Made by a program: the position numbers and the translations under genes
Shown here: piece by piece, positions 1 through 36,717 of the stretch
Layout: each line of letters begins with the position of its first letter
Position numbering within the stretch: position 1 is the first letter of the stretch
Notes under the pieces: model-generated
Databases searched by the model: none
Seen by the model: the letters and a program-made list of their open reading frames with translations, nothing else
What the model was told of the DNA's origin: nothing
IMG/VR virus record: IMGVR_UViG_3300020207_003211
Span: 1 to 36,717 of that record
Strand: one strand, 5' to 3'
Source: a virus
Length of the DNA: 36,717 nucleotides

Positions 1-684
1 TTAATTGTTACGATTAACGGTTACGCTACACCCACCAAAGGTTGAACAAATGCCTGTGATGCTGTAACTGTCAGCACTTGTTGTAACATTTTGATCTAAA
101 TCCAATGTGTATGCTCCACCTGAGTTTGTTAGATCTATTGCGGCACTTGCACTGTTGCTTCCGCGCTGATCAACATCTACTGTATGCCCATCACCTGTTA
201 GCACAATGTCAGCCCACTTAGCGCCACCATTACCTCTTTGATACAAATCAACAAAGTTATCGTCACCGTCTATTTCAACAAATCCGTCGTGTCCTGCTTT
301 GCCCATTTGAGTGTGTTTAACAAAGTTACCGTCACCGTCGATAATATTAGCAAGATGATGAGGTGCTCCGCCGCCTCCACCTCTGTTTGTGTCGGTTTGA
401 TAACTGTAGACTGTATTGCCGCTACCGTTTACAGTCCAATATGCTTCGTGGCCGCCGGTTTCGTCTCCGTCATATGTACCATCACTGTGTATACCTTGAC
501 GTATTGTAATGTCGTTGTTTGCACCTGTGCTTGATAAACTAACATACTGATCCTCAGACTTTTGTGTAACTTCTAAGTCAAGATTGTCGCCTGACTGTGT
601 AATGTATATTTCGTTAGCATTACTTTTGAATGATGTCAATAGTGTTGCTGCCAACACCAACACGATAGTCGTAAACTGCTTCAT
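1..684 (-). CDS. Curlin-like secreted amyloid protein, copy 2
   Basis: Probable curli fibre subunit secreted through the CsgG pore encoded upstream. The start at 684 is preferred over 714 because GGAG lies 7 nt before it and a signal peptide follows (MKQFTTIVLVLAATLL...SNA). The mature protein opens with NEIYITQSGDNLDLEVTQ and continues with short beta-strand repeats of the type I-x-I-x-Q-x-G / G-D-x-N-x-V, as in CsgA/CsgB. Glycine-, asparagine- and glutamine-rich strands run to the end. The mature N-terminus closely matches that of the curlin at 1758..2510, so the two are paralogs. It overlaps the FecR-protein gene by 65 nt and ends at the window edge. Individual repeats are degenerate, so assignment to CsgA rather than CsgB is not possible. 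Confidence 0.8.
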   Translation of the reverse strand: MKQFTTIVLVLAATLLTSFKSNANEIYITQSGDNLDLEVTQKSEDQYVSLSSTGANNDITIRQGIHSDGTYDGDETGGHEAYWTVNGSGNTVYSYQTDTNRGGGGGAPHHLANIIDGDGNFVKHTQMGKAGHDGFVEIDGDDNFVDLYQRGNGGAKWADIVLTGDGHTVDVDQRGSNSASAAIDLTNSGGAYTLDLDQNVTTSADSYSITGICSTFGGCSVTVNRNN

Positions 685-1756
685 CGCCTTGCTCCACGTT
701 AATTGTATATCCATAGTTATTGTGTAGGTATAAATCTATTTGATTCTCTACACTTGCATCTTCTCTTGTTACGTGATATCTGTCACCTTCTGTATCAAAA
801 AAGAATCCTGTCTTTTCATCATAGCCTGATTGTTGCACTGCCATTAGTTGTTCATTCTGTTTGTCTAGTTCATCTCTAAACAGTTCTGCTAGGGCACGAT
901 TTAACTCGTCAATCATATCAACTAATAGTTCACGCAAATAATAGTCTGCACCTTTATCTAGCTCTGTTACCCATATGTCTTTGATATCATCGCCTAGTAC
1001 ATCTTTGTCTAGGCCGTCAAACTCTAAAAAGTCTATTGCTAGGAAGTCTGTTTCTCTACCTTCCTGTGCTTGTATTTGTTCTGCTTGTTCAATAGGGTCT
1101 GTGCGTCTTACAATAAGCATACCTGTTATTTGCGGTTCTGTTAAATCAACTATGATAGGTTTGCTAGGAGGGCTACTCAAACTTGTTACTCTAGTCATTT
1201 GAAATGCTTGATTTAATATTACAATACCTGCATCATTCTCTACGCTAATCTCGCCTGTGACACATTCTAGTTCACGACCATTGCCATCGTACTGACAACT
1301 TGGCAGTAGGGTTACATATGATTCGCCAATTTCGTTTACCAGCATATTAAAGTCTGTACCGCGAACTGAAATAGTTGCGGTTGGTGTTCTTAGTCTTACT
1401 TTCTGTCTGCTGTTCTTTGCAATCTGTCCACTTGCATAACGAACAGCACCTAGGCTTGCACGAATGTCCAAACTACCTTTACCAGTGTTAGGATCATAAA
1501 CAAACTCGTCGATTACTACACGACTGTTATCAATAACATCTAGCCGTGTTTCATCAACAAAGTCTATTTGCATACGACCTTTGGTAGTTTCGGCGACATC
1601 CATCTGCTGTATTTCTACACCTACACTGTCGCCAACAACATTGCTGTCACGTTTAATAACACCCGATCCGTCGAGCGTTGTAACTGTGCCGATATTTGCT
1701 GCCGCTGCTGATGCAGTAGTCAGGAACGCAGATAAGACAAAACAGAGCAATTTCAT
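620..1756 (-). CDS. Periplasmic/secreted FecR-domain protein with C-terminal curlin-like repeat
   Basis: A signal peptide (residues 1-20, ending SAAAA) is followed by a FecR domain. The diagnostic stretch is residues 122-136, LRTPTATISVRGTDF, preceded by a beta-rich segment from about residue 25. The middle (about 215-320) is acidic and helical. The last ~30 residues read INVEQGDEAVYDYRVG then SNTIDIIQ, which fits one curlin-type repeat (I-x-V-x-Q-G ... N-x-I-x-I-x-Q). It lies between the two curlin genes in the csg operon, so it is probably exported with them. A nucleator (CsgB-like) or anchoring role is inference. FecR proteins usually transmit signals to ECF sigma factors, but no sigma factor or transmembrane anchor is seen here. 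Confidence 0.8.
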   Translation of the reverse strand: MKLLCFVLSAFLTTASAAAANIGTVTTLDGSGVIKRDSNVVGDSVGVEIQQMDVAETTKGRMQIDFVDETRLDVIDNSRVVIDEFVYDPNTGKGSLDIRASLGAVRYASGQIAKNSRQKVRLRTPTATISVRGTDFNMLVNEIGESYVTLLPSCQYDGNGRELECVTGEISVENDAGIVILNQAFQMTRVTSLSSPPSKPIIVDLTEPQITGMLIVRRTDPIEQAEQIQAQEGRETDFLAIDFLEFDGLDKDVLGDDIKDIWVTELDKGADYYLRELLVDMIDELNRALAELFRDELDKQNEQLMAVQQSGYDEKTGFFFDTEGDRYHVTREDASVENQIDLYLHNNYGYTINVEQGDEAVYDYRVGVGSNTIDIIQK

Positions 1757-1757
1757 A

Positions 1758-2510
1758 TTAATCGCTCTGTGTAATGTCTATCGTACTGCCATTCGTAGTC
1801 GCATCTAACACAACGGTTTTCTGTGCTGTACCACTTTGATCTATTGTAACTACGTTAGCCGCGCCATCAAGATCTAAATCAATTACGTGACCTGCACCTG
1901 ATGCTCCACCGTCTACATTAATATCAATGATGTTACCACCATTAGTAGTGCTTAGGCTTGCGTCATTAGCACTTGTAATTGATGTAGTATTAGTTGGCAA
2001 TGTATTAGTTACATCTACGTCAATAGTTGCATCAATACCGTCGATATCAGCGTCTACTACGTTGTCATCACCAGTAATAGTAAAGTTAACTGTGCTTCCG
2101 CCTGCGTCAGTGTTTTCACCAATATAAAACTTATAGGTGTTGTCATCACCTGTAGTTGTTATATTGAGTGTTACACTTTCACAGTTTCCGCTACCAGCTG
2201 TACCTAAGCTATCACATTTTAAATCTACTGTGTTGTAGTCTCCTGTGAATGCCCATGTACCAGTATAACTGTCACCATTTATAACTGCGGCAATATCATT
2301 ACCATCGCCAGTCTGTGTAATGCTAAACGTCATTAGATCGCCGTTTAGTGAAACTACTGTTGTTGAATCACCGAATTCGTTGCTCGCACCATCTTGAACT
2401 ATATCTAAATCTAAAGTATCACCTACTTGTGTAATATAGATATCGTTAGCCAGAGCTGGAGCTAGAAACAGAGTCATCAACGCCGATAATGTCAATGTTT
2501 TCAATTTCAT
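1758..2510 (-). CDS. Curlin-like secreted amyloid protein, copy 1
   Basis: Probable curli subunit. The start at 2510 is set by a strong AGGAGG 9 nt upstream and by the signal peptide MKLKTLTLSALMTLFLAPALA; the longer reading from 2558 would run deep into csgG. The mature N-terminus NDIYITQVGDTLDLDIVQ is nearly the same as in the other curlin of this operon. Many short repeats follow (GDGNDI, GDYNTVDL, GDDNTYKF, GDDNVVDADI, ... VVTIDQSG ... STIDITQSD), each fitting a beta-arch with Asn/Gln ladders. It overlaps the end of csgG by 65 nt and lies just upstream of the FecR gene. Confidence 0.82.
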   Translation of the reverse strand: MKLKTLTLSALMTLFLAPALANDIYITQVGDTLDLDIVQDGASNEFGDSTTVVSLNGDLMTFSITQTGDGNDIAAVINGDSYTGTWAFTGDYNTVDLKCDSLGTAGSGNCESVTLNITTTGDDNTYKFYIGENTDAGGSTVNFTITGDDNVVDADIDGIDATIDVDVTNTLPTNTTSITSANDASLSTTNGGNIIDINVDGGASGAGHVIDLDLDGAANVVTIDQSGTAQKTVVLDATTNGSTIDITQSD

Positions 2511-3318
2511 TTTGTTTACCCTCCTGGACTTGGAATTTCCAAAGTCCTTTGCGTTCACCTTCGTGAACTAGTTCTACGATACCCTGTTCAACAGCCGCCC
2601 TCACAGCAAAGTTGACAGGCTCATTGACTGAGAAACCTGTTTCAGTTTCTAGCAGTCTAGTTCCCATGTCTAAGAACCTAAATATGTCCGCTCCGGACCT
2701 GTGGCTTGCAATGGTTTTCTCCGTTGCTATACTCAGTAGAACCTTCCCTGTACTAACTGATACGATACGCATCACCACTGTTACGTTATCGATTCTGTAT
2801 TCGGTGCTTGCACCTATTCCAAAATAACTGGCTCCAACTCCTCCGACTGCTACATTGCTATCATATCCAACAATGCCGCCTTCGAGGATGAGCCCTGCAA
2901 ACAGCAATGGTTTCAAAGGTACTGCATTTTCACCTTCGTAATTTTCACGTGTCTGTCTAATAAGTTGACGCTCTTTGATAAGATTGTCCATACCTACACG
3001 TTCAACAACTTCAAACCATTGTCCGTTGCCCACCTCTTGTAAGGCTTTTATAACCCAGGCTTCTGAGCCTTGTGTGACTGCACTGCTTAAACTAGCAACC
3101 ATATCACTGGGTTTACGCTGTCCTGTTTTATCTGTAAAACTATAAACAGCGATTGTAATTTTTTCTCCATCTAATCCTGGCACATCTTCTAAACGTTTCT
3201 GTATAGGAGATGATTGAACCGTAGGCGACACTTCTGTATCCTTGAGTGTTTGTAAACTAGGATTCATTGCGCACCCTCCTAAGAGTGCCAGTGCTAGTAT
3301 GGCCGCAAGTGCTTTCAT
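2446..3318 (-). CDS. csgG: CsgG curli secretion channel lipoprotein
   Basis: Outer-membrane nonameric channel that exports curlins (type VIII secretion). It has a lipoprotein signal with lipobox LGGC (Cys16), then the CsgG domain: KITIAVYSFTDKTGQRKP, WVIKALQEVGNGQWFEVVERVGMDNLIKERQLIRQTRE, LLFAGLILEGGIVGYDSN and GASTEYRIDNVTVVMRIVS. The length of 290 aa compares with about 277 in E. coli. The C-terminus is extended by a Ser-rich tail (DDSVSSSSSG) that overlaps the next gene's signal-peptide region. The start overlaps the csgF stop by 1 nt (TAATG), so the two are translationally coupled. Confidence 0.95.
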   Translation of the reverse strand: MKALAAILALALLGGCAMNPSLQTLKDTEVSPTVQSSPIQKRLEDVPGLDGEKITIAVYSFTDKTGQRKPSDMVASLSSAVTQGSEAWVIKALQEVGNGQWFEVVERVGMDNLIKERQLIRQTRENYEGENAVPLKPLLFAGLILEGGIVGYDSNVAVGGVGASYFGIGASTEYRIDNVTVVMRIVSVSTGKVLLSIATEKTIASHRSGADIFRFLDMGTRLLETETGFSVNEPVNFAVRAAVEQGIVELVHEGERKGLWKFQVQEGKQNEIENIDIIGVDDSVSSSSSG

Positions 3319-3776
3319 TAGAATGAAAAATCTCCTGACGCTGGAATTGATAGTTCTGTTATTGTACCATCTTCACCTACAATAGTCAGTGTAATCATTC
3401 CATCTGCTTTGACCCAAGTTATAGTTGAGCCTTCGATTTCTGCTGTGCCTGTGTTAGAGCAACTGTCCGAACAATCAGCAAACATTGCGTCTACCATCTG
3501 TTTAGATATCTGTGCGTAAATTCTTGATTCTACGTTTTTTAGAAATTTGTTTAGTGTGCTATTTTCTAGCTCACGCTCTATACGTCTTTGTTCTGCTTCT
3601 GCTTTTGCTTTGATATCTTCTTTGCGGTTATGCTGTAACTGCTCAGTAGATAGTACGTGCGAACTGTACCCTTGTCCGCTGAATCGTGGATTTTTAAAAC
3701 CCCATACCATTTCTGTGGCATAGGCTGTTGAGCTAATCACTGAAAAAAATAAAAATGTGAATATTATGCCCTTCAT
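3318..3776 (-). CDS. csgF: CsgF curli assembly factor
   Basis: Surface-exposed chaperone that binds the CsgG pore and helps nucleate curlin. After a signal peptide (about residues 1-20) the protein reads TEMVWGFKNPRFSGQGYSSHVL, matching the CsgF N-terminus that plugs CsgG (F-x-NPxFGG pattern). A Lys/Glu-rich helix and a C-terminal beta segment (ITWVKADGMITLTIVGEDG) follow. It is first in the csg operon, with an AGGGG ribosome site 7 nt upstream and a late-type promoter at 3830-3837. The length of 152 aa is normal for the family (E. coli 138). No csgE, csgB or csgD is visible in the window. Confidence 0.88.
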   Translation of the reverse strand: MKGIIFTFLFFSVISSTAYATEMVWGFKNPRFSGQGYSSHVLSTEQLQHNRKEDIKAKAEAEQRRIERELENSTLNKFLKNVESRIYAQISKQMVDAMFADCSDSCSNTGTAEIEGSTITWVKADGMITLTIVGEDGTITELSIPASGDFSF

Positions 3777-3790
3777 ATATACACCCCTGT

Positions 3791-3837
3791 ATTACCGCGC
3801 AAGAGGTAATTCTCTTGACACTACAACTATATTTATC
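3791..3837 (-). promoter_or_regulatory. Late-type promoter and inverted repeat before csgF
   Basis: On the minus strand GATAAATA lies at 3830-3837, a one-mismatch fit to the T4 late box TATAAATA. Between it and csgF is a perfect 6-bp inverted repeat, ATTACC (3791-3796) and GGTAAT (3805-3810), with an 8-nt loop in the leader. It would place the whole curli operon under late control. Confidence 0.55.
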
Positions 3838-3868
3838 GGTAATAGGGATGAATTATGCTATGCTAATA

Positions 3869-5272
3869 TTATTTTTTGCCGATAGCGAATGCCATCTTGC
3901 CGCCAACACGTGAACTATAGTAGTTCTTGCCGCCTTCGAGCAGCACTTTGCCTGAGAACGTAGGAGGATAAACTGCATTAAACTGACCTAGTACAGCATC
4001 GTTACCGCGCTTGCCCATCTTAGTGTATAGCTGAATAATATCTGATTGATTTAGTAGTGCAATAGCACCTTTAGAGAAGTTGTCTTCTGCATTAACAACC
4101 TTTGCACAAGTTTTACTAACTGCACTTAGTAGTGCATAACCTGCATTAAAGCCCTTTGTTTCTAATTTAACGTTGAAAGGTTCTAGAATTTTTTCAGCTT
4201 GTGGACTCAAATTCTCTAGATCTGCTTTACCTTCTCTGATATACTGATCAATTTCTTCTTGAATACTTTCATCAATACCGTCAATGCCTAAGAACTGGGC
4301 TACTTTAACTGGACCATTTACTGCGGTTTCGGCTGCAATAATTGTAACCAACTTCGCAGCAAAGTCAGCAACTCCGCCTTCTGCTACAATTTCATTACCG
4401 TTCTTTTCGGCTTTTTTCACAGCATCGTGTAGGTTCTTTGAACTAGCTGCTGCACCTTGGCCGCCTTTAGAACTAATGCCAATTTCAGCACCATTAGGTG
4501 CAATCATAAACGAGTCACATAGAGCAGCGTTCATACTCATCGGCCACATAACTTCACAGTCGCGCCACTCAGCACCATCTGCTAGTTGTTGTCTAGCATC
4601 TTCTGCTTGTCCTTTGATTACTCCGCCCATTAGTGCAACAGGTTGCATAATCTCACCGAAGTAATCTCTAAGAGCTGCTTGCTGTTCATACATTTCTGGA
4701 AAAACAACATCGCCGCGGCCTTGTGCTAGATTTTGTAGTGCTTCTTTAAATACTTCTTTTACTTGATCGTCTGCCTTAGATACTACTGTATTAATAATAC
4801 TGTCAGTACCTTGGAAACGCTGTTCTGTAGCAATAAGATGCTGTGGATCATATCCTGATGCAAACTTTTGTGCGCCTTTGGTTTGCAGTGCCCAACCTGG
4901 AGGAACTTGTTTATTAGCCCAAGCACCCATCATATCAAAGCTCACGCTTTGCATATACTTGCCCCAGAAAACGTGATTGCCGTCTTGATCGTCTAATTGT
5001 GCAATGCCAAATGCTAACATATTACGAGCAGGTTTGTTAACCCATTCAATCTCTGCGCCACCATGTTCTTCTTGAAAAGACTTAATTGCAGCATCACGGT
5101 CTTCAGGTGTTTCAAATTTTTGTGTTTGTGCATCTGGAAATGCAACTACTTGTACAATAGAATATTCACGACCGTCTTGGTGTGTAAATTTATCACCCTC
5201 GTTACGACCAAATAATCCTTTTGATTCTTCTAGTTTCTTTGTTTCTACAATTTTAAAATCACTAAAGCGCAT
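3869..5272 (-). CDS. Large late protein, possible capsid-internal protein
   Basis: 467 aa, not recognised with certainty. The N-terminus MRFSDFKIVETKKLEESKG resembles other proteins of this phage (MRFFEFK...). It contains (L/I)xE sites (IVE 8-10, LEE 14-16) like those cut by T4 prohead protease gp21 in packaged internal proteins. The body is mixed alpha/beta with no membrane segment. A conserved-looking stretch GAEIGISSKGGQGAAASSKN near the middle faintly recalls nuclease (D/E)...K motifs, but this is too weak to call. It has its own late promoter at 5295-5303 and AGGAAG before the start, so a virion or injected protein is likely. Confidence 0.6.
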   Translation of the reverse strand: MRFSDFKIVETKKLEESKGLFGRNEGDKFTHQDGREYSIVQVVAFPDAQTQKFETPEDRDAAIKSFQEEHGGAEIEWVNKPARNMLAFGIAQLDDQDGNHVFWGKYMQSVSFDMMGAWANKQVPPGWALQTKGAQKFASGYDPQHLIATEQRFQGTDSIINTVVSKADDQVKEVFKEALQNLAQGRGDVVFPEMYEQQAALRDYFGEIMQPVALMGGVIKGQAEDARQQLADGAEWRDCEVMWPMSMNAALCDSFMIAPNGAEIGISSKGGQGAAASSKNLHDAVKKAEKNGNEIVAEGGVADFAAKLVTIIAAETAVNGPVKVAQFLGIDGIDESIQEEIDQYIREGKADLENLSPQAEKILEPFNVKLETKGFNAGYALLSAVSKTCAKVVNAEDNFSKGAIALLNQSDIIQLYTKMGKRGNDAVLGQFNAVYPPTFSGKVLLEGGKNYYSSRVGGKMAFAIGKK

Positions 5273-5294
5273 CGATACTTCCTAATTCTTTTTA

Positions 5295-5303
5295 GTATTT
5301 ATG
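5295..5303 (-). promoter_or_regulatory. Late-type promoter CATAAATAC
   Basis: The minus-strand box CATAAATAC lies 23 nt before the start codon at 5272, leaving room for a short leader with the AGGAAG ribosome site. It differs from T4 TATAAATAC by one base. Confidence 0.65.
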
Positions 5304-5991
5304 CAAGTTTAGGAAACAACATATCACGACAGAATATCTCTACGTCTTCTTCAGGCAATCCTAATGATTTCATAACTGCTGGAGTATGTGGGTTTTGTTG
5401 CTGATTATGACAGTAATAATCTTGTGATGCAGCAACTATTTCTCTAGTAGAATTTCCATCTGACTGTGGCACTTCTTCAAACCAAGCACGTAGATTAGCA
5501 AGAGCAATGTCAATAATTGCACACGCTTCTTCTTCTGTGTTTACATTACCTGCGGCAAGCATTTTATCTGTAAAAATGTTACGTGCCCATTCTGGCAGTT
5601 CACGCTGCTTCTTAGGAATAAAGTCTTCTACGCTTTCTTTATATCCATCAATCATAGGATGGTCTGGATCAGCACTAGGACTAAAGTCGTGGAACGCACC
5701 TGTCATTTTATTTTTGCCAGCAATAACATCAAAACCGTATATAGGTGCATCGTTGTTTAGGTTTGGAAAACAGCATACATGCATCATCCAAAGACCTTTA
5801 GTCTCACGGGCGTCTACAACATCGATATGAGCGCGACGAACAGACTTGTTAGCCCACACACGGTTAATCCAACCAGAATCAGGTTGGTTAAATCTGTCCA
5901 AGCCCTCTTCTTGTATTTCTTCCGCATAGTCATTAAAAATATTTATTATTTCAGCCTGACAATTAATCAGATGATTCCATATAACGCTCAA
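5299..5991 (-). CDS. pcyX: Ferredoxin-dependent bilin reductase, PcyX/PebS type
   Basis: Reduces biliverdin to an open-chain bilin with electrons from ferredoxin. The central family signature is present: GFDVIAGKNKMTGAFHDFSP, with His101-Asp102 at the position of the catalytic Asp region of FDBRs. At 230 aa it has the usual length. It directly follows heme oxygenase with a 29-nt overlap, so heme to biliverdin to bilin is encoded as a unit. The only plausible start is TTG at 5991: a stop lies two codons upstream, and GGAG sits 7 nt before the TTG. I recall PcyX (a four-electron enzyme making phycoerythrobilin) from uncultured marine myophages beside a heme oxygenase. The choice of PcyX over PebS rests on this context, not on alignment. 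Confidence 0.85.
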   Translation of the reverse strand: MSVIWNHLINCQAEIINIFNDYAEEIQEEGLDRFNQPDSGWINRVWANKSVRRAHIDVVDARETKGLWMMHVCCFPNLNNDAPIYGFDVIAGKNKMTGAFHDFSPSADPDHPMIDGYKESVEDFIPKKQRELPEWARNIFTDKMLAAGNVNTEEEACAIIDIALANLRAWFEEVPQSDGNSTREIVAASQDYYCHNQQQNPHTPAVMKSLGLPEEDVEIFCRDMLFPKLA

Positions 5992-6532
5992 CGTCTAACT
6001 CCATAAGATCTTGAAATAACTTAGTTGCAGATGTAAACATCCATTGTGCTTCTTCTGCCATGTCATCATTTGTTTTTGCTCTAATAGCTTCTTTAATTTC
6101 GTCAGTATCGCCGTCGAACTGATACATGCGACCTTCACCTGGAACACGTTTTGCAATCATCTGTCCGCCACTTAGGTCTCCCATGTGCAATACATAAACA
6201 TGTGCCATTAGGGCTTCTGGATTAGTCATTAGTTCTTTAATATGAGCAATATATTCTTCAGTACTAGGAACAAGTTGAGGTGGAGTGTCATGCTTCCATA
6301 ATTCTATAAAGTCTTGTTCAATGCGTTGCTTACGTCTAATGTCTGCTGGAATATCATTAAACAATCCCATTGCACCTGCTAGTGCTTCTAGTATATCATA
6401 TTTTTTATGCTGGTTCCATAGATATGTAGCATAAAAGTCTGGATGTATTTTACCACTCATTAAAACTTTAACGAACTCTTGTCGTTCTGCGTTTTTATGA
6501 TGTTCCCATGTTAGGTCTTTTAAATTACTCAT
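5963..6532 (-). CDS. ho1: Heme oxygenase
   Basis: Cleaves heme to biliverdin, CO and iron. The proximal His is His12 in the motif H-K-N-A-E near the N-terminus. The distal-helix signature GDLSGGQ lies at residues 118-124. The length of 189 aa is slightly below bacterial and phage HO-1 proteins. The ATG at 6532 is used because it overlaps the clpS stop in an ATGAGTAA arrangement; the longer reading would need a TTG at 6541. The gene supplies biliverdin for the bilin reductase that overlaps its 3' end. Confidence 0.93.
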   Translation of the reverse strand: MSNLKDLTWEHHKNAERQEFVKVLMSGKIHPDFYATYLWNQHKKYDILEALAGAMGLFNDIPADIRRKQRIEQDFIELWKHDTPPQLVPSTEEYIAHIKELMTNPEALMAHVYVLHMGDLSGGQMIAKRVPGEGRMYQFDGDTDEIKEAIRAKTNDDMAEEAQWMFTSATKLFQDLMELDVERYMESSD

Positions 6533-6839
6533 TCGGCTCAATTCTCACTTGTAAAGGAAATCCGCTTTGTCTCGAAACATTTGTAGTTTCTGCAGATTTC
6601 TGTTCAGCTATTTCATAACTGTATATACCTGCAAGACCGCTTCCTTCGTTGTGAATTTGAAGTGTAATTTTTTTCGCTGTTTCTTCTGAATGATTGTAAA
6701 TAACTTTTAAAATATCAATTACCCACTCCATCGGAGTTGCATCGTCGTTGAGCATTACAACTCTATACTTGATAGGTTCTTTAATATCTTTTTTAATTTT
6801 TTCATCAATTTTGATGTCTTCTAAAATTTCTGAACTCAT
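6525..6839 (-). CDS. clpS: ClpS adaptor
   Basis: Adaptor that delivers N-degron substrates to ClpAP. The ClpS fold is clear: KYRVVMLNDDATPMEWVIDILKV, then TLQIHNEGSGLAGIYSYEIAEQK. The binding-pocket residues Asn31, Asp32, Asp33 and His63 align with E. coli Asn34, Asp35, Asp36 and His66. At 104 aa it is normal length with a Lys/Asp-rich N-terminal tail that would contact ClpA. It has GGAG before the ATG and an 8-nt overlap with the heme oxygenase. A phage copy could redirect host proteolysis during infection (inference). Confidence 0.95.
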   Translation of the reverse strand: MSSEILEDIKIDEKIKKDIKEPIKYRVVMLNDDATPMEWVIDILKVIYNHSEETAKKITLQIHNEGSGLAGIYSYEIAEQKSAETTNVSRQSGFPLQVRIEPNE

Positions 6840-6855
6840 TTTTTGCTCCGTAAGT

Positions 6856-6877
6856 GGGGGAGATATTTCACTCCCCC
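6856..6877 (-). other. Strong hairpin between hsp20 and clpS
   Basis: GGGGGAG and CTCCCCC form a 7-bp GC-rich stem with an 8-nt loop. No T-run follows on the minus strand, so it is more likely an mRNA-stabilising or partial-attenuation hairpin than a full terminator. Confidence 0.5.
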
Positions 6878-6884
6878 TAGACTG

Positions 6885-7349
6885 TTACTTGTCTTCTGCT
6901 TTACCTTCTAAAGTAAGACCTGAATTGATCTCAATCTTTTTAGGTTGTAGCTCTTCTGGTACTTCACGTTTTAGATATACATTTAGCATACCATTGTCTA
7001 GTGTAGCGTTAACTACTTCAACGTGGTCAGCAAGTGTAAACTCTCTACGGAAGTTGCGACCTGCAATTCCTTTGTGTAGGTAATTTACATCTTCATCTCC
7101 CTTAGGAGCAGTACCTTCAATCTTTAGAACATTTTTGTCTTTTTCAATGTCTAAGTTATCCATACTAAATCCAGCAACAGCTAGAGTAATAACGTACTCG
7201 TCGTCGTTTACTTGTGCGATGTTGTATGGGGGATAACCATTTCCATTTGGACTATTTGCAAATCCTCTTTCTAATTCGTCGAATAGTCTATCAAAGCCAA
7301 TAGTTGCTCTGTGGAAGGTTGGTAGGTCTAGAGTTGTTAGTCTTGTCAT
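6885..7349 (-). CDS. hsp20: Small heat shock protein Hsp20 (IbpA type)
   Basis: ATP-independent chaperone that holds unfolded proteins. The alpha-crystallin domain spans about residues 40-135: YNIAQVNDDEYVITLAVAGF, LDIEKDKNVLKIEG, GIAGRNFRREFTLADHVEVVNATLDNGMLNVYLKREVPE. The conserved GMLNVYL segment and a C-terminal KKIEI (IxI-type) assembly motif are present. T4-like marine phages often carry an hsp20. Start at 7349 with AAGGAG 7-8 nt upstream. It has a 5' leader of about 80 nt with hairpins and a combined sigma70/late promoter. Confidence 0.95.
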   Translation of the reverse strand: MTRLTTLDLPTFHRATIGFDRLFDELERGFANSPNGNGYPPYNIAQVNDDEYVITLAVAGFSMDNLDIEKDKNVLKIEGTAPKGDEDVNYLHKGIAGRNFRREFTLADHVEVVNATLDNGMLNVYLKREVPEELQPKKIEINSGLTLEGKAEDK

Positions 7350-7430
7350 GTTTTTTCTCCTTTAATAAGCAAGATTAATATTAGAGCCCCTTATGGGCAC
7401 TCCAGTAAAAGCAGGACTCTTTCCTGTTTC
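7350..7430 (-). promoter_or_regulatory. Structured 5' leader of hsp20, possible RNA thermometer
   Basis: Two minus-strand hairpins are visible: CAGGA-AAGAG-TCCTG, and GAGTGCCC-ATAA-GGGGCTC (one G-T pair). A TTGCT at 7368-7372 lies just before AAGGAG. In ROSE thermometers of alphaproteobacterial small heat-shock genes a UYGCU element pairs with the ribosome site, so the same could apply here. No folding was computed. Confidence 0.35.
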
Positions 7431-7438
7431 TACATTAT

Positions 7439-7469
7439 TATTTATACAATCTTTTTCTAGATTTGTCAA
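7439..7469 (-). promoter_or_regulatory. Combined sigma70 and T4-late promoter of hsp20
   Basis: Minus strand: TTGACA at 7464-7469, a 17-nt spacer, and TATAAA at 7441-7446. The same -10 reads TATAAATA (7439-7446), a perfect T4 late box. One site may therefore serve early host polymerase and late phage polymerase. Confidence 0.75.
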
Positions 7470-7483
7470 GATTGAATAAAAAA

Positions 7484-8626
7484 TTATTTACCAATTGTTG
7501 CAGATTCATACACACTATTATGTGTCTGGGTGCAACGAACAAAGGTAGTACACTTGCTCAAATGCTTTAGTCTGACTGCGCCAGCATAAGTGCAAGTAGA
7601 GCGCACCCCACCAAGTAAATCTTGAATGCTACTCGCCACTGCTCCTCGGTAAGGAACAAGAACCGTTCTTCCTTCACTACTGCGATACTCCTTTAGTCCG
7701 CCAAAATGTTTTTCGTTTGCACTTTTACTACTCATTCCGTAAAATTGTACAAACTTCTTTTCTTCATACACAGACTCAAAGAATCCGTCATCTGTTTTAG
7801 TTACTTCATTAGTTTCGTAAATCTTAGTAATAACTTCGCCGCCGCCTTCATCGTGTCCGGCAAGCATACCGCCTAGCATTACAAAGTCGGCCCCGCCCGC
7901 AAAAGCCTTAGCAATATCGCCAGGACAGGTACAACCACCGTCAGCAATAATATGACCGCCAAGGCCGTGAGCGGCATCAGCGCACTCCATAACGGCACTG
8001 AGTTGTGGATATCCCACACCAGTTTGGATACGAGTAGTGCAAACGCTACCAGGCCCGATACCCACTTTAACAATGTCTGCTCCTGCAAGAATTAATTCCT
8101 CCGTCATTTCGCCTGTAACTACATTACCTGCTATAATTACCATATGTGGATATTGATTACGAAACTTTCTAACAAAGTCTGCAAATCGTTCTGAATACCC
8201 ATTTGCTACATCAATGCAAACATATTTTAAATTACCGTCTACACCTGCATGAACACGCATAAACTTGCCCATGTCATAGTCAGTAATACCAATACTCATT
8301 GCAACATAGTTTGTACGTTCATACATATCTGTATTAAAATAGTCTACAAGCTCTTCTACTGAGTAAGTTTTTACCAAACAAGTAAACAACCCGCCTTCCG
8401 CTAGTTTGTCAGCCATCGCAAATGTACCAACACCGTCCATATTACTTGCCATAATAGGAACGCCACGCCAATGACGATGTTCTACATTGTCTGGAAAGTC
8501 TGGTTCATAGTTGCGGAATGTATATCCTCGTTCTAGGTCCACTTCCTTGCGAGATCCTAGAGTTGAACGCTTCGGACGAATAAGAACATCCTTGTAGTCT
8601 AGTTTAACGTCTTCTTCAATTCTCAT
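7484..8626 (-). CDS. guaC: GMP reductase
   Basis: Converts GMP to IMP with NADPH, returning guanine nucleotides to the purine pool. A TIM-barrel of the IMPDH/GMPR family: [17 protein letters not shown] at the N-terminus, [14 protein letters not shown] with catalytic Cys196 and Thr198, then [38 protein letters not shown]. There is no CBS domain, and the flap sequence is GMPR-like rather than IMPDH-like. At 380 aa it is somewhat longer than E. coli GuaC (347). It overlaps the upstream 2OG-oxygenase gene by 4 nt. It fits with nrdA/nrdB in phage nucleotide supply. Confidence 0.9.
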
Positions 8627-9201
8627 TTCTTTTCACCGTAGTTAAATGATATACTAATTCTATCTTCAGTTGTATAGTTTCCTTGTACACTATGTTTTAG
8701 CCAACTAGGAAAAACATATAACGCATTTGTTTTGGCAGCATAGGTAGCTCTTGTACAACTAAAATATGTTTCTTTTGCAATGTCTGAAGGTATATGATAC
8801 TCTCCATTATCACCACGTTCAAACTGTATATTACCTTGTTCGGGTGTTGCCTGAACATAGTACACACCGCTGAATACACTGCCTACATGATTGTGTAAAT
8901 GATTATAACTTCCGGTTGGGTTTATATTAATCCAAAGATTGTATATTTGTAAATCTTTTAATCCAACTTGAGTAGCACACTCATTAATCTCTGTGTTTAG
9001 ATAATTTACAAGTCTATCTACTTCTTTACACTCATTTGCAACAATATCAGAACTTTGCCAACCACCATGATTACTAATCACTCTACCTTTGTCTGCTGCT
9101 TTTTTTTGATAAGCAAACTCCATTAGTTCGTGATTGTTAACAACATGAGTAGTTGCACTCCAAATTACACTAGGAAACCACAACTCTGTGTGCATTGCCA
9201 T
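8623..9201 (-). CDS. 2OG-Fe(II) oxygenase (TIGR02466-like)
   Basis: Putative 2-oxoglutarate/iron hydroxylase, substrate unknown. The family signature is clear: [18 protein letters not shown] at residues 99-116 (metal-binding His near 103-105), and [16 protein letters not shown] with distal His170, followed by Arg181 in DRISISFNY for 2-oxoglutarate. Length (192 aa) fits the family, which is common in marine myophages. It sits 1 nt downstream of rpsU and overlaps guaC. Confidence 0.85.
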
Positions 9202-9202
9202 T

Positions 9203-9484
9203 TTAGTAACCTTTTTTTCTAGAAGTAATTGGTCCTAGTTCTTGTTCCATTTTACGCAATTTTTTCATCCAACGTGCTCTGCCAGCAGCCTTTGCTTTTT
9301 TGCGAACTTCACTTGGCTTCACATAATGCTGGCGTTCTCTAATTTCTTGTATAATGCCAGCTTCTGCAACTTTCTTTTTAAATCTACGTAATGCTCCATT
9401 AAAATCACCATTACGTACTTCTACCTTTAGGCCACCAATTTGGTCATTATAGCCTCTATTATTTCTATTGTTGTTTCTCGACAA
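9203..9484 (-). CDS. rpsU: Ribosomal protein bS21
   Basis: Small-subunit protein near the anti-Shine-Dalgarno region. The bS21 core is unmistakable: [20 protein letters not shown], then [23 protein letters not shown] and an Arg/Lys-rich C-terminal helix ([13 protein letters not shown]). The first 15 residues are an Asn/Arg-rich extension. Marine phages, including pelagiphages, are known to carry bS21, which may replace the host copy on ribosomes. It overlaps the upstream gene by 20 nt but has its own consensus promoter inside that gene. Confidence 0.96.
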
Positions 9485-9863
9485 TTGAGCCTCCTATTTT
9501 TGACTTCAAGAAATCTAAATCAAATATTTGTTTTTTACTAATAACATTATAGTACGAACCACTACCATTTGTCAACCAATAAGTTGAGTCTTTGGATATC
9601 ATAAAACTAATAAGATCTCTAACTACTGCTGTACAATTATCCACATCAATAATTGTATAATCGCAAAGAGCTTGAACATCAAACAACCATTCTATTTCAT
9701 GATCCTTTTCTAGTTCATATAGATATATGTGGATATTGCAGTCGTATTCTGCTAGAATATTTTGTAATTGTTCTTTGATTTTGCTAGTTGGATATACTAA
9801 TAAAATTGATGTTTCAGAAGTGTATAACTTATCTGTGGGTGTAATTAAAGTAATATTACTCAT
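9465..9863 (-). CDS. Hypothetical protein, 132 aa
   Basis: Not recognised. Predicted soluble alpha/beta protein ([23 protein letters not shown]..., [19 protein letters not shown]), loosely like a receiver or Rossmann-type arrangement of strands and helices, but no motif supports a function. It overlaps the coiled-coil membrane protein gene by 8 nt (ATGAGTAA) and rpsU by 20 nt, so it is translated in the same operon. Confidence 0.7.
9546..9575 (-). promoter_or_regulatory. Consensus sigma70 promoter for rpsU
   Basis: Minus strand: TTGACA (9570-9575), an 18-nt spacer and TATAAT (9546-9551). Both boxes are perfect consensus and lie inside the upstream coding region, about 60 nt before the rpsU start. 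Confidence 0.75.
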
Positions 9864-11664
9864 CTTTTGACCGTATGTTCTTCCAAATTCCTGTTTTATC
9901 TTGTTCTTCGTTTTGTATATATCCTTCTACACGTTCCTCAGTTTCTAACCTGACTTGACTACCATTGTCTTTCATCATGTAAGATTTTTTAGGAACAATT
10001 ACATATTTTTCCCAAGGAAGTTCGTCTATCTTGCCTTCAAGATATAGGTCTTTAAAAAACTTTAAACTTAGTGTTGGATTTTTATCTTTCCACTGTTGCT
10101 TGGCTGATTGCCATTCTTCAGTTTGATCTAGTTCGTCTAACTCAGCTTCTGTTAGTCTTGATTGTCCCGTAGACTCTTCCGTTTTTAACGATGAGTCCTT
10201 TTTTTTAGAGTCTACTTGAGTGTCTTCGACATCAGTTTGTATTTCTGGCTGTTCCAGTTCTGTATCCACTGCATCTGCCACGGTAGGATTGTCTTCTGAT
10301 AAAGGCTCTCCCACAACATCATCTGCTGTAATATAATCTCTTGCAACATCATCTATTGCCCTTTCTTCTGGTTGAGGATCTTCTTTTGTTTCCTCTTCTT
10401 CAGCAGGCGGCTCAGGAGTGTCAACAGTAAAACCAGGGTTGTCAACTATTCGCTGTGCTCTTGCTTGCTCGTATTGCCGAAGACGCTCACCGCTATCATC
10501 TTTGAGCTTGCGTCTCCACTCAAAGGTATATTGGCTTGCTATTAGCAATAAGACTGCTAGTGGATCAAATACAAATATGATTGTAATAATGACCCAACGA
10601 ACTGCTTCTTCTAACATATTGTTGTCAGCAGTTTCGCCGTAGATAAATTCAGCAATGTATTTGATAGGTCCTACTTCTGCTTCTAATTTGCGGTATTCGC
10701 TTTCTAATTGAATCTTTTCTTCAGTCAGTCGATCGATCTCAGAAGATGCATTTCGAACTCGTTCGTTTTGTTCGTCTATACTCTTTTGGATTTCTTCTGC
10801 GTTATCTGCGTTAGCTAATTGTGTTCTTAAACGTTCTATTAGTGCTTGACTGTTTGCTACTTGGTCTTCAGCACTTTTACGTAGTCTTTGTATTTCGTCA
10901 CGAGCGGCTATTACAGTTGGTGAGTTAGCGGCATCTTGTATTTTAGTTAACCATTCTGCACGTTCAGCGTCTTTTTCGTCCTGCCAGTCGCCAATCTTTT
11001 CTGCTGTGTTTTTACCAAAGATACCATCAGCACTTGCGCCAATCATTTGTTGTGCTTTTTTTGTTTCGCCGTTATCAATATAACCTTGCAGTGTAGCAAT
11101 TTCTGCATCAATCTTGTCTAATTCATCTTGGAATAGTTTTGTTACACCCGCAATGATTGCATTTTGTTCATCAATAGCAGGCTGGATACGTTCAAATGCT
11201 TTGTCAATACGCTCTTGTTCTTTGTCAATTTGATTTTGAATATTAGTATCAGAACCAGTACCACTTGTTTCAAGTTGACGTATTCTGTTTTCTGCACGAC
11301 CAACAATACCTAAGTTACGATCTATCTCGTTTTGTATTGTTTCAACTCGTGCTAAGTTATCTGTACTTTGTGCAGTTTGTTCAATGTGTGCTTTAGATAA
11401 GAAACCAAAAATACCCATACTTGTAATAAGCATGAGTACAATAACTGCTGTGCTTAGGTATGTTTTTAGCCACCACGTAGCCTGTTTCCAATAACGGTGT
11501 AACCAAACTGCTGTAACAAGTTTGGATACTTCAAGTACACCGCCCATAATCATAATAGGCAAAGCCGCGGCAGCAAAAATAGCAACAAGGCCAGCTACCG
11601 AATAGTAAATTGCTACTGCCGATATGCTAAGGGCAGTAATTAGTGTTAATATTCCTAAAAGCAT
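9856..11664 (-). CDS. Membrane protein with long coiled coil
   Basis: 602 aa. About three to four N-terminal membrane helices lie between residues 1 and 90. A long Glu/Lys/Arg/Gln-rich coiled coil (about 95-340) follows, then a further hydrophobic pair near 355-385 (WVIITIIFVFDPLAVLLLIA), and an acidic, Pro/Glu-rich C-terminal tail. Inside the coiled region ADGIFGKNTAEKIGDWQ resembles part of the PG_binding_1 peptidoglycan-binding motif. The neighbours are lipoproteins and a SleB hydrolase, so an envelope or lysis-timing role is possible. Function unknown. Confidence 0.75.
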   Translation of the reverse strand: MLLGILTLITALSISAVAIYYSVAGLVAIFAAAALPIMIMGGVLEVSKLVTAVWLHRYWKQATWWLKTYLSTAVIVLMLITSMGIFGFLSKAHIEQTAQSTDNLARVETIQNEIDRNLGIVGRAENRIRQLETSGTGSDTNIQNQIDKEQERIDKAFERIQPAIDEQNAIIAGVTKLFQDELDKIDAEIATLQGYIDNGETKKAQQMIGASADGIFGKNTAEKIGDWQDEKDAERAEWLTKIQDAANSPTVIAARDEIQRLRKSAEDQVANSQALIERLRTQLANADNAEEIQKSIDEQNERVRNASSEIDRLTEEKIQLESEYRKLEAEVGPIKYIAEFIYGETADNNMLEEAVRWVIITIIFVFDPLAVLLLIASQYTFEWRRKLKDDSGERLRQYEQARAQRIVDNPGFTVDTPEPPAEEEETKEDPQPEERAIDDVARDYITADDVVGEPLSEDNPTVADAVDTELEQPEIQTDVEDTQVDSKKKDSSLKTEESTGQSRLTEAELDELDQTEEWQSAKQQWKDKNPTLSLKFFKDLYLEGKIDELPWEKYVIVPKKSYMMKDNGSQVRLETEERVEGYIQNEEQDKTGIWKNIRSKDE

Positions 11665-11685
11665 AGTAATTTATTTAACCTTAAT

Positions 11686-11985
11686 TTATCTGTCATAAAA
11701 CTTCCACTTATTATCGTTACCATAACAGGCTTCAATTTTTTTAGATTTTTGTTTGTAAGTATTACTAATTAACACATGACAGAGATTAGGCTTAATCATT
11801 ACAATTCGTATAACACCTTCTTCGTCGTCTGTGTGCCATTTACAACTATTTCCTGGCTGACCGTTGTCTAATAACATATACATACAAGTATCATGTTCAA
11901 CGTGAGCTTGTTTACTCATGCCAGTAAAAGTACTACAACCAGTAAGACTAGCGACTAGGAAACTTATGAAAATCGCCGTTTTCAT
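11686..11985 (-). CDS. Small lipoprotein, 99 aa
   Basis: Lipoprotein signal with lipobox LTGC (Cys17), then a small Cys-containing domain with four further Cys (CMYML, CKWHTD, NLCHVL, EACYGN) that could form disulfides in the periplasm. Not recognised. It overlaps the next lipoprotein gene upstream by 38 nt. With its two neighbours it could act at the outer membrane, for example as a spanin-like or exclusion protein (inference). Confidence 0.7.
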   Translation of the reverse strand: MKTAIFISFLVASLTGCSTFTGMSKQAHVEHDTCMYMLLDNGQPGNSCKWHTDDEEGVIRIVMIKPNLCHVLISNTYKQKSKKIEACYGNDNKWKFYDR

Positions 11986-12271
11986 CCCAACAAATAACTC
12001 CTCTTATAGTTTTTCTTGACCCGTTAATAAAAGCATCAGGATTCCTATACTGTCTGCAAGTTTTGAAATCAATGCCTTGACGTTTAGCAATTTCTATTGG
12101 ATCGTTAGTACACTTCTCGTTAGTTTTTAGATCATGATTGCCGTTATGAGTTGTAGTTTCTTTGTTCACAACACAATCTAATGTTGCTTCAACCGGAACA
12201 AAGTCAGGAGTGCTAGAACATCCTCCTAGCAATAGTCCTAGTACTACTATGCTAATTAGGTAGTGTTTCAT
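11948..12271 (-). CDS. Small lipoprotein, 107 aa
   Basis: Signal peptide with lipobox LGGC (Cys18). The mature part has four Cys (LDCVVN, EKCTND, KTCRQY, VICWDE), likely two disulfide bonds. No family recognised. It overlaps both neighbouring lipoprotein genes (20 and 38 nt), so the three are co-translated. Confidence 0.7.
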   Translation of the reverse strand: MKHYLISIVVLGLLLGGCSSTPDFVPVEATLDCVVNKETTTHNGNHDLKTNEKCTNDPIEIAKRQGIDFKTCRQYRNPDAFINGSRKTIRGVICWDENGDFHKFPSR

Positions 12272-12734
12272 TATGCGCCAACACTTGATCTACAGGAACT
12301 TTAATTTTGACAAAGGTTACAAATTTACCTTGATATGGATATACAACCTTTTCAATAATTTCGTATTCTACAAGTTTAGACGGTACAATTCTATTAGTAC
12401 GTTCTAGCCTATTATCTTTAGTATCATTATCATATACTAATGATGCATCACTAGTAACTACACCGTTGATACGATCTGCTATTTTACTTTTTGCATTTAG
12501 GATTGCACTGTTTGTAGAATGCTCTCCAAATGTATCAATTGATGTACCGCAACCTACTAGGTTTTGTTCTCTCCAGAATAACTTATACCATTCATCAGTT
12601 GTGTATTGATCGCATTGATCATACCATTTAGGTACTTTATATACTGTTTGTTCTTCGTAGGTAGTCATGCTAGAACATGCACCTAGTGTAGCCAATAATG
12701 CTACTGCGGTTAGTGATTTTAATGTGCCTTTCAT
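12252..12734 (-). CDS. LPP20-like lipoprotein, 160 aa
   Basis: Lipobox LGAC (Cys20). The region STNSAILNAKSKIADRINGVV and the following beta segments resemble LPP20-type outer-membrane lipoproteins. The segment after the lipid anchor (PKWYDQCDQYTTDEWYKLFW) is aromatic-rich. It is first in a run of three overlapping lipoprotein genes and is preceded by a sigma70-type promoter at 12771-12799. The LPP20 match is by eye only. Confidence 0.65.
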   Translation of the reverse strand: MKGTLKSLTAVALLATLGACSSMTTYEEQTVYKVPKWYDQCDQYTTDEWYKLFWREQNLVGCGTSIDTFGEHSTNSAILNAKSKIADRINGVVTSDASLVYDNDTKDNRLERTNRIVPSKLVEYEIIEKVVYPYQGKFVTFVKIKVPVDQVLAHNETLPN

Positions 12735-12770
12735 CTATGCCTCCAATAAGGATGTTAGTTTTATTTTAAT

Positions 12771-12799
12771 AGTATATACAACTATAGGTCAAAAGTCAA
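12771..12799 (-). promoter_or_regulatory. Sigma70-type promoter before lipoprotein operon
   Basis: Minus strand: TTGACT (12794-12799), 17-nt spacer, TATACT (12771-12776), about 37 nt before the start at 12734. It shares the upstream ACCAAAA stretch with the promoter at 13818-13846. Confidence 0.7.
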
Positions 12800-12813
12800 G
12801 AGTTTTTGGTAAA

Positions 12814-13314
12814 CTACTTCCATCGATAAAAGATATGAACACCAATTCGTCCTACAAGTTGTAGATCTCTTGCCCACTCTGGTCCTACATAGTGTGCATG
12901 GTAGTGTGTTGCACCTTGGGTGATACCACGATAGTCATCATAGTAAAACATCATATATGCTGTTTGTTGTGCGGCTACCCAGGCATCTTTATCTCGAGGA
13001 TAGTCTGACTTGCCATCACAATACCAACTGAACTGACAACGATTGCGCACCATACGTCCGTCTGCATACTGTTTGCCTTGTTTAACTACTGCACAAATTG
13101 TATCTGGATAGCGATCGTCTTTGACACGGTTCAAAACTACATCTGCTACTGCCGCTTGATCTGCTAGATTACTTCCTCGTGCTTCGTAATAAATGTTTTG
13201 TGCAAGACACCAAACTTCTGGTTCATTGTCTGCATCAAATAAAACATTCATATTTGCTTTTGCTGCCATAGGATATGACACTAGCACAAGAAGTGCTATG
13301 ATTAGATTTTTCAT
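12814..13314 (-). CDS. SleB-type cell wall hydrolase, probable endolysin
   Basis: Cleaves peptidoglycan, probably as the phage lysin. After a signal peptide (residues 1-20, ending AAKA) comes the Hydrolase_2/SleB domain: EVWCLAQNIYYEARGS with catalytic Glu44, then DQAAVADVVLNRVKDDRYPDTICAVVKQ, CQFSWYCDG and THYHAHYVGPEWA. The start at 13314 is chosen over 13332 because GAGGGA lies in front of it and the late promoter box ends at 13333. The signal peptide suggests Sec-dependent export (a SAR-like or secreted endolysin) rather than holin-dependent release. Confidence 0.9.
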   Translation of the reverse strand: MKNLIIALLVLVSYPMAAKANMNVLFDADNEPEVWCLAQNIYYEARGSNLADQAAVADVVLNRVKDDRYPDTICAVVKQGKQYADGRMVRNRCQFSWYCDGKSDYPRDKDAWVAAQQTAYMMFYYDDYRGITQGATHYHAHYVGPEWARDLQLVGRIGVHIFYRWK

Positions 13315-13332
13315 GATTTTTCCCTCGCTCAA

Positions 13333-13340
13333 TATTTATC
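13333..13340 (-). promoter_or_regulatory. Late-type promoter GATAAATA
   Basis: The minus-strand box lies 19 nt before the hydrolase start at 13314 and overlaps the end of the upstream gene. It sets lysin expression to late infection. Confidence 0.6.
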
Positions 13341-13785
13341 GACGCATTTTTGCTATTTCTTCGGCTTGCTTGGTTCCTCGCATAATTGGGACTGCGTTGG
13401 ACTTGTGCATTGTTGCGATTCCAACGATGAGGTCTCCTGTGTATTTGAGGGGCTCTTTTTTTGGTGCGTATCCTGCGGTGGGTATTGTGTCCGACGTTTT
13501 GATGCTTGAATTGCTCGTTGTGTCGCGGACATACGGTTTACTCGGCGCATAAGGCTTGAACTCCTTTTCTTCCTTTTTACGTTTGGGTGGGTTGCCTGAA
13601 ATATAGGCTAGATAATCATCAAATGTTTCGTACTGCAAACTGTGCATATGCTGTTTACGCATACGTTTGTTGTACTGACGCCACTCGACTTGTAGTTCTT
13701 CAAGGCGCTTTTGCGATAGTTGTTTCTTCTTACGCTTCTTGTAGTTGGTCGTAGTCATATACGGCCCTACCAAATGCATAGTCAT
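13336..13785 (-). CDS. Conserved phage hypothetical protein, 149 aa
   Basis: Basic N-terminal half (NYKKRKKKQLSQKRLEELQ, helical) and a C-terminal segment LIVGIATMHKSNAVPIMRG that I recall from T4-like cyanophage proteins of unknown function. The start at 13785 is set by GCAGGAG 7 nt upstream. That ribosome site is part of a long hairpin (13792-13831) and is followed directly by a T-run. The C-terminal half uses many C-ending codons (CCC, CTC, ATC), unlike the neighbours. Confidence 0.7.
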   Translation of the reverse strand: MTMHLVGPYMTTTNYKKRKKKQLSQKRLEELQVEWRQYNKRMRKQHMHSLQYETFDDYLAYISGNPPKRKKEEKEFKPYAPSKPYVRDTTSNSSIKTSDTIPTAGYAPKKEPLKYTGDLIVGIATMHKSNAVPIMRGTKQAEEIAKMRR

Positions 13786-13791
13786 AAAAAA

Positions 13792-13831
13792 ACTCCTGCT
13801 ATTGTTAATACTCTAACAGTATAGCAGGAGT
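13792..13831 (-). terminator. Hairpin that is both terminator and ribosome-site trap
   Basis: ATAGCAGGAGT (13821-13831 on +) and ACTCCTGCTAT (13792-13802) form an 11-bp perfect stem, extended by TGTTA/TAACA with a 2-nt bulge and a 6-nt loop. On the minus strand the stem is followed by seven T, as in an intrinsic terminator. The same 3' arm holds the AGGAG ribosome site of the gene at 13785. Confidence 0.7.
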
Positions 13832-13846
13832 CAGATTTAAAGTCAA
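13818..13846 (-). promoter_or_regulatory. Sigma70-type promoter inside the hairpin
   Basis: Minus strand: TTGACT (13841-13846), 17-nt spacer, TATACT (13818-13823). The spacer and -10 box cover the 5' arm of the hairpin, so transcription should begin near 13811. Such RNA lacks the 5' arm and leaves the ribosome site free. Confidence 0.7.
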
Positions 13847-13861
13847 TCTATTTTGGTAAAA

Positions 13862-14134
13862 TTATGCAGCGAATGCTCTTCTTTTCATAATTTTATATGT
13901 AGCAGTTGGTCTGCCTGGCATGTCGTTAGAGCTAGACTCTACTACTCTTACGTCAAAACCTTGCTCTCTTAGCTCAGTTAATCTTGCACCTGGGCTCATA
14001 ATATCTAACTTATCTTCTAAGTCAAATGTAGTAAATGTTTTACCATTTCCCCAGTAGTTTTGTAAGATTTTTTGGTTTTGTGTACCTTCTTTAAAGAACT
14101 TAGTACCGACTGCTTTAGTTTTAGCTTTTGCCAT
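13862..14134 (-). CDS. Small helix-turn-helix protein
   Basis: About 90 aa. The start at 14134 is chosen because AGGAG lies 7 nt upstream. The core TFDLEDKLDIMSPGARLTELREQGFDVRVVES fits a phage winged-helix family (HTH_39-like) in which 'RL.ELR..G' forms the recognition helix. The N-terminus is Lys-rich and the C-terminus ends TYKIMKRRAFAA. It has its own consensus-like promoter at 14184-14212 and a terminator downstream, so it is a separate early unit and may be a regulator (inference). Confidence 0.75.
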   Translation of the reverse strand: MAKAKTKAVGTKFFKEGTQNQKILQNYWGNGKTFTTFDLEDKLDIMSPGARLTELREQGFDVRVVESSSNDMPGRPTATYKIMKRRAFAA

Positions 14135-14183
14135 GTTACTTCTCCTTTTTATTATTTGTGTTATAAAGTTTAACATAGCCTAT

Positions 14184-14212
14184 AGTATAGCGCAATATTA
14201 TTACAAAGTCAA
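14184..14212 (-). promoter_or_regulatory. Sigma70-type promoter before the HTH gene
   Basis: Minus strand: TTGACT (14207-14212), 17-nt spacer, TATACT (14184-14189), about 50 nt before the start at 14134. The flank CCAAAATAGRTTGACTTT is shared with the promoter at 13818-13846. Confidence 0.75.
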
Positions 14213-14811
14213 CCTATTTTGGACGGATCCATAAAAACTAGGTTATTGTACCATTCTGTATCTGCTCTATATAGTTCTTGTGCTCTTTTTAGCGTATAAT
14301 CCTTTAGATCACGATCTATAGTATCCCAAAATCCAATATACTCATCTTTATTGCGCTTTGGTTTATAATACTTTTGCCCTAAGAAATACGGATTAATATC
14401 TTCCATTCTAAGATATTTCCATTCACAATTAAAGCGTTTTAATACAACTTTTGGCCAATGACATTGAAATGCTGTATGCCCGTCATAGTGTATTTTATAG
14501 TATGCCGTAGAAAAATAATCATCAATAAATTCTTTATCAATATTTTTTTGACACCAAGATTGAAAGTGTTTGTTTTTTAGTCTATGTTTTTGGAACAGTT
14601 CTTTTACATGTTGCTTATCAAACCAACTCATAAATCTTTGTATAGGTTCTCTAGCAATTTGTAAAACATAATCTGGCTTGCTAGGATTGTTAACACTGTG
14701 AAGTGTTGTATATCCTAAAGAGTTAGCAAGGGGAGTAAAAAATTTAGTTCCCCCTGCATAACTAAGAACAATTAATCTATTTTGATTTTTGTCGTGAAAT
14801 ATTCTACTCAT
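14209..14811 (-). CDS. Sulfotransferase-family-like protein
   Basis: 200 aa. LIVLSYAGGTKF near residue 14 resembles the 5'-phosphosulfate loop, and QIAREPIQRFMSWF resembles the 3'-phosphate motif (RxPxxRxxSxY) of PAPS sulfotransferases. The rest is aromatic and basic, typical of the family. Substrate unknown; marine phage copies are thought to modify cell-surface or phage glycans. It overlaps the -35 region of the HTH promoter at its 3' end. Motif-level match only. Confidence 0.65.
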   Translation of the reverse strand: MSRIFHDKNQNRLIVLSYAGGTKFFTPLANSLGYTTLHSVNNPSKPDYVLQIAREPIQRFMSWFDKQHVKELFQKHRLKNKHFQSWCQKNIDKEFIDDYFSTAYYKIHYDGHTAFQCHWPKVVLKRFNCEWKYLRMEDINPYFLGQKYYKPKRNKDEYIGFWDTIDRDLKDYTLKRAQELYRADTEWYNNLVFMDPSKIG

Positions 14812-14830
14812 AACTGAGTATTTACATTTA

Positions 14831-15319
14831 CTAGTCTTTGTCTTCCATTAGTTTGACTGCTTCGTCGTATTCTTCTTGACTAACAATGCCTTCACGTAAT
14901 AGTTTTTGTCTGTTGGCCTGGTGTTTAATTTGTATTTCTTCTTTGCTTCCGCCAAAGTATGCAACACAATGTCCTTCTTCAATCATTATGTCTGTTACCT
15001 TTTCACGCTGGCCTTCGTAGCGTTCTACATAAAAGTCGCCTAAGATACGTCCAAACTTGCCTTTCATATCTTCGCCGTGTTTGTTTTCTGTAGTAATAAG
15101 TTTGCCGCCTTCTGCTAACAGTTCTTTTAATCTGTTTTTGGCTGCTGTACCAAATAGTTTTTCTACTTTGTCGCTTGTTCTTGACTCTGGTGTGTCAATG
15201 CCCATAATGCGTACACGCTCGTCTTTTAGCCAAATGCCAAAGCCTAAGTCAATGTCTACATCAACTGTATCGCCATCTACACATTTTAGTAAAATTACAT
15301 CATATTCATTTTGTGTCAT
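14831..15319 (-). CDS. Thermonuclease (SNase-like) protein
   Basis: Staphylococcal-nuclease fold: VDGDTVDVDIDLGF (residues 14-27), RVRIMGIDTPESR (Arg38 and Glu45 at catalytic positions) and GKFGRILGDFYV with the second arginine. No signal peptide, so it acts in the cytoplasm or virion. The C-terminal ~30 residues form an acidic helix outside the domain. AGAGGG precedes the start, with a CTAAATA late-like box at 15353-15359. Confidence 0.9.
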   Translation of the reverse strand: MTQNEYDVILLKCVDGDTVDVDIDLGFGIWLKDERVRIMGIDTPESRTSDKVEKLFGTAAKNRLKELLAEGGKLITTENKHGEDMKGKFGRILGDFYVERYEGQREKVTDIMIEEGHCVAYFGGSKEEIQIKHQANRQKLLREGIVSQEEYDEAVKLMEDKD

Positions 15320-15352
15320 TCGGATTGCCCTCTCTAAGTAATATGCCCATAT

Positions 15353-15359
15353 TATTTAG
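15353..15359 (-). promoter_or_regulatory. Late-like promoter variant CTAAATA
   Basis: The minus strand reads TTGACTAAATAATATG about 35 nt before the nuclease start. The box differs from TATAAATA, but the same variant occurs before other genes (30032-30038, 33116-33122). Confidence 0.4.
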
Positions 15360-15361
15360 TC

Positions 15362-15392
15362 AAAAATAAAGGGGCAAGTTTCCCTGCCCCTT
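15362..15392 (-). terminator. Intrinsic terminator
   Basis: On the minus strand AAGGGGCA / TGCCCCTT form an 8-bp stem with an 8-nt loop, followed by TTTATTTTT. It ends the transcript of the outer-membrane-like gene at 15420. Confidence 0.85.
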
Positions 15393-15419
15393 GACACCGC
15401 TTTGTTCTGTGTGTTTATC

Positions 15420-15809
15420 TTAGAACGAGAATGTAGCTGTTGCTGTGATCTCGCCACGCTCTTTTGCTTCTAGGTCATATGATGTACCTAGTTCTAGTTC
15501 TACATTTTCCATCGCCATGTATGACGCACCAAAGTTTAATGTTGGCATATGATCAAACTCGTCATCTAGTGTGAAACTGTTTGTGTTGTCCCATACTGCT
15601 AGAGTTGTGTCAGCTGTTAGGCTTAATGGACCGTCAACCATTGGTTGCCACTCTAGTTCTGGTGTGATTGTTAGTGTAGTTGCTTCTGCGTCAACTTTGT
15701 GTTGTGCTACTACGTCTGTGTTTAGTGCTAGGCCTGGAACTGGTAAGTCCATTGCTGTCGCTGATGTTGCAGCCATTGCGGCCACCATAGCTAGTACGAA
15801 TGTACGCAT
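15420..15809 (-). CDS. Small outer-membrane beta-barrel-like protein
   Basis: Signal peptide (residues 1-19, ending SATA) followed by alternating-pattern beta strands (TTLTITPELEWQP, LSLTADTTLAVWD, PTLNFGASYMAM, ENVELELGTSYDLEA, EITATATFSF). The chain ends in Phe, as BAM-assembled outer-membrane proteins do. 129 aa allows about 6-8 strands. It stands alone between a structured leader and a terminator and reads as strongly expressed (GAAGGAAT before ATG). Role unknown; it may alter the host surface (inference). Confidence 0.7.
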   Translation of the reverse strand: MRTFVLAMVAAMAATSATAMDLPVPGLALNTDVVAQHKVDAEATTLTITPELEWQPMVDGPLSLTADTTLAVWDNTNSFTLDDEFDHMPTLNFGASYMAMENVELELGTSYDLEAKERGEITATATFSF

Positions 15810-15963
15810 TGATATGATTCCTTCTTATTATTATTTTAGTGAACGAGGTGGGATTTTGTTGTTCACATATTACTTAGTTTTGCGGTGCAGCATTTGTACA
15901 AGGTGTGAAACAAAAAGAAGAAAGATGTTACATAGATGCAACACCTTCCGATTGCCTACAAGT
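15810..15963 (-). promoter_or_regulatory. 154-nt gene-free leader with inverted repeats
   Basis: It contains GTGAAC/GTTCAC (15839-15866), a near-palindrome GTTACATAGATGCAAC and the palindrome TTGTACAA. No clear -35/-10 pair, late box or tRNA was found. It may hold a regulator-binding site or a structured 5' leader for the barrel protein at 15809. Confidence 0.35.
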
Positions 15964-16434
15964 TTAAAATCTACCTAAGAACTTTGCTATGTGATGTACA
16001 AATGGTAACAGTGTAGCCGCCATAAACAAATTAGCACCAGTGTGTGCTAATGCTATTCGTAGCGTATCGCCTTTGGGCATACCATCACTGACTAGCAAGC
16101 CTGCTAACCATATTGTGCCTGTTGTTCCTATGTTAGCACCAAGCACCGCGGCAATGGCGGCAGGTAAAGGAACTGCTCCACTAGCTACTAATGCGATAAT
16201 TGCTGTTGTACTTAGGCTTGAACTTTGCCATAATAGTGTCATTACTATTCCGCCAAAGAACATATACATTGGATCTCCTATAAACCATTGTAGGTGTTCC
16301 ATATTGCCCATTGACTTCATTCCGCCTGAAAACATTTTCAAGCCGATATAAAAAATCACCAGCCCTATTAGGACGGTGATTACAGGATTGTTGAGTTCCA
16401 TTTTTTTAACCTTCTTTGTGAGTTTGTCTACCAT
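15964..16434 (-). CDS. Half-length Na+/phosphate cotransporter (NptA-like)
   Basis: Membrane protein of the Na_Pi_cotrans family. The diagnostic motif QSSSLSTTAIIALVASGAVPLPAAIAAVLGANIGTTGT is present (residues about 70-107), with four hydrophobic segments in all. Full-length members have two inverted repeats; this has one, so it may dimerise or be a remnant. An internal start at 16401 also has an SD (AAGGTT), but 16434 gives a basic cytoplasmic N-terminus with AAGGAA in front. It lies directly downstream of the tmRNA terminator. Phosphate uptake during infection is the likely benefit. Confidence 0.8.
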   Translation of the reverse strand: MVDKLTKKVKKMELNNPVITVLIGLVIFYIGLKMFSGGMKSMGNMEHLQWFIGDPMYMFFGGIVMTLLWQSSSLSTTAIIALVASGAVPLPAAIAAVLGANIGTTGTIWLAGLLVSDGMPKGDTLRIALAHTGANLFMAATLLPFVHHIAKFLGRF

Positions 16435-16501
16435 CGGATAATTCCTTTTCTTTTGACAAACTATTTAACCCTACAAAGATTACAGTAATATTACAATGGA
16501 C

Positions 16502-16528
16502 AAAAAAGAAAGCACCCGAAGGTGCTTT
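16502..16528 (-). terminator. Intrinsic terminator of the tmRNA gene
   Basis: On the minus strand AAAGCACC-TTCG-GGTGCTTT (16509-16528) is a perfect 8-bp stem with a UUCG loop, followed by CTTTTTTG. Confidence 0.9.
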
Positions 16529-16534
16529 CCTGCT

Positions 16535-16793
16535 ATTTTTGGTAACAAGGTATAACTACCCCGTAGCGATCAAGCCGCTAGTGCAAAATTATCGTTTGCG
16601 TTTGTTTTGTTTGCTTGATTTACGGTCATCGCCTACCGGTAACTCCACGTTCTCTATTACGCCTGTCGATCCTAAGTTCGGCCCCATCATAAACACACCA
16701 ATTTCCTTCATCTAGGACCATGATGTGTTTATGGTGGAGCCGCCGGGTACCGCCCCCGGGTCCAGTTCGTCGTTGATTGGCTTCAACGTTACG
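16535..16793 (-). ncRNA. ssrA: Circularly permuted two-piece tmRNA
   Basis: Rescues stalled ribosomes and tags nascent chains for proteolysis. Gene order is permuted as in alphaproteobacteria. The acceptor piece (about 16732-16793) ends CGGCTCC-A-CCA at 16732. A 46-nt spacer (16686-16731) folds back on itself (CATAAACACA / TGTGTTTATG). The coding piece begins GGGGCCG at 16685. GGGGCCG pairs with CGGCTCC (one G-U) as the acceptor stem. GGATCGACAGG follows, as expected after the tRNA-like 5' half. The tag frame at 16570-16614 reads ANKTNANDNFALAA then TGA, inside a helix-5-type hairpin (TAGCG...CGCTA). A T-arm CCGGG-GGCGGTA-CCCGG precedes the acceptor strand. Mature outer ends are approximate. 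Confidence 0.92.
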
Positions 16794-16797
16794 AGTA

Positions 16798-16828
16798 TAT
16801 TTATAACACCTTTATGCAAAGATGTCAA
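16798..16828 (-). promoter_or_regulatory. Combined sigma70 and T4-late promoter of the tmRNA
   Basis: Minus strand: TTGACA (16823-16828), 17-nt spacer, TATAAA (16800-16805), with a perfect TATAAATA at 16798-16805. This is the same dual design as before hsp20, and transcription would start a few nt before the acceptor piece. Confidence 0.8.
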
Positions 16829-17117
16829 GTTCTAATTGTTCTGCTTGTTCTTTTTCTTCTTGTGGTGATTGGATTGGACGTAACCAACTGTCTGCAATAT
16901 ACGCTTTAGGACTAGGTCCAAACTGTATTTCTATATCGTCTGCTTCAATCCACCAATGATGATCTGTAACCATCGCCTGACACGGTATTCCTCTAAAGTC
17001 AAATTGCTCACCTTGTTTAAATCTTCCAATATATTCTGCAACTTTTACAACTCGACCTATATTCTCTGGACGTATTGAAAATACAATATATGCTAAATCA
17101 CCTTCTTTTACATTCAT
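16812..17117 (-). CDS. Conserved hypothetical protein, about 101 aa
   Basis: The start at 17117 overlaps the stop of the upstream oxygenase by 1 nt (TAATG), which fits the compact operon better than the longer frame. Beta-rich with a likely SH3-like fold: EGDLAYIVFSIRPENIGRVVKVAEYIG, a Trp-Trp pair (HHWWIEADD) and SWLRPIQ near the end, a pattern I have seen in phage and proteobacterial proteins of unknown role. The C-terminus is acidic and Gln-rich. Confidence 0.65.
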   Translation of the reverse strand: MNVKEGDLAYIVFSIRPENIGRVVKVAEYIGRFKQGEQFDFRGIPCQAMVTDHHWWIEADDIEIQFGPSPKAYIADSWLRPIQSPQEEKEQAEQLELDIFA

Positions 17118-17671
17118 TACCAAACCCAACTTACCCAACTATATCGAGTACCTTTTGTAACTGGTGTTACTTGATGTATATACATAAAGGTACTCGGAAA
17201 TATCAAGACATCTCCGGTCTTTAGTTCAACTTTATAATCGTCAAACATATAAAAGTCGCCGCCTTCAAAGTCGTCATTTAAAAGACCAACTACGCTAAGT
17301 GTGGGTATTCCTTTTCGTTGTCCGTCAAACATTTCCTGCACTCTATCCGCATGCCAGTGCATTGTTTTACCTGGTTGGTATCTATTATATCTAATATCAA
17401 GATATCCATCCCAGCCTGTTAGACTAGGCAAGTTTACATCTTCAATATATTTGATTAGAATATCTTTAATTTGCTGACATATAAAATTACTTTTATCATC
17501 AAACTGATGACTAATTTCTAAGTCATCGTCAAAATTAAATCGTTCTTTATCAGAGTGTGAATAGAATGTATGTTTGTGCCAATCGTCTTTTAAATTAGTG
17601 ACGACGGTGTTGCAAAATGCCGAGTCAAAATGATTATAAACTTTTACATAATCTTTTAAATCTTTTTGCAT
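17117..17671 (-). CDS. 2OG-Fe(II) oxygenase (prolyl-4-hydroxylase type)
   Basis: 184 aa P4H-like oxygenase. The metal-binding triad is visible: His107 and Asp109 in HWHADR, His166 in YIHQV, and Arg176 (GTRYSW) for 2-oxoglutarate. The double-stranded beta-helix strands are clear (LSVVGLLNDDFEGGDFYMFD, GDVLIFPSTFMY). Substrate unknown; phage relatives are proposed to modify phage or host proteins. It is 1 nt from the IscA-like gene in the same operon, so both iron-using products are made together. Confidence 0.9.
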   Translation of the reverse strand: MQKDLKDYVKVYNHFDSAFCNTVVTNLKDDWHKHTFYSHSDKERFNFDDDLEISHQFDDKSNFICQQIKDILIKYIEDVNLPSLTGWDGYLDIRYNRYQPGKTMHWHADRVQEMFDGQRKGIPTLSVVGLLNDDFEGGDFYMFDDYKVELKTGDVLIFPSTFMYIHQVTPVTKGTRYSWVSWVW

Positions 17672-18018
17672 TAAAACAACCCGTCATCAAAGTTTACACT
17701 AACTCCGCAACCACATGATGATTGTGCATTTGGATTTTGTATATCAAACATTGCACCGATAATGTCTTTCTTATAATCGATTGTAGAACCAATCAAAAAC
17801 ATTACACTGTGAGCTCCTATTACAAAAGCACAACCGTTTGGTGTTTTAATTACTTCGTCGTTATCTTCAAGATCTTGCGGGGAATTGACTAGTTGCCAAT
17901 CATACTCAAAGCCTGCACAGCCTCCACCTTTAACATTTAGGCTAACGCCGTAACACTCGTTTTCGTTTGACAACTTGTCAATTTGTTCTTCCGCGGCTGG
18001 TGTTAGTTTTACTACCAT
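17671..18018 (-). CDS. A-type Fe-S cluster carrier (IscA/HesB/ErpA)
   Basis: Carrier of Fe-S clusters to apoproteins. It has the three conserved cysteines: Cys34 in GGGCAGFEYD, and Cys102 and Cys104 in SSCGCGVS. Length 115 aa is normal. HesB-like genes are common in T4-like cyanophages and pelagiphages. The gene follows a histone-like gene with a 2-nt gap and overlaps the 2OG oxygenase by 1 nt. Confidence 0.93.
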   Translation of the reverse strand: MVVKLTPAAEEQIDKLSNENECYGVSLNVKGGGCAGFEYDWQLVNSPQDLEDNDEVIKTPNGCAFVIGAHSVMFLIGSTIDYKKDIIGAMFDIQNPNAQSSCGCGVSVNFDDGLF

Positions 18019-18020
18019 TA

Positions 18021-18206
18021 TTACATAGCGTTCTTTTTATCTTGGATTTCTTTTCTACGTTCTTTAGTAAGTTTACCAAGATCACCAAGTGCCTTACGAG
18101 CTCTTGCTGCCGCTGCCTTTACGCCTTTCTCATCAAAAGTTTCTGCTTCTGCGAGATAGTTATTAAAAGCTAAAACGATTTCATCGTGTAATGTTTTATC
18201 CATCAT
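18021..18206 (-). CDS. Small histone-H1-like protein
   Basis: 61 aa. FDEKGVKAAAARARKALGDLGKLTKERRKEIQDKKN matches the short Lys/Ala-rich helical proteins annotated as Hc1/histone-H1-like in marine myophages. Predicted helical and mostly basic after an acidic start. It overlaps the HAD gene by 11 nt. A DNA-binding or nucleoid role is assumed from the family name only. Confidence 0.7.
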   Translation of the reverse strand: MMDKTLHDEIVLAFNNYLAEAETFDEKGVKAAAARARKALGDLGKLTKERRKEIQDKKNAM

Positions 18207-18783
18207 TATCTCCTATTATAATGTTATATATTTCTTTCCAGTTCTTTACTTTACGTGCAGTTCCGGAATAGTCTTTGTTGTGTTCATGCTGTATTAATAT
18301 GCCGTCTAGACCTAGATTAATTCCAACATCAACATTTTCGGGTTTGTCTTCAACCCAATAACACCCACTACCTTTGTAAGGAGCAAGTGCTTCATCTTTA
18401 TCTGCACCTGTATCTAAGTAAAAGTATTTTTCAAAAACACTTGGTCCAAACATTTCAATAAGATTTTTTGTACGCAAATGTTGTGAATATACATCGTCAC
18501 TTAGACTAGTTATTGCATGAAAGATAAATCCGTGTTCACTATGCAATTTTTTTACAAAATGTATTGCATCTCGCAATGGAGGAAGTTTACGAATCCAAGC
18601 ACTCTCGTTAAACATACGGATCAAACGCTTTGCTTCGTCTTTTTCTAATCCGTATTTTAAATCCATCAAGTAGTGACCTGTTTCTGCTACGGTATAACCG
18701 TGACGCTTCATCCACTGACTAAAGGCATACTCCCAATCAAAGAGTACACCATCACAATCAACTAATATTAACTTGTCTTTCAT
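18196..18783 (-). CDS. HAD-superfamily phosphatase (5'-nucleotidase-like)
   Basis: Motif I VDCDGVLFDW (Asp9 nucleophile, Asp11), motif II AITSL, motif III Lys in GADKDEALAPY and motif IV WVEDKPEN give a complete HAD active site. 195 aa with a small helical cap. The sequence resembles phage 5'(3')-deoxyribonucleotidases, which would trim nucleotide pools. It is first in the histone-IscA-2OG operon, with a sigma70-type promoter at 18814-18842. Confidence 0.85.
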   Translation of the reverse strand: MKDKLILVDCDGVLFDWEYAFSQWMKRHGYTVAETGHYLMDLKYGLEKDEAKRLIRMFNESAWIRKLPPLRDAIHFVKKLHSEHGFIFHAITSLSDDVYSQHLRTKNLIEMFGPSVFEKYFYLDTGADKDEALAPYKGSGCYWVEDKPENVDVGINLGLDGILIQHEHNKDYSGTARKVKNWKEIYNIIIGDNDG

Positions 18784-18813
18784 TTAACCCTCATACTTCT
18801 GTTATCATACCTT

Positions 18814-18842
18814 ATACTAACACAATAAAAGGGCGTTGTCAA
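18814..18842 (-). promoter_or_regulatory. Sigma70-type promoter of the HAD/IscA operon
   Basis: Minus strand: TTGACA (18837-18842), 17-nt spacer, TAGTAT (18814-18819), 31 nt before the start at 18783. Confidence 0.6.
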
Positions 18843-18843
18843 C

Positions 18844-19131
18844 CTAAAGTTTTATATTAGTTGTACTTTCAATATACTGTTTTGCTGTATTTTCGTCAGT
18901 CTTTGCAATAAAAACAAGAGTACTTTTATTGAGACTTAGTTTAGAATCAGGTGATACAGTAAAACTAAACGGGACCATGCCAATTCCTTGCTGTGTAGCA
19001 GTAAGTGCCATTGGTTTAGTTACTGTAAGTGTTTCGCCGTTCTCGTCAACTAATCGTGCGACAATTTCTTCGCCTGCGACAGTTTTTACAGAGACGGTAT
19101 CTCCATTTTTGTAAGGTGCTTCAATTAACAT
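18844..19131 (-). CDS. Conserved phage hypothetical protein, Sm/SH3-like
   Basis: 95 aa, mostly beta: NGDTVSVKTVAGEEIVARLVDENGETLTVTKPMALT, then a hydrophobic strand and a C-terminal helix (ENTAKQYIESTTNIKL). The first half looks like a Sm/Lsm-type barrel. Similar proteins lie beside nrd genes in T4-like cyanophages. It shares its start with the grx stop (1-nt overlap). Confidence 0.65.
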   Translation of the reverse strand: MLIEAPYKNGDTVSVKTVAGEEIVARLVDENGETLTVTKPMALTATQQGIGMVPFSFTVSPDSKLSLNKSTLVFIAKTDENTAKQYIESTTNIKL

Positions 19132-19382
19132 TATAGTGTGTGTCCTGTGCCTGTGTAACCTGTATCTTCTAGATATGGGCCTAGTTTATCAAACCCGCCA
19201 ATTACTGTTCCGTTAATACGGATTTGTGGAACAGTGCGAGCGCCTGGGAAGTTTTCTAATAGTTCTTCTTTTGTGTAGTCAGTGCCAAGTGACTTGTATG
19301 TGTACGCTAGTCCGCGAGTCTCGCAAAGTTGTTTTGCTTGTTCGCAGAAAGGACACATTGGCTTTCCAAATATTTCAATCAT
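19131..19382 (-). CDS. grx: Glutaredoxin
   Basis: 83 aa thioredoxin-fold protein with active site CPFC (residues 11-14) and the cis-Pro motif TVPQIRING, then GG at the glutathione site. It supplies electrons to the ribonucleotide reductase encoded just upstream, with which it overlaps by 4 nt. Confidence 0.95.
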   Translation of the reverse strand: MIEIFGKPMCPFCEQAKQLCETRGLAYTYKSLGTDYTKEELLENFPGARTVPQIRINGTVIGGFDKLGPYLEDTGYTGTGHTL

Positions 19383-20482
19383 AAACTGAATCCTTTTAGT
19401 GAGTCTTTATCGACATCTTGTTTAATGCCACCAATGATATACGACTCCACTTCTGTCTCTTGTGGAGCAACTTGTAAACCTGAACTTGACAGCCAGTGCT
19501 GTGTCCATGGTAGCGGGTTAGTGTTTACTGGCTGGTCAAAAATTGCATTCATGCCTAATGCTTTTAGACGACGGTTTGCAATGTATTCAACATACTGATG
19601 AAGCAGTGTAGCATTTAGACCAATCATACTACCATCTTTAAATAGATAGTTAGCCCAATCCTTTTCTTCTTCAACACAATTACGCCATAGGTCGTATACT
19701 TCTTCTTCACACTCCTTAGCAATCTTAGCCATTTCTGGATCATCTTTGCCTTGAGCCCAAAGTTTTAGTACGTGTGTACTAAGTGCCAAATGCTGTGCTT
19801 CGTCCCTAGCGATAAGTGAAATAATCTTAGCACTACCTTCCATTAGCTTTAGTTCTCCAAAGCCAAATGTGCAAGCAAATGACACATAGAAACGAAGACC
19901 TTCAAGAATGTTTACAGTCTGCATAGCAAGATAAAGTTTCTTTTTAACTTCACGCATACTGCCTTCTTTACGATGCATAAAAGCATCAGCGGCTTCGTTA
20001 AACTCGTCATAGTATTTTGTAACACTCTGCGCACGAGCAAGAATCTTTTCATCATCAAGAATAGTATCAAACACTTCGCTTGGATCTGCATACACATTCT
20101 TCATAATGTGTGTATAACTACGACTATGAATAGTTTCAAAGAAGTCCCAAGTAACAATACAACCTTCTAGTTCAGGTAGACTTACATGTGGCAAGAATGC
20201 CAAACACGGTCCACGTCCTTGTACACTATCTAGTAGTGTTTGATACTTTAGATTAGCAGTAAAGATGTGCTTCTGCTCAGGGCGGAAGTTAGCATAGTCT
20301 GCTCTATCTTTCTGCAATGAAACTTCTTCTGGACGCCAAAAGTATCCAAGCATTGTTTGGTTGAGTTTATCAAACACAGGAAACTTAAATGTATCATAAC
20401 GCTGTGTGTTTTGGTCTGCTCCGAAGAACATAGGCTGTTTTGTAAAGTCAACCTTATCTTTATTGAATACTGTCTTTGCCAT
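19379..20482 (-). CDS. nrdB: Ribonucleotide reductase class Ia beta subunit
   Basis: Radical-bearing subunit. All metal and radical residues are present: Asp85, Glu116, His119, the radical Tyr123 (HSRSYTHI), Glu194, Glu228 and His231 (ARDEAQH). Length 367 aa compares with 376 in E. coli. The C-terminus ends GFSL, a plausible alpha-subunit docking tail. It has its own promoter at 20509-20537 besides any read-through from nrdA, and overlaps grx by 4 nt. No intron or intein is seen. Confidence 0.97.
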   Translation of the reverse strand: MAKTVFNKDKVDFTKQPMFFGADQNTQRYDTFKFPVFDKLNQTMLGYFWRPEEVSLQKDRADYANFRPEQKHIFTANLKYQTLLDSVQGRGPCLAFLPHVSLPELEGCIVTWDFFETIHSRSYTHIMKNVYADPSEVFDTILDDEKILARAQSVTKYYDEFNEAADAFMHRKEGSMREVKKKLYLAMQTVNILEGLRFYVSFACTFGFGELKLMEGSAKIISLIARDEAQHLALSTHVLKLWAQGKDDPEMAKIAKECEEEVYDLWRNCVEEEKDWANYLFKDGSMIGLNATLLHQYVEYIANRRLKALGMNAIFDQPVNTNPLPWTQHWLSSSGLQVAPQETEVESYIIGGIKQDVDKDSLKGFSL

Positions 20483-20508
20483 TTGTAAATTCCTTATACT
20501 ACAAATCT

Positions 20509-20537
20509 ATAATACTATCAAGTGTAATACTTGTCAA
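20509..20537 (-). promoter_or_regulatory. Sigma70-type promoter of nrdB
   Basis: Minus strand: TTGACA (20532-20537), 17-nt spacer, TATTAT (20509-20514), 27 nt before the start at 20482. Confidence 0.75.
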
Positions 20538-20540
20538 CCT

Positions 20541-22847
20541 TTAAATTGCACAAGCCTCACACATTTCGTCATCTTCTGTTGCACCATTAGTAGGTGCTAA
20601 TTCTACTTGAGGCTTTTCTTCTTCTAACTCACTTGGATCAGTTTTGTAATCGTATGTGTTTTGGTAGTATGATGTTTTCCAACCTAATTTATAAGTTGTT
20701 AATAAGTCTTTAATCATTACACTCATAGGCACTTCGTTGTTTTCAAAGTGTGTTGGATTGTAACTCCAGTTACCACTAATTGCTTGATCAAAGAATTTTT
20801 GCATTACCGCCACTGTGTTAATATAGCCTTCGTTGCTTGGCATATCCCATAACAACGTATAATAATTCTTGAGTGTTTGATACTGTGGAACAATCTGTTT
20901 GAGAGGTCCTTTCTTTGATTTTTTAACGGACAAGTAACCACGTGGTGGTTCGATTCCGTTTGTTGCGTTCGACACAACGGAACTGCTCTCCGATGGCATT
21001 TGTGCGGACAAAGTTGAGTGCCTGAGCCCGTGTTCCTTAATGTCATTGCGGAGACTATCCCAATCATAGTTTAGTTTGTGTGGAACGATTGTGTCCACAT
21101 CCTTTTTGTAAGTGTCAATTGGCAGAATGCCGTCGCTGTATTTAGTGCGGTCAAAGTACTCGCAAGCACCACGCTCTTTAGCAAGATTGTTTGACGCTTT
21201 TAGCAAATAGTATTGGAATGCTTCTGATAAGTCATGTACAAGTTTCCACGCTTGTGGATCGTTGTATTGCACTTTTTGTTTTGCTAAGAAGTGTGCTAAA
21301 CCAATATATCCTACACCTAGTGAACGTCTTGCTTTAGTTGACTTCTCAGCGGCTAAGATTGGATAACGTTGATAGTCAATAATTTCTTCTAATGCTCTTA
21401 TTGCTAGATCGCATAGTTCTTCTAAGTCATCTAGTTCTTTAATTACACCTACGTTAATAGCACTTAGAATACAAAGAGCAATTTCACCTTCTGGGTCATC
21501 AATATGCTGTAGTGGCTTAGTAGGTAGTGTAATTTCTTGACACAAGTTACTCATGTATACTGTGTCTTTAAATGAACTATGTGTGTTACAATGATCTACA
21601 TTCATAATGTAGATACGTCCTGTTTCAGCACGTTCTTTGATCAGTGCTGAGAACAATTCCATTGCAGGAATAGTTTTCTTTTTAATGCTTGTAGCACGTT
21701 CGTATTTTTCATAAAGCTCTTGGAATACCGCAGGGTCGCCATAATATGCTTCATACAATCCTGGAACATCATGTGGTGAGAATAAAGTAATGTTTCCGCC
21801 AGCAAGCAAACGTTCATACATTGTTTTATTCAATTGAATGCTGTAGTCTAGTTTGCGTACACGGTTGTCTTCTGTACCTTTGTTATTCTTTAGCACAAGG
21901 ATGTCTTCAATTTCTTGATGCCAAAACGGGAAGTGTGTAGTAGCACTACCACCACGCACACCATTTTGTGTGCAACATCTTACAGTTGCTTCGAACTTCT
22001 TTAAAAACGGGACAATACCTGTGTGTGCTACTTCTCCGCCTCTGATTTTTGCGTTGACTCCGCGGATACGTCCTGCGTTGATTCCGATGCCTGCTCTTTG
22101 CGCTGTGTACCTGCCAATTGACATATCACTTGCGAAGATACTATCAAGGGTATCGTCACTGTCAACAAGGACACACGAAGCAAACTGTCTAACAGGTGTA
22201 CGGACACCGGCCATGACTGGCGTTGGGATATTGATTTTAAAAAGGGAGGTCGAGTCATAATATCTCCTTACGTAGTGCATACGAGTTTCTTTTGGATAGT
22301 TAGCAAATAGTGTTGCCGCAATCATCATATACATAAACTGCGGAGTCTCAAAAATTTGTCCTGAACTTCTATCTTGGCAAAGGTACTTGTCTACAACCTG
22401 ACGTAGACCTGCGTAGGTAAAGTTTTCATCACGCTTGTGGTGAATGTAACTGTCTAGTCTTTCAATCTCTTCTGGTGAGTACAACTCTAAAATTTCAGGA
22501 TCATAAACACCACGCTCAATGTTGAGTTTAATCATATCTAGTAGGCTCATAGCTTCATATTGACCGAACACATCTTTGTTTACGCCATACGAAAGCAATC
22601 TTGCGGCTGCATACTGATAGTTAGGATTTTCTAATGAAATAAGGTCATTTGCTGAACGGATCATTATTTCTTGTATCTCGTTTGTACTCATGCCATCGTA
22701 AAATTGTAAGTTAGCGTTCATTTCAATTTGACTGCTACTAACGCCTGCTAAACCTTCACATGCAAATTCTACTACTTTGTGAATCTTATCAATATTAATT
22801 GGTTCTTTTGTGCCGTTTCGTTTTACGATGTGAATACCGTTTGACAT
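20541..22847 (-). CDS. nrdA: Ribonucleotide reductase class Ia alpha subunit
   Basis: Catalytic subunit, 768 aa (E. coli 761). An N-terminal ATP-cone (HIVKRNGTKEPINIDKIHKVV) is followed by the ten-stranded barrel: FASCVLVDSDDTLDSIF (first active Cys), SNLCQEITLPT (Asn, thiyl Cys, Glu) and EIALCILSAINVG (second active Cys). The radical-transfer tyrosine pair is in TSYYQNT and the C-terminal redox pair in EMCEACAI. The enzyme is therefore complete. Two patches (about 20.93-21.12 and 22.02-22.26 kb) have C/G-ending codons unlike the rest of the gene. Confidence 0.97.
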   Translation of the reverse strand: MSNGIHIVKRNGTKEPINIDKIHKVVEFACEGLAGVSSSQIEMNANLQFYDGMSTNEIQEIMIRSANDLISLENPNYQYAAARLLSYGVNKDVFGQYEAMSLLDMIKLNIERGVYDPEILELYSPEEIERLDSYIHHKRDENFTYAGLRQVVDKYLCQDRSSGQIFETPQFMYMMIAATLFANYPKETRMHYVRRYYDSTSLFKINIPTPVMAGVRTPVRQFASCVLVDSDDTLDSIFASDMSIGRYTAQRAGIGINAGRIRGVNAKIRGGEVAHTGIVPFLKKFEATVRCCTQNGVRGGSATTHFPFWHQEIEDILVLKNNKGTEDNRVRKLDYSIQLNKTMYERLLAGGNITLFSPHDVPGLYEAYYGDPAVFQELYEKYERATSIKKKTIPAMELFSALIKERAETGRIYIMNVDHCNTHSSFKDTVYMSNLCQEITLPTKPLQHIDDPEGEIALCILSAINVGVIKELDDLEELCDLAIRALEEIIDYQRYPILAAEKSTKARRSLGVGYIGLAHFLAKQKVQYNDPQAWKLVHDLSEAFQYYLLKASNNLAKERGACEYFDRTKYSDGILPIDTYKKDVDTIVPHKLNYDWDSLRNDIKEHGLRHSTLSAQMPSESSSVVSNATNGIEPPRGYLSVKKSKKGPLKQIVPQYQTLKNYYTLLWDMPSNEGYINTVAVMQKFFDQAISGNWSYNPTHFENNEVPMSVMIKDLLTTYKLGWKTSYYQNTYDYKTDPSELEEEKPQVELAPTNGATEDDEMCEACAI

Positions 22848-22875
22848 TATTTTCTTCTCCTATATAATTCAATAT

Positions 22876-23298
22876 TTAGTGGTTACCAGACAGTGGGAAC
22901 ACATGTTGCGAGCGTAAATCTTTTGGCAAATCTACTTTGTCAATTGCTTTAGTTTCGTCATAGCCTAGTACTTGATTGTCAACAAACAATAGATACATAT
23001 ATCCTAATGCATTGTCTGTACTGATATGTATCTCGAAAGTTGACCCCTTAAAGCGTTCAGTTAACTGTAAAGAATAGTAGTAACCTAGTACACGACAGAA
23101 GTCACAATACTGATTCTCTAAAAGAAGTTCCCAAGCAGTTGGCCAAGCGTCTTGATTGAAAGGATCTGTATGGATACTTACCGAGGGAGCTTGTCTATAA
23201 AAAGCAATAAGATCCCGAAAAGGATCTTCGGAATCTTCCAATGATTCTCTAAATGCTGCCCACTCTTGTAGACGATCTTCGTATGTTTTACCAAACAT
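22876..23298 (-). CDS. Conserved phage hypothetical protein, 140 aa
   Basis: Not recognised. Acidic, aromatic-rich soluble protein (FRDLIAFYRQAP, AWPTAWELLLENQYCDFCRVLGYYYSLQL). Its start overlaps the stop of the tail spike gene by 1 nt, so it is co-translated with the spike and could be its chaperone or partner, as small genes beside phage fibres often are (inference). Confidence 0.6.
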   Translation of the reverse strand: MFGKTYEDRLQEWAAFRESLEDSEDPFRDLIAFYRQAPSVSIHTDPFNQDAWPTAWELLLENQYCDFCRVLGYYYSLQLTERFKGSTFEIHISTDNALGYMYLLFVDNQVLGYDETKAIDKVDLPKDLRSQHVFPLSGNH

Positions 23299-25199
23299 TA
23301 TGTTATACTAGTCTGTTTTGTTTTCACTTTAAACTTAAAATTGCTTCTTGAGTTTGACGGCATGCTTACAGAATTACTTCTGATCACAATAGTTTCATTC
23401 TCATTGTCTGCATTCATATCATCTAGTATAGCATCAAAATAAAGTTTGTCAAGATAAGAATTGTCACCTTGGTAGTCGTAGTTGTCCGAAACTGAGATAC
23501 TTGGTGTTCCAGCTGGTCCGTCTGCTCTGCTGTTACATAAAATTTGTAACGTTCCAGATCTAACTCCGTTCCATCCTAGTTCACTAGTTAATAGATAATC
23601 AACTTCAAAAGACTGGTTTATTACCTGTGGCAATCTAAATAGCGTAATTGCTGTTCCGTCTGAAATTGTTACTTCGTGTTCAAAACCCCATACAAAGTTA
23701 GTTGGTCCTTGTACTTCAGGAATGTATGGAACTGAACCAATAATTGGACTTCTAATCTCAAAGAATATTTGTCCACTTGCTGAGTGCGGAACGCTTACTG
23801 TAATTTGTGTAGGTGAGTCAACAGTTGATACTGTTGTATTCTCACTACCAAATGCTCCTGTTCCGCTTGTTTTAACTAACACTTGCCCTGGTCTAATTGA
23901 GCTAGTATTTGCTAACGTAATAGTTGCTTGTCCTGCTGTAATAGTTGCATTAGTAGCAAGTATAGCACCTTGTGTGTAAGAAAGTACTTTTGTTCTTGTA
24001 AAGTAATCGTTAATACTTTCATTACCTAATTTAGAAAAACTAATTACAGGGGTTACCGGTACATCATCTGCACCGCCGTCGTTGCCACAGGTAACAAATT
24101 TATTAGAACGGCTTACGTTATATGTACCTTCTGTAACAAGTATTGCTTCTTTTGTTATGTTTGTAAAAACACAATCTGAAAAAATGTTATTGTGTGGACC
24201 TGTTGCTGTTCCGTTTGCAATATTACCATCTAGTGTCATTGACTTACCAAATGCTACACCGTAACCTGCTTCTCCAAAATTACATGTTGTCCATACATTA
24301 TCGTTTATATCCCAGTTAGATACAACATTGTAACCAAAGCCTTGTATATGACAGTTTGTAAACTCGTTACGCACTGACTCAACACCGCCATTTTTACTGT
24401 TTAGGCTTAGTCCAATACTAAAAGTTGTAGTAGTATCGCTATCAATAATATCGCCTGTTGCCCAATCGCCAACAATAGTTAGGTTTTCAAAATAACTATC
24501 TCTACAACTTTGTAATACAAGTCCTTTAGAACCTTGTACTACTTGTAGTGTTAGTCCTTCTACACGGATATTTCTTGCTTGTGTAGCATATTCTCCGTCT
24601 AAGATATAACTTCCAGGTGCGCTTTCATCTGACACTGTTGTAAATACAGAACGTCCTGGGTTAGTCTGTTTGATTATAGTTTTTCCTGCGCCATCACCTA
24701 CAATAGTTGCGTGAGGAGGAATACGAATAGTATCTTTAACAGTATAGATACCAGCAGGAACATGTAGAGTAATACGGTTCTTTTCATTTACTTCTTGTCC
24801 TGAGTTCAAATATAGTTGATCAATAGCTCGTTGCAATAAAGAAGTAGCGTCTTGTGATTCAAGACCAGTTGCACCAAAAGATCTTACACTAACTGTGTCG
24901 TCTAGTCGTTCTTGGAGTGTTCTTTTTATAGGATTAACAGAATCGATACCTGTTACAATTGAGCCAACGCCGTTCTTATATATGTACTCATTTGCAACTT
25001 CAAATAGATCACTGTGTTCTGTTAGCACACTAGTATTACCTACTTGCGGTGCACCTTCTGCAACACTACCGTTACCTATATAAAGTTTTTGTGTATCAAC
25101 TGCCCAACCAAACTCACCTGAAGATAGTTGCGGTAGTCCTGATCCTTGATTCTCTTGTCCTCTACGAACTTGTATTTTTGATATTTGAACGACTGCCAC
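23298..25199 (-). CDS. Tail spike/fibre with pectate-lyase beta-helix
   Basis: 633 aa. The N-terminal ~65 residues (ISKIQVRRGQENQGSGLPQLSSGEFGW...DTQKLYIGNG) match the short fibre-anchor fold seen in Mtd-like and other marine phage fibres. VSVRSFGATGLESQDATSLLQRAID and VPAGIYTVKDTIRIPPHATIVGDG then start a pectate-lyase-type beta-helix running to about residue 400. The C-terminal third is beta-rich. Such spikes bind or cleave surface polysaccharide. The start is GTG at 25199 with GGAG 7 nt upstream. Late promoter at 25224-25232. Confidence 0.85.
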   Translation of the reverse strand: MAVVQISKIQVRRGQENQGSGLPQLSSGEFGWAVDTQKLYIGNGSVAEGAPQVGNTSVLTEHSDLFEVANEYIYKNGVGSIVTGIDSVNPIKRTLQERLDDTVSVRSFGATGLESQDATSLLQRAIDQLYLNSGQEVNEKNRITLHVPAGIYTVKDTIRIPPHATIVGDGAGKTIIKQTNPGRSVFTTVSDESAPGSYILDGEYATQARNIRVEGLTLQVVQGSKGLVLQSCRDSYFENLTIVGDWATGDIIDSDTTTTFSIGLSLNSKNGGVESVRNEFTNCHIQGFGYNVVSNWDINDNVWTTCNFGEAGYGVAFGKSMTLDGNIANGTATGPHNNIFSDCVFTNITKEAILVTEGTYNVSRSNKFVTCGNDGGADDVPVTPVISFSKLGNESINDYFTRTKVLSYTQGAILATNATITAGQATITLANTSSIRPGQVLVKTSGTGAFGSENTTVSTVDSPTQITVSVPHSASGQIFFEIRSPIIGSVPYIPEVQGPTNFVWGFEHEVTISDGTAITLFRLPQVINQSFEVDYLLTSELGWNGVRSGTLQILCNSRADGPAGTPSISVSDNYDYQGDNSYLDKLYFDAILDDMNADNENETIVIRSNSVSMPSNSRSNFKFKVKTKQTSIT

Positions 25200-25223
25200 T
25201 GTATGACTCCTAATTTATATACA

Positions 25224-25232
25224 GTATTTATG
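25224..25232 (-). promoter_or_regulatory. Late-type promoter CATAAATAC of the tail spike
   Basis: Minus-strand box 25 nt before the GTG start; identical in sequence to the box at 5295-5303. Confidence 0.65.
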
Positions 25233-25908
25233 CGTGTTGTTCGTAATACTTGTAAACTCTTTCGTACCATTCGTTGCGCCACTCGTCATATTCGTGTGGC
25301 CAAAGATCGAACTGTTGGTATTCGCCTGCACGACTGCACATAAACACATGACCTTCACGTATTTCTGTTCCGTATATTTCATTATGTGCTTCTGCATATG
25401 CGACAAGTTGTAGGAAGTAGTCGACTACCCATTCAACCTTCTTGGGCTTGTTGGTTTGTTTGAAGTCCATGATAGAGGGTTGACCTTTATATTGTCCAAC
25501 TAAGTCTGTTGTTCCTGCATACATGTTGGGCATATATAAATTTACCTCGGACCCCCATATCTCATCTACATCTGTAAGTGCTTGGGTCTTGATAACTTCG
25601 GCCATTCCGTGTGCCTGTTGTGCATAAGGGTTTGACCCTGGCTGGGGCCACTCACCAAACTCGATGTAGTCCTCGAGATATTTGTGCATACGGGTACCAA
25701 CCCCCGCCGCTTCAGTTACAATCTCTTGTGCTTTTTGTTCACCCACCCTCTTCTTCCAAGCAATGAGGTGTGTCTTATCCTTAGTAGCGTCGAGGATAGT
25801 AGTGACCGAGGCCACTGCATTTCCGTCGGGGGTCTCATAGAGCCTCTTGCCATTTACTTGTTTTCGTGAGATGGGGGTGTAATCGTACTTCTGTAATATT
25901 AAACTCAA
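25228..25908 (-). CDS. RecB-type PD-(D/E)XK exonuclease
   Basis: 226 aa. The motifs of the PDDEXK_1/Mgme1 nuclease group are in order: G-TRMH (residues 71-75), Glu121 (SEVNLYM), AGTTDLVG with Asp135, IMDFKQ with Asp148 and Lys150, and the QLVAYAEA helix. It probably degrades or trims DNA in replication or recombination. The codon use is strikingly different from the neighbours (many CCC, CTC, GAG, AAG, GTC), which suggests recent acquisition from another phage. Its own sigma70-type promoter lies at 25935-25963. Confidence 0.85.
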   Translation of the reverse strand: MSLILQKYDYTPISRKQVNGKRLYETPDGNAVASVTTILDATKDKTHLIAWKKRVGEQKAQEIVTEAAGVGTRMHKYLEDYIEFGEWPQPGSNPYAQQAHGMAEVIKTQALTDVDEIWGSEVNLYMPNMYAGTTDLVGQYKGQPSIMDFKQTNKPKKVEWVVDYFLQLVAYAEAHNEIYGTEIREGHVFMCSRAGEYQQFDLWPHEYDEWRNEWYERVYKYYEQHA

Positions 25909-25934
25909 AACTATATTCCTATATTGTTATACAT

Positions 25935-25963
25935 AGTATACAGTCTAATTTATTGAAAGTCAA
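25935..25963 (-). promoter_or_regulatory. Sigma70-type promoter of the exonuclease
   Basis: Minus strand: TTGACT (25958-25963), 17-nt spacer, TATACT (25935-25940), 27 nt before the start at 25908. Confidence 0.75.
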
Positions 25964-25968
25964 TACCT

Positions 25969-26352
25969 TTATAGCTTGTCGCCAACATCAGTTGCACGTT
26001 TTGCCATTTGGCCTACACTGTCAGTACCACCTTCTGGTTCTGCCATTGGTCCGTCATTGTCAAGAGTGTTTTGAGTTTTAGGTTCAATGCCCGTTTTATC
26101 GAAGTTTTTAACCATTGTTTTGACACGAGGATCTGTGTCATATGCTGCTTTGAATGTTCCAAAGTCAAATTGTTCTGCACCTACGTTTTGCATTAATCTA
26201 TTTAGGTCAAGATTTTTAGCACCAGACTTTAAATCATCCGGTGATGGTCTTTCAAAGTGTAGGAAAATGCTTTCGCCGCGAGCATCAGCAGCACCTATAA
26301 CAGTTCTTAGTACTTGAACTAATTTAGATGCTTCTTGTGCTTCAGTTAGGTC
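25969..26352 (-). CDS. Frameshifted C-terminal extension of the scaffold-like protein
   Basis: An open frame of 127 codons in the -1 frame, read immediately after the gene at 26346..27302. It encodes a coherent protein (DLTEAQEASKLVQVLRTVIGAADARGESIFLHFERP...FDFGTFKAAYDTDPRVKTMVKNF...). No ATG, GTG or TTG occurs before residue 54 (26193), so the first part has no normal start. The slippery heptamer A-AAA-AAG at 26352-26358 lies where the two frames join. Translation by -1 frameshifting would give a 444-aa fusion. A short product from the ATG at 26193 (74 aa), or a sequencing indel in the A-run, are the alternatives. Confidence 0.65.
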   Translation of the reverse strand, partial: DLTEAQEASKLVQVLRTVIGAADARGESIFLHFERPSPDDLKSGAKNLDLNRLMQNVGAEQFDFGTFKAAYDTDPRVKTMVKNFDKTGIEPKTQNTLDNDGPMAEPEGGTDSVGQMAKRATDVGDKL

Positions 26353-27302
26353 TTTTTTTTAGAAAGAGTAGTTGCTAATCTACGAGAAGTTTCAGCTATC
26401 TTTTTTTTTGAATACTGCTTTGATTCGCGTTTTGCTCTGCCGGCTTCTTCTTCGCCGCCCATTGCTGCATCTGCTGCTCCTAAGCCATCATCTTCAACTG
26501 GCTCTAGTGCAGGCTCATCTGCCATTGCATCAAGGTCTGGTTCTACTGCATCGTCTGCGCCCATTGTATCCATTGGTGCTTCTTCGCCTGTTAGCATACC
26601 AACACCACCTGTTAGTGTGCCACGAGCTGATTCCATTGCAGCGTATAATGCTTCAAGTGCTGGTTTAATAGATGAAACAAATGCTTCTGACTTTTCACTG
26701 CCCATTTCATCACGGATAGCATCTGCAAGTTCTAGCATTGATTCTGTTTGCATTTCTGCTGTGTCTTCCATCCAACCTGTAACTCTGTCAACCATGTCTT
26801 TAGCTGCCATAACTAGTTCAGCTGCATCTTCTGCACCTTCACGTACAATAGATTCATCTTTCTTGTTCTTAGCATCTTTAGCGGCTTTTTTCATTGGCTC
26901 TTTTTTGTCGCCGTCGCCGTCGATATCAATGTAATCTGGCTTTGCTGTTTCGTTCTTCATCTTTTTATATTTCGCAGGATCGCCTGTGCCGCCGCAGTCT
27001 GGACAGCTCTTAGGACAAGATGAATCACAATCACCTGCTTCTGCAATATTCTCACGCTCTGCAATAGCTGTATTGAGGACATCAAGGAAGAGTTTGCTTT
27101 TTTGATAATTCTCATTGTTAACTACGCTATCAAAGTTTTCGTTCATTTCAACTTGACTGAGCTTTGTTCTAATTTTGTTTCGAACATCTTGTAACTGTTC
27201 TAATGTAAATTTTTCAATTGCCACCTTTTGGCCAAAACGCTTTGCAAGGCTTTCGTTCAACGCCTTTGCAGTTACCGGTCTTGATATTTCTCTAATATTC
27301 AT
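26346..27302 (-). CDS. Scaffold-like virion protein, conserved in T4-like marine phages
   Basis: 318 aa in the zero frame. The N-terminus MNIREISRPVTAKALNESLAK holds an LNE site (15-17), and KFTLEQLQDVRNKIRTKLSQ follows. A Cys cluster CDSSCPKSCPDCGGTG may bind zinc. DYIDIDGDGDKKEPMKKA looks EF-hand-like and recurs in cyanophage proteins as I recall. The middle (AELVMAAKDMVDRVTGWMED...) is helical, then comes an acidic Ala/Gly-rich part and GRAKRES...RRLATTLSKKKT. Probably a prohead or internal protein. Late box at 27333-27340. The frame ends in A-runs where a -1 shift would extend it. Confidence 0.75.
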   Translation of the reverse strand: MNIREISRPVTAKALNESLAKRFGQKVAIEKFTLEQLQDVRNKIRTKLSQVEMNENFDSVVNNENYQKSKLFLDVLNTAIAERENIAEAGDCDSSCPKSCPDCGGTGDPAKYKKMKNETAKPDYIDIDGDGDKKEPMKKAAKDAKNKKDESIVREGAEDAAELVMAAKDMVDRVTGWMEDTAEMQTESMLELADAIRDEMGSEKSEAFVSSIKPALEALYAAMESARGTLTGGVGMLTGEEAPMDTMGADDAVEPDLDAMADEPALEPVEDDGLGAADAAMGGEEEAGRAKRESKQYSKKKIAETSRRLATTLSKKKT

Positions 27303-27332
27303 TGTTAACTCTTCCTATGAATTTGTTTATTA

Positions 27333-27340
27333 TATTTATT
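27333..27340 (-). promoter_or_regulatory. Late-type promoter AATAAATA
   Basis: Minus-strand AATAAATATAAT about 31 nt before the start at 27302; AT-rich surroundings make the exact box uncertain. Confidence 0.45.
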
Positions 27341-27347
27341 TAGCCAT

Positions 27348-27776
27348 TTATGCGTAAATATATCTGTCTAGTTGGCTTTTTGCTTGGAGTGTCCTCGACT
27401 TAGCAATGTCATACCTTGTTTCAGCAACCTCTTTTTTTATCTCGTCCTTGCTTACTCTCATAGTATATTTGTAAAAGACACAATCATTATAGTGTTTCAT
27501 TATCTGTCTATCAGCATCCATAATGTTATTCTGAGCTTCTACATTTCCTTTTGCTAGTGTTTTTGCTAATGCTACTGCACTAGTTTTACAAAATGTTTCA
27601 GCAACTAGAGCGTTATCTGATAAGCTAAAAACTTTGTTGTAACCTTTTCTATTTGTTCTTACTATGTAATTACCTATGCGGATACTGTTACCCTTTGCAT
27701 ATGGAAACATAGAAGGGTCAATAGAACTGTTTAATAAAGACTCTAGTTCTTTAATTAATTGGGGTTTGTATATCAT
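27348..27776 (-). CDS. Hypothetical virion-region protein, 142 aa
   Basis: Not recognised. N-terminal half with short strands (GNSIRIGNYIVRTNRKGYNKVFSL), C-terminal half helical and basic (SKDEIKKEVAETRYDIAKSRTLQAKSQLDRYIYA). It overlaps the upstream 72-aa gene by 26 nt within the structural block, so a small virion or assembly protein is likely. Confidence 0.6.
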   Translation of the reverse strand: MIYKPQLIKELESLLNSSIDPSMFPYAKGNSIRIGNYIVRTNRKGYNKVFSLSDNALVAETFCKTSAVALAKTLAKGNVEAQNNIMDADRQIMKHYNDCVFYKYTMRVSKDEIKKEVAETRYDIAKSRTLQAKSQLDRYIYA

Positions 27777-27969
27777 TCCTTACAACCAAAGTTTGTGCTC
27801 CAACAACGATTTTACTTACCAAACTTTTGCGTATAAGGTTCTCGATAACGACTTGCTCTCTTTCGCTAAATGATGATAAAGGAGTTCTACTATCAATAGT
27901 TTCTAACACATCGTTTTCTTCGTTAGAAACTTGAATAGTAAACTGCTTTAGTATATCATCAATTCGCAT
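27751..27969 (-). CDS. Hypothetical protein, 72 aa
   Basis: Acidic N-terminal half (MRIDDILKQFTIQVSNEENDVLETID) and a helical segment SEREQVVIENLIRKSLVSK. It overlaps both neighbours (26 nt and 11 nt). No family recognised. Confidence 0.6.
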   Translation of the reverse strand: MRIDDILKQFTIQVSNEENDVLETIDSRTPLSSFSEREQVVIENLIRKSLVSKIVVGAQTLVVRNDIQTPIN

Positions 27970-28213
27970 TGAGTGTCTCCGGGTCTACCTTATCACCTTG
28001 TCTGACTTGTGTTTTCGAATTGTTTTTGTTTTGAGCACTGTTTCTCTGACGCATTGAAACTTGTCCTGTTCTAGGATCTTTTTGTAATGCATCTGGATTC
28101 TTTCTACGATCAATTGTTGTAGTAACGCCGTCGCCATTGTCGATCTCAATTTCGTTACCTGTAACACGTTTTACTGTTGGTTGGTTATTCTCTGTAACTT
28201 CTTTGATTTTCAT
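27959..28213 (-). CDS. Hypothetical protein, 84 aa
   Basis: Short beta N-terminus (MKIKEVTE ... VKRVTGNEIEIDNGDGVTTTID) followed by a low-complexity Asn/Gln/Arg/Lys-rich tail (MRQRNSAQNKNNSKTQVRQG), probably disordered. It overlaps the basic-protein gene upstream by 4 nt. Function unknown. Confidence 0.6.
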   Translation of the reverse strand: MKIKEVTENNQPTVKRVTGNEIEIDNGDGVTTTIDRRKNPDALQKDPRTGQVSMRQRNSAQNKNNSKTQVRQGDKVDPETLNAN

Positions 28214-28533
28214 TTTATTCTCCTAGCTCGCTTACTACTTGACGTTCTTGGTCGCGTCTTTTGGCTGCTTTTGTTTAAACTTTTAGTTCTAATCGCTGCT
28301 GGATTAGATCTTTTTGATAGGCTTGCTCTATAAGTCTGATGGACTCCTTTTTTACTACGTGTCTTTTTAAATGCTGCGCTTTTTTTCGCACTCAAAGGTT
28401 TATTACACGAAGCAGGGGATGCCATAATTCTCCCCTTACGAACGCCGCTTGTGCAGCGATACTTTCGAACGTTCTTACTACCGCTTTTACTCCATATCTG
28501 TGTTGCTTCAGGAATAATAGTTCTAATAAGCAC
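28210..28533 (-). CDS. Very basic DNA-binding-like protein, paralog A
   Basis: 107 aa with a very high Arg/Lys/Ser content. The N-terminus MLIRTIIPEATQIWSKSG has an IPE site (7-9) like a prohead-protease cut. The shared core WxxSGxKxVRKYRCxxGxRxGRI follows, with a Cys pair (YRCTSG, ASCNKP), then a basic disordered tail ending SSKRARRIK. It directly follows its paralog at 28534 (no gap). A DNA-condensing protein packaged with the genome is the best guess, as for T4 internal proteins. Confidence 0.7.
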   Translation of the reverse strand: MLIRTIIPEATQIWSKSGSKNVRKYRCTSGVRKGRIMASPASCNKPLSAKKSAAFKKTRSKKGVHQTYRASLSKRSNPAAIRTKSLNKSSQKTRPRTSSSKRARRIK

Positions 28534-28830
28534 TTATCTTCTCCCGCCCTTTGCCGCTTTGTTTAGCTGTTGTACTCTGCGGCTTGCAGGATTAATTCTT
28601 TTTGTTCTCTTAGTTTTTTTAGCTAGTCTAGAACCTAGTCTTGCTTTCATAATCTTTAAACGAGTACGTTTTTTAACATCAGGTGCTGCATAGCATTGTG
28701 CAATCTTTGCTACAATTCTGCCATGTCTGCGACCACCTGAACATCTGTACTTGCGCACGACTTTCTTTCCAGAACGTGCCCAGACTTGCTTCTCATCTAT
28801 TTGGTCAATAAAAAACTCACGTAATAACAT
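28534..28830 (-). CDS. Very basic DNA-binding-like protein, paralog B
   Basis: 98 aa with the same plan as the adjacent protein: N-terminal IDE site (MLLREFFIDQIDEKQ), core VWARSGKKVVRKYRCSGGRRHGRI, a Cys (AQCYAAP), KKRTRLKIMKARLG and a basic tail with KRINPASRRVQQLNK, matching NPAAIRTKSLNK in the other copy. A tandem duplication is clear. It has its own late promoter at 28836-28843. Confidence 0.7.
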   Translation of the reverse strand: MLLREFFIDQIDEKQVWARSGKKVVRKYRCSGGRRHGRIVAKIAQCYAAPDVKKRTRLKIMKARLGSRLAKKTKRTKRINPASRRVQQLNKAAKGGRR

Positions 28831-28835
28831 ATAGT

Positions 28836-28843
28836 TATTTATG
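28836..28843 (-). promoter_or_regulatory. Late-type promoter CATAAATA
   Basis: Minus-strand box CATAAATAAC only 6 nt before the start at 28830. This leaves almost no leader, so the mRNA may be leaderless or the box may serve as part of read-through. Confidence 0.4.
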
Positions 28844-28855
28844 CGTGAGCGATGG

Positions 28856-29092
28856 CTATTGCATTAAAATTACAACGATGGTAGATAAAAGTCCAGCTAC
28901 GATTGTGCCTGCTGCACCTATTAGGACTTTAATCATTGATTGATTACCTGACTTAATATCGTCATGTATGTCGTCTACTTTATTTTCAAGGCGTGTTAGT
29001 CGGCCGTCTAGTTGCTCATAACGAAGTGCGCACAGATCTACATGTGCTTCTAGACTTTCTTTTTCTAATTCTGTAGTAGGCGAAGTAGCCAT
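28856..29092 (-). CDS. Small membrane protein, XhlA/holin-like
   Basis: 78 aa from the ATG at 29092 (the upstream in-frame start at 29107 is less likely). An acidic coiled-coil helix (LRYEQLDGRLTRLENKVDDIHDDI) is followed by one C-terminal membrane helix (LIGAAGTIVAGLLSTIVVIL). This is the XhlA haemolysin/holin-accessory layout. Could be a holin or an inner-membrane anchor. Late box at 29178-29185. Confidence 0.65.
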   Translation of the reverse strand: MATSPTTELEKESLEAHVDLCALRYEQLDGRLTRLENKVDDIHDDIKSGNQSMIKVLIGAAGTIVAGLLSTIVVILMQ

Positions 29093-29177
29093 ATATAATA
29101 TCTCCATTAATTAAAGTAAACTCGAAGTTGGCCTTTGATGTGTTTTTATATATGCCTATATAGTTGCCCTATGCTAT

Positions 29178-29185
29178 TATTTATC
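29178..29185 (-). promoter_or_regulatory. Late-type promoter GATAAATA
   Basis: Minus-strand box GATAAATAAT about 86 nt before the XhlA-like start, overlapping the stop of the upstream gene. Confidence 0.5.
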
Positions 29186-29576
29186 ATAATTTCTCAAAAA
29201 TGATGTTTCTATAGCCATTATTTGATAGTGTGGTAAACAATGCTTTTGGATGTTCGGCTGTTTCATCTAGATTAGCTATAAAAGGAATCAAGTCGAAATC
29301 ACTTTCTAACATATCTAGTGTAAGACTGTCTTCTTGTTCTATTGTAAACTCAACTGTCCAAACATTTTGTTTGCCTTTATAGTTCTCCCCAAACCCTAAA
29401 CCAGCAATAGATACTTTGTTAACACCTACTTCAAACTCTGTTGGATTTGATCTTAGTCCTATAACATTGTATAAGGTATTGAAGTTTGCTTGCTGTTTTA
29501 TTGACTTTTGATCGTCAACACCTTTTCTAGCAAACGTTTGGCTTACATCGACTAATGTTTGAATTTTGAATCTCAT
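29184..29576 (-). CDS. Conserved phage structural-type protein, 130 aa
   Basis: Not recognised by name. Opens MRFKIQTLVDVSQTFARKG, then beta-rich (FEVGVNKVSIAGLGFGENYKGKQNVWTVEFTIEQED) with an acidic helical C-terminal part. Similar sizes and composition occur in T4-like marine phage structural blocks. The terminator at 29594-29624 lies upstream of it, so it needs its own promoter or read-through; no clear box was found. Confidence 0.6.
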   Translation of the reverse strand: MRFKIQTLVDVSQTFARKGVDDQKSIKQQANFNTLYNVIGLRSNPTEFEVGVNKVSIAGLGFGENYKGKQNVWTVEFTIEQEDSLTLDMLESDFDLIPFIANLDETAEHPKALFTTLSNNGYRNIIFEKL

Positions 29577-29593
29577 ACAGTATTTACAGCCAT

Positions 29594-29624
29594 AAAAAAA
29601 GCACCACTGTAAAAGTGGTGCTTT
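29594..29624 (-). terminator. Intrinsic terminator
   Basis: On the minus strand AAAGCACCACT / AGTGGTGCTTT form an 11-bp stem with a 5-nt loop, followed by seven T. It ends the transcript of the 101-aa gene upstream. Confidence 0.9.
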
Positions 29625-29668
29625 AGTGACGCCTTGTAACGTCGGTTCCTAAAGGTAGCTAGGAATTA

Positions 29669-29974
29669 TTATGCTGCGCCTGCAATCTTCTGAGTGAATG
29701 TTAGCGTAGTTGCTGAAGTAACACCAGTTGCACCGTAGTTAGAACCGTCTGTGATACCTGCACCTTGTAGCATTACTGTTACAACGTTAGTGTCTTTGAT
29801 AACACCAGCAACTGTGTTGCCTTCTGCTTCTGCTGCTTTGATAGCTGCTACTGCTTCTGCGTCTGTGATTGAAGACTTAGATAGTGTAACAATTCTTGTT
29901 ACTGGGCCTACACCCATTCCGTCACGTAGTACTTCGTAGTTAGCTGCTACGCTTGTTCCTGTTAAATCTGCCAT
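29669..29974 (-). CDS. Small, probably abundant virion protein, 101 aa
   Basis: Ala/Gly/Thr/Val-rich with no charged clusters: alternating strands (VTRIVTLSKSSI, NTVAGVIKDTNVVTVMLQG) and one Ala-rich helix (DAEAVAAIKAAEAEG). It has AGGAG 7 nt before ATG and a strong terminator downstream, which is the layout of a highly expressed single gene. A minor capsid or decoration protein is possible; no family recognised. Confidence 0.65.
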   Translation of the reverse strand: MADLTGTSVAANYEVLRDGMGVGPVTRIVTLSKSSITDAEAVAAIKAAEAEGNTVAGVIKDTNVVTVMLQGAGITDGSNYGATGVTSATTLTFTQKIAGAA

Positions 29975-30063
29975 TTTTTTCTCCTTTTATCTCTAATGAC
30001 ACACCTTCACGCTCAGTGAAGTTGTTAATATTATTTAGCCAAATAGCATAAAAACTGCTATAT
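29975..30063 (-). promoter_or_regulatory. Leader with late-like box and hairpin
   Basis: Minus-strand GGCTAAATAAT (box 30032-30038) is followed by a CTTCAC-TGAGC-GTGAAG hairpin (30006-30022), then AGGAG before the start at 29974. The hairpin may stabilise the mRNA. Confidence 0.45.
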
Positions 30064-30384
30064 TCAGCCTTTTTTAGCTCGTTTGTGTAGTGCTCTTAGC
30101 TGTTGTATGTATGCAGGACCTGCTGTTACAATGTCATCTATCATTGCTACAACAGGACTGTACCCTTTTACATACTGATTAGGTGGAGTACGGCCTTCTT
30201 CTGCGTATTCTACAAATTTAGTAGCTCGCATAGCGTTTTCTAATCCAACAAGGTATGCATACAATGCTACACGTTTTTCTTTTGATAGTCGTTCAATTCT
30301 ACGACCTCTAATATCAGCCCATGCATCTTCAGATAGTTGTGTTTCAACTAGTCCTTCTTCATACATGTTTTTGATAAAGTCCAT
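30064..30384 (-). CDS. Conserved phage hypothetical protein, 106 aa
   Basis: Helical protein. The stretch FVEYAEEGRTPPNQYVKGYSPVVAMIDDIVTAGPAYIQQLRALHKRAKK resembles a protein I recall from T4-like cyanophage structural regions. A short acidic N-terminus precedes it. It lies 5 nt from the upstream gene in the same operon. Confidence 0.65.
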   Translation of the reverse strand: MDFIKNMYEEGLVETQLSEDAWADIRGRRIERLSKEKRVALYAYLVGLENAMRATKFVEYAEEGRTPPNQYVKGYSPVVAMIDDIVTAGPAYIQQLRALHKRAKKG

Positions 30385-30389
30385 GTTTA

Positions 30390-30785
30390 TTATCCTAAGT
30401 ATCTTTTAACGAATAGTTGTGGAATTTCGTGATAGTCTTTGATATCAAAGAAGTCAGCCGCACTTGAACTTTGTTGCATATCTCTTTGGAACTGTGTTCT
30501 TACGTTAGGCTTTACTTTATCAGTTGTCATAAGCATACGAATAACTCTTGCCTGATCTGCTGATACTTTAAATTGCTTACCGTCATCACAAGTTACTGTG
30601 TCAACTGGTTTTGGGTTACCTTGACTATCTAATATTTTGCCTAGCTGATCATACATTGCTGCTTGCTTGTATCCAGGCTCATCGTCGTCACTGGCTGACA
30701 TGTCAAAGTCATCCCAGTCATCTTCTAATACAGGCTTGACAATAGCGTCAAGTTCTGCTTCAAATATTTCCATGTAGTTTTTCAT
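30390..30785 (-). CDS. Virion-region protein with T4-internal-protein-like N-terminus
   Basis: 131 aa. The N-terminus MKNYMEIFEAELDAI is very close to the T4 capsid-targeting sequence MKTYQEFIAEA of internal protein III, with IFE at 7-9 as the possible gp21-type cut. A strongly acidic part (EDDWDDFDMSASDDDEP) and a helical C-terminal domain follow. It is immediately downstream of the ligase-like gene (no gap). Confidence 0.65.
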   Translation of the reverse strand: MKNYMEIFEAELDAIVKPVLEDDWDDFDMSASDDDEPGYKQAAMYDQLGKILDSQGNPKPVDTVTCDDGKQFKVSADQARVIRMLMTTDKVKPNVRTQFQRDMQQSSSAADFFDIKDYHEIPQLFVKRYLG

Positions 30786-31958
30786 TTATCTCTCCACTGA
30801 TCTGTTTGCTCTACTGAAGTACTCTCTAGGAACAAGTTTAATGTCCCCTTCTGGGTGCGCAAGTACATAACCTTCACCACCTTGTCCGTGTGCATCAGGA
30901 TTAACTGGTCCATGTGATCCAATGTGGGCTTTGATGTCTGCATCTTGTGCTTCTAGTTGATTAATGATATCATCTTTAACTCTCATAATTCCTGATACTA
31001 TTTGCCAAATAGCATTGTATCCTGAAACATTTGAATTAATCATATCAATAATTTTTTTCTGTTTTGGCTGACTAACTTTTGACTGCTTCAGCCAAGCAAT
31101 AAAGTCTTCTGCTAGATTTGTTAATCCAGTATCTACTTTTGAATTTAGATATGTATAGAAAATCTGCGGAAGGTCTTTTATTTTCATTTGTTCTAGTGTT
31201 GACGCATCTAACATTCTGTCAATTGCTTTTGCGTTTCTGCTTACAATTGACTTTAACTCTTGTATAGCACTGTCGTCAATCTCTGGTGGCTGCTGTGCTG
31301 TAACTGGAGGTAGTACTAATACCTTTTCGCCACTAATAATAGTTTCAATCTCGTTGCCTTGTAAAGGTCTTTCAGCTCCATTTTCATCTACTAGCCTATG
31401 TATAACAATACCACATTCACTTCTTGCAATTTGCTTGCCAATGTTGCTGTCTTGTTTTACTGTGTAGGTTACAATGTTAGGAGTAAAAATAAAATCACCG
31501 TCTTGTGTTTCAGGTGTTTTAAAATATAACATATCACCTTTGAGGTATCCTCTAAAGTCTGTTGAAACAGCCTTTTCAAATTCTTTATAAGCAGTTGTCA
31601 TGCCTGAAATCAATCCGCTATAACCGTCTGGATCTTTTTGATACCCAGGCCGATTCATTAGCATTTGCTGTAGTGCTTTGGCTGAGGTTGCTTTTCCGTC
31701 GTATCCTTTTGCAACGAATCCGCTTTTATCGGTAAACACAAACTCTCCATTTTCATTGCGGCCAAAAATGACTGCGGGAGATCCGTCCCATTTGATTGTG
31801 ACATCTTGTATTCCTCCTTGCTCTAATCCTTTTAAACTTTCAATTGCACGTACTGCGCCTTTGGAACCTTCCCAAAAGATAATATCTTCTGCATGTTGAA
31901 TGCGAGCTGCTTCTGTTAAAGGTTGTTTGTTTAATTGTTTAAATTCAAAGAATCTCAT
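30786..31958 (-). CDS. Covalent nucleotidyltransferase / ligase-like protein
   Basis: 390 aa. The ligase/capping-enzyme motifs are recognisable. Motif I is IKWDGSPA with Lys56 as the likely nucleotidylated lysine. KGDMLYFKTP resembles motif III, GEGYVLAHP (residues 361-369) resembles motif IV, and Lys374 in DIKLVPR resembles motif V. I recall related cyanophage proteins annotated as DUF6267. The N-terminus MRFFEFK...PLTEAA holds an LTE site (14-16), so the enzyme may be packaged in the head. It overlaps the Pol-beta-type gene by 4 nt. Substrate (DNA, RNA or tRNA ends) unknown. Confidence 0.75.
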   Translation of the reverse strand: MRFFEFKQLNKQPLTEAARIQHAEDIIFWEGSKGAVRAIESLKGLEQGGIQDVTIKWDGSPAVIFGRNENGEFVFTDKSGFVAKGYDGKATSAKALQQMLMNRPGYQKDPDGYSGLISGMTTAYKEFEKAVSTDFRGYLKGDMLYFKTPETQDGDFIFTPNIVTYTVKQDSNIGKQIARSECGIVIHRLVDENGAERPLQGNEIETIISGEKVLVLPPVTAQQPPEIDDSAIQELKSIVSRNAKAIDRMLDASTLEQMKIKDLPQIFYTYLNSKVDTGLTNLAEDFIAWLKQSKVSQPKQKKIIDMINSNVSGYNAIWQIVSGIMRVKDDIINQLEAQDADIKAHIGSHGPVNPDAHGQGGEGYVLAHPEGDIKLVPREYFSRANRSVER

Positions 31959-32845
31959 TTGCGCATCCTAATACCATTACCTGACATTACTGTACTATTT
32001 AAATTTAATCCAGCAAGCTCTTTAATTCTATCAAGTTCTTCATTCTTTAGATCATCTGGTACACCAATATCTTGTACCTGTCTGTTCTCAGCAAAACTAT
32101 CTAGAATCTTTTTAACCATCTCTGGATCGTAATTCTTTTCCATTGCTGCTTTTAGACTTTCGTAACTGTTTAAATCCTCAGGCCCGTTTAGTCCTAGTGC
32201 TTTTGCAATCTCAGGTGCTGTGCGTATTGGCTTACCAATAATTTCGTTTTTATTTTTCTTTGTATAGCCATCACCTTTTGCCTTAGGAACAGGTGTACGT
32301 CTAATACGTACAAGTCCATCTGATGGGCTCCACATCCAGCGTTCAACTTCTACAGGACGACCATCGTCAATCTTTTCTTCTGATGCTTCACGCTGATATA
32401 CTGCACAGATAGTTGCAATCATAATGTTACGGAATACACCTTTGTACTTTGATTCCTTTTCGCTAGGTGAATGATAATATGTTTTCATCCAACCCGGATC
32501 GCCTGGCATAAAGTCTACTTGTACTTTACCTGTACGTGGCTTTGATGTTTGTTTACTTGCATCGTAATTAACAATGTCAACACTTGTCATTATTACACTT
32601 GACTTTGCAATGTCTTTTACTAGTGGGCTTGCTTCAATCTTTTTTACAAGCTCTGGAATCTTATCTGGATCTACTTGAATAGCAACATCAATATCTCCTG
32701 AAAATTCTTTCTTGCCAACGCTGCCTAATACATTGTTCTTTAGATCTATGCCTAGTGATTTTTCTAGTGCGTCAAGTGTAGGTTCAATCTCATCAATATG
32801 TATTGGGCCTACGCCCGGCATTGATCCGCCTTCAGTCAATATCAT
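31955..32845 (-). CDS. Pol-beta-superfamily nucleotidyltransferase
   Basis: 296 aa. The minimal NTase signature is clear: LGSVGKKEFSGDIDVAI gives Gly41-Ser42, Asp51 and Asp53, with the third acid at Asp111 in GKVQVDFMPGD. A C-terminal helical part includes NGPEDLNSYESLKAAMEK and an RIKELAGL helix. The N-terminus MILTEGG carries an LTE. It is translationally coupled to the ligase-like gene, so the two probably act on the same nucleic-acid ends or the same small substrate. Confidence 0.8.
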   Translation of the reverse strand: MILTEGGSMPGVGPIHIDEIEPTLDALEKSLGIDLKNNVLGSVGKKEFSGDIDVAIQVDPDKIPELVKKIEASPLVKDIAKSSVIMTSVDIVNYDASKQTSKPRTGKVQVDFMPGDPGWMKTYYHSPSEKESKYKGVFRNIMIATICAVYQREASEEKIDDGRPVEVERWMWSPSDGLVRIRRTPVPKAKGDGYTKKNKNEIIGKPIRTAPEIAKALGLNGPEDLNSYESLKAAMEKNYDPEMVKKILDSFAENRQVQDIGVPDDLKNEELDRIKELAGLNLNSTVMSGNGIRMRK

Positions 32846-33095
32846 TGTTTTTACTCTCGATTACTTTTTGTATACCGCGTTTAAATTTGCGAGGGTCACC
32901 TGACCTAATACTATTAATAAAACGTCTTTCAAGCTCTCCTGCTGTATCTGAATCATAAGTGTTAGATATCTTATTTAGAAGATTAATAGCACTTTCAATA
33001 ATATTACTTCCACTTGACTCAATTAAATGGTCGTTACTACGGGAAAGACTTAAACTATTTAATTCTTCTAAAATGCTTCTTGTACGTTTTCTCAT
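32832..33095 (-). CDS. Hypothetical protein, 87 aa
   Basis: Short, Ser/Asn/Arg-rich and helical: MRKRTRSILEELNSLSLSRS, AINLLNKISNTYDSDTAGELERRFINSI, then a basic stretch DPRKFKRGIQKVIESKN. An ILE/LEE site lies at residues 8-11. It overlaps the NTase gene by 14 nt and follows a CTAAATAC late-like box at 33115-33122. Confidence 0.6.
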   Translation of the reverse strand: MRKRTRSILEELNSLSLSRSNDHLIESSGSNIIESAINLLNKISNTYDSDTAGELERRFINSIRSGDPRKFKRGIQKVIESKNNDID

Positions 33096-33114
33096 TTTTA
33101 AACACTCCGATAAT

Positions 33115-33142
33115 GTATTTAGTCAAGCTATACTATAAATAC
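33115..33142. promoter_or_regulatory. Divergent late promoters
   Basis: Plus strand: TATAAATAC at 33134-33142, a perfect T4 late box for the lipase at 33186. Minus strand: CTAAATAC at 33115-33122 for the gene at 33095. The two boxes are 11 bp apart. Confidence 0.7.
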
Positions 33143-33185
33143 GTATGCTACTGGGCTAGTAGTATTATAACAAAGAGGGGTAATC

Positions 33186-33971
33186 ATGAGCATATCCAAC
33201 ATGACATTTCCAGAACGTTCTCTTTTGTTTGCTAAACTTTCAAGCATAGCATACGATGATAACATCAAGGAAGTAAAAAAACAAGTAAAAAAACTAGGTT
33301 TTGGCACAGTTGAATTTTACAACAGAGAAGGCGCACAGGCATATCGTTTCCAAAATGCAGATGATTTAGTAATCGCATGCCGTGGAACACAACCAACAGA
33401 ATTTAATGATATTAAAGCAGACTTAAATGCTGTACCTGTAGTAGCAGAAACAGTAAGTCGTGTACACAAAGGATTTAAAGCAGAAGTTGATGAACTATGG
33501 CCTATGGTACTAGAAGATATTCAGCGTAAGGTAAACAAGGATAATAAACTTTGGTTCTGTGGACACAGCCTAGGTGCAGCAATGACTACTATTATGGCAA
33601 GTCGTTGTTATTATGAAGAATCTATTAGAGATCCAGAAGAGGTTTATACATACGGCTCACCAAGAGTAGGTTGGCCAGGATATTGCAAAGCAATGAATAT
33701 AGATCATCATCGCTGGGTAAACAACAATGACATAGTCACTCGTGTTCCATTAGCAATTATGGGATATAGACACAATGGTACAGAGCATTACATGAATGCA
33801 TTTGGTAATGTAAGAAAATGCACAGGCTGGCAGCGTTTTAAAGATCGTATGCGCGGTATGTGGATGGGGATCAAGAACGGTAGCATAGACAACTTTTCAG
33901 ATCACGGAATGAACTTTTACATTGCTAATTTAGAAATGTATGCAAGCGGCAAAGAAAATAGTCAACGCTAG
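33186..33971 (+). CDS. Class 3 lipase-like alpha/beta hydrolase
   Basis: 261 aa, one of only two plus-strand genes. LVIACRGTQP (strand and oxyanion loop), the nucleophile elbow CGHSLGAAMT with Ser128, YTYGSPRVG, then NNDIVTRVP with Asp182 and a late His (His196, or the DHGM His near the C-terminus) complete a lipase_3 triad. No signal peptide, so it acts in the cytoplasm or virion. It could attack membrane lipids at lysis. GAGGGG precedes the ATG, under a perfect plus-strand late promoter. Confidence 0.88.
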   Translation: MSISNMTFPERSLLFAKLSSIAYDDNIKEVKKQVKKLGFGTVEFYNREGAQAYRFQNADDLVIACRGTQPTEFNDIKADLNAVPVVAETVSRVHKGFKAEVDELWPMVLEDIQRKVNKDNKLWFCGHSLGAAMTTIMASRCYYEESIRDPEEVYTYGSPRVGWPGYCKAMNIDHHRWVNNNDIVTRVPLAIMGYRHNGTEHYMNAFGNVRKCTGWQRFKDRMRGMWMGIKNGSIDNFSDHGMNFYIANLEMYASGKENSQR

Positions 33972-34237
33972 TCGCCTGCTATAACGTTTCCAGCACCAGA
34001 CATGATAGGGTGACCACAACTTGTAGGGTCACCCTCTCTTGCTACAAATTTATTTTCAGCAACTACTTTACTAGTATAACCTACAATAACTGAACCGTTA
34101 TGTATTCCACCTGGAGTATGCGGAGCAATAGTATCGCCTTCAGCTGCAATAGGAGTATTGTTTAAAATTACACTAGTACGACCACTAGTGATTAATCCTA
34201 CTGCTGTGTCTATACCTTTTCTGGCTGCTCTTGGCAT
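33968..34237 (-). CDS. PAAR-domain tail spike tip
   Basis: 89 aa. PAAR repeats cap the central baseplate spike and sharpen it for membrane puncture. MPRAARKGIDTAVGLITSGRTSVILNNTPIAAEGDTIAPHT, IHNGSVIVGYTSKVVAENKFVAREGDPTSCGHPIMSGAGNVIAGD shows the typical strand pattern with His and Cys for the metal at the tip (PHT, IHNG, CGHP). It overlaps the lipase stop tail-to-tail by 4 nt and the upstream gene by 1 nt. Confidence 0.88.
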   Translation of the reverse strand: MPRAARKGIDTAVGLITSGRTSVILNNTPIAAEGDTIAPHTPGGIHNGSVIVGYTSKVVAENKFVAREGDPTSCGHPIMSGAGNVIAGD

Positions 34238-35109
34238 TATAAGAAGCCTCCTGGCGCTTCTGGTTCTATAAATGGTTTGCGTTCTGCATCCGGTCTTGCT
34301 CTTGTTCTAGCGTTTTCTGATATAGTTTGTGAAAACTCTGCCATACCATTCTTTAATAACAATGCGCCTGCTTCTGTATCAATTGCGTTTCTAAACAAAG
34401 ACACTGCATAAGAATTTAACTGACTTTGTATACTAACACAACTATTAATAATCTTTAACTGGAATGTATAGTCTGGCCAACCAGTTGTTGTACCGTTTCC
34501 TTCTGCTATCGCAGGCTGTATTCCGTCCAAAATACTACCTGCTGGAAAAATAGCTGCGGCAATACCAACGGCTGTTCTAGGAGTAAATTCTAAAAATGAT
34601 AAACCGTAACCGGCAGTTTCCATTGCATCATAAGCTGTACCCAAAGCTGACAGTGCTCCAGTTTCTGTAATTGCTCCGCCTAACTGTTGAAATACATTTG
34701 CTTCTGGTTTAATAACTTCTTCTGGAACTTCATCACCATTTTCTTCTAGTGACTCTTTGATAACTTCAAAGTGATACGGATCTAATTGATCTTTAACATT
34801 TAACCCACCATTAGGTGCAATAATGTTTTGTAATGCAATTATTAATTCAATTTGTGCCAGAGTTGCTTGTGCCATGTTTTTAGCAATAGCACCAAATTCT
34901 TTACTATGATTAGGAACATATAGGATTAGATTTCCGCCGTGACTTCTGTCAGGAACAGTAGCAAAATCATTTTGGTAGTCAGGTACATTAATAAAGATAT
35001 CTATTTCACTAACTGCACCCGGAAGAGGCGCAGAGCCAGTTACCCAGTCAAGGCCTAGTTTATCTAGTGCCCATGTACCTGCTTTTGCTGCTCCTGATAT
35101 AATACCCAT
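34237..35109 (-). CDS. Probable baseplate or tail protein, 290 aa
   Basis: Not recognised by family. Small-residue-rich with several long hydrophobic helices (IAKNMAQATLAQIELIIALQNII, AVGIAAAIFPAGSIL) but no signal peptide, and a Pro-rich C-terminus (PFIEPEAPGGFL). It starts MGIISGAAKAGTWALDKLG. The 1-nt overlap with the PAAR gene and a late promoter at 35125-35133 point to a baseplate or tail-tip component. Confidence 0.65.
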   Translation of the reverse strand: MGIISGAAKAGTWALDKLGLDWVTGSAPLPGAVSEIDIFINVPDYQNDFATVPDRSHGGNLILYVPNHSKEFGAIAKNMAQATLAQIELIIALQNIIAPNGGLNVKDQLDPYHFEVIKESLEENGDEVPEEVIKPEANVFQQLGGAITETGALSALGTAYDAMETAGYGLSFLEFTPRTAVGIAAAIFPAGSILDGIQPAIAEGNGTTTGWPDYTFQLKIINSCVSIQSQLNSYAVSLFRNAIDTEAGALLLKNGMAEFSQTISENARTRARPDAERKPFIEPEAPGGFL

Positions 35110-35124
35110 AATGTCTCCTTACAA

Positions 35125-35133
35125 GTATTTATC
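35125..35133 (-). promoter_or_regulatory. Late-type promoter GATAAATAC
   Basis: Minus-strand box 16 nt before the start at 35109, partly inside the 3' end of the upstream gene. Confidence 0.6.
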
Positions 35134-35866
35134 TGCGTATTTTGGTGTTATAATTGTCTGCTTCTTCTAGTAAAGTAAATCTAGCATTGTATGCTTGCCC
35201 TGACTTTATTGTTGCCCTTACGTCTTTAGGAAAACAATGTCCACCATACCCTCTGTCTTTTGTAACTGTTGTGTGACTCATACCTATACGAGAGTCTGCT
35301 CCTATTACTTGAGCAACTTCGTCATAACATAATTCATGTGCTTGACAGTAGTCATATATTTGATTAAAGAAAGATACCTTTAGTGCTAGATAACTATTTC
35401 TTAGTGCCTTAGCTGCTACTAATTCTTCTGCTTTACTAACATGTACATTGATTGGGCCTAAAGCATGTACAAAAATGTCACTCCAAAAGTTACAACTGTC
35501 TCCGCCAAAGTACCAATCTTTGTTTTGTGTAATATCATCTTGCCAATGTGCTGCTCGCAAAAACTCAGGACTGAAAGTTAGATTAGCTCCTAGGTCTGCG
35601 AGTAGTTTCCAGCCTTCTACTGAGATTGTGCTCTTGATTAGAATAGGCACATCAGGTGCTGCATCAATTACATCAAACACATTATCCATATGACACGATC
35701 CATCTGGTCTTGCAGGTGTACTTACACATATAATGATAGCATCAGCTTGTCGTAGATCACCGTAGTGTCCTTTGTCAGGATCACTAATAATAATATTGTG
35801 ATAGTCTTTTAATATCCAATCGTGAGCCATGCCCACAAATCCGTAACCTGCTATTCCTATTTTCAT
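35129..35866 (-). CDS. Truncated UDP-glucose/GDP-mannose dehydrogenase family protein
   Basis: 245 aa. N-terminal Rossmann domain (KIGIAGYGFVGMAHD), CVSTPARPDGS, IKSTISVEG and SPEFLRAAHWQDD as in UDP-glucose 6-dehydrogenases. The central domain follows with catalytic Cys211 in YGGHCFPKD. The C-terminal sugar-nucleotide-binding domain of the usual 390-450 aa enzymes is missing. Cyanophages carry similar short forms, so this is probably a stable shortened enzyme rather than a broken one. It overlaps the 78-aa gene upstream by 4 nt. Confidence 0.85.
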   Translation of the reverse strand: MKIGIAGYGFVGMAHDWILKDYHNIIISDPDKGHYGDLRQADAIIICVSTPARPDGSCHMDNVFDVIDAAPDVPILIKSTISVEGWKLLADLGANLTFSPEFLRAAHWQDDITQNKDWYFGGDSCNFWSDIFVHALGPINVHVSKAEELVAAKALRNSYLALKVSFFNQIYDYCQAHELCYDEVAQVIGADSRIGMSHTTVTKDRGYGGHCFPKDVRATIKSGQAYNARFTLLEEADNYNTKIRR

Positions 35867-36099
35867 TTCTTACCTAATATCTTTAGTAACTTATCTTGTT
35901 CGTGTTTCTTCAAATACTGTTCTTCTATATCAGCGTAGTTACTACACTCATCTAATTCTTGTTGTACAAAGAAAAGTATTTCGTATAATTCTCTTTTACA
36001 ACCCCAAGTATTAAAGCCGTCCATGTAAGGATCAGTAGCCGCAATAGTAATCTTACGTATCTCTCGTAAAATTTCTCGAGTGTTCCAGTCCTTGATCAT
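35863..36099 (-). CDS. Hypothetical protein, 78 aa
   Basis: Helical, charged protein: TREILREIRKITIAATDPYMDGFNTWGCKRELYEILFFVQQELDECSNYADIEEQYLKKHEQDK. I recall similar small proteins in T4-like cyanophages. It overlaps the dehydrogenase by 4 nt. The late box CATAAATA (36105-36112) sits only 5 nt before its ATG, so the mRNA may be leaderless. Confidence 0.65.
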   Translation of the reverse strand: MIKDWNTREILREIRKITIAATDPYMDGFNTWGCKRELYEILFFVQQELDECSNYADIEEQYLKKHEQDKLLKILGKK

Positions 36100-36104
36100 A
36101 ATTC

Positions 36105-36121
36105 TATTTATGAACTAAATA
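36105..36121. promoter_or_regulatory. Second pair of divergent late promoters
   Basis: Minus strand CATAAATA (36105-36112) and plus strand CTAAATA (36115-36121), 2 bp apart, facing the 78-aa gene and the plus-strand 57-aa gene. Confidence 0.5.
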
Positions 36122-36207
36122 TGTAGGCCTGAACATATCTGACCTGAGTAGTTGGTAACACAACTGGCGCTCGCCTCACAAAGCATCATTACAATTTGGA
36201 GAAAGAA
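36122..36207 (+). promoter_or_regulatory. Structured leader of the 57-aa gene
   Basis: About 80 nt between the late box and the ATG. AGTTG-GTAACA-CAACT forms a small hairpin and GGC-GCTC-GCC another, followed by GGAGAAAG before the start. No tRNA fold fits. Confidence 0.35.
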
Positions 36208-36381
36208 ATGACTAATTTAGCAAACGCAATTGGTCGTGTAATGATGACTGCGGTCTCATTACCAAGATCAAATAAAGAAAAGTATGCCGATTTTAAAACA
36301 TGGGCAGAAACTGAGTACCGTAACGATAAAGACTATGCTTACCAATGCATGTTGGCAGGAAAGAAAATAGATATTCGTTAA
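36208..36381 (+). CDS. Small hypothetical protein, 57 aa
   Basis: The start at ATG 36208 is set by GGAG 6 nt upstream (the longer TTG reading at 36196 contains that ribosome site). Sequence MTNLANAIGRVMMTAVSLPRSNKEKYADFKTWAETEYRNDKDYAYQCMLAGKKIDIR is predicted helical and soluble. Short proteins with a TWAETEY-like segment recur in marine T4-like phages as I recall. Its own promoter, ribosome site and terminator make it a clean single-gene unit. Confidence 0.7.
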   Translation: MTNLANAIGRVMMTAVSLPRSNKEKYADFKTWAETEYRNDKDYAYQCMLAGKKIDIR

Positions 36382-36383
36382 AC

Positions 36384-36411
36384 AATAAGCCCCCTTAATT
36401 GGGGGCTTATT
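36384..36411. terminator. Bidirectional terminator
   Basis: AATAAGCCCCC-TTAATT-GGGGGCTTATT, an 11-bp perfect stem between two convergent genes. A T-rich tail (TCTTTTACTT) follows on the plus strand and TTATTGTTT on the minus. Confidence 0.9.
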
Positions 36412-36414
36412 CTT

Positions 36415-36717
36415 TTACTTCTCTTGTGCAGGGAAGTTGTAAGCAGGATTACCGTAGTATGGCGGACGATAAACATCACGACCGTCACCTTGTGCATTTA
36501 CGTTTCCACTGGTGTTGCCGTTGCCAGCAAAGTCACCTGCGGTGCGACCTTTACCTGAGAAGCTCATAGTAAATGTTGCTTCACCTTCTGCGTTGCCGTT
36601 ACCTACTACTTCTCCGTTTGCGTTACCAGCACCATTGCCTGCTGACTGTCCGTCATTAAAGAAAGCGAATGCTGTTGTTGCGTTTAATACTAATGCTAAT
36701 GCGATAATCTTTTTCAT
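36415..36717 (-). CDS. Small secreted Gly/Asn-rich protein
   Basis: 100 aa. Signal peptide MKKIIALALVLNATTAFA, then FFNDGQ and repeated G-N-G/A-N modules (AGNGAGNANGE, VGNGNAEGE, AGNGNTSGNVNAQGDG). An aromatic/Pro tail (RPPYYGNPAYNFPAQ) closes it. Gly-rich secreted proteins with aromatic ends occur in marine alphaproteobacteria, but the role is unknown. It could be a surface or matrix protein made alongside the curli. The ATG is the last codon of the window, so its promoter is not visible. Confidence 0.7.
   Translation of the reverse strand: MKKIIALALVLNATTAFAFFNDGQSAGNGAGNANGEVVGNGNAEGEATFTMSFSGKGRTAGDFAGNGNTSGNVNAQGDGRDVYRPPYYGNPAYNFPAQEK

Follow-up and report, generated by a model that had tools for sequence, protein, structure and literature searches.

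The window analysed here, the whole 36,717-nucleotide stretch that constitutes IMG/VR virus record IMGVR_UViG_3300020207_003211, begins with a single minus-strand operon of five consecutive open reading frames (positions 1-3776) encoding CsgF, CsgG, a first curlin-like protein (curlin1), a FecR-domain protein and a second curlin (curlin2), in agreement with the compact operon reported in a preliminary description made from the sequence alone. The features of the locus are the following.

3830-3837 (read 3837-3830), minus strand: T4-late-type promoter box GATAAATA, 61 bases before csgF
3318-3776, minus strand: csgF, exported partner of the pore on its extracellular side, carrying a Cys pair (Pfam CsgF, 1e-15)
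2446-3318, minus strand: csgG, outer-membrane curli export pore lipoprotein with an LLGGC lipobox (Pfam CsgG, 1e-51)
1758-2510, minus strand: curlin1, exported curlin-like subunit, predicted amyloid (alignment and AlphaFold model)
620-1756, minus strand: FecR-domain protein, with signal peptide, FecR domain, helical linker and curlin-like tail (Pfam FecR 3e-9, alignment, AlphaFold and Foldseek)
620-826, minus strand: C-terminal curlin-like tail of the FecR protein, residues ~311-378, with final letters N-T-I-D-I-I-Q-K
1-684, minus strand: curlin2, second curlin, with a C-terminal Cys pair (Pfam Curlin_rpt, 2e-11)

The late-type box that had been placed ahead of the operon matches seven of the eight bases of TATAAATA, and its assignment is strengthened by the relatives, where 50 of 82 regions upstream of csgF contain a NATAAATA box against an expectation of 0.034 per region. 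The stop codon of curlin2 coincides with the record edge at position 1 and the other record end with the start codon of another gene, indicating that the operon is cut and that a sixth gene is probably missing. In relatives this gene, absent from the window, lies downstream of curlin2 and encodes a CHASE2-domain adenylate/guanylate cyclase; the nearest relative (L004) carries it downstream with two other genes in between. The contig is that of a phage and not of a bacterium, which answers the concern that assembly might place the operon in a bacterial contig, and dN/dS values of 0.08-0.18 for four of the operon genes indicate that they are maintained by selection.

Phage curli operons are not new: publications between 2020 and 2022 described the same operon in pelagimyophages, HTVC008M among them, in Melnitz and in podophages (PMC7029224, PMC9004378, PMC9599517). 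To this group the window adds a new and distant member, with a CsgG 55% identical to that of HTVC008M and 53-55% identical across the published phage modules. Within the reach of their contigs, 116 relative loci keep the order csgF-csgG-curlin-FecR-(curlin)-(cyclase), the exceptions being an inverted cyclase in three loci and an upstream one in another.

The CsgG/CsgF pore and its curlin subunits

The identification of CsgG and CsgF made from the letters alone holds under profile search, with the Pfam matches given above. CsgG aligns over its length with the solved Escherichia coli CsgG (201 bits), including the barrel-strand region, and its lipobox is kept in 80 of 84 relatives. CsgF aligns with bacterial CsgF in a 23-sequence alignment and has two cysteines in 63 of 79 relatives; a phmmer search of the PDB with CsgF returned no match. 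Curlin2 scores above the Pfam Curlin_rpt cut-off (44 bits) and ends in a C-x(n)-C motif in 36 of 39 relatives. Profile search of the five proteins thus supports the names given to CsgG, CsgF, the FecR protein and curlin2, leaving curlin1 under the Curlin_rpt cut-off (0.007, 16.7 bits). Support for curlin1 comes from its alignment, in which the start of the mature protein is conserved as AN[DE]IYIxQxG and a single Cys pair is present, and from its AlphaFold model, an all-beta fold (pLDDT 84.8, pTM 0.80), for which Foldseek returned weak, low-probability matches and no others; a curlin1 profile found nothing significant among PDB sequences.

The pore and the curlin subunits of the phage operon are therefore well supported, and amyloid formation by the curlins may be expected. 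The preliminary claim of a complete export pore with its own substrates stands for the substrates; the word complete is too strong because CsgE was not found among the operon genes. CsgE is likewise absent from the published phage modules (PMC9599517) and has been described as non-essential (PMC7029224). The earlier interpretation is in this sense partly supported, retaining a curli-type phage operon with a late-type promoter and its own curlins.

Buchholz et al. (2022) have put forward an alternative function, with CsgG setting the time of lysis as a pinholin- or secretin-like pore. A pore-size argument (PMC9004378) and the late-type promoter are compatible with this proposal, but we consider it very improbable. 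Its premise is the lack of csgA and csgB, yet the Melnitz record itself annotates two curlin-repeat proteins and the curlins are conserved under selection. The window also encodes its own endolysin-like gene. Pinholins are small pore proteins acting in the inner membrane, whereas the signal of CsgG is that of an outer-membrane lipoprotein and its fold is the CsgG fold. The idea that CsgG had lost its constriction residues specifically in phages was considered and rejected, similar replacements being found in ordinary alphaproteobacterial CsgG, and a remodelled lysis pore is accordingly not supported.

The exported FecR protein and its curlin-like tail

The FecR protein, which the preliminary description named without explaining its role, opens with a signal-peptide-like helix followed by a FecR domain from near residue 57, and no second hydrophobic segment is conserved after the N-terminal signal. 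Foldseek relates its model to FecR/PupR-type anti-sigma domains. The FecR domain of the phage proteins carries an invariant Cys pair, and a FecR profile found nothing significant among PDB sequences.

In all 91 distinct FecR proteins from phages the last ~60 residues follow a curlin-like pattern, with residues Q356, I373 and Q377 invariant (n=48 FecR), and form six strands in the AlphaFold model at pLDDT ~85-94. Scored against the C-terminus of curlin2, 28% of FecR tails and 44% of curlin1 sequences exceed 10 bits, compared with none of 1000 shuffled tails and none of 50 FecR bodies; a model built from the curlin1 C-terminus scores the tails more weakly. Profile-profile alignment of tail and curlin with hhalign yields a probability of 79% and a score of 28.9, where 60 column-shuffled controls reach at most 13.2. 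The resemblance emerges solely when the profiles are made from curlins of the phages themselves and lies below Pfam detection, Curlin_rpt matching the tails neither alone nor within the full proteins, and it could reflect convergent beta-repeat composition.

These properties bear directly on the most conventional account of the operon (Wittmers et al. 2022), in which late curlin fibres serve aggregation ('sibling capture') or block superinfection, and FecR and the cyclase regulate expression through iron or cAMP. The gene content and the environmental transcripts reported in PMC9599517 agree with such an account, as does the presence of a FecR domain, but we judge it unlikely. The FecR domain apart, a FecI/FecR-type anti-sigma identity is not supported for this protein: it has a signal peptide in place of a conserved N-terminal cytoplasmic sigma-binding region with its transmembrane helix, its C-terminus is curlin-like, and no FecI-type sigma factor gene was seen in the operon or among the adjacent genes. 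The nearest named NCBIfam models, far under their cut-offs, are the surface proteins Lsa33 and LipL45, and the promoter is of the phage late type rather than of a host-regulator type. The operon FecR is thus predicted to be exported and to end in a curlin-like tail, lacking the features of FecI-type anti-sigma factors.

FecR might instead be a CsgB-like minor fibre subunit or nucleator, exported through CsgG, with the cyclase an independent hitchhiker. The terminal N-x-I-x-I-x-Q unit of the tail does resemble curlin1, and its gene is flanked by those of the two curlins; CsgG would, however, hardly let through a large folded domain with an invariant Cys pair, and phages and bacteria alike consistently retain the cyclase together with FecR, leaving this option a small probability.

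The CHASE2 cyclase, bacterial sister operons and related systems

The cyclases of relatives combine a CHASE2 domain (1e-29 to 1e-41) with a cyclase domain. In the clade to which the window belongs the catalytic Asn is replaced by Ser, so signalling there may be weak or lost. FecR-domain neighbours were found at 4 of 30 alphaproteobacterial CHASE2 loci, against none in 872 kb of control loci. Alphaproteobacterial FecR-domain proteins mostly do not adjoin CHASE2, which was found beside none of 19 generic FecR loci nor beside any of the short FecR loci of Caulobacteraceae, and the link is therefore specific to some FecR genes.

Metagenome-assembled contigs of Caulobacteraceae and Hyphomonas (L126, L127 and L131) carry csgF-csgG-curlin(s)-FecR-CHASE2 cyclase, and their CsgG is the sister of phage CsgG with support 100/99. 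Such bacterial operons are rare, and they are the nearest cellular relatives of the phage module. FecR and the cyclase thus probably arrived with the module and are not phage additions, which argues for acquisition of the whole module from an alphaproteobacterial curli lineage and bears on the published readings that bacterial curli operons lack FecR and cyclase and that Melnitz lacks curlins.

We put at about even the chance that the window holds a truncated six-gene curli export module of T4-like marine phages in which curlin, FecR and cyclase are coupled. Late in infection, CsgG and CsgF would form an outer-membrane pore through which both curlins are exported as amyloid-forming subunits. 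FecR would be exported by the Sec pathway, its tail binding or joining curlin and its FecR domain contacting the membrane cyclase at its CHASE2 sensor; curlin level or fibre growth would in this way be converted into a cyclic nucleotide signal in the cytoplasm. The benefit would most likely be surface fibres that keep cells or debris close to the progeny, or that shield the infected cell. The Melnitz infections, the sole infection data found, gave no clumping (PMC9004378), and the one infection transcriptome found in a search for curli-bearing pelagiphages deals with HTVC022P and HTVC027P, without mention of csg genes. More tentatively, the operon may represent a distinct curli branch, common to marine phages and a few Alphaproteobacteria, with its own feedback, in which a periplasmic FecR adaptor detects or seeds curlin through its curlin-like tail and reports through the CHASE2 cyclase, and for which 'iron regulator' would be the wrong name. 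If true, the phage brings in an amyloid-export machine along with its sensor. Curli on phages of the ocean's most abundant bacteria are a known puzzle. With the FecR tail, its steady CHASE2 partner and a sister operon in cells, what had been a vague 'regulator' becomes a sensor model that can be tested.

Among known systems, the type VIII secretion modules of pelagimyophages and podophages (HTVC008M, Melnitz, HTVC023P-type) share the csgF, csgG, curlin, FecR, curlin order and continue after curlin2 with the cyclase, before which the window record stops. The podophage module has an upstream histidine kinase, whereas the three genes upstream of the window operon include none and encode instead an unknown protein, a bilin reductase and a haem oxygenase. 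The bacterial sister operons place both curlins before FecR or have just one curlin; their FecR lacks the phage Cys pair, and that of Hyphomonas (L131) lacks the curlin-like end. A published Burkholderiales biofilm locus (PMC5192318) likewise sets an exported FecR-domain protein, there with LysM for the curlin-like part, beside a CHASE2 sensor, with a histidine kinase for the cyclase and without curli genes. Escherichia coli curli (csgBAC/csgDEFG) share the CsgG pore, CsgF and exported curlin repeats; CsgE, CsgC and CsgD were not found, the phage curlins and CsgF bear Cys pairs, and the phage module adds FecR and the CHASE2 cyclase.

Gene content of the operon and borders of the record

Positions 1-3776 of the window hold five minus-strand ORFs in a head-to-tail arrangement, and Pfam bears out four of the identities proposed in the preliminary description (CsgF, CsgG, FecR and curlin2). 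The other of its two claimed curlins, curlin1, scores under the Pfam cut-off:

CsgF: minus strand, within 1-3776 (Pfam 1e-15)
CsgG: minus strand, within 1-3776 (Pfam 1e-51)
curlin1: minus strand, within 1-3776 (Pfam Curlin_rpt 0.007, under cut-off)
FecR: minus strand, within 1-3776 (Pfam 3e-9)
curlin2: minus strand, within 1-3776 (Pfam Curlin_rpt 2e-11)

Unnamed phage families exist in PHROGs for CsgG (5e-86), CsgF (5e-49) and FecR (2e-93). The remaining window genes are T4-like (ribonucleotide reductase subunits, exonuclease, endonuclease, an endolysin-like protein, 2OG-Fe(II) oxygenases and a PAAR protein), which, together with the status of the sequence as an IMG/VR virus record, answers the concern that the operon might come from a bacterial contig. 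The record starts with the curlin2 stop codon and ends with the start codon of another gene, suggesting that it was trimmed at gene borders; the cyclase and other downstream genes may have been cut from it as host-like. The window has further features outside the operon:

3869-5272, minus strand: gene for a 467-aa protein directly upstream of the late box, which matches nothing in Pfam, PHROGs or NCBIfam and whose relatives occur in few loci
5299-6541, minus strand: genes for a haem oxygenase and a ferredoxin-dependent bilin reductase, a pair that lies shortly ahead of the operon here and likewise ahead of csgF in many relative loci
16570-16792, minus strand: a permuted tmRNA gene, which Rfam detects at 115.7 bits (cut-off 47) and ARAGORN does not report; permuted tmRNAs are already published for Melnitz and relatives

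Late-type promoter box and conservation across relatives

The T4-late-type box noticed in the preliminary description, GATAAATA, is located 61 bases before csgF. Among relatives, NATAAATA is present in 50 of 82 distinct csgF upstream regions, scanned from -160 to +30 with a background of 0.034 per such stretch and strand, and this recurrence makes the predicted late timing of the operon well supported by sequence. It was found upstream of neither csgG (0/84) nor FecR (0/83); of 65 cyclase genes, 20 carry a box of their own.

Two IMG/VR scans yielded 120 loci, including near-identical ones and ones from the same contig. The order csgF-csgG-curlin-FecR-(curlin)-(cyclase) is kept in 116 FecR-bearing loci as far as contigs extend, save for a cyclase inverted in three loci and upstream in one, and among the 87 loci that also include the cyclase, most have a curlin-like ORF after FecR. 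Between the window and near relatives, dN/dS is 0.08-0.18 for csgF, csgG, curlin1 and FecR, and a lipobox is found in 80 of 84 CsgG. Exactly two cysteines follow residue 25 in FecR (88/91), curlin1 (84/86) and csgF (63/79), and an even number in curlin2 (46/48), as would be expected of exported proteins in an oxidised state. Phage FecR invariably have the pair C154 and C165, which the three bacterial relatives lack at that site.

In the window's nearest relative, L004 (CsgG 89%, FecR 81-82% identical), two other genes separate FecR from the cyclase, one ending like an outer-membrane barrel, with no recognised curlin in between. Exported proteins of 490-676 aa whose C-termini look like those of outer-membrane beta-barrels are encoded between the cyclase and FecR or curlin2 (L004:5612-7084; L020, L023, L050, L107). 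At the curlin2 position, many of the loci L060-L120 encode a curlin of only about 111-121 aa, compared with 220-500 aa in others. Two short contigs with phage-type csg genes, binned in a Pirellulales MAG (L124) and a Pelagibacter MAG (L125), are probably phage contigs within bacterial bins.

The FecR protein and its C-terminal tail

FecR begins like a signal peptide; its FecR domain, placed by Pfam at residues 57-143, resembles FecR/PupR-type anti-sigma domains in Foldseek and is joined by a helical linker to a C-terminal stretch. Near its end, all 91 distinct phage FecR carry the pattern N-x-[IL]-x-[LM]..Y-x-[IL]-[ND]-x-x-Q..G..N-x-I-x-I-x-Q, most divergent in the L036/L037 type; Q356, I373 and Q377 are invariant in a 48-sequence alignment. 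AlphaFold models six strands in this tail (pLDDT about 85-94), with a strand-loop-strand spacing near 20 residues that resembles the C-terminal part of the curlin1 model.

An HMM of the curlin2 C-terminus scores 28% of FecR tails above 10 bits, and 44% of recognised curlin1. About 1% of other ORFs match as well, and those at the top, with more than 50 bits, appear to be additional curlins. None of 1000 shuffled tails exceeded 10 bits (nor did any of 50 FecR bodies), and hhalign aligned tail and curlin2 C-terminus with 79% probability and a score of 28.9, whereas 60 column-shuffled controls reached at most 13.2. The tail is invisible to the Pfam curlin model, and the resemblance could be convergence driven by composition.

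Relation to published phage and bacterial curli operons

Three earlier reports bear on this module: PMC7029224 (Zaragoza-Solas et al. 2020), PMC9004378 (Buchholz et al. 2022) and PMC9599517 (Wittmers et al. 2022). By tblastn, the window's genes are found in HTVC008M and four Melnitz isolates in the same order, with CsgG 55% and 53% identical, respectively. The operon was reported in pelagimyophages with 'sibling capture' proposed (PMC7029224), and PMC9599517 describes CsgA/B and FecR together with an adenylate cyclase and a histidine kinase. The phage curli operon of the preliminary description is thus already known, and the window adds a new and divergent example of it. Although PMC9004378 states that Melnitz has neither csgA nor csgB, the annotation of its deposited record includes two curlin-repeat proteins along with a FecR protein. 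The same study reported no clumping and proposed a lysis pore, a reading weakened by the presence and conservation of the curlins, by CsgG being an outer-membrane lipoprotein and by constriction changes similar to those of bacterial CsgG. The sequence itself shows the components and their order, selection, export signals, the late-type box, the resemblance of the tail, CHASE2 and the sister operon. In the mechanism we propose instead of a lysis pore, curlin would be exported late in infection through CsgG/CsgF, and FecR would serve as a periplasmic adaptor linking curlin to the CHASE2 cyclase; amyloid state, binding, signalling and benefit are what we infer.

Among other records labelled as phage is an unannotated one titled Salmonella phage S.Kent 1-2-1 (OR851715.1, 1499 bp), whose CsgG shares 43% identity with that of the window. 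Brevundimonas/Caulobacter jumbo phages (ON529851-60, JX100810) encode distant CsgG-like proteins (27-29% identity) and are a separate case of phage CsgG.

The downstream gene in relatives encodes CHASE2 and class III cyclase domains (HTVC008M, Melnitz, L004 and the bacterial loci L126 and L131). Its catalytic Asn is retained in the HTVC008M-like clade and is Ser in the window/Melnitz-like clade (e.g. L003:12625-14676, L004:7679-9718), where the other motifs stay in most; catalytic-domain motifs differ between the two clades. A FecR-domain neighbour occurs at 4 of the best 30 alphaproteobacterial CHASE2 loci retrieved, whereas control loci totalling 872 kb contain none, and a Burkholderia LysM-FecR/CHASE2-kinase operon is linked to biofilm (PMC5192318), so FecR adjoins CHASE2 repeatedly but not as a general rule. 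The complete phage type of FecR, tail included, is rare, being found in 2 of 199 Caulobacteraceae genomes and 1 of 385 sampled Alphaproteobacteria (a genome already among those two); remaining matches are to the FecR domain alone, often within very large proteins.

Among the best 80 bacterial CsgG loci, FecR lies on three bacterial contigs, one from Hyphomonas sp. TMED17 and the others from two Caulobacteraceae MAGs, each arranged csgF-csgG-curlin(s)-FecR-CHASE2 cyclase and flanked by glycosyltransferase, phosphoesterase, TonB-receptor or FAA-hydrolase genes. The 26 phage-type rows of the CsgG tree form one clade (support 100/99), whose sister comprises these three loci and L180, and the combined group is separate from all other bacterial CsgG (100/99); as the tree is rooted at midpoint, the direction of transfer between phages and bacteria is not proven. 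Whereas the available text of PMC9599517 places FecR, which it reads as an iron-dependent regulator, and the cyclase outside bacterial curli operons, here both lie inside three of them.
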